Shown piece after piece: positions 1 through 64,000 of a stretch of 64,000 bases of DNA. Source of the DNA: Oxalobacter paraformigenes (lineage in GTDB: Bacteria > Pseudomonadota > Gammaproteobacteria > Burkholderiales > Burkholderiaceae_D). The position numbers and the translations under genes are program-made. Position 1 is the stretch's first letter, and each line of letters starts with the position of its first letter. The stretch covers positions 1,735,583-1,799,582 of the forward strand of contig NZ_KI392031.1 in NCBI RefSeq assembly GCF_000158475.2. Direction: 5' to 3'. Under the pieces are notes generated by a model. That model saw nothing but the letters and a program-made list of their open reading frames with translations, was not told the origin of the DNA and did no database searches.

Positions 1-55
1 AATGCGCATCGCCAGGTGATACTTTGACTGCCCAACCCCTTTTGAAAGTAGAGAT

Positions 56-991
56 ATGAACCAACTGGAACAACTGAAACAGTACACGACCGTTGTAGCC
101 GATACGGGAGACTTCCAATCCATACGCCGCTACTCGCCGCAAGATTCGACGACTAATCCTTCTCTCATTTTGAGAGCGGTCCAGAAAGACGCGTATCACG
201 CCCTTCTCGAAAAAACGGTACGTGACAACCGGGACAAATCAACGGCAGCCATTATGGATCGCCTGCTGGTTGCATTCGGTGTGGAAATTCTGAAAATCGT
301 TCCGGGACGCGTTTCCACCGAAACAGACGCCCGTCTTTCTTTCGATACGGAGGGCAGCATCGAAAAAGGACGCGAACTGATCGCCCTTTATAACGAAGCG
401 GGTATTCCTAACGAGCGTGTTCTCATCAAGATCGCTTCGACATGGGAAGGAGTACGGGCTGCCGAAGTCCTTCAGAAAGAAGGGATTCGCTGCAATATGA
501 CTCTGATGTTTTCCCTGCCGCAGGCCGTTGCGTGCGCTGAGGCGAATGTCCAGCTGATTTCGCCTTTTGTCGGCAGGATATACGACTGGTACAAGAAACA
601 GACTGGCCAGGAATACACAGGCGAAAGCGATCCCGGCGTGCAATCCGTCAAAAAGATCTACAACTATTACCGCAAATTCGGTTATCCGACTGAAGTGATG
701 GGAGCCAGCTTCCGCAATACCTCGCAAATCGTCGAACTGGCCGGTTGCGATCTGCTGACGATCAGTCCGGAACTTCTACAGAAACTGTCAGATTCGGACG
801 CTCCTGTCACGCGCAAACTGAGTCCGGAGCAGGCGAAACAGGATTCTGTTGAAAGAGTCTCTTACGATGAAAAAACTTTCCGCCTTGCATTAAATGACGA
901 TGCCATGGCAACAGAAAAACTGTCGGAAGGTATCCGTCTGTTTTGTGCAGATACGGTAAAATTGGAAAAAATGATTGACGAACTTCGCTAG
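56..991 (+). CDS. tal: Transaldolase
   Basis: Cytosolic enzyme of the non-oxidative pentose phosphate pathway that moves a dihydroxyacetone unit between sugar phosphates through a Schiff base. The 311-residue length matches the TalA/TalB type. The N-terminal segment with DSTTNPSL and the central KIAST stretch, which holds the Schiff-base lysine, are both present. An ATG start follows a weak AAGTAGAGAT ribosome site. The gene stands alone on this strand and is followed by a hairpin. The family assignment is very secure. Confidence 0.97.
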
Positions 992-1021
992 TTCTACAGA
1001 CCGGCCGTTTTGCTTGTCCCT

Positions 1022-1058
1022 GAATGGTGTTTTCTTCTGAGTGGAGAAAACACCATTC
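1022..1058 (+). terminator. Hairpin after transaldolase
   Basis: A 14-bp inverted repeat (GAATGGTGTTTTCT at 1022-1035, complement at 1045-1058) lies 30 bp after the transaldolase stop. The following tract is only weakly T-rich, so it may be a poor intrinsic terminator or a 3'-end stabilising hairpin. Confidence 0.55.
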
Positions 1059-1143
1059 CTGGTTTTGGAAACCTGTTTTCTGATTAATACTTGTTCTCAT
1101 TCCTTGTCCCCGAAATAGCAGACTTTTTATTGATTGTTTGATC

Positions 1144-3723
1144 ATGACGTCCCTTCAACGGAATCATCCCCGGAACACACAAAAGAAAAACCTTGCAGGG
1201 CTAAGCGAAAAACAGGCACAGGAAAGATTGCATCTGGAAGGCCCGAATGAACTGGCCTCTGCAAAACCCCAGTCTGTTCTCGCCATCGCATGGGGCGTGG
1301 TATCTGAGCCCATGTTTCTGTTGCTGATCTCGTGCGGCTTCATTTACCTTATCATCGGCAATACTGAAGATGCCCTCATTCTTCTGGGATCGGTCTGCAT
1401 TATTGTGGCCATGAGCTTTTTACAGGAAAGAAAAAGCGAACGGACACTGGAAACCCTGCGCGATCTGACGAGTCCACGCGCGCTGGTTCTCCGGGACAAC
1501 GTTCAGATCCGGATTGCCGGCAAGAATATCGTTCGCGACGATATCGTCTTCCTTTCCGAAGGCGACCGCGTTCCGGCGGATGCTGTACTGCTTGATGCTC
1601 AAAACCTCTCTGTTGACGAATCGCTTTTGACCGGGGAAGCGGTTCCGGTCAGGAAACAGATTGCCGGAGAAAATGACAGATTTCGCGACAGCAAGCCGGG
1701 CGGTGACGATCTGCCTTTTCTTTTTTCCGGCACTTTGGTAGTTCAGGGCAAAGGGATCGCAAAAGTAACGGCCACAGGAGAAAAAACCGAACTCGGCAAA
1801 ATCGGCAAGGCGCTTTCTTTACAGGAAGAGGGAAACAGCCGGGTTCAGGCCGAAACGCGCCATGCCGTCAAAGTCGTTGCAACGGCCAGTGCAGCTCTGG
1901 TTGGCCTTCTGGTCGTATGGTACGGCATTACCCGACATGACTGGCTGCACGGCATTCTGGCCGGCCTGACACTGGCCATGAGTATTATGCCAGCCGAATT
2001 TCCTCTTGTTCTGACCATATTTCTCGGGCTTGGCGCATGGCGCATGGCGCAAAAAAAAGTTCTGACCCGGCGGATACCGGCCATTGAAATGCTGGGAGCG
2101 GCAACCGTACTTTGTGTAGACAAAACGGGCACACTCACTGAAAACCGTATGGTACTGTCAAAGATCGCGGCCGGCGGCAATACCTATTCTTTCGACAGCC
2201 CCGCTTCACTCGATCATGACAATTTTCCCGAAGTGTTTCATGAAACACTGGAATTTGCCATGCTTTCCAGCCAGCGCGATCCTTTCGATCCCATGGAAAC
2301 CGCTATCCAGCAAACCGGACGGCAGGTGCTGGCCGGAACGGAACACATCCACGACAGCTGGAGTCTGGTTGAGGAATATCCCTTGTCACGCGAACTGCTG
2401 GCCATATCCCGCGTCTGGCGTTCCCCGGATTTGAGCCAATACGTCATTGCGGCAAAAGGCGCTCCCGAAGCGATTGTAGATCTGTGTCACCTTGATGAAG
2501 ACGCAACAAACGCGATTTCTGCGCAGGTGAATGTTCTGGCGGAACAGGGCCTGAGAGTGCTGGCCGTTGCGAAAGCGTCTTTTCAGCAAGGCGAATTGCC
2601 ATCACAGCAACACGATTTCAATTTTGAATTTCTGGGCATTGTCGGTCTGGCCGATCCTTTGCGCCCGACAGTCCACACTGCGGTAAAAGAATGTCTCAAC
2701 GCCGGAATCCGGGTCATCATGATTACCGGAGACTATCCGGCGACAGCCAGAAAAATTGCTGAAGAGGCCGGACTGGACGCCGCTGGCGCCACCCTGACAG
2801 GTCAGGAAATGGAAACGTTAAGCCACAACGAATTGAAAAAAAGAGTCAAAACAGGAAATATCTTCTGTCGCGCAACGCCTGAGCAAAAATTGCAGCTTGT
2901 CAAGGTCCTGAAAGAAAATGGCGAAATCGTGGCAATGACCGGTGATGGGGTCAACGATGCGCCTGCCCTGAAATCGGCGCATATCGGTATTGCCATGGGC
3001 GAAAGAGGCACCGATGTCGCCCGTGAATCGGCCTCTCTCGTTCTTTTGAATGATGACTTTTCGTCAATTGTATCTGCAGTCCGGCTGGGAAGGCGCATTT
3101 TCGACAATATTCGCAAAGCTGTCGTTTTTATTGTTGCCGCCCATATTCCCATCGCCGGCCTGTCCCTGATACCCGTTATGCTGGGCTGGCCACTGATGCT
3201 CCTGCCGATACACATTGTTTTTTTTGAATTGATGGTGGATCCGGTTTGCTCGGTCGCGTTTGAAAATGAACCGGAAGAAACCGATGTGATGACCCGACCG
3301 CCCCGACCGACAAACGCCCGGATTTTCGACAGATCCATTTTATGGCTGGGAGTCAGGCAGGGATTGGCTCTTCTGGCCTGGGTTGTTTTCGTTTACTGGT
3401 TTGCCCAGAAAAACGGTTTCGATTCCGAACAGGCCCGAACATTGACCTTCACTGCCATGATTACAGGTGACATATGGCTTATTCTGATCAATCGCTCCTG
3501 GAGCCGTTCCTTTCAGAATTCGTTCAAACAGAAAAACCCTATCCTCTGGTCTGTACTGGCCGTTACCGTACTCGTCCTGCTTGCCGGAATATTCATACCG
3601 TCTGTACAGGCGCTTTTCCATTTCGGAACAGTTCACTGGGAATACACTCTGATCTCGATAGGTGCAACAGTATGTTTTACGGGACTTTTGTCTTCGATCC
3701 GTTTTTTCCGGCGAAAAAGCTGA
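1144..3723 (+). CDS. P-type cation-transporting ATPase (P2-like)
   Basis: Integral membrane pump of about 859 residues. It has the actuator motif LTGEAVP, the phosphorylation site DKTGTLTEN (aspartate near residue 326), and the hinge motif TGDGVNDAPALKSA. Hydrophobic segments lie near the N-terminus, around residues 245-290, and in a C-terminal bundle from about 660 onward. The layout resembles Ca2+/Mn2+-type P2 ATPases, but helix M4 reads PAEFP (residues 283-287) rather than PEGLP, so the transported ion is uncertain. I chose the ATG at 1144 over the TTG two codons upstream. It converges on acrR with a 10-bp gap. Class is secure; substrate is not. Confidence 0.9.
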   Translation: MTSLQRNHPRNTQKKNLAGLSEKQAQERLHLEGPNELASAKPQSVLAIAWGVVSEPMFLLLISCGFIYLIIGNTEDALILLGSVCIIVAMSFLQERKSERTLETLRDLTSPRALVLRDNVQIRIAGKNIVRDDIVFLSEGDRVPADAVLLDAQNLSVDESLLTGEAVPVRKQIAGENDRFRDSKPGGDDLPFLFSGTLVVQGKGIAKVTATGEKTELGKIGKALSLQEEGNSRVQAETRHAVKVVATASAALVGLLVVWYGITRHDWLHGILAGLTLAMSIMPAEFPLVLTIFLGLGAWRMAQKKVLTRRIPAIEMLGAATVLCVDKTGTLTENRMVLSKIAAGGNTYSFDSPASLDHDNFPEVFHETLEFAMLSSQRDPFDPMETAIQQTGRQVLAGTEHIHDSWSLVEEYPLSRELLAISRVWRSPDLSQYVIAAKGAPEAIVDLCHLDEDATNAISAQVNVLAEQGLRVLAVAKASFQQGELPSQQHDFNFEFLGIVGLADPLRPTVHTAVKECLNAGIRVIMITGDYPATARKIAEEAGLDAAGATLTGQEMETLSHNELKKRVKTGNIFCRATPEQKLQLVKVLKENGEIVAMTGDGVNDAPALKSAHIGIAMGERGTDVARESASLVLLNDDFSSIVSAVRLGRRIFDNIRKAVVFIVAAHIPIAGLSLIPVMLGWPLMLLPIHIVFFELMVDPVCSVAFENEPEETDVMTRPPRPTNARIFDRSILWLGVRQGLALLAWVVFVYWFAQKNGFDSEQARTLTFTAMITGDIWLILINRSWSRSFQNSFKQKNPILWSVLAVTVLVLLAGIFIPSVQALFHFGTVHWEYTLISIGATVCFTGLLSSIRFFRRKS

Positions 3724-3733
3724 AATCGCTTCG

Positions 3734-4366
3734 CTATTGCTTCAGATGAGGGCTGGTTTTTATCAACTCGAAAATGGCATTGTTCACCTTTCGCGCATTT
3801 TCGATCAGATCAAAACTGTCGGGCATAAACAGCCAATCGGCCAGCAATCCCTTGAATACAAAGCTGAGCAGATTACTGGCCAGCACGATATCGAGGTCTG
3901 GCGGCAACTGTTTTTTCTTTTGGGCATTAACGAGGATCGTCTGAATGAGGTTTTTGGAATAGGTATTCCATTCTTTTTGCTGAATAACGATCTGGTCTGT
4001 GTCTTTCGTGAATTCACACTTGTGAAAAAGAATATTCAGAACTTTCCGGTAATGGGAATTGCCGATGACTTCACGCATAATGGACTCATGCGTTTTGCTC
4101 AATTGATCAATAGGATCTTCCGTGTCTTTATCGGCCGTTTTCCTGACCATTTCCTTTAAAGGCTCCCGAACCCGGGAACACATTGCCTCAAACAAATCGT
4201 CCTTGTTTTTGAAATGCCAGTAAATAGCGCCACGCGTCACGCCGGCAGCCTCTGCAATCTCGTTTAGCGTTGTACTCGAATAGCCCCGATTGTTGAAAAC
4301 ATCTTCAGCCGCATCGAGAATACGATCGCGAGTGTCCTGAGTCTTCTTCTTGCTGACACGCTCCAT
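3734..4366 (-). CDS. acrR: TetR-family repressor of the RND efflux operon (AcrR-like)
   Basis: About 210 residues, the usual AcrR/TtgR length. The N-terminal helix-turn-helix contains AGVTRGAIYWHFKNKDDLF, nearly identical to the DNA-reading segment of enterobacterial AcrR. The C-terminal two thirds is the helical ligand-binding and dimer domain. The start is the ATG at 4366, preceded by GGGAGA; a TTG four codons upstream is less likely. It faces acrA, and the intergenic region has a palindrome of AcrR-box type, so the likely role is drug-relieved repression of acrAB-oprM and of itself. Confidence 0.92.
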   Translation of the reverse strand: MERVSKKKTQDTRDRILDAAEDVFNNRGYSSTTLNEIAEAAGVTRGAIYWHFKNKDDLFEAMCSRVREPLKEMVRKTADKDTEDPIDQLSKTHESIMREVIGNSHYRKVLNILFHKCEFTKDTDQIVIQQKEWNTYSKNLIQTILVNAQKKKQLPPDLDIVLASNLLSFVFKGLLADWLFMPDSFDLIENARKVNNAIFELIKTSPHLKQ

Positions 4367-4415
4367 CAAGTCTCCCAATTTACAATATGTAACAAATTAT
4401 TAAGTCTGTTGCAGG

Positions 4416-4443
4416 AAAATAGTTTCTGACCGATAATTCACAA
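4416..4443 (-). promoter_or_regulatory. Predicted acrR promoter
   Basis: Read on the minus strand, TTGTGA and TATTTT are separated by 16 bp, and the pair begins 7 bp from the edge of the operator palindrome. It would start transcription toward acrR. It rests on consensus resemblance only. Confidence 0.4.
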
Positions 4444-4450
4444 AAAAGAC

Positions 4451-4474
4451 AACATACATTCATGATTGTATGTT
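4451..4474. promoter_or_regulatory. AcrR-type operator palindrome
   Basis: A 24-bp palindrome with outer arms AACATACA and TGTATGTT; 11 of 12 half-site positions are symmetric. The arm sequence and 24-bp size agree with the known AcrR box of E. coli (ACATACA...TGTATGT). It sits between the divergent acrR and acrA genes. A TACAAT hexamer at 4495-4500 could be the acrA -10 box, whose -35 region would overlap the right arm. Confidence 0.8.
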
Positions 4475-4579
4475 AAATTACCGGGCAAGTCATCTACAAT
4501 ATGGCATTTTATTTAACATGCAAGTGTTTCCCGTTCTTGGATCAAGCCGAGAACTGATCAATTTCCTTCGAAAAAATCC

Positions 4580-5866
4580 ATGAGATCCTTTTCCTCTTTA
4601 AGAAATGCAAGTGTAATTGTCGCTGTTGCGGCCCTTCTGGTTGCCTGTGGAGATAACGCGGCTCCTCCTGCCCGGTTGCCCGAAGCGGCTTTTGTCACTG
4701 TCGCACCTGAGAAAATGGCAGTTGAAAACGAACTTCCCGGCCGGCTCGAATCCTATCGCACCGCAGAAGTGCGAGCACGTGTTCCCGGGGTCATTCTTAA
4801 AAGAGCCTTTGAAGAGGGCGCTTATGTCAAGCAGGGGCAACTTCTCTTCCAGATCGATCCACGCAGTTACGAGGCTTCTGTACAAAGCGCAAAAGCCACT
4901 GTTGCCCGCGCTGAAGCGAACAAGGTTCAGGCCGATCTCAAACTGAAACGATACACTCCCCTGGTGGAAATCAACGCTATCAGCAAACAGGAATACGATG
5001 ACGCTATCGCCGCGCAAAAGCAAGCGGCAGCCGATGTCGAAGCGGCCAAAGCGGCCTTGACCAACGCCCGGCTGGATCTGGAATACGCGCACGTTACCGC
5101 GCCGATTTCCGGAAAAATCGGACGAGCGATGGTAACGGAAGGTGCGTTGGTCGGTCAGAACGAGACAACGCTTCTGGCTACGATTCAGCAGATCAATCCC
5201 ATTTATCTGAATCTGACCCAATCCAGCGCAGAGTTATTGAAGCTCCGTCAGATGATGCAAAACGGAATGCTGAAAGACACTGACAAATCCGGTCTGAAAG
5301 TGACCATGGTCATGGAAGACGGATCTGTTTTCCCTGAAACCGGAAAACTGCTTTTCTCTGATATCACCGTCGATCCGACTACCGGCGAATTGGCGATCAG
5401 GGCACTTTTCCCGAACCCGAAAAATATGGTGCTTCCGGGCATGTTCGTGCGCGCCAGACTGGAACAGGCCGTTAATGAAAACGCCATTATCATTCCCCAG
5501 CAGGCTGTTCAGCATTCCAATGACGGTTCAACTGTCATGATTGTCAACAATGACAACAAGATTGAAATCCGTAATGTGAAAACAGGTGCGGCCGTTGGTA
5601 ATCGCTGGCTCGTTACCGAAGGATTGCAGCCCGGTGACCGGGTTGTCGTTGAAGGCCTCCAGAAAATCAGGCCGGGATCGCAGGTCAAGGCCGTGCCATG
5701 GGAAGACCCGCTGAACCAAAAAGCCGAAACAGCCACACCCGAAATACCGGCTGAACCTGTTGAAAAAGCCGAAATGCCCACAGAAGGTACAGCAGCAGAG
5801 GCCTCTGGCGCAGCGCAATCTGCGGCGCCCGCACAACCACTTGCCTCTTCAACAAAAGCTGAATAA
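4580..5866 (+). CDS. acrA: RND efflux periplasmic adaptor lipoprotein (AcrA/MexA family)
   Basis: Membrane fusion protein joining the inner-membrane pump to the outer-membrane channel. It has 428 residues with a lipoprotein signal ending at LLVAC (lipidated Cys23). A split lipoyl domain follows (ARVPGVI...EGAYVKQGQLLFQIDP and APISGKIGRAM), separated by an Ala/Lys-rich coiled-coil hairpin at about 95-165. The beta-barrel and membrane-proximal domains come next. The last ~50 residues are an unusual Ala/Pro/Glu-rich tail. It is the first gene of acrA-acrB-oprM, 20 bp before acrB. Confidence 0.96.
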   Translation: MRSFSSLRNASVIVAVAALLVACGDNAAPPARLPEAAFVTVAPEKMAVENELPGRLESYRTAEVRARVPGVILKRAFEEGAYVKQGQLLFQIDPRSYEASVQSAKATVARAEANKVQADLKLKRYTPLVEINAISKQEYDDAIAAQKQAAADVEAAKAALTNARLDLEYAHVTAPISGKIGRAMVTEGALVGQNETTLLATIQQINPIYLNLTQSSAELLKLRQMMQNGMLKDTDKSGLKVTMVMEDGSVFPETGKLLFSDITVDPTTGELAIRALFPNPKNMVLPGMFVRARLEQAVNENAIIIPQQAVQHSNDGSTVMIVNNDNKIEIRNVKTGAAVGNRWLVTEGLQPGDRVVVEGLQKIRPGSQVKAVPWEDPLNQKAETATPEIPAEPVEKAEMPTEGTAAEASGAAQSAAPAQPLASSTKAE

Positions 5867-5886
5867 GCAAAAAGAAGGAACATTTT

Positions 5887-8800
5887 ATGGCTAGGTTTTT
5901 TATCGACCGCCCTATTTTTGCGTGGGTTATCGCGATTTTTATTACGCTGGCAGGTATCCTGTCTATTTTGAATCTGCCCGTTTCGCAATATCCGAATGTC
6001 GCGCCTCCCCAGGTGACGGTCACGGTCACTTATCCCGGCGCAACTGCCAAGACGGTCGAAGACAGCGTTATCCAGATCATCGAACAGGAAATGAACGGCG
6101 CTACCGGGCTTCAGTACTTCGAATCGGAAAGCCGTACCGGAGCCGGATCGATCACGCTTTCTTTTACGCCCGATACAGATGTGGAACTGGCTGCTGTGGA
6201 CGTCCTGAACCGTCTCAAACGCGTCGAATCCCGTTTGCCCGAGGCGGTGATGCAACAGGGCGTTAACATCAACAAGTCCCGCAGCAACTTCCTGGCGATC
6301 GTTTCGCTTATTTCCACGGACGGCCGCATGGACCGGATCGATTTGGGGGACTATGTATACCGGAATGTCCTTTATGAAATCAAGCGGCTTCCCGGCGTGG
6401 GCGATGCAACGGTGTTCGGCAGTGAAAAAGCGATGCGTGTCTGGATCGATCCGATCAAGCTGACCGGCCTGAACCTGACAGCCGGCGACGTCGCCAATGC
6501 CATCCGGAACCAGAATACGGTCGTTACGTCCGGCGCCATCGCCAATCCACCGAATACCGGGGCGGAAACGTTTACAGCCAATGTGAATGTACACGGACAG
6601 TTGCAGACTGTAGAGGAATTCGAGAACATTGTTTTACGCGCCAACACGGACGGTTCCGTTGTCCGTTTAAAGGATGTGGCCCGTATCGAACTGGGTGGAC
6701 AATCATACGATACCTATGCCCGGCTTAACGGCAATCCGGTTTCCGGATTTGGCGTTCAGCCGACCGCAACGGCCAATACGATGGCTGTCATGCAGTCCAT
6801 TCGCGACAAAATGGAGGAATTGTCCCAGTATTTCCCCGAAGGGGTCACATACAGTATCGAAAACGATACGTCCAAATTCGTCAGCGCCTCCATTCATGAA
6901 GTGATCAAGACGCTGTTTGAAGGCATTTTCCTTGTCTTCATCATCATGTATCTGTTCCTCCAGAATTTCAGGTACACGATCATTCCGACCATCGTTGTTC
7001 CGATCGCGCTGCTGGGAACATTTGCGGTCATGAAGGCGCTCGGATTTTCGATCAACATGCTTACCATGTTCGGTATGGTGCTTTCCATCGGTATTCTGAT
7101 CGACGATGCCATTGTCGTGGTCGAAAACGTGGAACGCATCATGGCGGAAGAAGGATTGTCGCCGCGTGACGCAACGTATAAAGCCATGGGACAGATCACC
7201 GGCGCCATTATCGGTATTTCGACGGTTTTGACGGCTGTTTTCATTCCGATGGCTTTTTTCAGCGGTTCTGTCGGGGCCATTTACCGGCAGTTTTCCATTA
7301 CCATGGTAGCGTCCATGATCTTTTCGGCTTTCCTCGCTTTATCGCTGACGCCGGCTCTGTGCGCCACGATTTTGAAACCGATCGATCCCAATGCGCACAG
7401 CGAGAAAAGAGGGTTTTTCGGCTGGTTCAACCGCCGCTTTCACAGCATGACATTGACTTATGAGCGCCAGGTTTCCAAAATGTTTGGCAAAACCATGCGT
7501 TACATGCTCATCTATGGAGCGATCGTTTTATGTGCCGCCTTCATGTTCTGGAAATTGCCAACCTCGTTTTTGCCAAATGAAGACCAGGGGTATGTCTACA
7601 CCAATGTCCAGCTTCCGGCTGGCGCAACACAGGCCAGGACGCTGGAAACGCTTAAAGTCGTCGAAGACCAGTTTTCCAAGGAACCCGGTGTCGAGAGCGT
7701 CATTACGGTTGTTGGTCACAGCTTTTCAGGTAACGGCCAAAACGGCGGTCTGGCTTTCGTTACGCTGAAAGACTGGGGAGAAAGAGATTCCGACAATTCG
7801 GCAGATTCGATCATACAGAGAGCTTTCGGCCGATTCTCCCAGATTCGCGATGCCATCGTTTTTCCCATGAATCCGCCCCCCATTCGTGAATTGGGCAACG
7901 AAACAGGATTCGTGTTCCGTTTGCAGGATCGTTCCAGCAAAGGAAACGAAGCGCTGGTGGCGGCACGCAACCGCTTGCTTCAGCTTGCCAGCGAAAGTAA
8001 GGTTCTCAAAAACGTGCGGTTCGACGGAATGGAAAACGCCCCTCAGCTTAGCTTAAACATCGACCGCGACAAAGCCAATGCTTTGGGTGTTTCTTTTGAA
8101 GACATCAATACTACCTTGTCGACGGCTTTCGGTTCCAGTTACGTCAACGATTTCGACAGCAAAGGACGGCAGCAACGCGTGATTGTCCAGCTTGACGCTT
8201 CAGAACGCATGACGCCTGAAGACTTCAAGAATCTGTATGTCCGCAACGTCCACGGAACAATGGTGCCTTTCTCGGCATTTACCTCAACTGCCTGGAATAA
8301 CGGTCCCATCCAGCTGATCCGGTACAATGGCTATCCTGCCATGCGTATTACCGGCGCGCCGGCCGAAGGTTACAGTACTGGCGATGCCATGAATGAAATG
8401 GTCTCGCTGATGCAACAGATTCCGGAAGGTTTCGGTTATGAATGGACAGGCCAGTCTCTTGAAGAACAGGCATCCGGTTCACAAGCTCCAATGCTGTATG
8501 CACTTTCACTTCTGGCGGTTTTCCTCTGTCTGGCTGCCTTGTACGAAAGCACGTCCATCCCGGTTGCGGTGCTTCTTGTGGTTCCATTAGGGGTTATCGG
8601 CGCCCTGATCGGTGTGTTTATTCGCGGCATGCCCAATGACGTTTACTTCAAGGTCGGTCTGATCGCCACCATCGGTCTGTCGGCCAAGAACGCCATCCTG
8701 ATCGTTGAATTTGCGAAAGACCTTCAGGCACAGGGCAAGGGACTTATCCGTTCTACGCTGGAAGCGGTACGCTTGCGGTTCCGCCCGATTATCATGACCT

Positions 8801-9087
8801 CTCTGGCTTTTATTCTGGGGGTTGTTCCATTGGCAATTGCTTCCGGAGCCGGTTCCGCAGCACAACGCGCTATCGGTACCGGCGTGTTGTTCGGTATGAT
8901 TACCGCTACGGTTCTGGCCGTGTATTTTGTGCCGATATTCTTTATTGTCGTCCGCTCCATTTTTGGAGGAAGCAAGCGGCAACAGGCCATGTATGCCGCA
9001 CACAACACGCAGGACAGAAAGAAACCCTGGAAAATTGCATGGGAATTTTTGAATCGTGGAAGCAAAAAGGACAAAACAGATGATTAA
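5887..9087 (+). CDS. acrB: RND multidrug efflux transporter (AcrB/MexB family, HAE1)
   Basis: Inner-membrane proton/drug antiporter of 1,066 residues, the normal HAE1 length. It starts with the characteristic MARFFIDRPIFAWV. The proton-relay aspartate pair lies in GILIDDAIVVVENV. Two groups of transmembrane helices flank two large periplasmic loops. The C-terminal half repeats the pattern with GLSAKNAILIVEFAKD. A ribosome site (AAGAAGGAA) precedes the ATG. It overlaps the next gene by 8 bp, so the three proteins are probably made together. Confidence 0.98.
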   Translation: MARFFIDRPIFAWVIAIFITLAGILSILNLPVSQYPNVAPPQVTVTVTYPGATAKTVEDSVIQIIEQEMNGATGLQYFESESRTGAGSITLSFTPDTDVELAAVDVLNRLKRVESRLPEAVMQQGVNINKSRSNFLAIVSLISTDGRMDRIDLGDYVYRNVLYEIKRLPGVGDATVFGSEKAMRVWIDPIKLTGLNLTAGDVANAIRNQNTVVTSGAIANPPNTGAETFTANVNVHGQLQTVEEFENIVLRANTDGSVVRLKDVARIELGGQSYDTYARLNGNPVSGFGVQPTATANTMAVMQSIRDKMEELSQYFPEGVTYSIENDTSKFVSASIHEVIKTLFEGIFLVFIIMYLFLQNFRYTIIPTIVVPIALLGTFAVMKALGFSINMLTMFGMVLSIGILIDDAIVVVENVERIMAEEGLSPRDATYKAMGQITGAIIGISTVLTAVFIPMAFFSGSVGAIYRQFSITMVASMIFSAFLALSLTPALCATILKPIDPNAHSEKRGFFGWFNRRFHSMTLTYERQVSKMFGKTMRYMLIYGAIVLCAAFMFWKLPTSFLPNEDQGYVYTNVQLPAGATQARTLETLKVVEDQFSKEPGVESVITVVGHSFSGNGQNGGLAFVTLKDWGERDSDNSADSIIQRAFGRFSQIRDAIVFPMNPPPIRELGNETGFVFRLQDRSSKGNEALVAARNRLLQLASESKVLKNVRFDGMENAPQLSLNIDRDKANALGVSFEDINTTLSTAFGSSYVNDFDSKGRQQRVIVQLDASERMTPEDFKNLYVRNVHGTMVPFSAFTSTAWNNGPIQLIRYNGYPAMRITGAPAEGYSTGDAMNEMVSLMQQIPEGFGYEWTGQSLEEQASGSQAPMLYALSLLAVFLCLAALYESTSIPVAVLLVVPLGVIGALIGVFIRGMPNDVYFKVGLIATIGLSAKNAILIVEFAKDLQAQGKGLIRSTLEAVRLRFRPIIMTSLAFILGVVPLAIASGAGSAAQRAIGTGVLFGMITATVLAVYFVPIFFIVVRSIFGGSKRQQAMYAAHNTQDRKKPWKIAWEFLNRGSKKDKTDD

Positions 9088-10534
9088 GCAATGTACGCTG
9101 GCTTTGCTCGCTGCCGGTATCCTCGGAGGGTGCAGCATGGCGCCGACTTATCTGCGGCCTGACGCCCCGATAGAAAGCCAGTATCCCGACAACACCAGTT
9201 CTTCTGCGACGACCCCGGTTCCTGAAATCGGCTGGAATGAATTTTTTCATGAACCCAGGCTAAGAGCGCTGATTGCTGCCGCCATCGAAAACAATCGCGA
9301 CCTGAGAATCGCCGCCTTGCGTATCGAGGAAGCACGCGCCTTATACAACGTCCAGTGGGCGGATCGCCTGCCGACCTTTCAGATGGAAGGAGACGCTTCC
9401 CGTTCCAGAACGATCGGTGGGCTGGCACCGACCGAATCCATGCTCACACAAGGTAACTACCGTGTCGGACTGGGCATTTCCGCTTTCGAGCTGGATTTTT
9501 TCGGCCGTGTGAAAAGTTTGACGGATGCAGCACTCGCACAGTACCTGGCGACAGAAGAAGCCCAGCGTTCCGCCTACATCAGTCTTGTGTCGGAAGTGGC
9601 AAAAACCTATCTGACCGAACGTGCCCAATCCAAGCAGATTGAACTGGCAAGACAATCCTACGAATCGTACAAACATTCATACGAGTTGATGCAGAAGCGC
9701 TATGAAGTGGGCGCGTCGTCTGCACTGGAGTTGAGGCAATACGAAACGCTGATGCAGTCCGCTCTGGTTTCACTCTCTACCTTGCAAAGAGAACGCGCCC
9801 AGACTGAAAATGCACTGGTCGTTTTGATCGGCGGCAAACAGATCAAGGACTTGCCGCCTCCACATGATCTTTCCGAAGACGACATTATGCAGGATATTCC
9901 GGCAGGTCTCCCGTCGGATCTGTTGACAAACCGGCCTGACATCCGCCAGTACGAACAACTTCTGAAATCGGCAAACGCCAATATCGGTGCTGCCAGAGCG
10001 GCTTTTTTCCCGCGTATTACGTTAACAGCCTTTGCCGGAACTACCAGCTCGAGTCTGTCGGGCCTGTTTGAGGCCGGTACAGGAGCCTGGACATTTTTGC
10101 CCCAATTGACTTTGCCCATTTTCGATGCCGGACGGAACATCGCCAATCTGGACGTAGCGGAAGCCCGAAAGAACATTGCTGTTGCCGAATACGAAAAGAC
10201 TATTCAGGTGGCTTTCCGGGAGGTAGCGGATGCTTTGACAGCGCGCGACTGGTTAAACGAACAGGTCAAGGCACAGGCCGCTGTTTTGAATTCGGAAACG
10301 GAACGCCTGAAACTGGCTGAAGCGCGTTACAATAACGGTATTGCCAGTTCACTGGAAGTTTTCGATGCACAGAGGCAACAGTTTGCAGCTGAGCAGTCGC
10401 TGGTCGATGCACGGCTTTTACGTCTGGTTAACGCTGTCGAGCTGTATCGTTCGCTGGGGGGCGGTCTGGTGGATTCCGGCTCCGCAAAACCGGAGTCGCC
10501 ACAAAAATCCGTCCCGCAAAACGAAGCGGGTTAA
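9080..10534 (+). CDS. oprM: RND outer-membrane efflux channel lipoprotein (OprM family)
   Basis: About 484 residues. A lipoprotein signal ends at ILGGC (Cys18). The two repeated outer-membrane-efflux domains that form the TolC-like barrel and tunnel are recognisable, with SAFELDFFGRV in the first and LTLPIFDAGR in the second. The ATG at 9080 overlaps the acrB stop by 8 bp; a GTG eight codons upstream would spoil the signal peptide. With acrA and acrB it completes a tripartite pump, so no external TolC is needed. Confidence 0.95.
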   Translation: MIKQCTLALLAAGILGGCSMAPTYLRPDAPIESQYPDNTSSSATTPVPEIGWNEFFHEPRLRALIAAAIENNRDLRIAALRIEEARALYNVQWADRLPTFQMEGDASRSRTIGGLAPTESMLTQGNYRVGLGISAFELDFFGRVKSLTDAALAQYLATEEAQRSAYISLVSEVAKTYLTERAQSKQIELARQSYESYKHSYELMQKRYEVGASSALELRQYETLMQSALVSLSTLQRERAQTENALVVLIGGKQIKDLPPPHDLSEDDIMQDIPAGLPSDLLTNRPDIRQYEQLLKSANANIGAARAAFFPRITLTAFAGTTSSSLSGLFEAGTGAWTFLPQLTLPIFDAGRNIANLDVAEARKNIAVAEYEKTIQVAFREVADALTARDWLNEQVKAQAAVLNSETERLKLAEARYNNGIASSLEVFDAQRQQFAAEQSLVDARLLRLVNAVELYRSLGGGLVDSGSAKPESPQKSVPQNEAG

Positions 10535-10892
10535 TGAATTTTCGGTGACTTTCCGGGCCGGCGCTTCTTCTCTGGTAATAAATACACTGCGCCGGTTTTA
10601 TTAAAAGTACCCGAAGAGCGAATACCGAACGTCAAATTGTTCTGTTTTTGGCTATAATCAATTTGTCGTTTATTGATGCTGGCATTATTTTTTATAGTCA
10701 GTATCCGTTAAAATATATGGTTATAATCGCCTTATCCGGTTATGGCGGTCTTTCTGTGATACCGGCATTTTTCATGGAGCATGACTTTTCGATTCATATC
10801 CATGAGTGAACTGATACATCATGGTATGCCAGATTACGATATCTGGCGTTCGTTTTTTTAAACAGACACATCCCTCACTTTCCGAGGACATC
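10535..10892. other. Intergenic region before trxA
   Basis: This 358-bp stretch contains the oprM terminator hairpin and then an AT-rich zone with TATAAT hexamers at 10653-10658 and 10722-10727. Neither has a good -35 box at the usual distance. It presumably holds the trxA promoter(s). I see no gene in it. Confidence 0.5.
10558..10602 (+). terminator. Probable terminator of the efflux operon
   Basis: CCGGCGC at 10558-10564 pairs with GCGCCGG at 10589-10595 and is followed by TTTTATT. The 24-nt loop is long, so strength is uncertain. Confidence 0.5.
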
Positions 10893-11219
10893 ATGACTAA
10901 CACTATCAAAACCATCAGTGACGCTTCTTTTGAAACGGATGTACTCAAATCGGACAAGCCCGTTCTGGTCGATTTCTGGGCGGAATGGTGCGGCCCTTGC
11001 AAAATGGTCGCTCCGATTATCGACGAAGTGGCCAAAGAATATGCAGGCAAACTCAACTTCGCCAAAATGGATGTCGATTCAAATCAGGTCACTCCCGCCA
11101 AATTCGGCATTCGCGGCATTCCCACATTGATTTTGTTTAAAAATGGCGCTATTGTTTCCCAAAAGGTCGGAGCGTTGAGCAAAAATCAATTAATGGCTTT
11201 TATTGACAGCAATATCTGA
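10893..11219 (+). CDS. trxA: Thioredoxin 1
   Basis: Cytosolic dithiol-disulfide reductase of 108 residues. The active site WCGPC has its redox cysteines at residues 33 and 36, and the conserved cis-proline segment GIRGIPTL follows. An ATG preceded by CGAGGACATC gives the standard thioredoxin N-terminus; the longer reading frame from 10821 adds 24 unrelated residues and is rejected. It lies directly before rho, a classic proteobacterial pair. Confidence 0.98.
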
Positions 11220-11231
11220 TATCATCAGTCA

Positions 11232-11253
11232 ATGGCGGTAACTTTACCGCCAT
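11232..11253 (+). terminator. Hairpin between trxA and rho
   Basis: ATGGCGGTAA and TTACCGCCAT form a compact inverted repeat 12 bp after trxA. The trailing sequence (TTCAT) is a poor U-tract, so it may be a partial terminator or an mRNA 3'-end hairpin. Confidence 0.5.
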
Positions 11254-11332
11254 TTCATACGTCATCATCCATCTTCAACCGCTAGTCTCTTCTTGTTTTT
11301 TATCTCTGGTTGTGAACCCTTAAGTTTTCATT

Positions 11333-12595
11333 ATGCATTTATCCGAATTAAAGTCTCTGCACGTGTCCGCACTGCTGGAAATGGCACTTAGCCTTGATAT
11401 TGATAACGCTGCCCGCATGCGCAAACAGGAGTTGATGTTTGCGATTTTAAAAAAACGGGCCAAGGCTGGCGAACAGGTTTACGGAGACGGCGCACTGGAA
11501 ATTCTTCCGGACGGTTTTGGTTTTCTCCGTTCTCCCGATGCCAGCTATATGGCATCGACAGACGACATTTACATTTCTCCTTCCCAGATCAGGCGTTTCA
11601 ACCTTCATACGGGCGATTCCATTGAAGGCGAAGTCAGAACGCCAAAAGACGGAGAACGTTATTTCGCCCTGGTCAAAGTCGACAAAGTCAACGGCGCGCC
11701 ACCCGAGGCGTCCAAACACCGGATGCTGTTCGAAAACCTCACCCCCCTGCACCCGGATGAACCCTTGAAGCTGGAACGCGATATCAGTTCCCAGGAAAAC
11801 ATTACCGGCCGCATCATCGACATGATTGCGCCGATTGGCAAGGGCCAGCGCGGTTTGCTGGTGGCTTCGCCCAAATCCGGCAAAACGGTTATATTGCAGC
11901 ATATGGCTCATGCCATTACAGCCAATCATCCGGATGTTACCCTGTTTGTCCTTCTGATCGATGAACGCCCGGAAGAAGTGACTGAAATGCAGCGATCCGT
12001 TCGCGGCGAAGTCATTGCCTCAACCTTTGACGAACCGGCCACCCGCCATGTCCAGGTTGCCGAAATGGTGCTTGAAAAGGCCAAACGGCTGGTGGAAATG
12101 AAAAAAGACGTAGTCATTCTCCTCGATTCCATCACCCGGCTGGCACGAGCCTACAACACCGTAATACCCGCTTCCGGCAAGGTTCTGACGGGCGGTGTTG
12201 ACGCAAATGCCCTGCAACGTCCGAAACGTTTCTTTGGCGCCGCACGCAATGTGGAAGAAGGCGGTTCTCTGACCATTATTGCAACGGCACTGGTCGAAAC
12301 CGGCAGCCGCATGGATGACGTTATTTATGAAGAATTCAAGGGAACCGGCAATATGGAAGTTCATCTTGAACGCCGCCTCGCGGAAAAACGCGTTTACCCT
12401 GCCATCAATCTGAACAAATCGGGAACGCGTCGCGAGGAATTGCTGATCAAACCGGATCAATTGCAGAAAATCTGGATTCTGCGCAAACTTCTGTATGGCA
12501 TGGACGAAATCGAAGCTATGGAATTCATTCTCGACAAAATGAAAGCCACCAAAAACAATGCCGATTTCTTTGATCTGATGCGTCGGGGCGGCTAG
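11333..12595 (+). CDS. rho: Transcription termination factor Rho
   Basis: Hexameric RNA-dependent ATPase that releases transcripts. It has 420 residues, the standard length. The N-terminal helical and OSB cold-shock-like RNA-binding domains include the DGFGFLRSP segment. The Walker A motif is ASPKSGKT (Lys near residue 184), Walker B is [11 protein letters not shown], and the Q-loop region [20 protein letters not shown] is present. The spacing from trxA and the strong hairpin after it suggest a largely self-contained transcript. Confidence 0.99.
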
Positions 12596-12622
12596 ATTTC
12601 AAACAGTTTGCTGATTTTTATC

Positions 12623-12662
12623 AAACGGTTACCGGGAAATGATAAAACCGGTAACCGTTTCT
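12623..12662 (+). terminator. Intrinsic terminator of rho
   Basis: A perfect 13-bp stem (AAACGGTTACCGG at 12623-12635, complement at 12648-12660) with a 12-nt loop is followed by a CTCTTTT tract, 27 bp after the rho stop. Confidence 0.8.
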
Positions 12663-12884
12663 CTTTTGAAAACTGTCCCGTCTCATATCCGGTTTTCCAG
12701 ATATTCTGAGTCACGTTTAACTACCTGTTCCTTTTCCGGGCACTCATGTTTTTTGTAATAACTGTTTCCACCCATTTGAAGATGACCGATAATAGAACCG
12801 GTTTATTTAAAAAACAGGAAATATCCCGGCAATTTGAAACAAGCGGGCATGTCCATCCATAAAACGATTCAGGGAGTAAAATAC

Positions 12885-13298
12885 ATGGATATCAAGGGAA
12901 CGAAAACCGAGAAAAACATTATTGAAGCCTTCATCAACGAAACCCAGTCCGCACTGATATACGATTACGCCGCCTATCGCGCGGATGTTGAAGGCCACAA
13001 TGAAATCATCACGAAACTGCGTTCCAGCGCTGCAATCCGTCGGGGACACGCTATGGGCAATATGCAGCTTTTGCAGAAAAACCCGCTTACCGATCTTTCT
13101 ACCAATATTACCCGTCTGAACCTGCAATCGGCTATCGCCACGGCAACGCGCCTTTATCACGATGTTTATCCGAAAATGGCGGAAATTGCCCGCGAAGAAA
13201 ATCTGGACGATATTGCCAACTGGTTCGAAACCCTGGCCAAGGCGGAACGAATGGAAGCCAAACTGTACGAAGAAGCCTTGAAAACCCTTCTCGATTGA
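12885..13298 (+). CDS. Rubrerythrin-like ferritin-fold protein with altered metal site
   Basis: A 137-residue protein whose N-terminus (KGTKTEKNIIEAF) matches rubrerythrins, but the C-terminal rubredoxin domain is absent. Aligned by eye to Desulfovibrio rubrerythrin, Glu19, His55 and Glu121 are kept. The other expected ligands are replaced: Arg52 for Glu, Ala87 and Leu90 for the GExxE pair, and Glu124 for the last His. Diiron peroxidase activity is therefore doubtful. The start is the ATG at 12885 with AGGGAG upstream; a TTG at 12834 is less likely. It stands alone after rho. Confidence 0.8.
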   Translation: MDIKGTKTEKNIIEAFINETQSALIYDYAAYRADVEGHNEIITKLRSSAAIRRGHAMGNMQLLQKNPLTDLSTNITRLNLQSAIATATRLYHDVYPKMAEIAREENLDDIANWFETLAKAERMEAKLYEEALKTLLD

Positions 13299-13318
13299 TT
13301 CTTTCCACAAATCGACAG

Positions 13319-13359
13319 AAAAACGGCCGGATAAATATGTAATTTATCCGGCCGTTTTA
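13319..13359. terminator. Bidirectional terminator
   Basis: A perfect stem of 16-17 bp (AAACGGCCGGATAAAT at 13321-13336 and its complement at 13342-13357) with a 5-nt loop and A/T tracts on both sides. It separates the convergent rubrerythrin-like gene and the NPD-family oxidoreductase. Confidence 0.85.
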
Positions 13360-13384
13360 TCACGCAAGGTCAAATTTCCGGAGA

Positions 13385-14629
13385 CTATTCTTCAGGCAGC
13401 AAAATTTGCTGGTCCTTGCTGAACTGGTAATCGCGGAAAATATGTTCCGCCCCCAATATCCGGTAAGTACCGTCCGGCAGCTGGCGGGTTGTATCTTTAA
13501 GCCGGTATGTGTAATGTCCGCAAGTCCAGACATTGTAATTACGCATATGCGTACACAGGCATGTCTTGTCTTTTATGCAGATATTCTTGCCATCAGGATG
13601 CTGTTCCAGCTCGCGATAATACGATTTCAGGTATTCGCACTTTCCATTTTCCAGAATGTAGCCATACGATTCACAATTCGGACGCAATCCTTTGGCAATT
13701 GCAGGAGAATTCTTCAGCATCCGCATCGGATAGCCGGTTGGAGATATCTGGTTCACCTCGATATCGTCTTCCCCTGCCTTGAGATATTCCTGTTTGACAT
13801 CGTCCGGCAGCCCGCTTTCCTGTGCGATGGTAAAACGGGTCGCTACCTGAACCCCGGCCACACCGTTTTCCAGAAAAGAAACCGCATCGGAACCCGTAAA
13901 AATACCGCCCGCGGCAATCAGTGGAATAGCCAGTTCTTCTGTTTTCAGGAACTGATGGATTTCCGCAACGATTGTTTTGAGATCGTATTTGGCCCAGTCC
14001 ATCCCGAAACCGAGGTGACCACCCGCCAGCGGCCCCTCGACGACCACATAGTCCGGTAGCCGATTCAGTTTGGCATTACGCCTCAAAAAGATTTGCAAGG
14101 CACGCAAAGACGAGACGATGATGCCCAGTTTGGCGTCCCTGAAACGGGGGTGATCTTCAATCAGCCTGAGCGAATTGGGATGCAAGCCTGCGGCAAGCGT
14201 TATGCCATCGATTCCGGCATCTAACGCGGCTTTCAGTCTGACGCGCAAGGTATCACGTGACGCATTCATGGTCAGTTTTTCCATGCAATTGGTAAAAATC
14301 AGACCATCGCCCCGTTTTTTTTCCATGACGTTTCCGACATGCAGTTTTGTCGACTCTTCCACGGCCCCCAAGTCGAAATGAATGCCGGTTTTATCCTGTA
14401 TCTTGATGAAATCCTTGTACTGGCGGGTTTTATCTCTCGTGAAATGAGTACCGAAATAACGATCCGCCGTATCCAGCGACATGGCATCGGAAATATGCCC
14501 GATACCGCCCAGACGGGCCGCTTCCAGCGCCAGTTGCGGAGTGGAAATATCGACGCCCATTCCACCGATAATAATCGGGACATACTCCTTTCCGTTGAAT
14601 TTCAAGCGGAAATCATCAACACATTTCAT
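13385..14629 (-). CDS. NPD-family flavin oxidoreductase (nitronate monooxygenase-like)
   Basis: A 414-residue FMN-type TIM-barrel protein of the 2-nitropropane dioxygenase/enoyl reductase II family. Supporting segments are PIIIGGMGVDIST near the N-terminus, the EGPLAGGHLGFG phosphate-binding region at about 198-209, and AAGGIFTGSDAV at 239-250. The last ~95 residues are not part of the core fold and carry six cysteines (319, 331, 351, 357, 359, 370), possibly a metal-binding or redox appendix. The substrate cannot be told. It is monocistronic, with 155 bp to the nearest small reading frame upstream. Confidence 0.85.
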   Translation of the reverse strand: MKCVDDFRLKFNGKEYVPIIIGGMGVDISTPQLALEAARLGGIGHISDAMSLDTADRYFGTHFTRDKTRQYKDFIKIQDKTGIHFDLGAVEESTKLHVGNVMEKKRGDGLIFTNCMEKLTMNASRDTLRVRLKAALDAGIDGITLAAGLHPNSLRLIEDHPRFRDAKLGIIVSSLRALQIFLRRNAKLNRLPDYVVVEGPLAGGHLGFGMDWAKYDLKTIVAEIHQFLKTEELAIPLIAAGGIFTGSDAVSFLENGVAGVQVATRFTIAQESGLPDDVKQEYLKAGEDDIEVNQISPTGYPMRMLKNSPAIAKGLRPNCESYGYILENGKCEYLKSYYRELEQHPDGKNICIKDKTCLCTHMRNYNVWTCGHYTYRLKDTTRQLPDGTYRILGAEHIFRDYQFSKDQQILLPEE

Positions 14630-14926
14630 TGCTATCCTTGGACTACTGTTAAAGTTAGGCGCCTTATTTTTGTATCTTCTAGGAAAAATGGAGCCAAAAA
14701 TACGTAATTGCGTCGAACTTGTTCATAAATAGCCCTTAACTTCGGCAAACGCATACATTCATCGTTTTGAAAAGCGCGCCTGCCGCTGTTTCGATTGAGG
14801 CCAGACAAGCCAAACTGCACCATTATAATTTTACTTTATGATAATGCAATACAGAAATGGAAATACCCTTCATATTGAATGAATTACAAACAATACCGTT
14901 CCGTATCCGCCATTTTCCCGTATCGG

Positions 14927-15766
14927 TCAATGCGACATCAATACCGGTATGTTTGAATCGCCCAGTACCGTTCTGGTGACACCGCCCAGCAAAAACTCCC
15001 TGAATCGGGTATGACCGTACCCTCCCATTACCAGCAAATCCGTTGTCTGGCTTTCAGCAAGCTCCAGGAGGGCGTTTCCTATATGCTTGTTCTTCTGTGG
15101 AGGCAATACTTCCACATTGATGCCATGACGCGCCAGATAAAGGGCAATATCGCTGCCGGCCAGTTCCGCATTGACATCCGGCTCATTCTCGACATTGTAC
15201 ATAACGATCTGAACCAGATTCGCCTTTTTCAGAATGGGAATGGCATCTGCCACGGCCCGTATCGACTCGCGGCTGGCATTCCAGCAAATCATGACTCTTT
15301 CACCAACGATATCCCTTTCATAGGAGGGAGGAATAATCAGAACAGGCCGGCCAGCATTCATCATGACATATTCCGGAAAATCCGGCGCGACAATGGGCGA
15401 TTTTTCTTCCAGATTGGTCCGGCCGATCACCACCAGATCGGCAACCCGCGCAAGCAGGCTGATCCCCTGATTGGCTTCGCCATCCACTATTCTTCCTTCA
15501 TAGGAAGAGACGCCCATCCTCTTCGCCTCCGTTTCGAACTCTTGCACGAAACGGCCTGCTCTGTCATGAAGAAATTGCAGGTGAGAGGCAAGAACAGGAT
15601 CCTTCTCGTCAATGTGGGCCTGGTGGAATGTCTGTGTCGAAATACCGATCATTGCCGCCCCGACCAGACAGGCGTTTTCCGCAATTGCCAGATTCGCAGC
15701 GATACGGATGCGCTGTTCCGCCACCGATTTTTTATCCAGATGAACCAGTATCGTTTTATATGACAT
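14927..15766 (-). CDS. Tandem universal stress protein (UspA family)
   Basis: A 279-residue cytosolic protein made of two Usp domains. The second has the ATP-binding pattern G-x2-G-x9-G-(S/T) in GGYGHTRFREFLLGGVT near the C-terminus. The start is the ATG at 15766, preceded by a clear GGAGG; a TTG seven codons upstream is rejected because it would place that ribosome site inside the gene. It follows lysC on the same strand but is probably transcribed separately. The specific stress role is unknown. Confidence 0.9.
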   Translation of the reverse strand: MSYKTILVHLDKKSVAEQRIRIAANLAIAENACLVGAAMIGISTQTFHQAHIDEKDPVLASHLQFLHDRAGRFVQEFETEAKRMGVSSYEGRIVDGEANQGISLLARVADLVVIGRTNLEEKSPIVAPDFPEYVMMNAGRPVLIIPPSYERDIVGERVMICWNASRESIRAVADAIPILKKANLVQIVMYNVENEPDVNAELAGSDIALYLARHGINVEVLPPQKNKHIGNALLELAESQTTDLLVMGGYGHTRFREFLLGGVTRTVLGDSNIPVLMSH

Positions 15767-15812
15767 ATTCGCCTCCGTGTTTTCCAAATGAAAAAGAGTC
15801 GCCCCAAAACTG

Positions 15813-15830
15813 TCCGGCAGCCTGGCCGGA
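15813..15830 (-). terminator. Possible lysC terminator
   Basis: On the minus strand TCCGGC and GCCGGA form a 6-bp stem just after lysC, followed by CAGTTTTGGGG. It is short but suitably placed. Confidence 0.4.
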
Positions 15831-15847
15831 ACAAGACAACCGTTTGG

Positions 15848-17101
15848 CTACATCTTCTCGAGTTCGAACGCCTTGTGCAGTGCCCTCACAGCCAACTCCA
15901 TATACTTCTCATCAATAATGACCGAAATTTTGATTTCCGAAGTCGAAATCATCAGAATATTGATGCCTTCTTCAAACAGCGTTCCAAACATCCTGGAAGC
16001 AACGCCGACATGGCTTCGCATTCCGATCCCGATGGCGGACACCTTGGAAACCTTTGCATCCCCGATAATATCGGTCGCGCCAACTTCCGCCTTGACCTGG
16101 TTATTCAGCAAATCCATGGCCCGGTTATAGTCCGGACGGGGAACGGTAAAGGTGAAATCGGTTTTTCCGCCAACCGATTGATTCTGGATAATCATATCGA
16201 CTTCGATATTGGCGTCGGCAATCGCCCCCAGAATCTGAAAAGCCACACCGGGCCGGTCAGGGACACCCAATACCGTGATTTTCGCCTCGTCCCGACTGAA
16301 TGCAATGCCGGAAATAACAGTTTGTTCCATATCAGTGTTTTCTTCTTCAAAAGTGATCAGGGTGCCGGAGCGGGATTCTTCTTCCAGAGGTATGTCGGGA
16401 TCGGTAAGAGAGGACAATACCCGGGTTGGCACATGGTAATTGCCCGCCAGTTCCACCGAACGCGTCTGCAAAACCTTGGAACCCAGCGAAGCCATTTCCA
16501 GCATTTCTTCAAAAGTGATTTTCTTAAGCCTTTTCGCATCCGTAACGACGCGTGGATCAGTTGTATAAACCCCGTCCACATCCGTATAAATGAGACATTC
16601 GGCTGCCTTGAGAGCTGCGGCCATCGCTACAGCAGATGTATCCGACCCTCCACGCCCAAGCGTCGTGATATTGCCGGCGTCGCTGATACCCTGAAAGCCC
16701 GCTATGATGACGATTTTTCCCTTGTCAAGATTTTCGCGGATTCTTGCCTCGTCAATGGATTGAATACGCGCCTTGGTATGCGATGTATCCGTTTTGACCG
16801 GTACCTGCCACCCGGTAAAGGAAACCGCTTCCTTACCGAGTTGTAAAAGCGCCATGGACAACAAACCGATCGAAACCTGTTCGCCGGTAGAAGTGACCAT
16901 ATCCAGTTCGCGCTGATCCGGTTCCGGCATGATTTCCCTCGCCAGACCGATCAGTCTGTTGGTTTCCCCGGCCATTGCGGAAGGAACGACGACCACCTGA
17001 TATCCGGCATCATGCCATTTGGCGACGCGACGCGCCACATTCTTGATGCGATCAATCGATCCCATCGACGTTCCGCCATATTTATGAACGACTAAAGCCA
17101 T
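15848..17101 (-). CDS. lysC: Aspartate kinase
   Basis: Phosphorylates aspartate in the first step of lysine, threonine and methionine synthesis. It has 417 residues, the usual size of the class lacking a homoserine dehydrogenase fusion. The kinase signature VVHKYGGTSMG is at the N-terminus, and the catalytic domain includes GFQGISDAGNITTLGRGGSDTSA. Two C-terminal ACT domains start near residue 265 and normally carry feedback inhibition by lysine and/or threonine. The gene lies ~100 bp downstream of tilS on the same strand. Confidence 0.98.
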   Translation of the reverse strand: MALVVHKYGGTSMGSIDRIKNVARRVAKWHDAGYQVVVVPSAMAGETNRLIGLAREIMPEPDQRELDMVTSTGEQVSIGLLSMALLQLGKEAVSFTGWQVPVKTDTSHTKARIQSIDEARIRENLDKGKIVIIAGFQGISDAGNITTLGRGGSDTSAVAMAAALKAAECLIYTDVDGVYTTDPRVVTDAKRLKKITFEEMLEMASLGSKVLQTRSVELAGNYHVPTRVLSSLTDPDIPLEEESRSGTLITFEEENTDMEQTVISGIAFSRDEAKITVLGVPDRPGVAFQILGAIADANIEVDMIIQNQSVGGKTDFTFTVPRPDYNRAMDLLNNQVKAEVGATDIIGDAKVSKVSAIGIGMRSHVGVASRMFGTLFEEGINILMISTSEIKISVIIDEKYMELAVRALHKAFELEKM

Positions 17102-17205
17102 ATAATTATTTTAATGTTGGATATAAACGAAATTTCAACTTTCAACTTTACCGTTTAGGGTAAAAATGCACAAGAGAAACGCGGTGATTGGCGCTTAAAA
17201 GACAA

Positions 17206-18624
17206 CTAGGCAGCCGGTTCCCATCGAAAACGGACACATTTTTCCCCGCTTCCGGCATGTCTGGCCGACTGGCCCAGACCGCCGGCAAAAACCAGTTCGT
17301 CTTCCATATAGATCAGCGGAAGAAAAGCTCTCTCCCACAAGGGAATCCCCGCTTCCTGATACAGAATTTTCAGCTTCTTGGTCGGGCGCTTGTGCAATTT
17401 CAGTTGTGCATTACCCCTATAGGGATCGATTCTCAGTATGCTGTTTTTAAGCCATTCGCTATCCAGACCATTTTCGCACTCTTCAAAAAACAAGGTGCCA
17501 TACCAGGGCTCAAGTCGGGTGGATCGTTCTCCATTCCAGCGTATGAAACAGGAAGTAAGGGGTTTCATGCGTTTTTTATCGTTTTTCTCCAAAAATACCC
17601 TGTTTCTGTATTTTCTGAGTACATATCCCTTTAAAGGCAAATCGACTTGCGCATCCGCTCTGGAATCGACTATCTGTTTTTTTGCCTGCCTGTACCAGGA
17701 AGCGGACGGTATCCGGATGCCATTTTCAATGAGCCAGCAACGAAAGAGATTATCCATCCGGTCGGGTCCCAGCTTCCCGGCTTTAACCAGATCCAGCGCA
17801 TTTTGCGAAATCCGGCACATTTCCAAATCCTGTCTTCCCGTTTCGTTTAACACCTTATTCGCGGAACGCGCGTGCTGCGCCATTCTCGACAGACGGTTCC
17901 CAAATCCCGGAAACATGTCCGACAAAACAGGAATCAGACGATGGCGAATTGCATTTCTCGTATATTTCGTATCGTTGTTTGAATCGTCTTCAACACAAGA
18001 AAGATTTTTTGCCTTGGCCCACGAAGCCAGTTCTTCACGCGACAAGGACAAAAAAGGTCTTCCCACCCATGTTTTCGTATCGCCCAGCAATTCCGGAGCC
18101 TGTGTCACCGAATCCATGCCAGCCAACCCGGCAATTCCCGTACCCCGCATCAAGTGCATTAAAACGGTCTCTACCTGATCGTCTTCATGATGAGCCGTCA
18201 AAAGCAGCGTTACTTCATTTTTACGGCACATTTCGCCAAGCGCCGCGTAGCGTTTTGATCTGGCCTCCGCCTCGATACCGTCTCCGCTGCCGCGATCCAC
18301 CCTGACTTTCCGGCTTTCAAACCGGATGCCCTGCTCCATGCAGGCCGCCTCGCAATGGTTGAGCCATGCATCGGCCTTACGATTCAGGCCATGATGAATG
18401 TGAAAAGCGAAAAGTCGAATGTTTTTTTCCGCGGCAAATCGATGTGCACAATGCAGCAAAACTGTCGAATCCAGTCCGCCGCTATAAGCTATCGCTATCG
18501 CAGGTACCGCAGAGGATTCCCCGCCCCCCGAAAAAAGAGAGGCATTTTCCGAATTGTAAAAAACGCGCATCAGAATCGTGTCCAATGCGCGTTCGAATGT
18601 GTTTTCGACCACCGGATCCTGCAA
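17206..18624 (-). CDS. tilS: tRNA(Ile)-lysidine synthase
   Basis: Modifies C34 of tRNA-Ile(CAU) to lysidine so that it reads AUA. It has 472 residues, with the PP-loop ATP-pyrophosphatase motif SGGLDS at 48-53 and the TilS motif HIHHGLN shortly after. The C-terminal substrate-binding domains include the HKRPTKKLK segment near the end. The likely start is a TTG at 18624, seven bases after AAGGA and immediately behind the accA stop, which suggests translational coupling; an ATG at 18570 is the alternative. Confidence 0.95.
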   Translation of the reverse strand: MQDPVVENTFERALDTILMRVFYNSENASLFSGGGESSAVPAIAIAYSGGLDSTVLLHCAHRFAAEKNIRLFAFHIHHGLNRKADAWLNHCEAACMEQGIRFESRKVRVDRGSGDGIEAEARSKRYAALGEMCRKNEVTLLLTAHHEDDQVETVLMHLMRGTGIAGLAGMDSVTQAPELLGDTKTWVGRPFLSLSREELASWAKAKNLSCVEDDSNNDTKYTRNAIRHRLIPVLSDMFPGFGNRLSRMAQHARSANKVLNETGRQDLEMCRISQNALDLVKAGKLGPDRMDNLFRCWLIENGIRIPSASWYRQAKKQIVDSRADAQVDLPLKGYVLRKYRNRVFLEKNDKKRMKPLTSCFIRWNGERSTRLEPWYGTLFFEECENGLDSEWLKNSILRIDPYRGNAQLKLHKRPTKKLKILYQEAGIPLWERAFLPLIYMEDELVFAGGLGQSARHAGSGEKCVRFRWEPAA

Positions 18625-18634
18625 AACGTATCCT

Positions 18635-19609
18635 TTATTCAGATTTGACCGTTTCCCTGAACTGTCCGTAATTCAGCCATTTTTCCTGACGCGCAGCAAG
18701 CAATTCAGAAACAGGCACATCTTTCAGCTGACGGTACGATTCAGCCAGAGCGCGTTTTAACATCACGGCCATCCCTTTCATGTCACGGTGAGCGCCACCC
18801 AGCGGTTCATCAATGATTTTGTCGATCATGCCGATATCCTTCAAGCGTTGTGCTGTCAACCCCAGCGCTTCGGCTGCCTCATTGGCCCGTTCCGCCGTCT
18901 TCCACAATATGGACGCGCAACCTTCCGGAGAAATGACTGAATACACCGAATACTGCAACATATGAACCGTATCGGCGACCGCAATGGCCAATGCGCCTCC
19001 CGAACCGCCTTCGCCGATGATTGTGGCAATAATCGGCACTTTCAGTTCCGCCATAACGAACAGATTGCGACCGATCGCTTCGGATTGTCCACGCTCTTCG
19101 GCATCAATGCCGGGAAACGCGCCAGGTGTATCGATAAAGGTAAATATCGGCAGATTGAATTTTTCCGCCATACGCATCAGGCGCAGCGCTTTCCGGTATC
19201 CTTCGGGACGCGGCATTCCGAAATTGCGGAAACTTCTCTCCTTGACGTCACGGCCTTTCTGATGACCCATCACAATACACGGCATGCCGTTGAAACGGGC
19301 AAGACCACCCACGATAGCCGGATCGTCGGCAAATGCACGATCCCCATGCAGCTCATGAAAATCGGTGAATATCTCGTTAATGTAATCGAGCGTGTACGGC
19401 CTGTTCGGATGACGCGCGATTTGCGACACCTGCCAGGGAGTCAGTCTGGAATAAATTTCCCTGGTCAGCTGACGGCTTTTCTGGGCCAGCTTGGTAATTT
19501 CTTCAGAAATATCGACAGCTGAATCATCCTGAACGAAACGCAACTCTTCGATTTTGGCATCCAGTTCAGCAATGGGCTGTTCGAAGCTGAGAAAAGTTGT
19601 TTTAGCCAC
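18635..19609 (-). CDS. accA: Acetyl-CoA carboxylase carboxyltransferase subunit alpha
   Basis: Alpha half of the carboxyltransferase that makes malonyl-CoA for fatty-acid synthesis, acting with AccD, which is not in this window. It has 324 residues starting at a GTG (19609) behind AAAGGAG, giving the standard [17 protein letters not shown]-terminus. An upstream ATG would add eight residues and bury the ribosome site. Family segments include [32 protein letters not shown] and [10 protein letters not shown]. It lies between alkA and tilS on the same strand. Confidence 0.98.
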
Positions 19610-19663
19610 ACTATCTCCTTTAACCGACTGCATGGCCTTTTTGCAGTCGCAAAAATTAATTTT

Positions 19664-20308
19664 TCAGTATTCTACCGGAAGTGGTGTCAAACTGCGCCAC
19701 AAATACCAGGTCGCGACAGTACGCCAGGGTTTCCAGTTCTTCGCGATTTTCCGGATATCGTTTCCCGAAACCGGTTCCCCGGAAAAATAAGCCATACTGA
19801 CCCCTTTTTGAAGTCCAACATCATCCAGAGGCAAGATATCGGGTCTTAACAGATTGAAAATCAGGAACATTTCAGCTGTCCACCGTCCAATTCCCCTTAT
19901 GCGGGTCAGATCGGCAATCACTTCCTCATCTGTCATGTTGCCCCAACGATCGGGCTGGATTTTACGCTCGAGAAAATGAAACGCCAAATCCTTAAGGTAC
20001 TCGGTTTTTCTTTTTGAAAGGCCGCTGGCCTTAAGCGAACCGGACTCTGCACCCGCTATCTCTTCAGGAGTACATCCCGGACAGACTTCCCGGAAACGTT
20101 GCCAGATCGAATCGGCCGCCTTAACCGAGATTTGCTGTCCGACGATCGAACGGACCAGTGTCTGGAAAGGCTCACCGCGACGGGTCAGCCGACCCCTGTC
20201 CGGCTCCAGCATCAGACTTTTCAGGACAGGATCCCGCTGCGCCAGTTCCCGGCAGGCACACTCCCAGATACCCGGTTCATCCAGAGAAAGGGCATGGTCT
20301 CCGTTCAT
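19664..20308 (-). CDS. DNA-3-methyladenine glycosylase II (AlkA-like, HhH-GPD)
   Basis: Base-excision repair enzyme removing alkylated purines. It has 214 residues, the short AlkA form without the N-terminal TBP-like domain of E. coli AlkA. The helix-hairpin-helix is RIRGIGRWTAEM (136-147), and the glycine/proline-rich loop with the catalytic aspartate is LPLDDVGL (Asp162/163). The ATG directly follows the cysS stop (TAAATG), so the two are translationally coupled. There is no iron-sulfur cluster motif, which argues against MutY/Nth. Confidence 0.92.
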   Translation of the reverse strand: MNGDHALSLDEPGIWECACRELAQRDPVLKSLMLEPDRGRLTRRGEPFQTLVRSIVGQQISVKAADSIWQRFREVCPGCTPEEIAGAESGSLKASGLSKRKTEYLKDLAFHFLERKIQPDRWGNMTDEEVIADLTRIRGIGRWTAEMFLIFNLLRPDILPLDDVGLQKGVSMAYFSGEPVSGNDIRKIAKNWKPWRTVATWYLWRSLTPLPVEY

Positions 20309-21697
20309 TTATGCTCGACGCCACTCGGTTTTGCCACCGGGCTTGTCTTCAAGAACGATCCCCTTTTCCAGCAGTTCATTGCGGATTTTGTCCGCTTTGG
20401 CAAAGTCCCTGGTCTTTTTAGCCTCCCTACGCGCCTGAATTTGCGCCTCAATCCATTTTTCCTCATTTTCGTCAACTGTGCCGTTTCCCTGCAGGAACTG
20501 GCGGGGGTCGCGTTCCAGCAATCCCAGCACGCTACCCAGCGCCTTGAGCTGGGAAGCCACTTCGACCGAATGGGTCCGGTTTACTTCATTTGCCAATTCG
20601 AACAGGACCGCTACCGCTTCAGGCGTATTGAAATCATCGTTCATCGCTCGGGAAAAACGAACGGCATGCTCTTCTTGCCAATCGACCGGTTTATCCTGAA
20701 CATCGATGTCTTTCAGGGCGGTATACAGACGCGTCAGAGCGGATCTGGCATCGTCAAGATGGGCATCCGAATAATTCAGCGGGCTCCGGTAATGCGAACG
20801 GATAATAAAGAAACGCAATACTTCTGCATCGTAATTCTTCAGTACATCGCGAATGGTAAAAAAGTTCCCCAGAGACTTGGACATTTTTTCATTATCGACA
20901 CGCACGAAGCCGTTATGCATCCAGTAATTAACGAAAGGATGGCCGGAAGCGCCTTCAGACTGGGCGATTTCGTTTTCGTGATGCGGAAATTGCAGATCGG
21001 CTCCTCCACCGTGGATATCGAAATGATCGCCCAGCAGCTTGCTCGACATGGCAGAACATTCGATATGCCAGCCCGGACGGCCGGCGCCCCATCTGGAAGA
21101 CCATTTCGCTTCATCCGGTTCGGACGGTTTGGCCGATTTCCACAGCACGAAGTCCAGCGGATCGCGCTTGCCTGTGTTGACATCCACCCGCTCACCGGCG
21201 CGCAAATCGTCCAGCGACTTGCCAGACAGTTTTCCATAGCCCCTGAAATCACGGACAGAATAGTTCACATCGCCGTCTTCCGATTGATACGCCAGCCCGT
21301 TTTTTTCCAGTTTTGCAATCAGCTCCAGCATTTCCGGAACGTATTCTGTCGCTCTCGGTTCATGATCGGGCGGCAAAATGCCCAGAGCACTGGTATCTTC
21401 ATGCATGTATTGTGTAAAACGCGCTGTCAGGCTGGAAATGGATTCCCCGTTTTCACCGGCACGATTGATGATCTTGTCGTCGATATCGGTGATATTGCGG
21501 ACATAAGTGACTTCATATCCCAACGCTTTCAGCCAGCGATAGACAACATCGAAAGACATCATCATGCGTGCATGCCCGATATGACAATAATCGTATATCG
21601 TCATACCGCACACATACATGCGTACCTTGCCTGGTTCGATGGGTGTAAAAACCTGCTTGCTTCTCGTCAAGCTGTTGTATATCTGGAGACTGTCCAT
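20309..21697 (-). CDS. cysS: Cysteinyl-tRNA synthetase
   Basis: Class I aminoacyl-tRNA synthetase charging tRNA-Cys. It has 462 residues from the ATG at 21697; a TTG eight codons earlier is less likely. The zinc-site cysteine and HIGH motif are in [17 protein letters not shown], and the KMSKSLGNF motif lies near residue 270. The family GWHIECSAM segment is also present. It is first in a minus-strand run with alkA, accA and tilS. Confidence 0.98.
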
Positions 21698-21978
21698 CTT
21701 CGACTTTGTAATGAAAAACAAATAAACGGGTATTTTACTGTGTTATATCCATTTTGACATGTCCGTTCCGTTCACTGGAAACAATAATTGACGTGTAAAT
21801 CGTTCTTCTTTGAACGTCGGGCAATGCCGCATACATCAAGAGTTTGCTAGAATGCGTTTTCATAAGGGAAAGTATTTTCCGATTTTCCCGTGGATTGTTG
21901 AACAGGCAGTTGCCTTCCTGTCCAAAACCGCCTGTTCAAAAGAGAAAAAACCGTTTTTTAATCTTTTAAAGGAATATT

Positions 21979-22467
21979 ATGGCCGTCGCCCTGCATACCA
22001 ATTTCGGTACGATCAAGATTGAACTGGACGCTGAAAAAGCGCCCAAAACCGTTGAAAACTTCCTTTCTTATGTCCGTTCGGGATTTTATGACAACACCAT
22101 TTTCCATCGCGTTATCGACGGTTTCATGATCCAGGGCGGCGGTTTCGAACCCGGCATGAACCAGAAAAAAACCAATGCCCCGATTGAAAACGAAGCCAAC
22201 AACGGTTTGTCCAACGAGACCTATTCCATTGCCATGGCGAGAACGCCGGACCCGCATTCCGCGACAGCCCAGTTTTTCATCAATGTCAACAATAATGATT
22301 TCCTGGATTATCCTGGCCAGGACGGATGGGGTTATTGCGTATTCGGCAAGGTAACCGACGGCAAAGACGTTATCGACCGCATCAGAAGTGTTAAAACCGG
22401 CCGCGCCGGCATGCATGCCGATGTACCGCTGGAAAACGTTATTATTGAAAAAGCCGAAGAAATCTGA
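21979..22467 (+). CDS. ppiB: Peptidyl-prolyl cis-trans isomerase B (cyclophilin)
   Basis: Cytosolic proline isomerase of 162 residues without a signal peptide. Cyclophilin active-site segments are clear: [14 protein letters not shown] with the catalytic arginine, [10 protein letters not shown], and the tryptophan in [10 protein letters not shown]. An AAAGGAATATT ribosome site precedes the ATG. It leads a plus-strand run with lpxH and mpg and diverges from cysS across ~280 bp with no recognisable gene. Confidence 0.97.
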
Positions 22468-22487
22468 ACATTCCCTTCCGACTCCAT

Positions 22488-23255
22488 ATGAACCAGCCAG
22501 CTGAACAGAAAGCGCAGACCAAAGCGCTTTTCATTGCCGATCTGCATTTGCAGCCGGCAATGAGGAAAACCACGGAAGCCTTCCTGAACTTTTTGCAAAA
22601 TCAGGGAAAACAGGCCGAACAGCTTTATATTCTCGGCGATCTGTTCGAATATTGGGCAGGTGACGACGATATGGATTCGGAAGCGCTTCAAGTCATTCTT
22701 TCCGCTATCCGTCAGGTTGCCGATAGCGGAACGTCTGTTTACTGGCTTAGCGGCAATCGCGATTTTCTGACAGGCGACCACTTTCTCGAAGTGACCGGAG
22801 CCAAAGCCCTTCCTGAACTGGCTGTCGTCGATTTCGGTACGGCAAAAGTCATTCTGGCTCACGGGGATGCGCAGTGCACGGATGATGCGGCATATATGCA
22901 ATTCAGGAAAATGGTCCGCAATCCAGCCTGGCAACAGCAATTTCTCGCTATGCCGCTGGCCCAGAGAAAAGCCGTCATTGCCAGCTTCCGGCAAGACAGC
23001 AAGAAAACCAACCAGGAAAAATCCGCCGACATCATGGATGTCAATGCATCCGTTATCGCCGACCTGTTCAGGGAAACCGGCGCGTCTGTCATGATCCACG
23101 GCCACACCCATCATCCCGGACGCCATGTCTACCGGAACGAACATGGCGAATGTGTCCGGCTGGTTCTGTCCGACTGGAATCTGGATGGCGATACGCCCCG
23201 CGGCGACTGGATTGAAATCGGCAGGGACGGTGAAATCGTCCGGCATTCCCTGTAA
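22488..23255 (+). CDS. lpxH: UDP-2,3-diacylglucosamine diphosphatase
   Basis: Peripheral inner-membrane metallophosphoesterase that makes lipid X in the lipid A pathway. It has 255 residues. The five metal-site blocks appear in order: FIADLHL (Asp18, His20), LGDLFEYW, GNRD, LAHGD and HGHTHHPG. It starts 20 bp after ppiB, a common betaproteobacterial arrangement. Together with lptFG later in the window it shows an LPS-bearing Gram-negative cell. Confidence 0.96.
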   Translation: MNQPAEQKAQTKALFIADLHLQPAMRKTTEAFLNFLQNQGKQAEQLYILGDLFEYWAGDDDMDSEALQVILSAIRQVADSGTSVYWLSGNRDFLTGDHFLEVTGAKALPELAVVDFGTAKVILAHGDAQCTDDAAYMQFRKMVRNPAWQQQFLAMPLAQRKAVIASFRQDSKKTNQEKSADIMDVNASVIADLFRETGASVMIHGHTHHPGRHVYRNEHGECVRLVLSDWNLDGDTPRGDWIEIGRDGEIVRHSL

Positions 23256-23289
23256 CAACGTTATCACGTATTACGCAACACCATCAGCC

Positions 23290-23871
23290 ATGGATGGAAT
23301 CGATTTCCTGCAAGCTTCCGATATCGTCGCACAGCAACTGATCGGTTCCTTTTTTTCCTTTAAAGGGGTCGGCGGCATTATCGTCGAAACCGAGGCTTAC
23401 GATCAGACCGATCCCGCATCGCACAGTTTTTGCGGCCCGACCAGCCGCAACGCTGTCATGTTCGGGCCACCGGAAGCCATTTATGTTTACCGCTCATACG
23501 GTATCCACTGGTGTTTCAATTTTGTCTGTGGAAAAGCAGGACACGGTTCTGCCGTCCTGATCAGGGCAATCGAACCCGTTGAAGGCATTGATATCATGCG
23601 AAAGCGGCGCAAATTGACGGATATCCGTCTCTTATGCGCCGGACCCGGACGGGTATGCCAGGCGCTTGACATTACGCAAAAAGAAAACGGACTGCCGCTC
23701 AGCTCCGAAAAGTGCGTTCTGAAACCGGGAACAGAACCGGTTGATATCGTTACGGGACCGAGAATAGGCATTTCCAAAGCGACAGACGTGCCCTGGCGCT
23801 TCGGTCTGGCCCATTCTCCTTTTTTAAGCCGCCCTTTTCCAAAAGCGTCGCCCGTTTTCAAAAACGGCTGA
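23290..23871 (+). CDS. mpg: 3-methyladenine DNA glycosylase (AAG/Mpg family)
   Basis: Repair enzyme that flips out and removes alkylated or deaminated purines. It has 193 residues of the AAG fold, unrelated to AlkA. IIVETEAY supplies the expected catalytic glutamate (Glu35) and neighbouring tyrosine (Tyr37), followed by ASHS (His45). FGPPEAIYVYRSYGIHWCFN and GPGRVCQALDI are typical family segments. The ATG at 23290 is the first usable start after lpxH (34-bp gap); the longer frame from 23125 runs inside lpxH and is rejected. It ends 5 bp from the convergent DUF748 gene. Confidence 0.93.
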   Translation: MDGIDFLQASDIVAQQLIGSFFSFKGVGGIIVETEAYDQTDPASHSFCGPTSRNAVMFGPPEAIYVYRSYGIHWCFNFVCGKAGHGSAVLIRAIEPVEGIDIMRKRRKLTDIRLLCAGPGRVCQALDITQKENGLPLSSEKCVLKPGTEPVDIVTGPRIGISKATDVPWRFGLAHSPFLSRPFPKASPVFKNG

Positions 23872-23876
23872 CCCGA

Positions 23877-26800
23877 TCAGTTCTTCCAGCGCAAATTGAA
23901 ATCGACCCGATGCGCCGGCTTGTCCCTTTCGGCCTCCCCTTGCTTGCTGGCGAGTAAATAAATCCGTTCGTCGGACAGCTTGCCTTTCAGGACAAGCCAG
24001 TTTTTGACGGTTTCCGCTCTCCTGTTGGCCAGCAGGATCAGGCTGTCATTTCTGGAAGAGTAATATCCGACCAACTGTTTTTCCATCTCTGCAACAGACA
24101 CCTCTTTATCGAAAACCAGCAATTTCTTCGGCTTGTCAAATTTTTCGTTCCAATAGACTTCTTTCAACAACACAGGGTACTCTTCTTCGGAAACCCTGAT
24201 TTCCTCAAACGACAATGCACCCTGTTTTTTTCGTTTCAGGGCAAGGATTTTTCTGTTCAACGTCGATTCCCCAAGTCCTGCCCTGTCCGCAACATCGTCG
24301 TATCGGCCTGTAATTTCCAGTCTGATTTTGGGACGCTTGACAAGTCCCTTGGCTATCCTCTCCAGTCGCCGCTCACTTTCTTCCGTTAAAACGGAACTGC
24401 CCGGTTCGAAAACCATACCCGAGAGGGCTTTTTCGTTTTCGTTCAGTGAAGCGAGAAAAGCGAAAGGAGCCGTCACGATTTTTTTAAGCGTGTTCAAAAC
24501 CACTTTACCGACAATACTGCCCAGCGAAAATTCCGGATCGTTCAGCGAACCGGCAATCGGAACATTAATGTCGATCACTCCGTCACTGTCTTTCAACAAG
24601 GCCAGCGCCAGTTCGATAGACAGATCCGCCGCTTCCTCGCTTTCGACTTTTTCTCCCAGAGTCAGTTGATCGAGAACAAGCGCGTTCTCGGCCGTCAGTT
24701 TCCCATCCTCAACCTTGTAAATCGCTTTATACGAGAGTTTGCCTTTTTCGATTCCATACCCCAGATATTTTCCCGAATAGGCACTGAACTGGGCCAGTTC
24801 CATACCGGTTATCTGCGCCTTGATGTTCAACGACAGACTTTCGCTCAACGGATTGATGTAACCTGAAACGATCAGAGGAGCGCCGTTGACCTGCCCTTTC
24901 AATCCCAGTCTCGATTGCGCTTCAGGATCGTTCGACAGATTGATGAAAGCGCCGCGCAGGTTCAGGATATTGGCGGTATAACGGGGTTTGATGAAATTGT
25001 CGGAAAACCGGACGCTTCCGTTTCGGATAATCCATTTTTTGACGGCAATGGGAAAACGGTTGTTTCCCGCTGTATCTGAAACCGCCTGCAGGTCATTGCC
25101 GGCATAAACAGAAGGAGTAAGCCGTGTGGAGACCCCGCTGTTTGCCCCCACTCCGGAATCTTCTTCATTTTCAGCCAGGCTCTTCTGTCCTCCTGCCTTG
25201 CTGCGCAGGATATTCTGCAAATTCAGCCGCCCGTCCGACAATAAAATGACCCTGGCAATAACATCGCTCATTTTGGCCTTATCGATCGTGACAGACAATG
25301 GATTCAGGTTGACCGCAATCCCTTCAAACGCCAGATCTTTCCAGCTGATAACCGGTCTGCCTGTCAACTGATCCACTGCCGCCAGACTGCCGATCGCCGC
25401 TCCGCCGGAAAAGTGCCCTTTTATCGTTCCTTCTTGCTCAAGCCGCAATTTTCCCTTTACGGACATATCTGCCCGTTTAAGCGACAAATTGACATAACTG
25501 TCGATATAAGGCTGGATGAAACGGATATCCACCTCTCTGACATCCATATCCAGATCGGCTTTCAAGGGCGAAACGGCAATATTTCCTTTCACGACGATTG
25601 CCCCCCGGTCATTGACTTTCGCCTGCATGAACAAGGGAACGTTTTTTTCCAGCGAATCCGACAGATTTTCTGCGCTTGCTTCAAGCCGTGAAACCCGTGT
25701 GATAATGGGCTGCGCAACTTGCCTGTTCTCAAAAGAAAGAGACCAGTCCTTTATAGCCGCACGCCGGATCCGGAAATGGAAACCGGTACTGTCGGCTGCC
25801 GTGCCCATTGCCTCCTGTGCCACTTTTGCCTTGTCTTTTTCCCGGAGCCTGTCGAGCAATTCAGGCATGCTGTGAACGAGTGTGATGCGCGTCCCTGTCG
25901 AGACCACGCTGTCCACCGCCGCATTACGGCCGCTTACATCCAGCGACAGATTTACGACATTCAGGCCGAAATTTCGGGCCGATATATTGACCGGCCTGTT
26001 ATAGGCCCGATCAAGGAAGTGAAGCTGGCCTCCGTTTACCACAAACTGTTTGAGATCAACAGCCAGTGTTCGCCTGGAAGCGGTCTTTTCATTTTCGGCC
26101 GTTCCGGTTTTTTCTGCCGGTTTTTTCCCGGCCTTCACTAACCGTTCGAAATTCCATTGGCCATCTTTGTTTCGCTCCAGAAACACCCGTGGATTTTCCA
26201 CACTGACACGATTCAGTTTTATCTTTCCCGAAACAAGATCGCTCTTGCCGATACCGATTTTCAGTTCCGGAATGTCAAGAAGGTGTGCGTTGTCAGACTC
26301 AGTCAGTCGCAGGGAATGAAACACCACATCGCCTTCAACGAATATGGGACGTTTGTCGCCTTCCCGTTTGGCAAAAGTCATGTCCAGATCGGCAGAGAGC
26401 TTGCCGCTCTTCAGTTTGAAACCGGGGTCGAACGGCAGGTAACCCAGATACGTCGGCAAATCGAGTTTGTCCAGTTTGATACCGATCGTACCGTCCTTTT
26501 TATTCAACACCGGTCTGGATTTACCGACCAGTTCGATTTTGTCCCTGTTAATTCTGGCGCGGATTGAAAACGGGACAAACACCTCGACTTCCGCAGGCAT
26601 ATTGGCAATGAAGGGAATGCCGACATTCAACTCTTCTATCAAAAGACGTTTTTTGCGCACGTCATCGTCAACGCGAATTGTCCCGTTTTCAATCCGGATA
26701 TTGTTGATGGAAAAAAGTGTTCTCCCGGCATCGTCTTCTCGGGGCTTCGACAAATACGTCACCATATCGTCAACGTTGTATTTTCCGCTCTGCCGCCGGA

Positions 26801-27176
26801 CGATGTGCACTGTCGGATTGACCAGCCTGATTTGCCTGATAACCGGATTGAATTCTGAAAAAGTCCGGGGAGAAAACTCGACAAACAAATGATCGAATGA
26901 AACGAAAGCCCTTTCCTGGCCGGGCTCGGACAAGCGGACGCCTTCGAGCCTGACCGTCAGCCTGAAAGGATCCAGCTCTATTTTCTGGACAGTCAGCTCA
27001 CGATTGAAATTTTCAGCGGCAAATTCCCGGGCTTTCGATTGAACGATACCGGGAAGAAAAAATACAGCGGCAACGATGGCGACAATGAGCGACGCGCTGG
27101 CAAAGGCCAGAAAAAGGGCAATGGTCCGTTTTATCCGCGAACGTTTTCCGTTGCCGGAAATATTGTGCTCTCTCAT
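23877..27176 (-). CDS. DUF748/AsmA-like envelope protein with split OmpA-like C-terminus (copy 2)
   Basis: Predicted periplasmic protein of 1,099 residues anchored by one N-terminal membrane helix (about 18-42). The body is a long beta-rich AsmA/DUF748 repeat, a fold now linked to phospholipid movement between membranes (family knowledge; not shown for this gene). Near the C-terminus, FEPGSSVLTEESERRLERIA and LANRRAETVKNWL resemble the two halves of an OmpA peptidoglycan-binding domain separated by about 90 residues. It lies 33 bp downstream of a close paralogue and is probably co-transcribed with it. Exact function unknown. Confidence 0.85.
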   Translation of the reverse strand: MREHNISGNGKRSRIKRTIALFLAFASASLIVAIVAAVFFLPGIVQSKAREFAAENFNRELTVQKIELDPFRLTVRLEGVRLSEPGQERAFVSFDHLFVEFSPRTFSEFNPVIRQIRLVNPTVHIVRRQSGKYNVDDMVTYLSKPREDDAGRTLFSINNIRIENGTIRVDDDVRKKRLLIEELNVGIPFIANMPAEVEVFVPFSIRARINRDKIELVGKSRPVLNKKDGTIGIKLDKLDLPTYLGYLPFDPGFKLKSGKLSADLDMTFAKREGDKRPIFVEGDVVFHSLRLTESDNAHLLDIPELKIGIGKSDLVSGKIKLNRVSVENPRVFLERNKDGQWNFERLVKAGKKPAEKTGTAENEKTASRRTLAVDLKQFVVNGGQLHFLDRAYNRPVNISARNFGLNVVNLSLDVSGRNAAVDSVVSTGTRITLVHSMPELLDRLREKDKAKVAQEAMGTAADSTGFHFRIRRAAIKDWSLSFENRQVAQPIITRVSRLEASAENLSDSLEKNVPLFMQAKVNDRGAIVVKGNIAVSPLKADLDMDVREVDIRFIQPYIDSYVNLSLKRADMSVKGKLRLEQEGTIKGHFSGGAAIGSLAAVDQLTGRPVISWKDLAFEGIAVNLNPLSVTIDKAKMSDVIARVILLSDGRLNLQNILRSKAGGQKSLAENEEDSGVGANSGVSTRLTPSVYAGNDLQAVSDTAGNNRFPIAVKKWIIRNGSVRFSDNFIKPRYTANILNLRGAFINLSNDPEAQSRLGLKGQVNGAPLIVSGYINPLSESLSLNIKAQITGMELAQFSAYSGKYLGYGIEKGKLSYKAIYKVEDGKLTAENALVLDQLTLGEKVESEEAADLSIELALALLKDSDGVIDINVPIAGSLNDPEFSLGSIVGKVVLNTLKKIVTAPFAFLASLNENEKALSGMVFEPGSSVLTEESERRLERIAKGLVKRPKIRLEITGRYDDVADRAGLGESTLNRKILALKRKKQGALSFEEIRVSEEEYPVLLKEVYWNEKFDKPKKLLVFDKEVSVAEMEKQLVGYYSSRNDSLILLANRRAETVKNWLVLKGKLSDERIYLLASKQGEAERDKPAHRVDFNLRWKN

Positions 27177-27209
27177 GGGTTCCTGCCGTTCTTTACAATG
27201 AGGTTGAAA

Positions 27210-30200
27210 TCATTTTAAAGAAAAATCCACGCGATTACCGGACTCGTCACCTTCCGTATTCCGGGCTTTGCTGGCCAGTACAAACAGTCTCTCTTCAGGA
27301 ATGCCTCCCTTGCTGGCCAACCACTCTTTTACCGCTTGCGCACGCCGGTTCGCCAGCAGGATCAGATCGTCTTTTTTTCCTGCAAAATGCCGGGACAACA
27401 ATTTTTCCATTTCCGGAACGGGCAGGGATTTGCTGAACCCGATCCAGTTTCTGGGCTTTTTAAAGTCCTCATCGCTGTACAAACGTTTTAACAGGTCGGG
27501 ATATTCCCTGTCGCTGACAGCGGCTTTTTGTCCGTCCGCTCTTTCACCTGGCTCTCCCGCTTTCATCGCACGGACTTTTCGCAAAATCATCTGTTTGCCC
27601 AAACCATCGCTATCGATTACCGGATCGTATTTCCCGGCAATTTCCAGCGTCAGGGCAGGCCGGTTTCCAAGGGCTTTGGCAAGTGATTCCAGTTTTTTCT
27701 GTTCAGACCCGGTTATAACAGAACTGCCCGGCTCGAAGGCCAGCCATGACAACTCTTCCGTATCGCCTGCCAGTGAGGCAAGCAGCGAAAACGGCGCTGT
27801 CACGGCTTTCTGTACGAGATTGACGAAAACCCTGAAAATAATGCCGCCCACTGAAAACTCCGGATCGTTCAGCGACCCGCCGATCGGCAGACGGATATCG
27901 ATAACGCCATGCCTATCTTTCAGAAGCGCCAGTGCAAGCTGGATGGGCAAATTGATGGCCGACTCGCTTTCCACCTTGTCTCCCAGAGTCAGCTGATCCA
28001 GAATGAGCGCATTTTCGGCAGACAATTGCCCGTTTTCAACCTGGTAGGCGACATCGAAAGACAACTTTCCTTTCTCGATACCGTAGCCGATGTATTTACC
28101 GGAATAGGCGCTGAATTGCGCCAGCTCCATTCCCTTGACATTGGCTGTGATATCCAGCGCCAGACTTTCGCCAAGCGGATTGATCGTTCCGGCAATGACA
28201 AGAGGCGCGCCATTGACTCGTCCCCTGATATCGACAGCTGCCCGCTTTTCAGGATCCGTCGTCAAGCCGGAAAGACTTCCCCTCAAATTGACCAGATTGG
28301 CCGTATAACGCGGCCGGATAAAGTTGTCGGAAAACCGGATGTTTCCGTTATTGAGCCGCCATTTTTTAATCCGGACAGAATAAGCCGGCCGCTCGTTTTT
28401 CTTTGGCGGCACAGCATCGGCAACAACCGTGTTTGCCGTACCGGAGTCTGTATTCGTTAGTGCTTTTTCCGTTTTTTCCTCGCTTTCCGTCAGACTCTTT
28501 TTGCCACCGGTTTCACTTCTCAGCACATCCTGAAGATTCAGCCGGCCGGCTGAACTCAAAATGACTCTTGCCGACAAACCGTTCAGCCCGACCTGATCGA
28601 CAACGACGGAAAGGGGCGCCAGATCGGCGCGAATTCCTTTGAACGACAACGCTTTCCAGCTGACAAAAGGCTGCTTGCTCAACTGATCGACCGTGACAAG
28701 ACGGCTTATGCCTGCATCCCCGGTAAAACGTCCCTGTATCGCCTGACGTTTTGTTTGAGAAAGGCGCAGTTTGCCCTGCACGGTCAAATCTGCCTGTTTG
28801 AGAGACAGATTGACGAAATCTTCAATATAGGGCTGGATAAAGCGGACATCGACATCTTTCAGATTCAGATCGAGATCGGCCACGAACGGGGAAAGGTTCA
28901 GACTGCCATTAACGGCAATCGTTCCTCTCCGGTTAACCCCGGCATTAACCGATAGCTGAACCGGCTGCTCCGTATTGTCAGACAAATGATCAATAGCCAC
29001 ATTCAGGCCGTCAATCCGGGTTACAACAGGCTTCCCTGCATCCCGGTTTTCAAAGTGAACGCCCCAGTCGTTCAGTTCCAGCCGGTTGACATGAAAACCG
29101 AACCCGGTTTGCGCCTCCATTTCCGAAACCGTTTTCTGTGCGGACTTCCGAATGCGTTTTTTATCTTCCGGAAAATTCAGTTTTCCGTGAACGAATTGCA
29201 CTTGCGTGCCAGTGGATACCAGTTTCCCGACTGTTGCATTCCGCCCTGATATGTCCAGTACGATATCCCCGGCGTTCAATCCGAAATTCCGCATGGAAAA
29301 ATTGGCGGGAACGACCTGAACCTGATCGTGTATCTGAAGCTGCCCTTCCTCAAGAGTCAGTTGACCAAGAGCGATTGACCAGAGCAGACTTTCCTTATGC
29401 GTTTTATCGGCTTTTAAATTGCCGGAATCCGCTTTCTCCGGAATTTTTTTCATATCAATCCGGGCAAGCCGTTCGACGTTCCATTGCCCGGCTTTATTCC
29501 TGTCCAGATAAAGCTCGGGTTGTTTCAGCCGGATATGACTCAGGCCGATATTTCCCGACAAAATGTCGCTTCTGGCGATATCGACCCCCATTTCAGGCAT
29601 TTTAAGCAAGGTTTTTCCACCCTTTTCTGTCAGCCACAGAGAAGTCAGGGTCAGGTTTCCACCGATAGTAAGGGCTGACCTGTTATCTTCCGGTTTACCG
29701 AATCCAACGTCCAGATCAAGGGATAACTTGCCGTCTTTCAATACGAAATTCGGCTGGAAAGGCAAATAATCCATGTAGGAAGGCAAACTGATTCCATCCA
29801 GTTTGACAGTGACCATCCCGTCCTTGTCGCGGTAAAAAGGACGCGCTTTTCCGGCCAGTTCAATCTTTTCCCCGTTGAATCTGCCGCTAATTGCCAGATC
29901 GACAAAAATATCGACCTGAGAAGGGATGGATGAAACAAACGGAATGGAAACATTCAGTTCATCAACCAGATGGCGTTTCTTCTGCGGCAAATCGTCGAAT
30001 TCGACGACGGCGTTTACGACCCGAATGTTATTGATGGAAAACCGTGCTGGTGAATCGTCCTCCCCGGGTTCCATCGCGAAAGCGATAAAATCGTCGAAAT
30101 TGTAACGATTGCTTCCGGAACGGACGAGATGAACTCTTGGATTGGCAAGTTTGATCTCTTCAATGACCGGCGCCATCCTGAACAGGGATTGGCCTGAAAG

Positions 30201-30500
30201 GTTGACTGTCAAGCGATCGAAAGTGACAAAATCGTCTTCCTGCTCCGGCTCAGTCAGATGCATCTTGTCGAAATCAACCGTCAAGGTCAGTGGATTGAAC
30301 GAAACTTTCCGGAAATGAAGATTTCGCCGGAATTTTTCGGAAACGAATTGTTGCGCCTTGCTCTCTATCACGCCGGGAATGACGAAATAGCCGACAACCC
30401 CATATGCGACAAACAAGAAAACGACTGCGGCAAGAATCCACCTGAACAAAGGTTTTCGCCAGTAACCGCCCGGATTCAGTTTTTTCAAAGGATTCTGCAT
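27210..30500 (-). CDS. DUF748/AsmA-like envelope protein with split OmpA-like C-terminus (copy 1)
   Basis: A 1,096-residue paralogue of the following gene, collinear with it from the N-terminal membrane helix (about 17-42) to the last residues. Shared blocks include RFSINNIRV, RYTANLVNLRG versus RYTANILNLRG, and AQFSAYSGKY, near identical in both. The C-terminal FEPGSSVITGSEQKKLESLAK and LLANRRAQAVKEWL halves resemble a divided OmpA-like domain. The pair is a tandem duplication that has diverged widely except in these blocks. Likely role: inner-membrane-anchored, spanning the periplasm; partner and cargo unknown. Confidence 0.85.
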   Translation of the reverse strand: MQNPLKKLNPGGYWRKPLFRWILAAVVFLFVAYGVVGYFVIPGVIESKAQQFVSEKFRRNLHFRKVSFNPLTLTVDFDKMHLTEPEQEDDFVTFDRLTVNLSGQSLFRMAPVIEEIKLANPRVHLVRSGSNRYNFDDFIAFAMEPGEDDSPARFSINNIRVVNAVVEFDDLPQKKRHLVDELNVSIPFVSSIPSQVDIFVDLAISGRFNGEKIELAGKARPFYRDKDGMVTVKLDGISLPSYMDYLPFQPNFVLKDGKLSLDLDVGFGKPEDNRSALTIGGNLTLTSLWLTEKGGKTLLKMPEMGVDIARSDILSGNIGLSHIRLKQPELYLDRNKAGQWNVERLARIDMKKIPEKADSGNLKADKTHKESLLWSIALGQLTLEEGQLQIHDQVQVVPANFSMRNFGLNAGDIVLDISGRNATVGKLVSTGTQVQFVHGKLNFPEDKKRIRKSAQKTVSEMEAQTGFGFHVNRLELNDWGVHFENRDAGKPVVTRIDGLNVAIDHLSDNTEQPVQLSVNAGVNRRGTIAVNGSLNLSPFVADLDLNLKDVDVRFIQPYIEDFVNLSLKQADLTVQGKLRLSQTKRQAIQGRFTGDAGISRLVTVDQLSKQPFVSWKALSFKGIRADLAPLSVVVDQVGLNGLSARVILSSAGRLNLQDVLRSETGGKKSLTESEEKTEKALTNTDSGTANTVVADAVPPKKNERPAYSVRIKKWRLNNGNIRFSDNFIRPRYTANLVNLRGSLSGLTTDPEKRAAVDIRGRVNGAPLVIAGTINPLGESLALDITANVKGMELAQFSAYSGKYIGYGIEKGKLSFDVAYQVENGQLSAENALILDQLTLGDKVESESAINLPIQLALALLKDRHGVIDIRLPIGGSLNDPEFSVGGIIFRVFVNLVQKAVTAPFSLLASLAGDTEELSWLAFEPGSSVITGSEQKKLESLAKALGNRPALTLEIAGKYDPVIDSDGLGKQMILRKVRAMKAGEPGERADGQKAAVSDREYPDLLKRLYSDEDFKKPRNWIGFSKSLPVPEMEKLLSRHFAGKKDDLILLANRRAQAVKEWLASKGGIPEERLFVLASKARNTEGDESGNRVDFSLK

Positions 30501-30754
30501 CGCCTTTTCCTCTCTACGGGTGTCAAAGGAACATCGGTCGATTCAAGCTCCATTGCCGGATGCGACAGCAAACAATCAACACGATTACCGATTACGGATG
30601 AGTAACCGTATTCATGTTAAATAAGTTTGGGAATGAAATAAACCTTTGAAGGAAAAAAATGCCCGTCTATCCGCAAAACCGTCATGCTCCATTTATCCGG
30701 AAAAACCGCCATGCGGCAAACACGCCTGAAAATACGGCATGTTGAACGATAAAA

Positions 30755-31504
30755 CTATTCGACGAGCCTGTTCAGCTGTTCGGGGCTGACCTTGTCTTCT
30801 TCCGGCAGCGTTTCAAGGGGAATATTGGCCGCTTCCATGGCGGCTATGATGTTTTTCAATTGATGCTCCTGCGCCGCGGCATTATTGATCAGGCCACGCA
30901 AGGCCTTGATCAACGGATCGTCCTCATTCGGGGTAATGCCGTAGGAAGAAAACAGCACGCTCGCGGCATCGGTTTTGCTCTGGTTTTCGTCTTTCTGGAT
31001 AATTCGGGCCGGATTGCCGACAGCCGTCGCGCCCGCGGGAACGGCCCGCACAACGACTGCGTTGGAACCGACTTTCGCCATTTCGCCGACAGTGAAACTG
31101 CCCAGCACTTTGGCTCCCGCCCCGATAATGACGCCCCTTTCAAGCGTCGGATGACGCTTCTTGCCCTTGCTTAAAGACGTTCCGCCCAGCGTCACTCCCT
31201 GATAGATTGTGCAGTCGTCTCCGATCTCGGTCGTTTCACCGATCACGACACCGCATCCATGATCAATGAAAACCCGGCGACCGATCACGGCGGCGGGGTG
31301 GATTTCGATACCGGTCACGATTCGCGCCAGATGGGAAAGAAAGCGCGCAAACCATTTCAGCCCGTGGTTCCAGCACCAATGCGAAGCCCGGTGAACGAGA
31401 ATGGCCTGAAATCCCGGATAACAGGTCAGCACTTCCCAGGTATTGCGGGCGGCAGGATCACGTTCAATGATGCTTTTGATATCTTCGCGAAGATGACGAA
31501 ACAT
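30755..31504 (-). CDS. cysE: Serine O-acetyltransferase
   Basis: Makes O-acetylserine, the carbon acceptor for cysteine synthesis. It has 249 residues: an N-terminal helical domain, then left-handed beta-helix hexapeptide repeats (about 65-170). The active-site segments IDHGCGVVIGETTEIG and GVTLGGTSLSKGKKRHPTL are typical. The polar C-terminal tail beyond residue 175 is longer than in minimal enzymes. It is the last gene of rnr-rlmB-cysE, 77 bp after rlmB. Confidence 0.96.
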   Translation of the reverse strand: MFRHLREDIKSIIERDPAARNTWEVLTCYPGFQAILVHRASHWCWNHGLKWFARFLSHLARIVTGIEIHPAAVIGRRVFIDHGCGVVIGETTEIGDDCTIYQGVTLGGTSLSKGKKRHPTLERGVIIGAGAKVLGSFTVGEMAKVGSNAVVVRAVPAGATAVGNPARIIQKDENQSKTDAASVLFSSYGITPNEDDPLIKALRGLINNAAAQEHQLKNIIAAMEAANIPLETLPEEDKVSPEQLNRLVE

Positions 31505-31581
31505 GTTTCCAAAGAAAAATTAAGTCTGTGGGAGCCAGATAATAACCGTTTCGGTAAAAATGTGCACGGGTAACGCTCGCT

Positions 31582-32328
31582 TTATTGCCGTATTTTCATC
31601 AGGCGCTGTCGCCGCGCTTCGTACAGACAGATCCCGGAGGCAACCGAAATGTTAAGGCTTTCGACAGAACCGAACATGGGAATGGCGACCAGTTCATCGC
31701 AGGTTTCTTTTGTCAGACGACGCATTCCCTCGCCTTCGGAACCCATGACAAAAGCCGTGCCGCCGGCGTAATCGGGTTCGTAAAGGCTTTTGTCGGAATC
31801 GTCGGCCGTACCCACTACCCAGATATCACGTTCTTTCAACTGGCGCAGGGTTCGGGCCAGATTGGTCACGGTAATGTACGGCACGGTTTCCGCGGCACCG
31901 CTGGCGACTTTTTCAACGGTAGCGTTGATCCCGGCGGAGCGGTCTTTCGGTGCGATCACAGCATGAGCGCCCACACTGTCTGCCACACGAAGGCAGGCAC
32001 CGAGATTGTGGGGATCGGTAATACCGTCCAGAACCAGCAGAAGAGGCGCCCCCTCGATACTGTCCAGCAATTCATCCAGATTGCGTGCCAGTGACAAAGG
32101 AGCCGCCATGGCGACCACTCCCTGATGGCGGCGTGTGCCCACCATCTTGTCCAGACGCTGGCTGTCCGCGGCAATGATACGGATTCCGGCCGCCTTGGCT
32201 GCCTTCAGCAAATCCTGCATACGCCGGTCCGATCGTTCCGAATCCACATATATTTCTTCCACCGAAGAAGCCTCATGGCGCAAACGCGAAGTAACAGCAT
32301 GGAACCCGAATATGACTTTGTTTTTCAT
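31582..32328 (-). CDS. rlmB: 23S rRNA 2'-O-ribose methyltransferase RlmB
   Basis: SPOUT-class enzyme that methylates G2251 of 23S rRNA. It has 248 residues with an N-terminal L30e-like substrate-binding domain. The C-terminal trefoil-knot domain contains [30 protein letters not shown] and [19 protein letters not shown]. It starts 32 bp after rnr, as in many proteobacteria. Confidence 0.97.
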
Positions 32329-32360
32329 TTTTTTTGAAACTAAACTGTAAAAAGTAGCGT

Positions 32361-34745
32361 CTAGCGCGACCGTTGTTTCCGTCCCGGGCGGACCGGTTCG
32401 ACTCTCGCTTCCTTATCCGAAATCGTGGCGATATTCCGTTTTTTGTACCGGTCGAATATGACATGCTGTCCCGGATGCCCCGCCGGCCCTTTGCCTTCCT
32501 TGACGTCTTCAGCCCTGAATGGGCCGTCGATAATCCCCAGATCAATCTGGCGGGCATCCATATCGACCCGGCTGACCTGCACGATCACCCGGTCAGTCAA
32601 CTGGTAGCGGACGCCAGTCCGCTCTCCCCGCAGTTCATGACGCACTTCATCGAAATGGTAATAATCGTTGCCGAGATCAGTCACATGAACCAGTCCTTCG
32701 ATAAAGAGATCGTCCAGCTGGACAAATATACCGAAGCCGGTCACACCGGAAATGGTCCCGGTGAAATGTTCTCCAAGCTTGTCACGGATGAAATAACATT
32801 TGAGCCATGCCTCAACATCCCGTGATGCGTCGTCCGCCCGGCGCTCGTTGGCGGAACAGTGCAAACCGAGCGCTTCCCAGATAGCCTGTTCTGCATTCGC
32901 TTTTTTATCACCGCCTGTTTTTTCCTTGAGCATCTGTTTGCGAATCGAACTCGGAACGTTCGTATTCAACAAACGGCGATCGATTCCTTGTGGAACATAG
33001 CGTTTTCCTTCCAGAATGGCCTTGATGACCCGATGGGTCAGCAAATCCGGATATCGCCGGATGGGACTGGTAAAATGGGTATATGCCTCATACGCCAGAC
33101 CGAAATGGCCGATATTGTCCGGACTGTACATTGCCTGCTGCATCGAACGGAGCAGCATGGTCTGCAAAAGCGGCGCATCCGGCCGCGTTTCGATCTGTTT
33201 GATCAGGGAAGCGTAATCGGAAGGCGCCGGAACATCGCCGCCGCCCAGCGACAATCCGATCTGCGCCAGAAAAGACCGCACCTGTTCGAGTTTCTGTTCA
33301 TTGGGCTGCGCATGGACACGGTAAGTGCCCGGATGATGATGGCGCGTAATGAAATCCGCAGCGCAGACATTGGCCGCCAGCATGCACTCCTCAATCAACT
33401 TGTGCGCGTCGTTTCGGACACGCGGCAGGATTTTCTCGATTTTTCCTGCTTCATTGCTGACGATATAGGTTTCGACCGTTTCAAAATCGATCGCGCCTCT
33501 TTTTTCCCGGGCTCCGGCCAGCGTCTTGTACAGACCGTAAAGGTTCATCAGATGCGGCACAAGACTGGCATGCATCACAGCTTCTGGCCCACGCTGGCTC
33601 TTCAGTATCGCAGCCACTTCAGTATAGGTCAACCGGGCAGCCGAATGCATGACGGAAGGATAAAACTGGTAAGCCTCGACCTTGCCTTCGGACGACACCA
33701 GCGCATCACATACCAGAACCAGCCGATCCACGCCGGGATTTAAAGAACAAAGACCGTTCGACAGTTTTTCGGGCAGCATCGGAATGACACGACGCGGAAA
33801 ATAAACCGACGTCGCCCTTAACAGGGCGTCCTTGTCCAGAGGCGCATTCGGCCGGACATAATGACTGACGTCGGCAATCGCAACAATCAGCCGGTATCCG
33901 TCCCCACCGGCCAGTTTGACGGGTTCGCAATAAACGGCATCGTCAAAGTCGCGAGCATCTTCTCCATCTATCGTGACGAGTGGAATATCGCGCAAATCGA
34001 CCCGGCCCGCATAATCTTCCGGCAAAACCTGTTCAGGCAATTTGTCCGCTTCCAGCAGGGCATCGCGCGAAAAGATATGGGGCAACCCGAACTTGCGCAC
34101 GGCAATTTCGATCTCAATGCCCGGGTCGTCGATATTGCCGAGGACTTCGACAATTTTCGCTACCGGCTGGGTATAGCGTGAGGGCTGCGAAACCAGTTGC
34201 GCATTGACGATCTGCCCCGATCTGGCATTGCCCGGCGAACCGTCCACCACAATGTCGTGCACGATTCGCTTGTCTTCCGGAGCGATCAGCCAGACACCGT
34301 TTTCATTGATCAGGCGCCCCACAATATGCGTATGCGCCCGGCTGACGACCGATACGATAATGCCCTCAGGACGGCCTTTCCTGTCCGTATGGACGATACG
34401 GACCTGTACCCTGTCGTTATGCATGACCTTCTGCATTTCGTTTTCGGACAGGAAAATGTCTTCGCCGCCGTCGTCGCGAATGACGAAACCATAACCGTCA
34501 GGATGCGAGTGAACGTATCCTGTAATGAAACGGGTGGAAGTATTGACCTTGTAATTCCCTTTTTCATCGCGCACCAATTGGCCGTCCCGTTCCATGGCGT
34601 CCAGACGTTTCAGCAAGCCGTCAATTTCGGTTTTCTTGACGTGGAGCTCTCTGGCGATGGTTTTGACGCTACGGCCTCTGCTGGCCTCACGCAGGGATTC
34701 AACGATTTCTTCCCGGCTGGGAATGGGATATGGATATTTTTTCAA
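32361..34745 (-). CDS. rnr: Ribonuclease R
   Basis: Processive 3'-to-5' exoribonuclease that degrades structured RNA. It has 794 residues. An N-terminal winged-helix segment is followed by cold-shock domains, the catalytic RNB domain with [13 protein letters not shown] (aspartates binding the metals), an S1 domain near 640-730 and a basic tail. It leads rnr-rlmB-cysE and diverges from tRNA-Leu across ~200 bp. Confidence 0.97.
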
Positions 34746-34825
34746 AAGATTTTTAACTTAAATTATTCAATAGCGGTAATGCAACAGTCCCATCATCCTT
34801 TTTTTTGCCTGTTTAAGCAAGATGA

Positions 34826-34853
34826 TTGACATGTTTGTATATCACGTTATAAT
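34826..34853 (+). promoter_or_regulatory. Consensus sigma-70 promoter upstream of tRNA-Leu
   Basis: TTGACA and TATAAT, both perfect consensus hexamers, are separated by 16 bp, about 90 bp before the tRNA. A second TATAAT at 34924-34929, 17 bp before the tRNA, may be a closer start but lacks a good -35 box. Confidence 0.7.
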
Positions 34854-34946
34854 CACAACCTTACTTTTGCAGATCAAAAAGTTGACGATTGAAAGTGACT
34901 GTTCAACTTCGAGGAATGCAAATATAATACCAGATGTTGGAAAAAT

Positions 34947-35031
34947 GCCCACGTGGCGGAATTGGTAGACGCGCATGGTTCAGGTCCATGTGCCGCAAGG
35001 TGTGGGGGTTCAAATCCCTCCGTGGGCACCA
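34947..35031 (+). tRNA. leuV-like: tRNA-Leu (anticodon CAG)
   Basis: An 85-nt class II tRNA. The acceptor arms GCCCACG and CGTGGGC pair. The anticodon stem is CATGG/CCATG around the loop TTCAGGT, giving anticodon CAG at 34981-34983, which reads CUG. A long variable arm, a TTCAAAT T-loop and an encoded CCA end are present. No second tRNA follows. Confidence 0.97.
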
Positions 35032-35346
35032 GAAATCCGCAAAAAACGACTGATCCGCTTTTAAGAAGCGGTTTTTTTGTTGTTTTTCCAGCCACAGCCA
35101 AAGGCATGCATTTACGCAAAAACACTCTTCGCCAGCGTACCCGGTTATTGAAACCTTTCCCGAACAGCAAAAAAAACTCCCATTGCTGATTCACATCACA
35201 AAAAAACGGCAGAAAGCCCTTATTCTCCGAAAGAACGGACTGACACCTCTTCAAATATCATCTAGAATTTCCGTTTTCATCCGGTAAGCGGCATCTCCCG
35301 AAAAACCGGACTGTCCGTTTACGACATTCCCCTGTGAAAGCTTTTC
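35032..35346. other. Intergenic region between tRNA-Leu and the symporter gene
   Basis: This 315-bp stretch holds the tRNA terminator and presumably the symporter promoter. No convincing gene is seen: the frames that cross it run antisense or sense through the tRNA and have no homology-like features. Confidence 0.5.
35055..35078 (+). terminator. Intrinsic terminator of tRNA-Leu
   Basis: CCGCTT and AAGCGG form a 6-bp stem with a 5-nt loop, followed by seven T residues, 24 bp after the tRNA. Confidence 0.85.
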
Positions 35347-36717
35347 ATGACCGCTGTAATGTCTTTTTGCGCCATATGCATCCTTCTGGTGATGGGAATC
35401 GTCATCCGGTCTTTTTTTCCTGTTTTCCAGAGGCTGTTTATTCCCGCTTCCGTCATAGGCGGATTTATCGGACTGATTGTGATCAACACGCTTGGGTATG
35501 CCCTGCCCCCTGAATGGTTTACCGCTTTCGGTAAATTGCCCGGATTTCTGATCAATATCGTTTTTGCCGGTCTCTTTCTGGGGGTTGCTCCCACTCCCAT
35601 TCGGCAAATCTGGCATTTGACGGCACCCCAGTTCTGTTTCGGCCAAATCGTCGCCTGGGGCCAGTATGTGGTCGGTCTGGGACTGGTCTTTTTTGTTCTG
35701 GCTCCGATTTTCAATGTACCGGATGTTTTCGGCAATTTGCTTGAAATCGGTTTCGAGGGTGGCCATGGAACGGTAGGGGGCCTTGCCGGGACCTTCCACG
35801 AACTGGGCTGGCCGGCGGGAGCCGATCTCGGTTATACCGTAGCGACCTGTGGCCTGGTATTCGGCATTGTCATCGGCATGATTCTCATCAATATTGCCGT
35901 TCGCCGCGGCGATGTTCAGGATATCCGGACCTTCGATGATAAAGACAAGCTCGAACGTATCGGCATTTATCGCCGTGACAAACAGCCCGCGGCCGGGCGA
36001 CAGACTGTCCATTCCGATACAGCGGATTCCCTCGCTTTGCATATTTCACTTATCGGCATTGCTGTTCTGATCGGCTATGGCCTCAAGGAATTGCTGATTC
36101 TGGCTGACACGATCACTCCGGCGTCATTTCGGGAACTGAATATCATGCAAAGCCTGCCTCTGTTTCCACTTTGCATGATAGGCGGTGTTCTGCTCCAGTT
36201 GTTTTTACGGAAAACCCGGCTCGACATGCTGGCCGATCATGGGCAGATGCAACGCGTTACCGGTGCGGCTCTCGATTTTCTGGTTGTTGCCGCCATCGCC
36301 TCCATCCGGCTTGAATTCGTTCTGGCTTACTGGGCGCCCTTATCAATTCTCGTGCTGGGAGGAATTCTCTGGAATGTTTTCGTAGTCCTGTTTATTGGCC
36401 CGCGCATCTTCGACAAAGCCTGGTTTGAGCGGTCCATTGCGGAATTCGGTCAGGCAATGGGGGTAACCGCTACCGGTCTCATGCTGCTGCGTACGGTCGA
36501 TCCCGAAAGCAAAACAGTCGCCACCGAAGCCTTCGGTTACAAACAGCTTTTGCACGAACCCATTATGGGCGGCGGATTCTGGACATCATTGGCAGTTCCC
36601 CTTGTCATGCTGGGTAAAGGAACAATGGTATGGGGCATTTCCATCGTACTGCTCATTATCGGGCTGTTCTGCTGGCTGCGGTTTTTCTATACCGGAAGAA
36701 AGCCGGAAAAACGATAG
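35347..36717 (+). CDS. gltS: Sodium/glutamate symporter family transporter (GltS/ESS)
   Basis: Inner-membrane protein of 456 residues with about ten hydrophobic helices in two inverted halves. The first half has FEGGHGTVGGLAGTFHELG (GGHGT at 138-142) and the second GQAMGVTATGLMLLRTVDPE, both hallmarks of the ESS glutamate:Na+ symporters. A hydrophilic loop of ~45 residues separates the halves. The ribosome site (GAAAG) is weak. The substrate is probably glutamate or a related dicarboxylate, but relatives vary. It converges on the next gene with 5 bp between stops. Confidence 0.85.
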   Translation: MTAVMSFCAICILLVMGIVIRSFFPVFQRLFIPASVIGGFIGLIVINTLGYALPPEWFTAFGKLPGFLINIVFAGLFLGVAPTPIRQIWHLTAPQFCFGQIVAWGQYVVGLGLVFFVLAPIFNVPDVFGNLLEIGFEGGHGTVGGLAGTFHELGWPAGADLGYTVATCGLVFGIVIGMILINIAVRRGDVQDIRTFDDKDKLERIGIYRRDKQPAAGRQTVHSDTADSLALHISLIGIAVLIGYGLKELLILADTITPASFRELNIMQSLPLFPLCMIGGVLLQLFLRKTRLDMLADHGQMQRVTGAALDFLVVAAIASIRLEFVLAYWAPLSILVLGGILWNVFVVLFIGPRIFDKAWFERSIAEFGQAMGVTATGLMLLRTVDPESKTVATEAFGYKQLLHEPIMGGGFWTSLAVPLVMLGKGTMVWGISIVLLIIGLFCWLRFFYTGRKPEKR

Positions 36718-36722
36718 TGTTA

Positions 36723-37916
36723 TTACTCCAAATCTGAACGATTTTCTGTACGCCCTTCAATTAGCCCGCTTGATTCACAAACCTCACCGGAAAGGGGTTC
36801 GTGCGGTTCCCACCAATGAGAAAACGTCTGTTTTTCGTCGTCCAGATCGACGGACTCGCCGATTACCGGCGTCAAAAGCCGGTAAGGTTTACCCCGGCTT
36901 GCCTTCGCCAATCTTGTGAAAGGCTCATCCCACGCATGGTTCGAGATAGCGAATTTGCCGGAATGAGCGGGTAAAACCGATTTCGCGCCGAGTTCAACCG
37001 CGGCTTTTGCCGTTTCCTCAGGCATCATATGAATAAAGGCCCAGCGTTTGTCGTACTGGCCGTTTTCAAGAATAGCCAGGTCGAAACCATCAAATAATTT
37101 TCCGATCTGTGTCAGGTGCGGTCCATAACCGGTATCGCCGCTCAGGAAAATTCGCCGTTTTTCCGATTGCAGGACGAAACTGACCCACAATGTCCGGTTT
37201 CGCATGACTCCCCGCCCTGAAAAGTGGCGCGCCGGGAGAATGTGAATATCGAAACCATCATGGTTTTTCAAACCGGTAAACCAGTCCGCTTCCAAGACTT
37301 TGCTCGCTGCGTATCCCCAGTTTGCAAAATGCGAGCCGACACCAAGACCGCAAACCACTTTTTTCACTTTGGGTTCCAGTGCCATGACAGTCGGATAATC
37401 CAGATGATCCCAGTGATCGTGTGTAATCAACAGATAGTCGATAGCCGGAATATCTTCCGCCCGATATACGTTCGTTCCGTCAAACGCCCTGTTAAAGAGG
37501 AAGAATGGGCTGGCATAGGGACTGAATACCGGATCGACCAGTATCCGCTTTCCGGCAAGCTGGACATAATAAGAAGAATGGCCCAGCCATATGACGAGAT
37601 CCTTTTCCGGATCCAGTGAAAACAGATCTGTCTTGACAGATGGAACCGCCATGTCGGGAACGAGCCTTTCTTTCGGAGTAAAAATACTTTTTACAATCAC
37701 GGAAAAGACCGTGCTGTCATCGGTAAACAGGGGAGTTGGCACCGGATTTCTGAATTCTCCCTCGATAAAGCGGGGCGACTTTTTGAGGATTTCATAATGG
37801 TTCCCCTGAGGATTTCTTCCGAACTCCATCCGGTTCAGAAAGGCACACGTTCCCAGTACAAGAACGGCACAAATCAAAAGCAGGGATGCCATCATTATTT
37901 TCAGCTTTCGCATCAT
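36723..37916 (-). CDS. Metallo-beta-lactamase-fold hydrolase (UlaG/NAPE-PLD-like), membrane-anchored or exported
   Basis: A 397-residue protein with an N-terminal hydrophobic segment (about 8-27) that should place it in the periplasm or anchor it. The metal-binding signature is THDHWDHLD, preceded by WLGHSSYYVQ and RILVDPVFSPYASP, which are typical of the COG2220 branch that includes UlaG and NAPE-phospholipase D. Further ligand regions are PARHFSGRG and LSGDTGYG. The substrate is unknown; lipid hydrolysis is only a family possibility. Confidence 0.85.
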   Translation of the reverse strand: MMRKLKIMMASLLLICAVLVLGTCAFLNRMEFGRNPQGNHYEILKKSPRFIEGEFRNPVPTPLFTDDSTVFSVIVKSIFTPKERLVPDMAVPSVKTDLFSLDPEKDLVIWLGHSSYYVQLAGKRILVDPVFSPYASPFFLFNRAFDGTNVYRAEDIPAIDYLLITHDHWDHLDYPTVMALEPKVKKVVCGLGVGSHFANWGYAASKVLEADWFTGLKNHDGFDIHILPARHFSGRGVMRNRTLWVSFVLQSEKRRIFLSGDTGYGPHLTQIGKLFDGFDLAILENGQYDKRWAFIHMMPEETAKAAVELGAKSVLPAHSGKFAISNHAWDEPFTRLAKASRGKPYRLLTPVIGESVDLDDEKQTFSHWWEPHEPLSGEVCESSGLIEGRTENRSDLE

Positions 37917-38196
37917 TGTTGCGGTTTGGCGTGTGGATTTTGAAACAGGTTCAACAAAACCTTTCCGGCTTCGATCTTTTCAGGACATTACAAACTCACA
38001 ATAAGGCCGTGACGCTCAAAAAAACAGGGGCATTCCTCTCGATTTATTGCCTGATTCTTTCACAGGCAGTACCCGTACCAATGCCATACACAGCAACGCG
38101 CGAACCCTGGAGTCCTTCTGTTTTCAATCCGCGCGAACCTGCGTAAAATGACGCTCTCTTTTCCTTTTTGTCGTCACTTTCTCTTCTTTTCAGCTT

Positions 38197-38925
38197 ATGT
38201 CAGACCAGCCCGTTATCCATCAATCCGGAAAACCCATGTTTTTCGATCCCGAAGTCCGTCGCATACGCAGTTTCGTGACCCGTGCAGGACGGCTTTCCAC
38301 TGGTCAGGAACGGGCTATCCACGAACTTGGGCCGCAATTCTGCATCCCTTTTGCCAAGACAGCTCTCGATTACACAAAACTCTTCAATCGTAAAGCCAAG
38401 ACAATTTTCGAAATCGGTTTCGGTATGGGGGAAACAACCGCAACGATTGCAGAAAATCTACCCGAACTGAATTTTATCGGCGTGGAAGTTCATACTCCAG
38501 GCGTGGGCAGTCTTTTGAAACTGATCGGCGAGAAACAATTGTCCAACATCAGAATCATCCAGCACGATGCCGTTGAAGTGCTTGAAAACATGATTGCTGA
38601 AAACTCGCTGGATGGCGTTCATATCTTTTTCCCCGACCCCTGGCACAAGGCACGGCATCACAAACGTCGCCTGATACAACCGGATTTTGTCCGGTTCCTG
38701 ACAACCCGTCTGTCGGAAAACGCTTATCTGCATTGCGCGACCGACTGGCAGAATTATGCCGAGCAAATGCTGGAAGTCCTGAACGCCGAAACCGCTCTGG
38801 TCAATACGGCTACCGGGTATGCCGAACGGCCCGATTACCGTCCTGTCACCAAATTTGAAAAACGGGGATTGCGATTGGGGCACGGCGTCTGGGATCTGGT
38901 TTTCCGCAAACGCCCCGCTGTCTGA
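38197..38925 (+). CDS. trmB: tRNA (guanine-N7-)-methyltransferase
   Basis: Methylates G46 in tRNA variable loops. It has 242 residues with a Rossmann SAM-binding segment [16 protein letters not shown], then [12 protein letters not shown] and the family motif [17 protein letters not shown]. The C-terminal [17 protein letters not shown] is also typical. The ~280 bp before it have no identifiable gene. It converges on the quinone oxidoreductase. Confidence 0.96.
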
Positions 38926-38948
38926 AAAAAGGCATACAGCCTGTTCGC

Positions 38949-39932
38949 TCAGATCACCTGAAGCACAATCTTGCCGAAATGAGTGTTCGACTGCATCAGC
39001 TTTTGAGCCTGCATGGCTTCGGCCAACGGGAACACCTTGTAAATGACCGGCTTGATTTTCCCTTCATCAATCAGCGGCCAGACGTGTTTCCGGAGATTCT
39101 TTGCAATTTCGGCCTTGAACGCATTGGACCGCGGCCGTAAGGTCGAACCGGTGACGGTCAACTGCCGGTGTACGATCTGTGCCAGATCGACCGTTCCGAG
39201 ACGGCCGCCCAGATAGGCGATCAGAACCAGTCTCCCTTCATCAGCCAGGCAATCGATTTCCTTGTCCAGCACGGCAGCGCCGATAATGTCCAGAATGACA
39301 TCGACACCTTTTCCATCGGTCGCCTTCTTGATGTATTCCGCAAAGTTTTCGGTTGTGGAATTGATGCAGCGTTCAGCGCCCAGCGCTTCACAGGCCCGGC
39401 ATTTGTCTTCCGTTCTGGCCGTTGCAAATACCCGATGCCCCATGGCATGTGCCATTTGAATGGCTGTCACACCGATCCCGGAAGCACCGGCCTGAACCAG
39501 AAAACTTTCCTTGCCCTTCAATCCCCCCATATCGTACACATTACTCCAGACCGTAAAGTAGGTTTCGGGCAACGAAGCGGCTTCGATGGGCGTCAGTCCC
39601 TTTGGAACAGGCAGGCACAACTTGGTACAGGCGGTACAATATTCCGCATACCCGCCACCCTGAACCAGAGCGCACACCATGTCGCCTTTCCTGAAATCGC
39701 TTCCGGATACATCGCCACCGACAATTTCACCGGCGATTTCCAGCCCAGGAATGTCAGGAGCGCCCTTGGGCACGACATAACGGCCGACACGCTGCAATAC
39801 GTCAGGACGGTTGATTCCGGCGGCATGGACCTTGATAAGAACTTCGCCTTCTTTGGCAACCGGAATGGGGCGTTCGGTCAACTGCAAATATCCTGCCGAC
39901 CCCTGGTCGATAATTTCAATCGCTTTCATCAT
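38949..39932 (-). CDS. NAD(P)H quinone oxidoreductase (MDR family, zinc-independent, PIG3-like)
   Basis: A 327-residue medium-chain dehydrogenase/reductase. The N-terminal GroES-like domain has AAGINRPDVLQRVG. The nucleotide-binding domain has VQAGASGIGVTAIQMAHAMG, with a dinucleotide motif of zeta-crystallin/PIG3 type. There are no zinc-ligand patterns of alcohol dehydrogenases. The start is the first of two adjacent ATGs, seven bases after AGGGGG; the longer frame from 40025 adds 31 unrelated residues. The substrate is probably a quinone or reactive carbonyl. Confidence 0.88.
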   Translation of the reverse strand: MMKAIEIIDQGSAGYLQLTERPIPVAKEGEVLIKVHAAGINRPDVLQRVGRYVVPKGAPDIPGLEIAGEIVGGDVSGSDFRKGDMVCALVQGGGYAEYCTACTKLCLPVPKGLTPIEAASLPETYFTVWSNVYDMGGLKGKESFLVQAGASGIGVTAIQMAHAMGHRVFATARTEDKCRACEALGAERCINSTTENFAEYIKKATDGKGVDVILDIIGAAVLDKEIDCLADEGRLVLIAYLGGRLGTVDLAQIVHRQLTVTGSTLRPRSNAFKAEIAKNLRKHVWPLIDEGKIKPVIYKVFPLAEAMQAQKLMQSNTHFGKIVLQVI

Positions 39933-40117
39933 GTCAATTCCCCCTTTCGGGATAATGTTAAAAGGGAACGATTTATTGAAGTCATCCGCATGGCTTTGTA
40001 CGCCATACCTTGTGTTGGCCGTCATGATAAAGCCGGCCCTTCAAGAAAGGTTCTTTTCATGTCAACAAATAACGGACAGGCCGTTTTTTCAACCGGAACT
40101 GTCATTTCAAATCAAAC

Positions 40118-40151
40118 AAAAATCCTCCCGGAGACCGCCGGGAGGATTTTT
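40118..40151 (-). terminator. Terminator of rpsO-pnp
   Basis: A perfect 14-bp stem (AAAAATCCTCCCGG at 40118-40131, complement at 40138-40151) with a 6-nt loop gives a run of five U on the minus strand, 42 bp after the pnp stop. Confidence 0.85.
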
Positions 40152-40192
40152 CCTCACCTTTCCGGTTCGTAAAACCGGAAACAAGAAAACCC

Positions 40193-42316
40193 TTATTCCG
40201 CCGGAGCCGGATTTTCTTCGGCGACAACCGCTTTCATCGACAGTTTGATACGACCGCGTTCATCGGTTTCCAGTACTTTGACGCGAACAGACTGACCTTC
40301 TTCCAGATAATCGGAAACAGCATTGACCCGTTCGCTGGCTATCTGGCTGATGTGCAACAAGCCGTCCTTGCCCGGCAATATCTGAACAATAGCGCCGAAA
40401 TCGAGCAATTTCAAGACAGTGCCGTCATAGGTTTTTCCTGTTTCGACCGAAGCGGTCAGCTCCTCGATACGGCGTTTTGCCTCCTGACCGGCAGCGGCAT
40501 CGACGGACGCAATCGTGACGATACCGTCATCGTTGATATCGATCTGGGCACCGGTTTCTTCAGTCAGCGCACGAATAACCGCACCGCCCTTGCCGATAAC
40601 GTCACGGATCTTTTCCGGATTGATGCGCATCGTGATCAGACGCGGCGCAAAATCAGACAGTTCCGTCTTGAACTGGGGCATGGCTTCCTGCATCTTGCCC
40701 AGAATATGCATGCGGCCTTCCCTGGCCTGAGCCAAAGCGACCTGCATGATTTCCTTGGTAATGCCCTGAATCTTGATATCCATCTGCAAGGCCGTCACGC
40801 CAGTGGAGGTGCCGGCCACCTTGAAATCCATATCGCCAAGATGGTCTTCGTCACCCAGAATGTCGGTCAATACGGCAAACTTGTTGCCTTCCTTGATGAG
40901 CCCCATCGCAATACCGGCAACATGGGTTTTAACCGGCACACCGGCATCCATCAATGCCAGAGAACCACCGCAAACGGATGCCATTGATGAAGAACCGTTG
41001 GATTCCATGATTTCCGAAACCAGACGGATGGAATAACTGAATTCATCCTGCGATGGCAGGCAGGCGACCAGTGCGCGCTTGGCCAGACGGCCATGACCGA
41101 TTTCACGACGCTTCGGTGTACCAACTCGTCCGGTTTCGCCTGTGGCGAAAGGAGGCATATTGTAATGCATCATGAATGCATCGCTGTATTCTCCCATCAG
41201 CGCATCGATTTTCTGATTGTCGCGGGAAGTTCCCAGTGTGGCGACGACAAGCGCCTGCGTTTCGCCCCGTGTAAAAAGCGCGGAACCGTGTGTCCTCGGC
41301 AAAACGCCTGTACGAATCGTGATCGGACGAACTGTACGGGTATCGCGTCCATCAATACGCGGTTCTCCATCCAGAATCTGCGAACGGACAATGCCGGCTT
41401 CCAGATCGAAAAGAATATTGCCGACTTCGACCGAATCCGGAGCGGCGGCACCTTTGGCTTCCGCTTCGGACGCAAGCGTCTGATTGACTTTTTCATAGAT
41501 GTGGCGCAGTTCGCTTGAACGGGCCTGTTTCTGGCGGATCTGGTAGGCCTTGCGCAATTCAGGTTCCGCAATCCGGGTAACAGCCGCAATCAGTTCCTCG
41601 TTTCTGGCCGGAGGAGCCCATTCGACTTCCGGTTTTCCACCCTCGCTAACCAGCTCGTCAATCGCATCAATGACGACTTTCATCTGTTCATGACCGAATA
41701 CGACAGCGCCCAGCATGACATCCTCGGGCAACTCTTTCGCCTCGGATTCCACCATCAAAACAGCCTGTTCCGTACCTGCCACGACCAGATCCAGCTGGGA
41801 CAACGGCAGCTGCGAAGCCGTCGGATTCAGCACATACTGGCCGTCAATATAGCCAACCCGTGCGGCGCCCAGCGGCCCGTTGAAAGGAATACCGGAAACA
41901 CACAGCGCGGCAGACGCAGCGATCATGGATGGAATGTCCGGGTCGATTTCCGGATTGACGGACAGGACATGAATGATGACCTGGACTTCGTTGAAGTAAC
42001 CATCCGGGAAAAGAGGACGGATCGGGCGGTCGATCAGCCGGGAAGTGAGCGTTTCCTTTTCCGAAGGCCGGCCTTCACGTTTGAAGAAACTGCCGGGAAT
42101 ACGGCCTGCAGCATAACTTTTTTCAATGTAATCGACCGTCAGGGGGAAAAAGTCCTGTCCGGGTTTGACATCGTCTTTCGCTACAACAGTTGCCAGCACG
42201 ACGGTATCGTCCATGGATACCACTACTGCGCCGCTGGCCTGGCGCGCAATTTCACCGGTTTCCAGCGTCACGGTATGCTGTCCGTACTGGAAAGTTTTGC
42301 TTACTTTATTGAACAT
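40193..42316 (-). CDS. pnp: Polyribonucleotide nucleotidyltransferase
   Basis: Phosphorolytic 3'-to-5' exoribonuclease and degradosome component. It has 707 residues: two RNase PH domains separated by a helical domain, a KH domain ([22 protein letters not shown], near 560) and a C-terminal S1 domain ending before a short acidic tail. [20 protein letters not shown] and [15 protein letters not shown]-type segments are characteristic. It follows rpsO, the usual pair, and is preceded by AAAGGA. Confidence 0.98.
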
Positions 42317-42452
42317 GTAATTCCTTTCATTTTTGCCGGCAGGTTTTCAGGCGCTGCCGTTCGCCTCGTTACAGATAAAACAACAATAAAAACACTGACT
42401 CATCTCGTCAGATCACTGCTTTCAACACTTTACACTACATACTGTATATAAC

Positions 42453-42487
42453 GAAATGCCCGCGACAGAGACTGGCGCAGGCATTTC
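42453..42487 (-). other. Hairpin between rpsO and pnp
   Basis: GAAATGCC/GGCATTTC plus an inner GCG/CGC helix, interrupted by one C-A mismatch, forms a stem-loop 30 bp after rpsO. It lacks a T tract, so it may be an attenuator or an RNase processing site like those known between these genes in E. coli. Confidence 0.45.
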
Positions 42488-42515
42488 ACAGAAACTTCGC
42501 AACTCGCGACAACAA

Positions 42516-42785
42516 CTATTTTCTCAGTCCGAGTTTTGCAATCAGTTCACGATAACGGTTGATGTCTTTCTTGCGCAGATAAGCCAACAGATCCTTGCGG
42601 CGATTGACCATCTTGATCAGCCCGCGGCGGGAATGATGATCTTTGGTATGAACCTTGAAATGACCATTCAGATCGTTGATACGTGCGGTCAACAGGGCGA
42701 CCTGGACTTCCGGGGAACCCGTATCGTTCTGGCTGCGCGCGTTTTCGGTCACGATCGCAGCCTTGTCTTCTTTAAGCAATGCCAT
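42516..42785 (-). CDS. rpsO: 30S ribosomal protein S15
   Basis: Small-subunit protein binding 16S rRNA and an early assembly factor. It has exactly 89 residues from the ATG at 42785, the universal S15 length. Recognisable blocks are [31 protein letters not shown] and the terminal [17 protein letters not shown] precedes the start. A longer frame from 42809 is rejected. Confidence 0.98.
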
Positions 42786-42803
42786 AATATTAATCCTCAC
42801 ATG

Positions 42804-42872
42804 CGGCAAACGGAGTCGAAACCCCCTTCTGCCGTGAACAAAAAATGTAAATACCGGTCAAATCGACCGGTA
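42804..42872 (-). promoter_or_regulatory. rpsO 5' leader with two predicted hairpins
   Basis: On the minus strand a perfect 8-bp hairpin (TACCGGTC/GACCGGTA, 42852-42872) is followed by a second helix (CGGCA/TGCCG, 42804-42834) enclosing a GGGG/CTCC pairing with a G-U next to G-C pairs. S15 represses its own mRNA in other bacteria through structured leaders with such G-U/G-C motifs. A TATACT -10-like box lies just upstream (near 42877-42882). Folding is by eye. Confidence 0.4.
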
Positions 42873-42941
42873 GGGCAGTATAACGGAAAAGCGTTTTCTG
42901 TACAATAAGAACTGTAAAAGTTTAACTGTTTCCGGAAAATC

Positions 42942-43424
42942 ATGATGAAACGTCTGACACTACTGATATCGCTCCTGTTCCTGACACTGTCCGGCTGTGC
43001 ATCCCTTTTCACCACGCCTTCCCCGGGCACGCCGGTTCAGGAAGTGGTTGCCCTTAAAGGCCAGCCGGATGCCGAATATCTGGATGGCAATACCCGGCTT
43101 CTGGAATGGTCTGTTGGCCCCTGGGCACAATATGCCTATATGGCCCGGATCGGCCCGGATGGCAGGCTGATTTCGTACGAACAAGTGTTGACTCGCGAAA
43201 AATTCGGGACCATCCAGATCAACCGCTCCACCAAGAACGATGTGCTGAAAACGGTCGGCCATCCAACCGAAAGTGATTTTCTGCCTTTGATCGATCGTGA
43301 AGTCTGGGCTTACCGATACAAGGAAGAAGGCATCTGGAATTCCATGATGTATGTCTATTTCGACAAGCAGGGCATCGTCAGAAGAATGGAAAACGGTCTG
43401 GATCCCATGTATCTGCGGGATTGA
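42942..43424 (+). CDS. Small lipoprotein, BamE/SmpA-like (paralogue 1)
   Basis: A 160-residue exported lipoprotein; the signal ends at LTLSGC (Cys19). The mature part has two similar motifs, TPVQEVVALKGQPD and STKNDVLKTVGHPTESDFL, recalling the BamE/OmlA fold, in which short helices follow a turn with G-x-P. Its C-terminal half, including YRYKEEGIWNSMM, is almost the same as in the next gene. Function unknown; outer-membrane attachment is likely from the residue after Cys (Ala). Confidence 0.75.
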   Translation: MMKRLTLLISLLFLTLSGCASLFTTPSPGTPVQEVVALKGQPDAEYLDGNTRLLEWSVGPWAQYAYMARIGPDGRLISYEQVLTREKFGTIQINRSTKNDVLKTVGHPTESDFLPLIDREVWAYRYKEEGIWNSMMYVYFDKQGIVRRMENGLDPMYLRD

Positions 43425-43461
43425 ACAAGACAAACGAGGTGAAAAAGACAAGGAGACAAGC

Positions 43462-44034
43462 ATGAAGCATTCCCTTTCGGCGCTGGTTCTGGCAAGTTTG
43501 CTGGCCTTATCCGGTTGCGCCTCTGTTTTTGGCCCTCCGCTCACGCCCGGTATGCCTGTCCAGGAAGTGATTGCCCGTAAAGGAGCGCCAGCCATTGAAT
43601 ACCCCGACGGCAATACGAAAATTCTGGAATGGCCGGCAGGTGAATGGTCGCAGTATGCCTACATGGCCCGGATCGGCCCCGACGGCAGGCTGATTTCGTA
43701 CGACAATGTCCGGACCCGCGAAAAATTCGCGACAATCAAGGTCAACCAGTTCAACAAGAACGATGTCTTGCGAACGGTGGGCCATCCGACCGAAACGGAA
43801 TACCTTCCCTTGAAAAAACAGGAAGTCTGGTCTTACCGATACAAGGAAGAAGGCATCTGGAATTCCATGATGCACATTTATTTTGATTCCAGCGGAATCG
43901 TGCGTGGCATGGAAAACGGCCAGGATCCGCTTTACCTGCGTGACAACGGGTTTTTCGGAGGACTGGGCGGTATTGGAGGCGGAATCGGAATCGGGATAGG
44001 TGGAGGTGGTGGCGGAATAGGTATCGGTTTTTAG
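43462..44034 (+). CDS. Small lipoprotein, BamE/SmpA-like, with glycine-rich tail (paralogue 2)
   Basis: A 190-residue paralogue of the preceding gene, starting at the ATG at 43462 behind AAGGAG. The signal ends at LALSGC (Cys19). It shares QYAYMARIGPDGRLISY and YRYKEEGIWNSMM with copy 1. After LRD, where copy 1 stops, it continues with ~30 residues ending in a tail of almost only Gly and Ile (GGIGIGIGGGGGGIG and similar). The pair is 37 bp apart and likely one transcript. Function unknown. Confidence 0.75.
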   Translation: MKHSLSALVLASLLALSGCASVFGPPLTPGMPVQEVIARKGAPAIEYPDGNTKILEWPAGEWSQYAYMARIGPDGRLISYDNVRTREKFATIKVNQFNKNDVLRTVGHPTETEYLPLKKQEVWSYRYKEEGIWNSMMHIYFDSSGIVRGMENGQDPLYLRDNGFFGGLGGIGGGIGIGIGGGGGGIGIGF

Positions 44035-44038
44035 GCAC

Positions 44039-44068
44039 AAAAAAGGATGCTATCCCGCATCCTTTTTT
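44039..44068. terminator. Bidirectional terminator between lipoprotein and leuA
   Basis: AAAAAGGATGC and GCATCCTTTTT form an 11-bp stem with a 6-nt loop and T runs in both directions, between two convergent genes. Confidence 0.9.
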
Positions 44069-44081
44069 GTTTTCCAAACGA

Positions 44082-45599
44082 TCAAATCACTTTGGAGACA
44101 GCATCTATATAGGCATTGACCGAAGCGGTAATGATATCGGTATTGGCCGCAAAACCGTAATAAACCTTGCCCTTGTTCTCGACCTGAATATGCACTTTGC
44201 CGACATCGTCGGTCCCGCGAGTAAACGCCTGAATCAGGAATTCTTCCAGGGTGACTTTCTGGGTAATCAACTGGCGAACGGCGTTGATGGAGGCGTCGAT
44301 CGGCCCGTTACCGGAAGCCGTAGCCATACACAGTTCTCCATCAATTACCAGTCGGACTGTCGCCATCGGAATAGAATCCTTACCGCAAACAACCTGCAAA
44401 TAATCCAGTTTGATTCTTCTGGCATCTTCTACGGTTCCGGTTCCCGCCAGATTGCGGAGGTCTTCGTCGGATACGGATTTCTGCGCGTCGGCCAGAACAA
44501 GGAATTTGCTGTAAGCAACATCCAGCTCTGCATGCGAGAGTTCATAGCCCAGACGGCGCAGATGATGATCCAGCGCGGCACGACCGCTGCGAGCCGTCAG
44601 GACAATGGATGAATCGCTGACGCCGATATCGGCCGGATCGATAATTTCATAGTTTTCGCGGTTCTTCAATACGCCGTCCTGATGAATGCCTGAAGAATGC
44701 GCGAATGCATTGCGGCCGACGATAGCCTTGTTCGGTTGCACCGGCATGCGCATCAGATTGGAAACCAGACGCGACGTCTTGATGATCTTGGTAGTATCGA
44801 TATCAGTATAGGCGGGAATATCCTTGCGGCACTTCAGGATCATGACAACTTCTTCAAGAGAGGTATTGCCTGCACGTTCGCCGATTCCGTTGATCGTGCA
44901 TTCGACCTGGCGGATGCCATTCATGATACCGGCAAGCGCATTGGCCGTAGCCATGCCCAGATCGTTATGGCAATGAGCGGACAAAACAGCCTTGTCCACG
45001 TTGGCGACGTTGTCTTTCAGGTATTTGATTTTTGCGCCATATTCGTAAGGAGTACAGTAACCGGTGGTATCCGGAATATTGATCACGGTAGCGCCAGCCG
45101 CGATCACGGCTTCCACAACACGCGCCAGAAATTCGTTATCGCTCCGCCCGGCGTCTTCCGCAAAGAATTCGACATCGTCAACATACTTTTTGGCGTATTT
45201 CACCATCTGGACAGCCCGTTCGAGAATCTGTTCGGGCGTTGAATTGAATTTTGAATAAATGTGGTACGGAGAAGTACCGATACCGGTATGGATACGTCCT
45301 TTTTTAGCGTATTTCAACGCTTCCGCCGCCACATCAATGTCTTTTTCGATAGCGCGCGTCAGGGCGGAAATAACCGGTCTGTCGACGACTTTCGAGATTT
45401 CGACTACCGATTTGAAATCGCCCGGACTGGAAATAGGAAACCCCGCCTCAATAACATCGACGCCCAATGCTTCAAGGGCTCTGGCAACTTCGATTTTTTC
45501 AAGTGTATTCAGTTGGCTACCCGGAACCTGTTCTCCGTCACGCAAGGTGGTATCAAATATAATGATTTTTTCTGCCGAGTCTGCTGGTGTGCCAACCAT
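44082..45599 (-). CDS. leuA: 2-isopropylmalate synthase
   Basis: First committed step of leucine synthesis: acetyl-CoA plus 2-ketoisovalerate. It has 505 residues from an ATG with AAGGAG upstream; the frame from 45677 adds 26 unrelated residues. The catalytic TIM-barrel segment [16 protein letters not shown] is at the N-terminus, and the [16 protein letters not shown] metal-site region is central. A C-terminal regulatory domain for leucine feedback runs from ~385. A leucine-rich leader peptide lies ~115 bp upstream. Confidence 0.98.
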
Positions 45600-45909
45600 G
45601 ATGTGCTCCTTTGGATAATTCGATAATGTTTTAGTTAAACTGGAATACGGCTCCGACTGCCTCTGCCTTGTGTGCAAAGACCAAGAAAGTTCCGGAATAG
45701 TAAATAAGAGATATCAGCACGCCTTGCGCGCTAGAACGAGCAATAGCGACAGCTCGCAAAACCTGTCGCCATGAGTATTGAATGGAGAACTGACCATTTT
45801 GAGATTCATGAAAAAACTATAAGCTCCTTTTTCAATTCATGCAATATTTTTTGAAATGCACTTTCGTATATCGATGAAATGTCTCTAATTTGCAAAGCGA
45901 CAGTTTACC
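45600..45909 (-). promoter_or_regulatory. leuA leader region
   Basis: This 310-bp gap between pssA and leuA contains the leader peptide, the hairpin at its end (AGCGCG/CGTGCT), and a weak hairpin CTTTGC/GCAGAG further on. I could not identify a convincing promoter or an intrinsic terminator. Control by translation or by Rho is possible. Confidence 0.5.
45714..45809 (-). CDS. leuL: Predicted leucine leader peptide of leuA
   Basis: A 31-codon reading frame upstream of leuA, too short for routine gene calling. Residues 20-26 read LSLLLVL, five leucines in seven codons with four different codons including CTA twice; the peptide has six leucines in all. An AAGGAG lies 14 bp before its ATG, slightly far. 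A G-C-rich hairpin (45716-45732) overlaps its last codons and stop. This fits a leucine-sensing attenuator, but no U-tract terminator is visible before leuA. Confidence 0.7.
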   Translation of the reverse strand: MNLKMVSSPFNTHGDRFCELSLLLVLARKAC

Positions 45910-46713
45910 TTATTCTTTTTCATCGTGCGGTTCGACCTCGGTCTGGACAATACTGACAGGTTTGCCCTTTATTTTTCGCCAGAGATAAACGAGATAACCC
46001 GAAACGCCATAAATGACGAAAAGCCCGAACAGCACCTTGGGCGGATCGAAGGAGATAGTGACGAAAATCAGTACTATCAGTATAACGGCAATAAACGGCA
46101 CCGACTTCCGGATATTCATGACCTTGAAACTGTAAAACGGAACATTCGACACCATCGTCAGACCGGCATACAGCGTCAACAGCCAGGAAGTCCAGTAAAA
46201 ATCGCTGCCGGAAAACCCGACATCGTCCATCAACCAGATGAAACCCGCCACCAGAGCAGCGGCAGCCGGACTGGGCAACCCCTGAAAATAACGCTTGTCC
46301 ACGATAGCGATATTCGTGTTGAAGCGGGCCAGTCTCAACGCGGCGCACGCACAGAACACGAAAGCGGAAACCCATCCTATGCGCCCCATTCCCTTAAGAG
46401 ACCACTCATAGACCACGAGTGCGGGTGCCGCGCCGAATGCTACCATATCGGCCAGACTGTCTAACTGGGCGCCGAACTCGCTTTGCGTTCTTGTCAGACG
46501 CGCGACCCGACCGTCCATACTGTCTAAAATCATGGATATGAAAATAGCGACTGTCGCCTGTTTGAATTCCAGATTCAGTGACATGACAATGGCATAAAAG
46601 CCGCAGAACAATGAAGATATGGTGATCGCATTCGGCAAAAGGTAAAATCCCCTGCGTCGCAATTTCGCGGGAGTCGAAGTCAATTCGGTGCCGGGTTGTT
46701 CCTGCTCAGTCAT
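45910..46713 (-). CDS. pssA: CDP-diacylglycerol-serine O-phosphatidyltransferase
   Basis: Membrane enzyme making phosphatidylserine. It has 267 residues with about eight hydrophobic segments. The CDP-alcohol phosphotransferase signature DG(x)2AR(x)8G(x)3D(x)3D is complete: Asp67, Gly68, Ala71, Arg72, Gly81, Asp85, Asp89. It follows psd by 75 bp, so both steps to phosphatidylethanolamine are encoded together. Confidence 0.96.
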   Translation of the reverse strand: MTEQEQPGTELTSTPAKLRRRGFYLLPNAITISSLFCGFYAIVMSLNLEFKQATVAIFISMILDSMDGRVARLTRTQSEFGAQLDSLADMVAFGAAPALVVYEWSLKGMGRIGWVSAFVFCACAALRLARFNTNIAIVDKRYFQGLPSPAAAALVAGFIWLMDDVGFSGSDFYWTSWLLTLYAGLTMVSNVPFYSFKVMNIRKSVPFIAVILIVLIFVTISFDPPKVLFGLFVIYGVSGYLVYLWRKIKGKPVSIVQTEVEPHDEKE

Positions 46714-46788
46714 ACACTTTCTCCAGTAAGGTCAGAAACAGTGTATCCTTTTTTTAAACGGTCGTGCATCGGTCGATAAAGGAATTTC

Positions 46789-47427
46789 CTACAATTCGGC
46801 CAAAACGGTTTCAGTCGCATAAACTTTATCACCGACTGTCACTTTGGGCTTTGCGGAAAGCGGCAAATAAACGTCCACCCGCGAACCGAAACGGATAAAA
46901 CCGAAACGTTCTCCCCGACGCAGGGCTTCGCCGCTTTTCACATAACACAGAATCCGTCGCGCGATAAGACCGGCGACCTGAACGCAGGTAACCATCTGTC
47001 CATTTTCTGCCGTAATAATCAGGGCATTGCGTTCATTTTCCAGCGAGGCCTTGTCAAGATCGGCATTGACGAACTTTCCCGGAAAATAATGCACACTTTG
47101 GACTTTTCCATCAACCGGAGACCGGTTCGAATGGACGTTGAAAACGTTCATGAAAACGCTGATTTTCAATGCTTCGCGTTCTCCGTAAATATCATATGTT
47201 TTTTCGACAACCACGATACGTCCGTCTGCGGGCGACAAAACAGCATTCGGATTATTCGGAACGGTTCTGGCAGGATCGCGGAAAAACTGCAAGACAAACA
47301 GACTGATCAGCCATAACGGCAGCGACCAGACGCCCCATTGGTAGGTCACTATTGCCGTTACAACGAAAGAAACAAGAATGTAAAACCAGCCTTCACGCGC
47401 AATGATGGGATGAGGATAATTTTTCAA
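46789..47427 (-). CDS. psd: Phosphatidylserine decarboxylase proenzyme (short type)
   Basis: Makes phosphatidylethanolamine. It has 212 residues, the short alpha/beta-proteobacterial form. An N-terminal membrane helix (about 14-46) is followed by the core [10 protein letters not shown] and [14 protein letters not shown]. The self-cleavage site is RFGSRVD, cutting between Gly181 and Ser182 to form the pyruvoyl group. It leads psd-pssA. In many relatives ilvC precedes this gene; here the upstream region has no gene on this strand. Confidence 0.96.
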
Positions 47428-47800
47428 TCACAACTCCGAAAATGCCAAACAATAAAGATTTGTATTCTAGTCTCAATCTTTCTGCGTTGAAACAAGCGGA
47501 TAACCTATTTTAGGACGTCCGAAACAGATTATTGAAATCGCCAGACGGAGCCGGCTCTTGATTAACCCGAAACCGGATCCATATATTCTTCACACAGGGC
47601 AACTTGTAAAATCAGTTTTATACAATGAAATTATGGCTGTTTTTTGCCGATATTAAAATCATTTGTTCAACAGCAAGCGGACTTTCCAGCCATATGCGAT
47701 GGTATGGATTTGAACCGTTTACCGGTATTTTTCATGCCGGTGGCTCCTGCTGCAAAGTTTTTGTTTCATGTTTCATTGACCTTGAACGGAAAACAAGATT
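47428..47800. other. Intergenic region between psd and hsp20
   Basis: A 373-bp divergent gap without a credible gene. A frame from 47644 overlaps hsp20 out of frame and looks like noise. It must hold the psd promoter and the hsp20-lon promoter. Confidence 0.5.
47557..47584 (+). promoter_or_regulatory. Possible sigma-32 (heat-shock) promoter for hsp20-lon
   Basis: CTTGATT and ATCCATAT are 13 bp apart. Against the sigma-32 consensus CTTGAAA and CCCCATNT they match 5 of 7 and 6 of 8. The distance of ~215 bp to hsp20 is long, so support is modest. Confidence 0.3.
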
Positions 47801-48205
47801 ATGAAGTTTCGCGATCCAACCAGCCCCATGTGGATGCAGGCATTAAAAATGCTGGAACAGGCCGATCAGCTCCACAAACACTTTTTCCAGTTAGGAAAGA
47901 CCAAATCACGCGGCCCCGTCTGGGAACCTCCTGTCGATCTTCTTGAAACCGAGCGTTATTTTCTGATACTGATCGCCTTGCCGGGAATCGATCCTTCCGA
48001 AGTCAGCGTTGTGATTGAAAACAGTGCCATCCATGTCGTGGGTGAGCGGCAAATCGCCATTGGCAGGGATACGGTTGTCAGGCGGCTGGAAATTCCGTAT
48101 GGCCGTTTTGAAAAATGGATCAGCTTGCCCAACGGACACTATCAGATTGCCGAAAATGTCCTGACAAACGGCTGTTTGCGTTTGGTACTGAACAAACTTG
48201 GATGA
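47801..48205 (+). CDS. Small heat-shock protein (Hsp20/alpha-crystallin family)
   Basis: A 134-residue ATP-independent chaperone. The alpha-crystallin domain runs from about 45 to 130 (PPVDLLETERYFLILIALPGI, HVVGER, FEKWISLP). The usual C-terminal I-x-I/V docking motif is missing after LRLVLNKLG, which may limit large oligomers. It lies 10 bp before lon and is probably co-expressed with it. Confidence 0.88.
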   Translation: MKFRDPTSPMWMQALKMLEQADQLHKHFFQLGKTKSRGPVWEPPVDLLETERYFLILIALPGIDPSEVSVVIENSAIHVVGERQIAIGRDTVVRRLEIPYGRFEKWISLPNGHYQIAENVLTNGCLRLVLNKLG

Positions 48206-48215
48206 CAGGTGAGTT

Positions 48216-50663
48216 ATGACTTCTCCAGAACTTGAAAAAATTTCTTTAACCTCCGGAAACGATACCGGCAATACCGGATCGCCAGACCAGCCTGCCGGTG
48301 AAAAAAATGGATATCCTTCCATTCCTGAAGATGCCTTGATTATTATCCCAGTCAGAAACATGGTTCTTTTTCCCGGAATGGTCGTTCCGGTAACGATCGC
48401 CCGTGAAAAATCGCTATTGGCCGCCCAGGCCGCCATGCGGACAAACCGCCAGATCGGTATTGTCTTGCAGCGCGATCCTGAAACGGCCAACCCCGCACAG
48501 AAAGATCTATACCCAGTCGGCACGCGTGCCAGCATCCTGCGTTATGTTGCCGCCTCTTCCGAAGCACATCATATTGTCTGTCAGGGTGAAAGCCGTTTCC
48601 GTCTTGTCGAAATGCTGGACGGCTATCCTTTTCTGGTTGCCCGTGTCGAAAAAATTCAGGAAGAACCGGAAGACAGCGTCGATATTCAGGGCCGTATGGT
48701 TCAATTGAAACAGCGCGCTCTGGAAATTCTCCAAATGCTGCCCCAGGTGCCGAAGGAATTGTCCGATTCACTCGGCAATGTGACTTCGGCAGCCCTGCTT
48801 GCCGATCTGATGACAGGACTGATGGATTTGACGCCCGATGAAAAACAGGAAATTCTGGAGACAACGGATCTGAAAACGCGTATAGACAAACTGCTTTCTC
48901 ATCTGACTTACCGGCTTGAAATTCTTCGGGTCAGCAAGGACATTGACGAGCAGACCCGAAACCGCCTTGACGACCGCCATCGTGAAGCGCTGTTGCGTGA
49001 GCAATTGAAAACGATTCAGAATCAGTTGGGTGAAATTGACGATGCTTCTTCGGAAGCGGCGGAACTTTCCGAAAAAATCGAAAAGGCCAACATGCCGGAA
49101 GAAGTCCATACGCACGCCATGAAAGAGTTGAACCGCCTGAAAAACATGCCGGAATCGTCGGGCGAATATTCCATGCTGCGCAATTACCTGGAATGGCTTG
49201 TGGAACTGCCCTGGGCGATTTCCTCGGATGACCGGACCGATATCAATGAAGCCCGCCAGATTCTCGACGAAGACCACTATGGTCTTGAGAAGGTCAAGAA
49301 ACGTATCCTGGAATTTCTGGCGGTTCACAAACTGAATCCGGAAGGCAAAAGCCCGCTTTTATGCTTTGTGGGCCCACCCGGAGTTGGCAAAACTTCCCTG
49401 GGACAAAGCATCGCCAGAGCAACCGGACGCAAGTTCGTTCGCGTCAGTATGGGCGGCGTCCATGACGAAGCCGAAATCCGCGGCCACCGGCGCACTTATA
49501 TCGGCGCACTTCCGGGCAACATCATTCAGGCGATTCGTCGCGCAGGAACCAACAACTGCGTCATGCTGCTGGATGAAGTCGACAAGCTGGGAAGCGGTGT
49601 CCAGGGAGATCCGTCGGCCGCATTGCTGGAGGTACTGGATCCTGCCCAGAACAGTACTTTCCGGGACAATTATCTGGCCGTTCCTTTCGATCTGTCGAAA
49701 GTCATGTTCATCTGCACCGCAAACATGCCGGACACGATTCCCGGCCCTTTGCGCGACCGGCTTGAAATGATCCAGCTTCCCGGCTACACGGAACAGGAAA
49801 AGACGCAGATAGCCTTGCGTTATCTGATCAGACGCCAACGTGAAGAAAACGGGCTGAAGCCCGAAAACTGTGAAATTACCGAAAACGCCATTCACGACAT
49901 TATCGGCCATTACACACGGGAGGCCGGCGTTCGCAATCTTGAACGCGAAATCGGGAGCGTCTTCCGGAATGCCGCCATGAAAATTGCTGAAGGAAGCGCC
50001 GAAAAAGTAACGGTCGATTCAGCCGATATCCCGGACATTCTGGGTGCGCCGATTTACGAAGGTGAAATCGCCATGCGTTCCAGCATGCCCGGTATCGCGA
50101 CCGGACTGGCCTGGACACCGGTAGGAGGTGATATTCTTTTTATTGAAGCCAGCCGCGTTCCGGGCCGAAACAAACTGACTCTGACAGGCCAGTTGGGCGA
50201 AGTCATGCGCGAAAGTGCACAGGCCGCACTGACGCTTGTAAAAGCCCGTGCCGTTGACCTGAAAATCAATCCCGAGTTGTTTGAAAACAGTGAAATTCAT
50301 GTTCATGTACCGGCAGGCGCGATTCCCAAAGATGGGCCCAGTGCCGGGGTCGCCATGTTTCTTGCACTGGCTTCCGTCATGATGAACAAACCAGTCGCCA
50401 GCGATCACGCCATGACCGGCGAGATCAGCTTGCGCGGACTGGTTCTGCCTGTAGGCGGCATCAAGGAAAAGGTACTGGCCGCTTTGCGCGCCGGCATCAA
50501 GACAGTCATGTTACCGGCACGAAACAAACGCGATCTGGATGATATCCCTGAAGAAGCGCGCAATCAGCTTCAATTTGTCTTTCTGGAAACGGTTGACGAC
50601 GCTATCCGTGCAGGACTGATCAATCATGAAGGCGCTATCGATACGGAAAATCGGAATAAATGA
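48216..50663 (+). CDS. lon: ATP-dependent protease Lon
   Basis: Hexameric AAA+ protease that degrades misfolded and regulatory proteins. It has 815 residues: an N-terminal LON domain beginning at [20 protein letters not shown], a coiled-coil region, Walker A GPPGVGKT (near 386) and Walker [10 protein letters not shown]. The protease domain has PKDGPSAG (catalytic Ser near 709) and GGIKEK with the partner lysine (near 750). Coupled closely behind hsp20. Confidence 0.98.
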
Positions 50664-50665
50664 AC

Positions 50666-50700
50666 AAAAGGCGTTTCTTCATGGAAGAAACGCCTTTTTT
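50666..50700. terminator. Bidirectional terminator after lon
   Basis: A 15-bp perfect stem (AAAAGGCGTTTCTTC at 50666-50680, complement at 50684-50698) with a 3-nt loop ATG and a T run. It lies between lon and the convergent PEBP gene. Confidence 0.9.
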
Positions 50701-50723
50701 ATTCTTCCGGTTTCGCCAAACGA

Positions 50724-51206
50724 TCAGGCATTTTCCTTACGGACATAAAGACCAATGATTTCCGACTGCGCCAACACGTGTCCTTCCATCCGTTTGACGA
50801 CTTCCGCCTTGGTCGTTTGCCCCAGATCGGGCAAAACGGTATCAAGCGCATACAGTTTGAAAAAATAACGGTGTGTCCCGATCGGCGGACACGGACCGCT
50901 GTATCCCGCAAATTGCCGATCGTTAACACCGACCATCGTTCCCTCTGGCAAATCCTTGTCAGCCACCCCTTCAGGCAACGTTCCCGCAACGGGCGGAAGA
51001 TTGTATAAAACCCAGTGAACCCAGGTCATTTTCGGCGCCGCCGGATCGGGAGCGTCGGGATCGTCTGCAATCAGAACCAGACTTTTCGTTCCCTCAGGCG
51101 GTGCCGTCCAGGCAAGCGGCGGAGAAATATTTTCGCCTTCGCAGGTGTATAGCGCAGGCATCATTTCATTATGCTGAAAAACAGGTGAGTTTATTGTCAT
51201 TGTCAT
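50724..51206 (-). CDS. YbhB/YbcL family protein (PEBP, Raf-kinase-inhibitor-like)
   Basis: A 160-residue protein of the phosphatidylethanolamine-binding fold. Typical segments are TCEGENISPPLAW, LVLIADDPDAP, WVHWVLYNLP and the anion-site block YSGPCPPIGTHRYFFKLYALD. It has no signal peptide, so it is cytosolic. The bacterial role is unclear. It is the last gene of a minus-strand group with hsp20, yggX and argA. Confidence 0.92.
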   Translation of the reverse strand: MTMTINSPVFQHNEMMPALYTCEGENISPPLAWTAPPEGTKSLVLIADDPDAPDPAAPKMTWVHWVLYNLPPVAGTLPEGVADKDLPEGTMVGVNDRQFAGYSGPCPPIGTHRYFFKLYALDTVLPDLGQTTKAEVVKRMEGHVLAQSEIIGLYVRKENA

Positions 51207-51264
51207 GGAGGTATCCTTTCAAAACATTCAGTCCGGTTCTAAAAAGCATTATTCCGGCAGTCTT

Positions 51265-51753
51265 TTACTCCACAGGTATGTTTCTGACCGTTTCACTGAC
51301 GGCTTTCGGCAAACGAATCGACAAAACCCCATCTACATAGCTTGCCTGCGATTTTTCGCTATCGACATTTTTAGGCAAGCTTATCGAACGCTCGAACGAA
51401 CCGTAAGCGCGTTCGATAAGATGGTAAGTGCTTCCTTCGCTCTCACGCACTATCCGTTTGTCTCCCCGGATAAAAAGGGTATTGCCGATAATGCGGATGG
51501 AAAAGTTTTCCTTTCCGATACCCGGCATCTCCATACGGACGACAAAATCACTGGACGTTTCCTCTATTTCGGCATTCATCAATCCCCAATGTGGAAAAGC
51601 GTCGTTTTTGTTACCGTATTCGTTACGTTCAAAATGAACCAGAGCATTGCTGCAACGGCTAAGCAATTCACGCCAGCCGTCAGAAAGACTTTCCCAGGCA
51701 CGATTCAATTCGCGGCCAATGCTTTTTCCGGCTTCTTTCAAAGAATCAAGCAT
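51265..51753 (-). CDS. Small heat-shock protein (Hsp20 family), second copy
   Basis: A 162-residue chaperone-like protein. An N-terminal helical region of ~55 residues precedes the alpha-crystallin domain (NAEIEETSSDFVVRMEMPGI to YVDGVLSIRLPKA). Unlike the copy before lon, it keeps the A-x-x-x-G-x-L signature and a short C-terminal NIPVE extension resembling the I-x-V docking motif. A GGGAGGA ribosome site precedes the start. The two Hsp20s are divergent and not a recent duplicate. Confidence 0.88.
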   Translation of the reverse strand: MLDSLKEAGKSIGRELNRAWESLSDGWRELLSRCSNALVHFERNEYGNKNDAFPHWGLMNAEIEETSSDFVVRMEMPGIGKENFSIRIIGNTLFIRGDKRIVRESEGSTYHLIERAYGSFERSISLPKNVDSEKSQASYVDGVLSIRLPKAVSETVRNIPVE

Positions 51754-51840
51754 AAGTTCCTCCCGTTAGTCGTTACAAGAAAAACGTTTACTTTCACGTT
51801 TCAATCATAACTTACTTTCCCGGCAACAAAGATAATTTTC

Positions 51841-52113
51841 TTATTTCTGTTCAGGAACGTAGCCTTCCGCCTGATCGGCCCCATCCCCGAAGAAATGATT
51901 TTCCATCTGTTCCTTGAGATAGGCCCGCGCCTTGGGATCGGCCATGTTCAGCCGGTATTCATTGACCAGCATGGTCTGAAGACGCACCCAGGCTTGCCAG
52001 GCTTCCTTCGAAACGTTTTCATAAATTCTTTTTCCCAATTCTCCCGGATAAGGTGGATAATCCAGCCCTTCCGCTTCCTTGTCCAGTTTGATGCAATGCA
52101 CTGTCCTTGCCAT
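51841..52113 (-). CDS. yggX: Probable Fe(2+)-trafficking protein
   Basis: A 90-residue protein matching YggX, which protects iron-sulfur clusters and acts in iron traffic. Family segments are [26 protein letters not shown] and [25 protein letters not shown] precedes the ATG. It lies 49 bp after argA, a frequent pair in this group. Confidence 0.95.
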
Positions 52114-52162
52114 GTTTCTCTCCTTGAAGATTGGTCGTTTTGATTGGAGGGGAATTGATCCG

Positions 52163-53467
52163 TTAAAGTTTCTTGATCAATACCTGCGACTTTCGCTGCC
52201 AGTTGTACATTCTTTGCCGGTCTTTGGGCAATTCATCGACACTGGCGTACACAAAACCCCGCCGCAAAAACCAGTGGGCCGTCTGGGTCGTCAAAATGAA
52301 CAGGCTGTCAAAACCCAGTGCCCTTGCCCGGTCTTCCATATGATTCAATATCGTTTCTCCGTCTCCTTCGCCCTGCACTTCGGGATCGACAATCAGACAG
52401 GCCATCTCGGCCATTTTTTCTGCCGGGAAAGGATAGAGAGCGGCACAACCAAAAATGACGCCATCGTGTTCCATAACCGAAAAATACTCGATCTCTCTTT
52501 CGATCAGCTCCCTGCCGCGTTTGACCAGCGTTCCATTGGCTTCGTAAGGTTCGATCAATTTCAGGATACCGCCCACATCCTTGATAGTCGCTTCGCGAAG
52601 GGTCTCGACATTTTCATAGGTCACCATCGTTCCGATTCCGTCATGCGTAAACAGTTCCAGTAGTACCGAACCGTCAGTTGCATAGGGAACAATGTGAGTT
52701 CGTGGCGTACCGCCAATGCAGGCTTTTGCGGCATAACGGAGATAGGAAGCCGCTTCCGGAGCCAATTGCCGGGTCTTCAGCAATTCTTCAACCTGATGCG
52801 AGGTTACTTCCCGGACCTCGTTTCCTTCGGCATCCTGAATCAGGGGTATTTCGGTAATAAAGATCAGTTTGTGTGCATGCAATGCAAGCGCGGCCGATAC
52901 AGCGACATCTTCCATACGCACGTTAAACGCCTCTCCGGTTGGCGAATAGCCCAGAGGGGAAAGCAAAACCAGATCTCCGGAAGCGAGAATAGGATGAATA
53001 CTGTCGTAAGCGATCTTGCGAACCTTGCCCGTCCATTGCAGATCGATACCGTCTATGATGCCGAGCGGTGTAGCTGTTACGAAATTGCCGGAAATAATAC
53101 GGATTTCGGCATGCGCCATCGGGGTATTGGGCAAACCCTGACTGAATGCCGCCTCAATATCCAGCCTTAATTCACCAGCCGCTTCCTTGGCGCATTCGAG
53201 CGCTTCCGGATCCGTAATGCGCGTTCCGTTGTAATACCGGCTTTTTACATGACGCAAATCAAGCTGTTCTTCAACCTGCGGGCGCGATCCATGTACGATA
53301 ACAACCTTGATGCCCAGCGCGTGCAACAGGGAAATATCGTGAGCCAGCACAGGCAGTGTGCCTGCCTTGACCAGCTCTCCCGGAAAAGCGACGACAAACG
53401 TCTGGCCCCGGAAAGCATGAATGTAAGGCGCAACGGAACGCAGCCACTTTACAAATTGTTCTTCCAT
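52163..53467 (-). CDS. argA: Amino-acid N-acetyltransferase (N-acetylglutamate synthase)
   Basis: First step of arginine synthesis. It has 434 residues: an N-terminal amino-acid-kinase-like domain ([20 protein letters not shown]) that binds arginine for feedback, and a C-terminal GNAT acetyltransferase domain (from about 290) with the acetyl-CoA loop region [15 protein letters not shown]. This is the classical ArgA architecture, distinct from bifunctional ArgJ. It diverges from hrpA across ~120 bp. Confidence 0.96.
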
Positions 53468-53589
53468 GTCGGAATCATCCTGGAAATAAATGAGTACACC
53501 GGTTCAATAAACGGTTTCTGTTTTCACCGTCCCGGCAAACACCCGCAAGTATTGTCTTTTAAAGACATTAAAACATCTTTACGATTATA

Positions 53590-56500
53590 ATGCGCACCGA
53601 CATGAGTGCTCCTGAATCTTTATCCAAAAAACCACGTTCATCGCGACAATCGAAACAGGCAACCGCGAAAATCGAGCGTCCTCCTGTTCCTGCTATCGTG
53701 TATCCGGAGGAATTGCCCGTTTCGGCAAAACGTCATGAAATTGCCAGGGCGATACAAAAGCATCAGGTCATTGTCGTCTGCGGTGAAACCGGTTCCGGCA
53801 AGACAACCCAGCTTCCGAAAATCTGTCTGGAACTCGGCAGAGGCCGGACCGGATTGATCGGGCATACACAGCCGCGACGGATAGCGGCCATCACGACAGC
53901 AAACCGTATCGCCCGGGAATTGAATTCACCACCCGGCGAAGTCGTCGGCTACAAAATCCGTTTTACAGATAAAACCGGGCCGAAAGCGTCGATCAAACTA
54001 ATGACGGACGGCATTCTTCTGGCTGAAACACAAAACGACCGGCTGCTGGAACAATACGACACGATCATCATCGATGAAGCTCATGAGCGAAGCCTGAACA
54101 TCGATTTTCTGCTGGGATATCTTAAAAAGCTGTTGCCCGAAAGGCCTGATCTCAAAGTCATCATCACTTCGGCGACTATCGATGCCGAACGTTTTGCACG
54201 TCATTTCAGTACCGGAAAAGAACCTGTTCCGGTTATTGAAGTATCCGGCAGGCTCTATCCTGTTGAAATCCGCTATCGGCCTGTTCTTGAAAACAAGCCC
54301 GAAATCTCGCCAGCCAAATCCGACAGCCGTCAAACGCGCGATCTGATGGATGCCATTGTCGATGCTGTCGATGAGCTCTTCCGGACAGGCCCCGGCGACA
54401 CGCTTGTTTTTCTGCCGGGCGAACGGGAAATTCGCGAAACAGCAGAAATCCTCAGGAAACATCACCCGCCTCATGTCCAGATTCTGCCGCTCTATGCGCG
54501 GCTCTCGGCGCAGGAACAGGAAAAAATCTTCAAACCGGGCAATGCCAGACGAATTATTCTGGCAACCAACGTTGCAGAAACTTCCCTGACCGTTCCCGGT
54601 ATCCGTTTCGTTATCGATACGGGTCTGGCCCGGGTAAAACGATACAGTTACCGCAACAAGGTTGAACAACTCCATATCGAACCCGTTTCACAGGCAGCCG
54701 CCAATCAGCGGGCCGGACGCTGCGGACGGATCGCCTCCGGTATCTGCATCCGTCTTTACGACGAACAGGATTTTTTGCTTCGCCAGCCTTATACCACTCC
54801 GGAAATACTGCGTTCTTCACTGGCTTCCGTCATACTGCGCATGAAATCCCTGAAACTGGGCGACGTTGACACCTTCCCCTTCATGGAACCGCCTCTTAAA
54901 CGGGCCGTTGCCGACGGATACCAGCTTTTGCAGGAACTCGGAGCGCTTGACGAACTCAACCGGTTGACGTCTGTCGGACACGAACTGGCGCTTCTTCCGC
55001 TTGATCCCCGTATCGGGCGCATGATACTGGCGGCAAGAGACCATCAATGTCTGCGGGAAATTCTGATCATCGCTGCGGCCCTTTCCATTCAGGACCCGCG
55101 TGACCGGCCGATCGAAGCCCAGGAAGCCGCTGACAACGCTCACAAAAAATTTTCCGACAACCGTTCCGAATTTATCAGTTATCTCAAAATCTGGAACTGG
55201 TTCGACGAAGCCCTCAAGAACAAAAAATCAAACCGCCTGTTGCAGGAAAACTGCCGAAACCAGTTTCTTTCCTTTCTGAGATTGCGCGAATGGCGCGATA
55301 TTCATACACAGCTTTTGACAATCGTGCGCGAAAGAGGCTGGCGTCTCAACGAATCGGAAGCTACTTACGAACAGTTGCATCTGGCATTGCTGACAGGTCT
55401 TTTGGGCAATATCGGTTGCAAATCCGAAGACACTTCCGTATTTCTGGGCGCCCGTGGAATCCGCTTTCATATCTGGCCAGGCTCTGCACTGGCCCGGAAA
55501 AACGGCCGCTGGATCATGGCCGCCGAACTGGTCGATACCAGCCGGCTGTATGCGCGTTGTATTGCCCAGATCCAGCCGGAATGGCTGGAACGTGTCGGCA
55601 AACATCTCCTGAAAAAATCCTGGAGCGAGCCTCACTGGGAAAAACGTCCGGCACAGGTTTCCGCATACGAACGGGCGACGCTATACGGTTTGGTCGTTTA
55701 CTCTCAGCGACGCGTTCACTACGGTCAGATCAATCCGAAAGAAGCCAGGGAAATTTTCATTCGCGAAGCGCTGGTCAATGGCGATTTCGATACAAAAGCA
55801 CCTTTTTTCGCTCATAACCGGCAACGGATGCGTGAAATCGAAAATCTGGAACACAAATCGCGCAGAACCGACGTATTGATTGATGAAAGTCTTATCGCCG
55901 CATTTTATGACAAGCACTTGCCCGATACCGTCATCAACGGCTTCGCTTTCGAAAAATGGCACAAAGACGCCACAAAAGACAATCCGAAATTGCTGTTTTT
56001 AAGCCGTGACGATTTGATGCGTCATGAAGCGGCTGGCATTACGACCGATCTTTTTCCAAAAACACTCCATCTCGCCGGTATCGATATGACGTTGAGCTAT
56101 CATTTCGAGCCCGGTAACGTCCGCGACGGCGTGACGCTGACTGTTCCCATCTACGCCTTGAATCAGCTCAATGCCGAACGCTGCGAATGGCTGGTTACCG
56201 GAATGCTGAAAGAAAAAACCCATTTGCTGATCAAGTCGCTTCCCCAGAAAATCAGAAGAAACTGTGTTCCCTTGCCGGACTATGCTTCAAAATTTGTCGA
56301 TCGCATCCGTGAAAACCACTCTTTCGGTTCAGGCTCTTTGACAGACGCCATCATTGCCGATATTCGCGAGCAAACCAATGCAGTTGCAAAAAAAGAGGAT
56401 TTCCGAATGGAAACCTTGCCCTTGCATTTGTTCATGAACTTCAGGGTTGTCGATGAAAACGGGCGGATGCTCGACATGTCCCGGAATCTGGCTGCCTTGC

Positions 56501-57501
56501 AAGCCGAATTCGGCAAACAGGCACGGAACGCCTTTCAGCAGTTGGCCGCGCTTCGGTCAGCCGGAAAAAAAGAAAACCTTTCCCCCAGCGGCACGCCAGC
56601 ATCCGACAATTCCGTTCACAATACATCAAATGCCATAGATGGAACAGAAAAAATCACCTCATGGAATTTCGAGCCGCTACCTGAACTGCTTGAAATAAAA
56701 CGCGGCAAGCAGTCACTGATCGGCTATCCCGCTCTGGTAGACAAAACAACCCATTGTGAAATGGAGGTTTTCGATGATCCAGCTCTTGCCAAACGTACCC
56801 ATCATGCCGGTCTGCGAAGACTGTTCGCCTTGCAACTAAAAGAACAGCTTAAATTTCTCGGCAAAAACATCGATGGCCTGCCCCAGATGGGAATGCAATT
56901 CATCAAGCTGGGTTCCATGGAAGAATTGCGCGATCAAATTCTGCAAGCTGCCCTTGAATCAGCGCTGATGTCGTCTCCCTTGCCGGATAAACAGTCTGAA
57001 TTTGAGAAAAGAATAAATGAAGGGAAACCCCGTATCGGACTGATATGCAATGAAATCGCCCGGGTCGTATTGCAAACGTTAAACGAGTACCAGACTATCC
57101 AGAAAAAATTGTCAGGAATACGGACCCATGAATATGCACTGGCGGATATCAACCAGCAACTTTCACAATTGATCGGCAAACAGTTCATCACCGAAAACAG
57201 TCTGGAAAGACTTAAACACTTTCCACGTTATCTGAAAGCATGCAGTATCCGTATCGACAAATGCCGCAACGATCCCCAAAGAGACAGGACGCTTCTGGCC
57301 AATTGGCAGCAGGTAGCCACACCTTACTTACGGATCCTCAAAGGCAACCGGCAAAACCACTATCGGGAAGATCCCAACATGACCGAATACCGGTGGTTAC
57401 TGGAAGAACTGCGTGTTTCACTTTTTGCACAGGAATTACGCACGCCATTCCCCGTTTCCGTGAAGCGACTGCAAAAAATCTGGGAAACCATGCCGAGATA
57501 A
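53590..57501 (+). CDS. hrpA: ATP-dependent RNA helicase HrpA
   Basis: DEAH-box helicase of 1,303 residues, the full HrpA length. Walker A is CGETGSGKTT (about 60-69), the DEAH box is IIIDEAHERSLN, motif III is TSATIDAERF and motif VI is QRAGRCGR. OB-fold and the long HrpA-specific C-terminal region (DUF3418) complete the protein. It rescues stalled or collided ribosomes in E. coli. An alternative ATG four codons downstream is possible. It ends 14 bp from the convergent regulator. Confidence 0.97.
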   Translation: MRTDMSAPESLSKKPRSSRQSKQATAKIERPPVPAIVYPEELPVSAKRHEIARAIQKHQVIVVCGETGSGKTTQLPKICLELGRGRTGLIGHTQPRRIAAITTANRIARELNSPPGEVVGYKIRFTDKTGPKASIKLMTDGILLAETQNDRLLEQYDTIIIDEAHERSLNIDFLLGYLKKLLPERPDLKVIITSATIDAERFARHFSTGKEPVPVIEVSGRLYPVEIRYRPVLENKPEISPAKSDSRQTRDLMDAIVDAVDELFRTGPGDTLVFLPGEREIRETAEILRKHHPPHVQILPLYARLSAQEQEKIFKPGNARRIILATNVAETSLTVPGIRFVIDTGLARVKRYSYRNKVEQLHIEPVSQAAANQRAGRCGRIASGICIRLYDEQDFLLRQPYTTPEILRSSLASVILRMKSLKLGDVDTFPFMEPPLKRAVADGYQLLQELGALDELNRLTSVGHELALLPLDPRIGRMILAARDHQCLREILIIAAALSIQDPRDRPIEAQEAADNAHKKFSDNRSEFISYLKIWNWFDEALKNKKSNRLLQENCRNQFLSFLRLREWRDIHTQLLTIVRERGWRLNESEATYEQLHLALLTGLLGNIGCKSEDTSVFLGARGIRFHIWPGSALARKNGRWIMAAELVDTSRLYARCIAQIQPEWLERVGKHLLKKSWSEPHWEKRPAQVSAYERATLYGLVVYSQRRVHYGQINPKEAREIFIREALVNGDFDTKAPFFAHNRQRMREIENLEHKSRRTDVLIDESLIAAFYDKHLPDTVINGFAFEKWHKDATKDNPKLLFLSRDDLMRHEAAGITTDLFPKTLHLAGIDMTLSYHFEPGNVRDGVTLTVPIYALNQLNAERCEWLVTGMLKEKTHLLIKSLPQKIRRNCVPLPDYASKFVDRIRENHSFGSGSLTDAIIADIREQTNAVAKKEDFRMETLPLHLFMNFRVVDENGRMLDMSRNLAALQAEFGKQARNAFQQLAALRSAGKKENLSPSGTPASDNSVHNTSNAIDGTEKITSWNFEPLPELLEIKRGKQSLIGYPALVDKTTHCEMEVFDDPALAKRTHHAGLRRLFALQLKEQLKFLGKNIDGLPQMGMQFIKLGSMEELRDQILQAALESALMSSPLPDKQSEFEKRINEGKPRIGLICNEIARVVLQTLNEYQTIQKKLSGIRTHEYALADINQQLSQLIGKQFITENSLERLKHFPRYLKACSIRIDKCRNDPQRDRTLLANWQQVATPYLRILKGNRQNHYREDPNMTEYRWLLEELRVSLFAQELRTPFPVSVKRLQKIWETMPR

Positions 57502-57515
57502 ACCATTTCTACAAG

Positions 57516-58457
57516 TCACAGCTCATAATTGGCGGTCTCGTCAAGAAGTGCTTTTTCCACCAGTTTACGGTTCAGATTGGGAGAAATCATTTCAATGAAA
57601 GCATAAATATACCCACGCAAATAGGCATTTTTTCTGACCAGGATACTGGATCTGCCTGTACCGAAAAGATGACCGACCGGTATCGAACGCAAATTTTTGT
57701 CCTGCTCGCTGTTAAATGCCATACCGACAATAATCCCTACACCCAGACCGAGTTCAACGTAGGTTTTGATAACATCGGCATCGATGACTTCCAAAAGAAT
57801 ATCGGCCTTGACGTTTCTTTGCTGAAATACGTTTTCTATCCGGTTTCGCCCATGAAAAATCTTGTCATAGGTGATAATAGGATATTTGGCGACTTCTTCC
57901 AGCGTCAACATCTTCACGTCGTTTAAGGGATGATCCGGTTTAACGACCAAATGGAATTCCCATTGATGACACGGCAAGGTGATCAATCCGTCCTGTTCCG
58001 CCACATAATCGGTCACAACAGCCAGATTCGCCTGATCGAGCAAAACCATTTCCGCAATATCGTCGATTTTGCGCTGCAGCAGGGAAAATCTGACCTTGGG
58101 ATACTTTTGCATGAAAGCGGGAATAATGCCGGGCAAGAAGTAGCGTGCCTGCGTGTGGGTGGCCGCTATGGTCAGACTGCCGGAATCCTGTGCGGCATAT
58201 TCCTTGCCGATCCGTTTCAGATCATCGACTTCCTGCATGATCAATTCAATCGAATTCAGAATCATTCTTCCCGGTTCAGTCAATCCACGAATCCGCTTCC
58301 CATGACGCCGGAAAATATCGACGCCCAGTTCATCTTCAAGTTCGATAATCGCTTTGGACACGCCAGGCTGGGAAGTAAACAAAGCCTTGGCGGCTTCAGT
58401 CAGGTTGAAATTCTGCCTGACGGCTTCACGAACAAAACGTAACTGATGTAAATTCAT
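57516..58457 (-). CDS. cysB: CysB-type LysR transcriptional regulator
   Basis: A 313-residue LysR-family activator. The N-terminal winged helix begins MNLHQLRFVREAVRQNFNLT and includes the recognition segment FTSQPGVSKAIIELE. The effector domain has GSLTIAATHTQARYFLP, the CysB-class signature that binds O-acetylserine or sulfate. It probably controls sulfur assimilation; cysE is ~26 kb away. Cbl-type specificity is an alternative. A poorly conserved 110-bp gap separates it from lptG. Confidence 0.9.
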   Translation of the reverse strand: MNLHQLRFVREAVRQNFNLTEAAKALFTSQPGVSKAIIELEDELGVDIFRRHGKRIRGLTEPGRMILNSIELIMQEVDDLKRIGKEYAAQDSGSLTIAATHTQARYFLPGIIPAFMQKYPKVRFSLLQRKIDDIAEMVLLDQANLAVVTDYVAEQDGLITLPCHQWEFHLVVKPDHPLNDVKMLTLEEVAKYPIITYDKIFHGRNRIENVFQQRNVKADILLEVIDADVIKTYVELGLGVGIIVGMAFNSEQDKNLRSIPVGHLFGTGRSSILVRKNAYLRGYIYAFIEMISPNLNRKLVEKALLDETANYEL

Positions 58458-58568
58458 TTTGAGTCTCGTTATTTTCTAACTGGATAAGTTAACAGACCTG
58501 TAATTACGCCTTGCCGGTATTGGCCCCTGGCTGGAACCGGTCAATTTATGTAACGCGGGCTCAAAAAA

Positions 58569-59717
58569 TCAGTGTCGCTCCACCCACCAAAGTGCAAAAA
58601 CGGCAGACAGCAGAAACAACACACTGGGGATAACAGCCGTCAGGAACGGCGGCCAGGTATTCAACAACCCGACGTGCGAAAACAAATTGTTGATCAGAAT
58701 AAACGCAACCCCGATCATGATGCCGGTGAAAATCTTCAGACTGACCCCGCCAGAACGGAAATGGAGGTAAGCAAAAGGAAGCGCCAGAGCCATCATGACA
58801 AAAACCGAGAAAGGATATATGATTTTTTTCCAGAACGCTATCTGATAACTGGTCGCATCCTGTTTGTTTTCAACCAGATGCCGGTTATAAACGGCCAATT
58901 CATAAGCCGACATTTTATTGGCATCCACGGATATGACGGAAAGAATGTCTGGCGTCACATCGGATACCAAACGGATTGAATCCCGTTTTTCCGTATCCAC
59001 GACTGGAGCGGAATCGGGAAAACGCTTGCCTTTCGATTTCCCGGACGATTTTATCAAAGATTCCACAACTCCGTTTAACTGCCACTCATGGTTTCCCAGA
59101 TAATGGCCATTTTGGGCAGTAACGGTTTTGACAAGTTCCAGTTCCCGATTGAATTCGTACAGTTTTATCTGTTCAATTGTCCCATCAGGCCGCATGGTCT
59201 TTATATTCATGAACCGGGAACCGATTATCTCGCCTTCCCTGCCGTTTTCCCGGATAGTGTCTTTACTCCACATGCCGGTACGAAATTTGTCCGACAGATT
59301 GCGGCCGATCAGATTATTCCTGAACTCGGAAGCCATTCTTGAAGTATACGGAGTCAACACTTCCCCGACCAGAAAAGTGAACACAAGAAAAACAAGACCA
59401 ACCTTGGCAAGCATCCAGCAGGCGTCCCGGGTCGATAAGGAGGAAACCCGCATAATCGTGAATTCGGAATTGGAAGCGAACAATGCCATCGCATATATGG
59501 TTCCGATCAGTACAGCAAACGGCATCAACTCATAAATATAGCCGGGGAACCCCAGCAAAATATAAACAAACACATGATGAAGCTGGTAACCTCCCCTTCC
59601 GACGGATGACAACTCGCTGATCAGGTCAAAAAAAGCGAACAAGCCGAGAAAAGCCACCAGAATGAAAACGACAGACTTGACAATTTGAGAAAAAAAATAA
59701 CGCTGCAGGATTTTCAT
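58569..59717 (-). CDS. lptG: LPS export ABC transporter permease LptG
   Basis: Inner-membrane subunit of the LptB2FG complex that extracts LPS. It has 382 residues with six membrane helices, three near each end, around a periplasmic beta-jellyroll. The N-terminus MKILQRYFFSQIVKSVVFI is typical. The ATG follows AAAGGAAATAGCA; the longer frame from 59858 overlaps lptF by 140 bp and is rejected. It begins 2 bp after the lptF stop. Confidence 0.97.
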   Translation of the reverse strand: MKILQRYFFSQIVKSVVFILVAFLGLFAFFDLISELSSVGRGGYQLHHVFVYILLGFPGYIYELMPFAVLIGTIYAMALFASNSEFTIMRVSSLSTRDACWMLAKVGLVFLVFTFLVGEVLTPYTSRMASEFRNNLIGRNLSDKFRTGMWSKDTIRENGREGEIIGSRFMNIKTMRPDGTIEQIKLYEFNRELELVKTVTAQNGHYLGNHEWQLNGVVESLIKSSGKSKGKRFPDSAPVVDTEKRDSIRLVSDVTPDILSVISVDANKMSAYELAVYNRHLVENKQDATSYQIAFWKKIIYPFSVFVMMALALPFAYLHFRSGGVSLKIFTGIMIGVAFILINNLFSHVGLLNTWPPFLTAVIPSVLFLLSAVFALWWVERH

Positions 59718-59719
59718 TG

Positions 59720-60847
59720 CTATTTCCTTTTTTCCTGCAAACGCCTGTGTTTTATGGCAGATAAAAGAACGTAGGGGTGATACCTGCTGTTCACCCCCAG
59801 TCGCCATGCAAAAAGCAGGACGATAACAAGCGCTACACTCAAATGCAATGGCCACCACGCCAGGCCGAAAGCCAGTTTTTGCTGGGCAACATAAGCCTGT
59901 ATGAAACTGGATAAATTACTGTAGGTCATATAGAGCAAAACAGCAATGATCAGATTGAACGACCTGCCGGCTCTCGGATTGACGAAACCCAAAGGAATCG
60001 CCAGCAACATGAGCAATGTGGCCATAAACGGCAATCCGATACGCCAGACCAGTTCGCCCAGCTTCTTGCTAGTTGTATCCGTAACTAACTCCAAAGTCGT
60101 CATGGATCGGGTAGAAATGTCCGATATCGTTACCTCCCCTTTTGGGGCGATATAAGCCGTATATTTTTCAAACTCCATAATTCTGAAATCGGACTGGTCC
60201 GGCGTTTCGTCATAACGTATCCCATCTTCAAGAACGACGAATTTTTCACCTTTTTCATTGGTTTCAAGCGTTCCATTCTGGGAAACCACTGTTGTAATCT
60301 TTCCGTTTCTGCTCGAATTGATAAAAACGTTTTTGACTTTACTGAGATCCTCAGACATTTTTTCGACAAAAAACACCCTCTGCGCCGCAGCGGACTCCTG
60401 GAATTTTCCCGGAGAAATCCGGGCGATATCTTCGCGCTTCTCGAAACGTTCCCTATACTCGGCGCTTTGGCGATAAGCCCATGGAGTAGCGAAAAATCCC
60501 AGCAAGGTCACCAGTACGACAATAGGAAGGGCAAATTCCATAACAGGACGTAACCATCGGGTCAGGCTCAAACCTGAGGCAAACCAGACGACCATTTCCG
60601 AATCCTGATAACTTCTTGTTACCACCAGCAGAACCGAGACAAACCCCGTCAGAATCAGTATGATCGGCATATAATTCAACGACGTAAAACCAATCAATGC
60701 CATGACATCATCCGACGCAACTCTTCCCTTTGCAGCCTGTCCCAGTATACGGATCAACATCATCGTGATGGTAATCGTGAACAACGTCAAAAATACGCCA
60801 GCCGCTGTACTGAACAGTTCACGTTTAAGCGCACGTTGAAAAATCAT
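59720..60847 (-). CDS. lptF: LPS export ABC transporter permease LptF
   Basis: Partner of LptG in LPS extraction, 375 residues with the same six-helix and jellyroll plan. The N-terminus MIFQRALKRELFSTA is characteristic. Its start lies only 35 bp from pepA on the other strand, so promoters for the two genes must lie partly inside each other's coding regions. LptB, the ATPase, is not in this window. Confidence 0.97.
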   Translation of the reverse strand: MIFQRALKRELFSTAAGVFLTLFTITITMMLIRILGQAAKGRVASDDVMALIGFTSLNYMPIILILTGFVSVLLVVTRSYQDSEMVVWFASGLSLTRWLRPVMEFALPIVVLVTLLGFFATPWAYRQSAEYRERFEKREDIARISPGKFQESAAAQRVFFVEKMSEDLSKVKNVFINSSRNGKITTVVSQNGTLETNEKGEKFVVLEDGIRYDETPDQSDFRIMEFEKYTAYIAPKGEVTISDISTRSMTTLELVTDTTSKKLGELVWRIGLPFMATLLMLLAIPLGFVNPRAGRSFNLIIAVLLYMTYSNLSSFIQAYVAQQKLAFGLAWWPLHLSVALVIVLLFAWRLGVNSRYHPYVLLSAIKHRRLQEKRK

Positions 60848-60882
60848 GAAAAATTACAATGATATGTGGAGGATTATAAAAA

Positions 60883-62385
60883 ATGGACTTTAGCATAAAA
60901 TCAGCTGATAAAAAAAACTCTCTTAATACAGTCAAAACTGGCTGTCTGGTCGTCGGCATTTATGAAGAACAAAAATTGACTGACGAAGCAATAGCTCTCG
61001 ATATTGACGGGAGTGTCACCCACATGCTGGAAAGCGGCGATATCAGCGGTAAACCGGGTTCCACCTTACTTGTCAATTCTCCGAAAGGAATCGCTGCCAA
61101 GAGACTCCTTCTGCTCGGCCTTGGAAAAAAACCGGTCGGTGAAAAAGATTTCAGAAAAGCTATCGAGACGGCCATCAAGTCCATAAAACCGCTTAACACA
61201 GACGACCTGTTAATTGCGCTGCCGTTTGACACCATTTCAAACCGAGATTTATCGTGGGCAATTTATTGCGTCCTGTCGGAATTTCATGTTCAACTTTACC
61301 AAAGCGACACATTTAAAAATAAAAAAGAAGCTTCCACTAAAATCCGAAATGTGTCATTTTACCTTCCTTCCGGAGACGTGACCATTGCCAAAAATGCATT
61401 GCATCAGGCAAAGGCCATTACCGATGGCATGACCCTTGCACGCAATCTCGGCAATCTTCCAGCCAACATCTGCACACCAACGTATCTTGCAAAACAGGCA
61501 AAATCTCTGGCACAGACTTATAAATTCGGCATTGAAATACTGGACAAAAAACAGATCGAATCGCTGAAAATGGGCAGTTTTCTATCGGTTGCAAGGGGAA
61601 GTGACGAACCTCCCAAATTCATTGTTCTAAAACATATGAAAGGGAAATCGAAAGAAGCGCCTGTGGTTCTGGTCGGCAAGGGCATTACCTTCGACTCCGG
61701 AGGCATTTCACTGAAACCGGGAGCGGGCATGGATGAAATGAAATTCGACATGTGCGGGGCAGCTTCCGTGCTGGGAACATTCAAGGCCATTGGCGAGCTG
61801 GATCTCCGGCAGAACATTATCGGAATCATTCCCGCATGTGAAAATCTTCCTTCCGGCCATGCCAATAAGCCGGGCGATATCGTTACATCCATGTCCGGCC
61901 AGACTATCGAGATTTTGAACACCGATGCGGAAGGTCGTCTTATTTTGTGCGATGCGCTGACTTACGCGGAAAGATTTCATCCGGCCATCGTTATCGACAT
62001 CGCCACACTGACAGGCTCATGCGTTGCCGCTTTGGGACATGTTAACAGTGGTTTGTTTACCCGACTGGATGATGCACACGATAAACTGGCCAACGACCTG
62101 ATCGACGCCTCAAAAAGAAGCAACGACCCTGTGTGGCGCATGCCGGTAGAAGACGCCTATCAGGAACAGCTGAAATCGAATTTTGCAGATATGGCCAATA
62201 TTGGAGGTCAACCGGCGGGCTGTGTTACCGCTGCCTGCTTTCTGGAACGGTTCACGAAAAAGTACACCTGGGCTCACCTGGATATTGCCGGGACAGCCTG
62301 GAAAAGCGGACCTGCCAAAGGCGCTACAGGACGACCCGTTCCGTTGCTTTGCACCTATCTGATACAGCGGGAAAACAAGCGCTGA
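60883..62385 (+). CDS. pepA: Leucyl aminopeptidase (cytosol aminopeptidase, M17)
   Basis: Hexameric two-metal aminopeptidase of 500 residues. The metal-binding region is [16 protein letters not shown], and the signature NTDAEGRL is at about 346-353. The N-terminal domain is less conserved, as usual. GGAGG lies well spaced before the ATG. It diverges from lptF. In E. coli PepA also binds DNA (carAB, cer), which cannot be judged here. Confidence 0.97.
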
Positions 62386-62388
62386 AAA

Positions 62389-62425
62389 AATACGGCTTTA
62401 GGTTTTTCAAACCTAAAGCCGTATT
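62389..62425. terminator. Terminator hairpin after pepA
   Basis: A perfect 17-bp stem (AATACGGCTTTAGGTTT at 62389-62405, complement at 62409-62425) with a 3-nt loop lies directly after the pepA stop. It has an A tract before it and a mildly T-rich tail, so it works best for the minus-strand transcript. Confidence 0.75.
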
Positions 62426-62519
62426 CCATTTCTTTCGTAAAACCAGTCCTGCTCTCCTTGCATTACGGATAAAAACCGAATCCGCCCTGTTTTGCGTACC
62501 GTTAGCAGCCCTTTTACGA

Positions 62520-62786
62520 TTATTGTACGGAAGTTTCTTCCGTTACTGTTCTCGTTTTCCTGACCTTGGTTTTCTTCTTGCCGTATCTGGCCTTGTTCAC
62601 TTTCTGTTCGGCAGGTTGTGCATCCTGCATCTGTATCTCCCGAGCCTGCTTCAAGACAGCTTCCGCAGCAGCGGGATCAGTCGTTACCACAATATCGGAC
62701 GGAGGATAATACTTGGCCGCAAAAGCGACACTTACCATTGCCGACAATAAAACAAACAAAACGGAATGAGATATTTTCTTCATCAT
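62520..62786 (-). CDS. Small secreted protein of unknown function
   Basis: An 88-residue protein with a clear Sec signal peptide ending AFA (cleavage after residue 23). The mature part is hydrophilic: an Ala/Gln-rich helix-like stretch (PAAAEAVLKQAREIQ) and then a very basic segment (KKKTKVRKTRTV). I chose the first of two adjacent ATGs, five bases after GGAG; a TTG three codons upstream is less likely. It is downstream of the AAA gene on the same strand. I do not recognise a family. Confidence 0.6.
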   Translation of the reverse strand: MMKKISHSVLFVLLSAMVSVAFAAKYYPPSDIVVTTDPAAAEAVLKQAREIQMQDAQPAEQKVNKARYGKKKTKVRKTRTVTEETSVQ

Positions 62787-62903
62787 GAGCTCCAAAAAAA
62801 ATGATACACGTTATTTGTGTCTGCTTCCGACACAATAAGCCCAGAATAAGAAAACAAGGGACACACTCTCTTGATACGACGCAAGAAAAACGCAACAAGA
62901 CTC

Positions 62904-64000
62904 CTACAATCCTCTAAACTGCGCACATGTTTTAAACACCTCCAATGTCGGTGTTACATTTTTCTGACGGCACCATTTTGCTGTCAATTTCAACAATTCC
63001 TTGATGTCCCTACCGGAGACGCCACTGAAGTGCATAACCAGATTGTCGACCAGCTCTTCCGTAAGCGGGAACTGAAACTGATCGGCGAGAACGTTCCATA
63101 TCCGCCTGGCATCCTCTTCTTTCGGAACGGCATAACGGATCGTTGCGATACACCGCGAAGCAATGGCATCATCCACATCGTCTACCCGATTGGTAGTCAG
63201 AAACAGCAATCCGTGGAAATATTCCAGCGTTCGCAAAAAAGAAGCGACAACCGCATTGTGATCGATTTCGTTTCCGCGCCGACGGATATAAACATCCGCC
63301 TCATCAATCAACATGACCGCACCCCATCGTTGTGCCCGTTTCAATACCTTTTCGAGATTTTTTTCGACATTTTCCGAAGAAACACCCAGCTGTCCTGAAT
63401 GGACACGATATAACGGTCTTCCCACCACTTCCGAATAAACTTCTGCTGTAAGCGTTTTACCCAGTCCTGGCGCGCCTTTGCACAGTATTGTTGTGCCTCC
63501 CGATTTACCGGCCACAATATCGTCCATCAGTATATCCATATCCTGCGTCAGGATATCGATCAGATCGCGATGTTCTTCCGGCAAAATCAGTTTTTCACGA
63601 AGACTGGCGTCATACCGATAGGCAGTCAGATTATCCACATGAATCCACATGTTGGTATGGGTTTCAAGGTTGAAGCACAGAATTTGCGGATGAACGGGAA
63701 TTTCATTGAAATTCAATCCGAAACTTTCCCAGAAAGGCGAATTGACTCGGGTAAAAAATTTCCGGTGAAGCAGTCCTTCATCGTTTATCACCCGGCAAGG
63801 CGTATCCAGCACTACCCGTTCAGGATAATGGGTTCTTTCATCCATGTCGACTTCCATGCCGCTGCCTGTCGCCCAGAATTGACAGTTCATCTTCGGCAGA
63901 ATTTCGGCAAAAGTTTGCATGGATTTAAGATAACCCACTTTCAATTCCGGGGTTTCTTTCATGAATCCCTTCATTGCCAGCACATCTGCAATTTTCTTGA
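62904..64000 (-). CDS. AAA-family ATPase (partial, 5' end outside the window)
   Basis: About 365 residues are visible; the frame is open to the window edge, so the true start may lie beyond 64000 (a GTG at 63983 and an ATG at 63974 are internal candidates). The AAA module has Walker A KGAPGLGKTLTAE, Walker B VMLIDEADVY and the sensor/arginine region FLTTNRVDDVDDAIASR. The ~150-residue N-terminal part shows no motif I know. Relatives act as disassembly or remodelling ATPases; the client is unknown. Confidence 0.8.
   Translation of the reverse strand, partial: KKIADVLAMKGFMKETPELKVGYLKSMQTFAEILPKMNCQFWATGSGMEVDMDERTHYPERVVLDTPCRVINDEGLLHRKFFTRVNSPFWESFGLNFNEIPVHPQILCFNLETHTNMWIHVDNLTAYRYDASLREKLILPEEHRDLIDILTQDMDILMDDIVAGKSGGTTILCKGAPGLGKTLTAEVYSEVVGRPLYRVHSGQLGVSSENVEKNLEKVLKRAQRWGAVMLIDEADVYIRRRGNEIDHNAVVASFLRTLEYFHGLLFLTTNRVDDVDDAIASRCIATIRYAVPKEEDARRIWNVLADQFQFPLTEELVDNLVMHFSGVSGRDIKELLKLTAKWCRQKNVTPTLEVFKTCAQFRGL

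Follow-up and report, generated by a model that had tools for sequence, protein, structure and literature searches.

Leucine-rich leader ORF upstream of leuA in Oxalobacter paraformigenes and its relatives: a putative leaderless attenuator with probable Rho-dependent termination

In Oxalobacter paraformigenes the leuA gene is preceded by a short open reading frame (ORF) that is rich in leucine codons, and homologues of this leader precede leuA in numerous genera of betaproteobacteria as well as in some other gammaproteobacteria. Its anatomy suggests that it is probably a leucine-responsive, ribosome-mediated attenuator of leuA, in which a leaderless ORF is translated at the 5' end of the RNA and termination would most likely depend on Rho.

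The window, i.e. the whole stretch of DNA that was analysed, comprises 64,000 nucleotides of a 2.49-Mb assembly that is rated 100% complete and has the gene order psd-pssA-leuA; an oxalyl-CoA decarboxylase in this genome scored above the curated cut-off. On the minus strand pssA (ending at 45910) is followed by a promoter, the leader ORF (45809-45714), 114 nt and the ATG of leuA at 45599. A preliminary description of this DNA had claimed a 31-codon frame ahead of leuA, and the frame is indeed present on the minus strand at 45714..45809 (MNLKMVSSPFNTHGDRFCELSLLLVLARKAC). Its Leu codons are, in order, CTC, CTG, CTA, TTG, CTC and CTA. The putative regulatory stretch CTG TCG CTA TTG CTC GTT CTA (45732..45752, minus strand) encodes the LSLLLVL reported earlier, with CTG, CTA, TTG, CTC and CTA for leucine as had been stated. 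Six Leu in 30 codons is mildly unusual (chance P ~0.075) and the dense run of Leu has a chance P of ~0.004. The codon CTA accounts for 1.1% of the Leu codons in 14 genes of the window, and its occurrence twice among the six Leu codons of the leader has a P of 0.002.

A sigma70-like promoter is predicted upstream of the ORF, with a -35 element TTGCAT (45839..45844, minus strand) exactly 17 nt before a -10 element TATAGT (45816..45821, minus strand). In a collection of 127 distinct leaders (see below) a -35 TTG with exactly this spacer is present in 120, and the -10 hexamer is TATAGT in 73, TATATT in 53 and TACATT in one. The leader ATG follows 6-10 nt past the -10 element in all of them, at 7 nt in 68 and at 6 nt in 40, the latter being the distance in the window. 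From this geometry transcription is predicted to start at 45807..45811 (minus strand), on the A of the leader AUG (45809) or right beside it. A Shine-Dalgarno-like 4-mer was found at positions -16 to -5 of the leader ATG in 0 of the 127 leaders, whereas 110 of 127 have one before the leuA start. The AGGAG of the window sits 14 nt 5' of the leader ATG, within the promoter spacer. The promoter geometry and the missing Shine-Dalgarno sequences indicate that the leader is very probably leaderless, its RNA starting at or beside the AUG of the ORF.

Within the genus, the LeuA loci of 12 of the 13 genomes were compared, one of which (L008) is cut by a contig end. Nine loci retain the upstream region, and all nine have the ORF, the promoter and a hairpin in register: the 17-nt spacer is identical, the -10 element is TATAGT, the ATG follows 6-8 nt on and the frame has 25-31 codons. 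The 5' half of these frames is freely variable and their 3' end reads CTAGC(G/A)CGC-NNN-GCGTGCTGA. In L011, L013 and L017 the stop codon falls inside the hairpin loop, and the 3' arm GCGTGCTGA, although untranslated there, is still unchanged. This implies that the RNA rather than the peptide is conserved. Leader and promoter have been lost from L010 and L012 (genomes G124 and G146), where leuA lies close behind pssA, a natural ablation; a remnant, GCGTGCTG, is retained in L012.

Searching the family at the DNA level with the window stretch retrieved a few genus members only, and beyond the genus a hairpin pattern with 2 mismatches allowed rose little or not at all above background. Covariance models were therefore adopted instead. 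Model R1, built from 25 family sequences, matched 104 of 393 family genomes (18 of 44 genera) and 120 of 399 genomes of the order (62 of 159 genera), nearly always once per genome; stricter filters were used in these many-genome searches and weak members may have been missed. In every inspected strong match that was not cut by a contig end, leuA was the next gene downstream. In 321 class genomes the wider model R2 matched a few true relatives that do not belong to the order; several of these end in LLLP or similar and have a different stem, CTGCCC...GGGCAG. Five loci of Gammaproteobacteria from outside the order (L335, L337, L338, L339 and L341) have an LLLP-like ending and this or a similar stem at the stop, before leuA; four other matches at class level (L336, L340, L342 and L343) proved not to be leuA leaders. 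The 127 distinct leaders were parsed by rules that required a promoter-like -10, an ATG, and a 3' end that is rich in Leu and has Arg close to its terminus; model matches missed by these rules were read by eye, and the leader counts depend on the rules. One family member (L233, also L138, in G085) carries a decayed-looking leader: the promoter is still there, whereas neither the Leu run nor the hairpin is in order. When the window stretch and 11 loci were run through Rfam with cmscan, neither a leucine-leader family nor anything else relevant was matched, and five leader peptides had no match in Pfam and NCBIfam. Because it is conserved in the genus loci and in 127 distinct leaders, the leader ORF is, judged from these sequences, real and not a product of chance.

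The peptides encoded by the 127 leaders have a median length of 28 residues, with 3-9 Leu codons near the 3' end of the ORF. An alignment of leuA upstream regions, which had been proposed as a check, showed that the Leu run is kept and the flanks vary: Leu makes up 39% of the last 14 residues versus 12% earlier, the former figure being biased upward, as leaders were identified by their Leu-rich 3' ends and Leu counts are thus somewhat inflated. Of the Leu codons in these last 14 positions 22% are CTA, which is to be compared with its rarity in the window genes. Sixty leaders end in L-R-x-A-R; in these tails 120 of 120 Arg codons are CGC and 60 of 60 Ala codons are GCG, and x, the codon in the hairpin loop, specifies nine different residues. 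The tail recurs, and lineages with other residues still keep the hairpin. Together with the frozen synonymous sites this suggests that a constraint on the RNA explains the tail, which might otherwise be taken for the conserved nascent sequence of an arrest peptide. The standard way of sensing charged Leu-tRNA is by Leu codons that end a translated ORF ahead of leuA, and the present leader is very probably a leucine sensor for leuA.

Folding of the leader RNA predicts three hairpins. In hairpin 1 (45743..45772, minus strand) the 3' arm contains the first Leu codons of the run; it is supported by a mean z of -1.6 for the ORF region and by cognate pairing that is stronger than non-cognate pairing (t -5). 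Hairpin 2, UAGCGCGC-AAG-GCGUGCUG at 45733-45715 on the minus strand, is the hairpin over the leader stop that had been noticed before. At the stop of all 127 leaders a hairpin of at least 5 bp with a loop of 3-7 nt can be formed, against 30% of shuffled windows, and in 33 of the 127 the stop codon lies within the loop. Its stem differs between lineages (TAGTGCG/CGCGCTA, GCGCC/GGCGC and CTGCCC/GGGCAG) and always sits at the end of the Leu run. Covariation in alignment A3 was too low to prove this stem by itself; the stem is supported by its presence in all leaders, by the frozen synonymous sites and by the lineage-specific stems. Hairpin 3, with a core at 45659..45681 (minus strand) in the window and no U run behind it, begins a median of 30 nt past hairpin 2. 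Across 125 loci its folding energy is -14.0 kcal/mol compared with -9.8 kcal/mol for shuffled sequences, and it beats the shuffles in 94%. Hairpins 1 and 3, the -35/-10 pair and the G-less tract described next go beyond the preliminary description.

Directly behind hairpin 2 lies a G-less, pyrimidine-rich tract, AUAUCUCUUAUUUACUAUUCC (45694..45714, minus strand), which by its composition is a candidate rut site. In the 127 leaders the 20 nt after hairpin 2 contain 1.9% G (47 G in 2540 nt) and 43% C, and 104 have no G in the first 18 nt. The tract begins A/C-rich across the leaders; that of the window is U-rich, not C-rich. Pairing of the tract with other segments is unlikely in the leader loci. 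The ORF before the Leu region is also pyrimidine-rich, with 34% C and 16.5% G, and, among 78-nt windows scored for C/G, the highest one in the leader region ranks only moderately high relative to the flanks (median at about the top 10%). A CAATT(C/T)G-like motif recurs at +5 to +36 after hairpin 2, CAATT being present in 61 of 127 leaders.

An intrinsic terminator between leader and leuA had not been seen in the preliminary description, and this holds in the window and across 125 loci. The terminator scan between the leader and leuA of the window found only hairpin 2, with a non-canonical tail, and no stem followed by a U run; in the 125 loci T accounts for 33% of the 8 nt that follow hairpin 3, versus a background of 28.5%, and 14% of the loci have at least 5 T there. 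In view of this lack, the G-less tract and the pyrimidine-rich ORF, a Rho-dependent stop would be the most economical explanation, by analogy with tnaC, and we consider such a termination step somewhat better than an even bet. The gene for Rho itself is located in the same window (11333-12595).

In the proposed mechanism we infer the exact start site, the stalling, the direction of regulation and the involvement of Rho. RNA synthesis would start from the sigma70-type promoter at or next to the AUG, and a ribosome would translate the leaderless 31-codon ORF. When charged Leu-tRNA is plentiful, the ribosome would pass the Leu codons, reach the stop in hairpin 2 and depart. The pyrimidine-rich ORF and the G-less tract would then be exposed, Rho would most likely load, and RNA polymerase would be halted ahead of leuA. 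When leucine is short, the ribosome would stall where the Leu codons meet the foot of hairpin 2. There it would occupy the centre of the site that Rho would otherwise use, and leuA would be transcribed. With 20 nt the G-less tract is short for a rut site, and a ribosome stalled at the Leu codons would cover it incompletely. Because the tract is left partly uncovered, the direction of a Rho switch hinges on a rut site that reaches into the ORF.

The first alternative is classical attenuation, in which hairpin 2 or hairpin 3 would serve as a weak terminator assisted by a factor, and a ribosome stalled on the leader would either prevent this terminator or favour an antiterminator. The stability and conservation of hairpin 3 in 125 loci fit this scheme, as does the leuL RNA of Campylobacter jejuni, which has its 3' end soon after the stop codon (PMC3847290). 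However, hairpin 3 lacks a U run, reaching 5 or more T in 8 nt in so few loci, and the tract behind hairpin 2 opens A/C-rich. Besides, when duplex energies of cognate and non-cognate segments were compared at the 125 loci, no cognate alternative pairing was detected among hairpins 2 and 3, the Leu segment, the tract and the region of the leuA start. An antiterminator formed by hairpin 2 or the Leu segment with the arms of hairpin 3 was examined as a candidate and not supported, no cognate signal and hence no coevolved pairing being found. Pairing of another kind, such as a pseudoknot or a protein-assisted structure, may exist in the leader RNA. Classical attenuation is therefore not supported by the pairing data and we regard it as unlikely.

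It is less likely still that the leader mainly gives rise to a stable, trans-acting small RNA whose 3' end lies at hairpin 2 or hairpin 3, whether or not leuA is also controlled in cis. Its predicted leaderless start and compact hairpins resemble rnTrpL of Sinorhizobium (PMC10117765), and the leader persisted while the leuA behind it was exchanged (see below). Against such a role, the leader adjoins leuA in the inspected loci and is nearly always present as one copy per genome, the Leu codons are conserved, and the variable 5' part of the ORF leaves little room for a target seed.

The suggestion that control might be Rho-dependent or translational fared differently in its two halves. For translational attenuation, in which the ribosome-binding site of leuA would be hidden by the leader RNA as long as no ribosome has stalled, there is a precedent in toiL-topAI of E. 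coli (PMC12121999), and the Leu codons paired with the leuA start region better than mono-shuffled sequences did. This signal was lost when non-cognate partners were used (mean z 0.0), so that pairing of the Leu codons with the leuA start was rejected; the repetitive nature of the Leu codons probably accounts for the signal against shuffles. In the same way, leader segments showed no preference for their own leuA ribosome-binding site over the sites of other genomes, a result that speaks against a simple translational switch. Furthermore, the leader stop is a median of 102 nt away from leuA, with hairpin 3 intervening. A translational mechanism is thus improbable, and the Rho-dependent half of the suggestion is the one retained in our model.

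Hardly probable is the explanation that the dyad GCRCGC-NNN-GCGTGC is a DNA operator of a regulator and the ORF incidental. The dyad is perfect in some genus members (GCACGC CCG GCGTGC), but in most of them the DNA dyad is interrupted by a G-T mismatch, which in the RNA is a G-U pair, and the lineage-specific changes in the stem leave its place at the end of the Leu run unaltered. Finally, a chance ORF without function, to which one might be led by the Leu content, in itself weak evidence, is refuted by the conservation of the anatomy in the 127 leaders.

The leuA gene behind the leader (44082..45599, minus strand) encodes a 2-isopropylmalate synthase of 505 aa, identified with NCBIfam, that is of the Bacteroidales type in a phylogenetic tree; its Shine-Dalgarno sequence AAAGGAG is at 45606..45612 (minus strand). 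The foreign origin came to light because a protein scan with the LeuA of the window returned leuA of Bacteroidales and Lentisphaerae: at least 80 loci showed 65-73% identity, and the matches listed all belonged to these two groups by title. In the tree the LeuA of the Oxalobacter group is placed with Bacteroidales, a 100/100 branch splitting it off from the LeuA of Burkholderiales. The native LeuA of the family is only 46-49% identical to that of the window, and many of the native genes share the upstream leader. Three kinds of leuA are found behind the leader, encoding the native LeuA1, the Bacteroidales-type LeuA and LeuA2-type synthases. Even within one genus (g41) the leader precedes an Oxalobacter-like leuA (G041) or a LeuA2-type gene (G068 and G090). 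The Oxalobacter-like leuA of G041 (L314, also L129; 78% identity) has its own leader, and a small ORF (MSSEPKEKPIIDAGKQ...) lies between the two. As leuA is of the Bacteroidales type and the leader is betaproteobacterial, the enzyme gene of the window has apparently been replaced in place from another phylum, the control region having stayed. It is about an even chance that the full picture holds, i.e. that a ribosome on a leaderless ORF controls the access of Rho at the G-less tract without a Shine-Dalgarno sequence, intrinsic terminator or antiterminator, and that this arrangement outlived the exchange of leuA.

Elsewhere in the window two similar lipoprotein-like small ORFs, the second with a glycine-rich tail, overlap in tandem at 42942-44034 (plus strand). 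Two small-heat-shock-like ORFs were recognized by eye at 47801-48205 (plus strand) and 51265-51753 (minus strand), near a lon-like gene (48216-50663), and two similar adjoining ORFs of ~1100 aa each at 23877-30500 (minus strand) appear to be a tandem duplication.

The leu attenuator of E. coli and Salmonella, represented in Rfam by the Leu_leader family (RF00512), likewise has a leader of similar size before leuA whose Leu codons sense leucine. This enterobacterial precedent had been invoked for the present ORF; the sensing principle applies, but the type of leader does not, as no Shine-Dalgarno sequence, terminator U run or detectable antiterminator was seen. Canestrari is said to have described in 2020 leaderless polycysteine sORFs of mycobacteria in which attenuation is reportedly achieved via a run of Cys codons; these are alike in being leaderless and relying on a codon run, and differ in belonging to Actinobacteria and in using Cys instead of Leu. 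The trpL leader of Sinorhizobium meliloti is a classical attenuator with a terminator; it senses tryptophan and belongs to Alphaproteobacteria. As is predicted for the present leader, the attenuator RNA of trpL/rnTrpL, which precedes an amino-acid biosynthesis gene, begins with a leaderless ORF for a leader peptide (PMC10117765). LeuL of E. coli consists of 28 aa with 4 Leu (PMC6123439). The leuA leader of Corynebacterium glutamicum (PMC4046766) is also a short ORF with a codon run, but it is a different, actinobacterial leader. LeuL of C. jejuni, with its early RNA end, is epsilonproteobacterial, and its relatives were predicted partly by their ribosome binding site (PMC3847290). E. coli tnaC, in line with what is proposed for the present leader, is a short ORF with a rut site right after the stop that needs no intrinsic terminator; Rho is recruited when this site is exposed and kept away when a ribosome occupies it (PMC8429421). 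It differs in that arrest on tnaC is caused by free Trp acting on the nascent peptide, whereas hungry Leu codons are proposed for the present leader, the frozen positions of which point to the RNA. C. jejuni LeuL, the leaderless Sinorhizobium trpL and tnaC are the closest described cases, LeuL being the nearest.

Putative leader peptides of branched-chain amino acid genes with terminator hairpins in various Gram-negatives are cited in a review (PMC6123439). The betaproteobacterial leader is not described in the open-access literature searched; a 2004 survey cited in the same review may mention it. Because it has no terminator, the leader would be invisible to surveys for intrinsic terminators, one of which states that its own protocol misses Rho-dependent cases (PMC2965389).

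If the proposed mechanism is true, leucine attenuation extends to a large lineage whose leuA genes have no leader on record in the databases and open-access papers searched. Its build would be unusual, combining a leaderless start, a stop in or beside a hairpin, a G-less tract and no terminator, and the ~130 natural variants would allow direct tests of Rho-dependent amino-acid attenuation. In Oxalobacter the control element appears to have been retained in place while the enzyme gene that it precedes came from another phylum.
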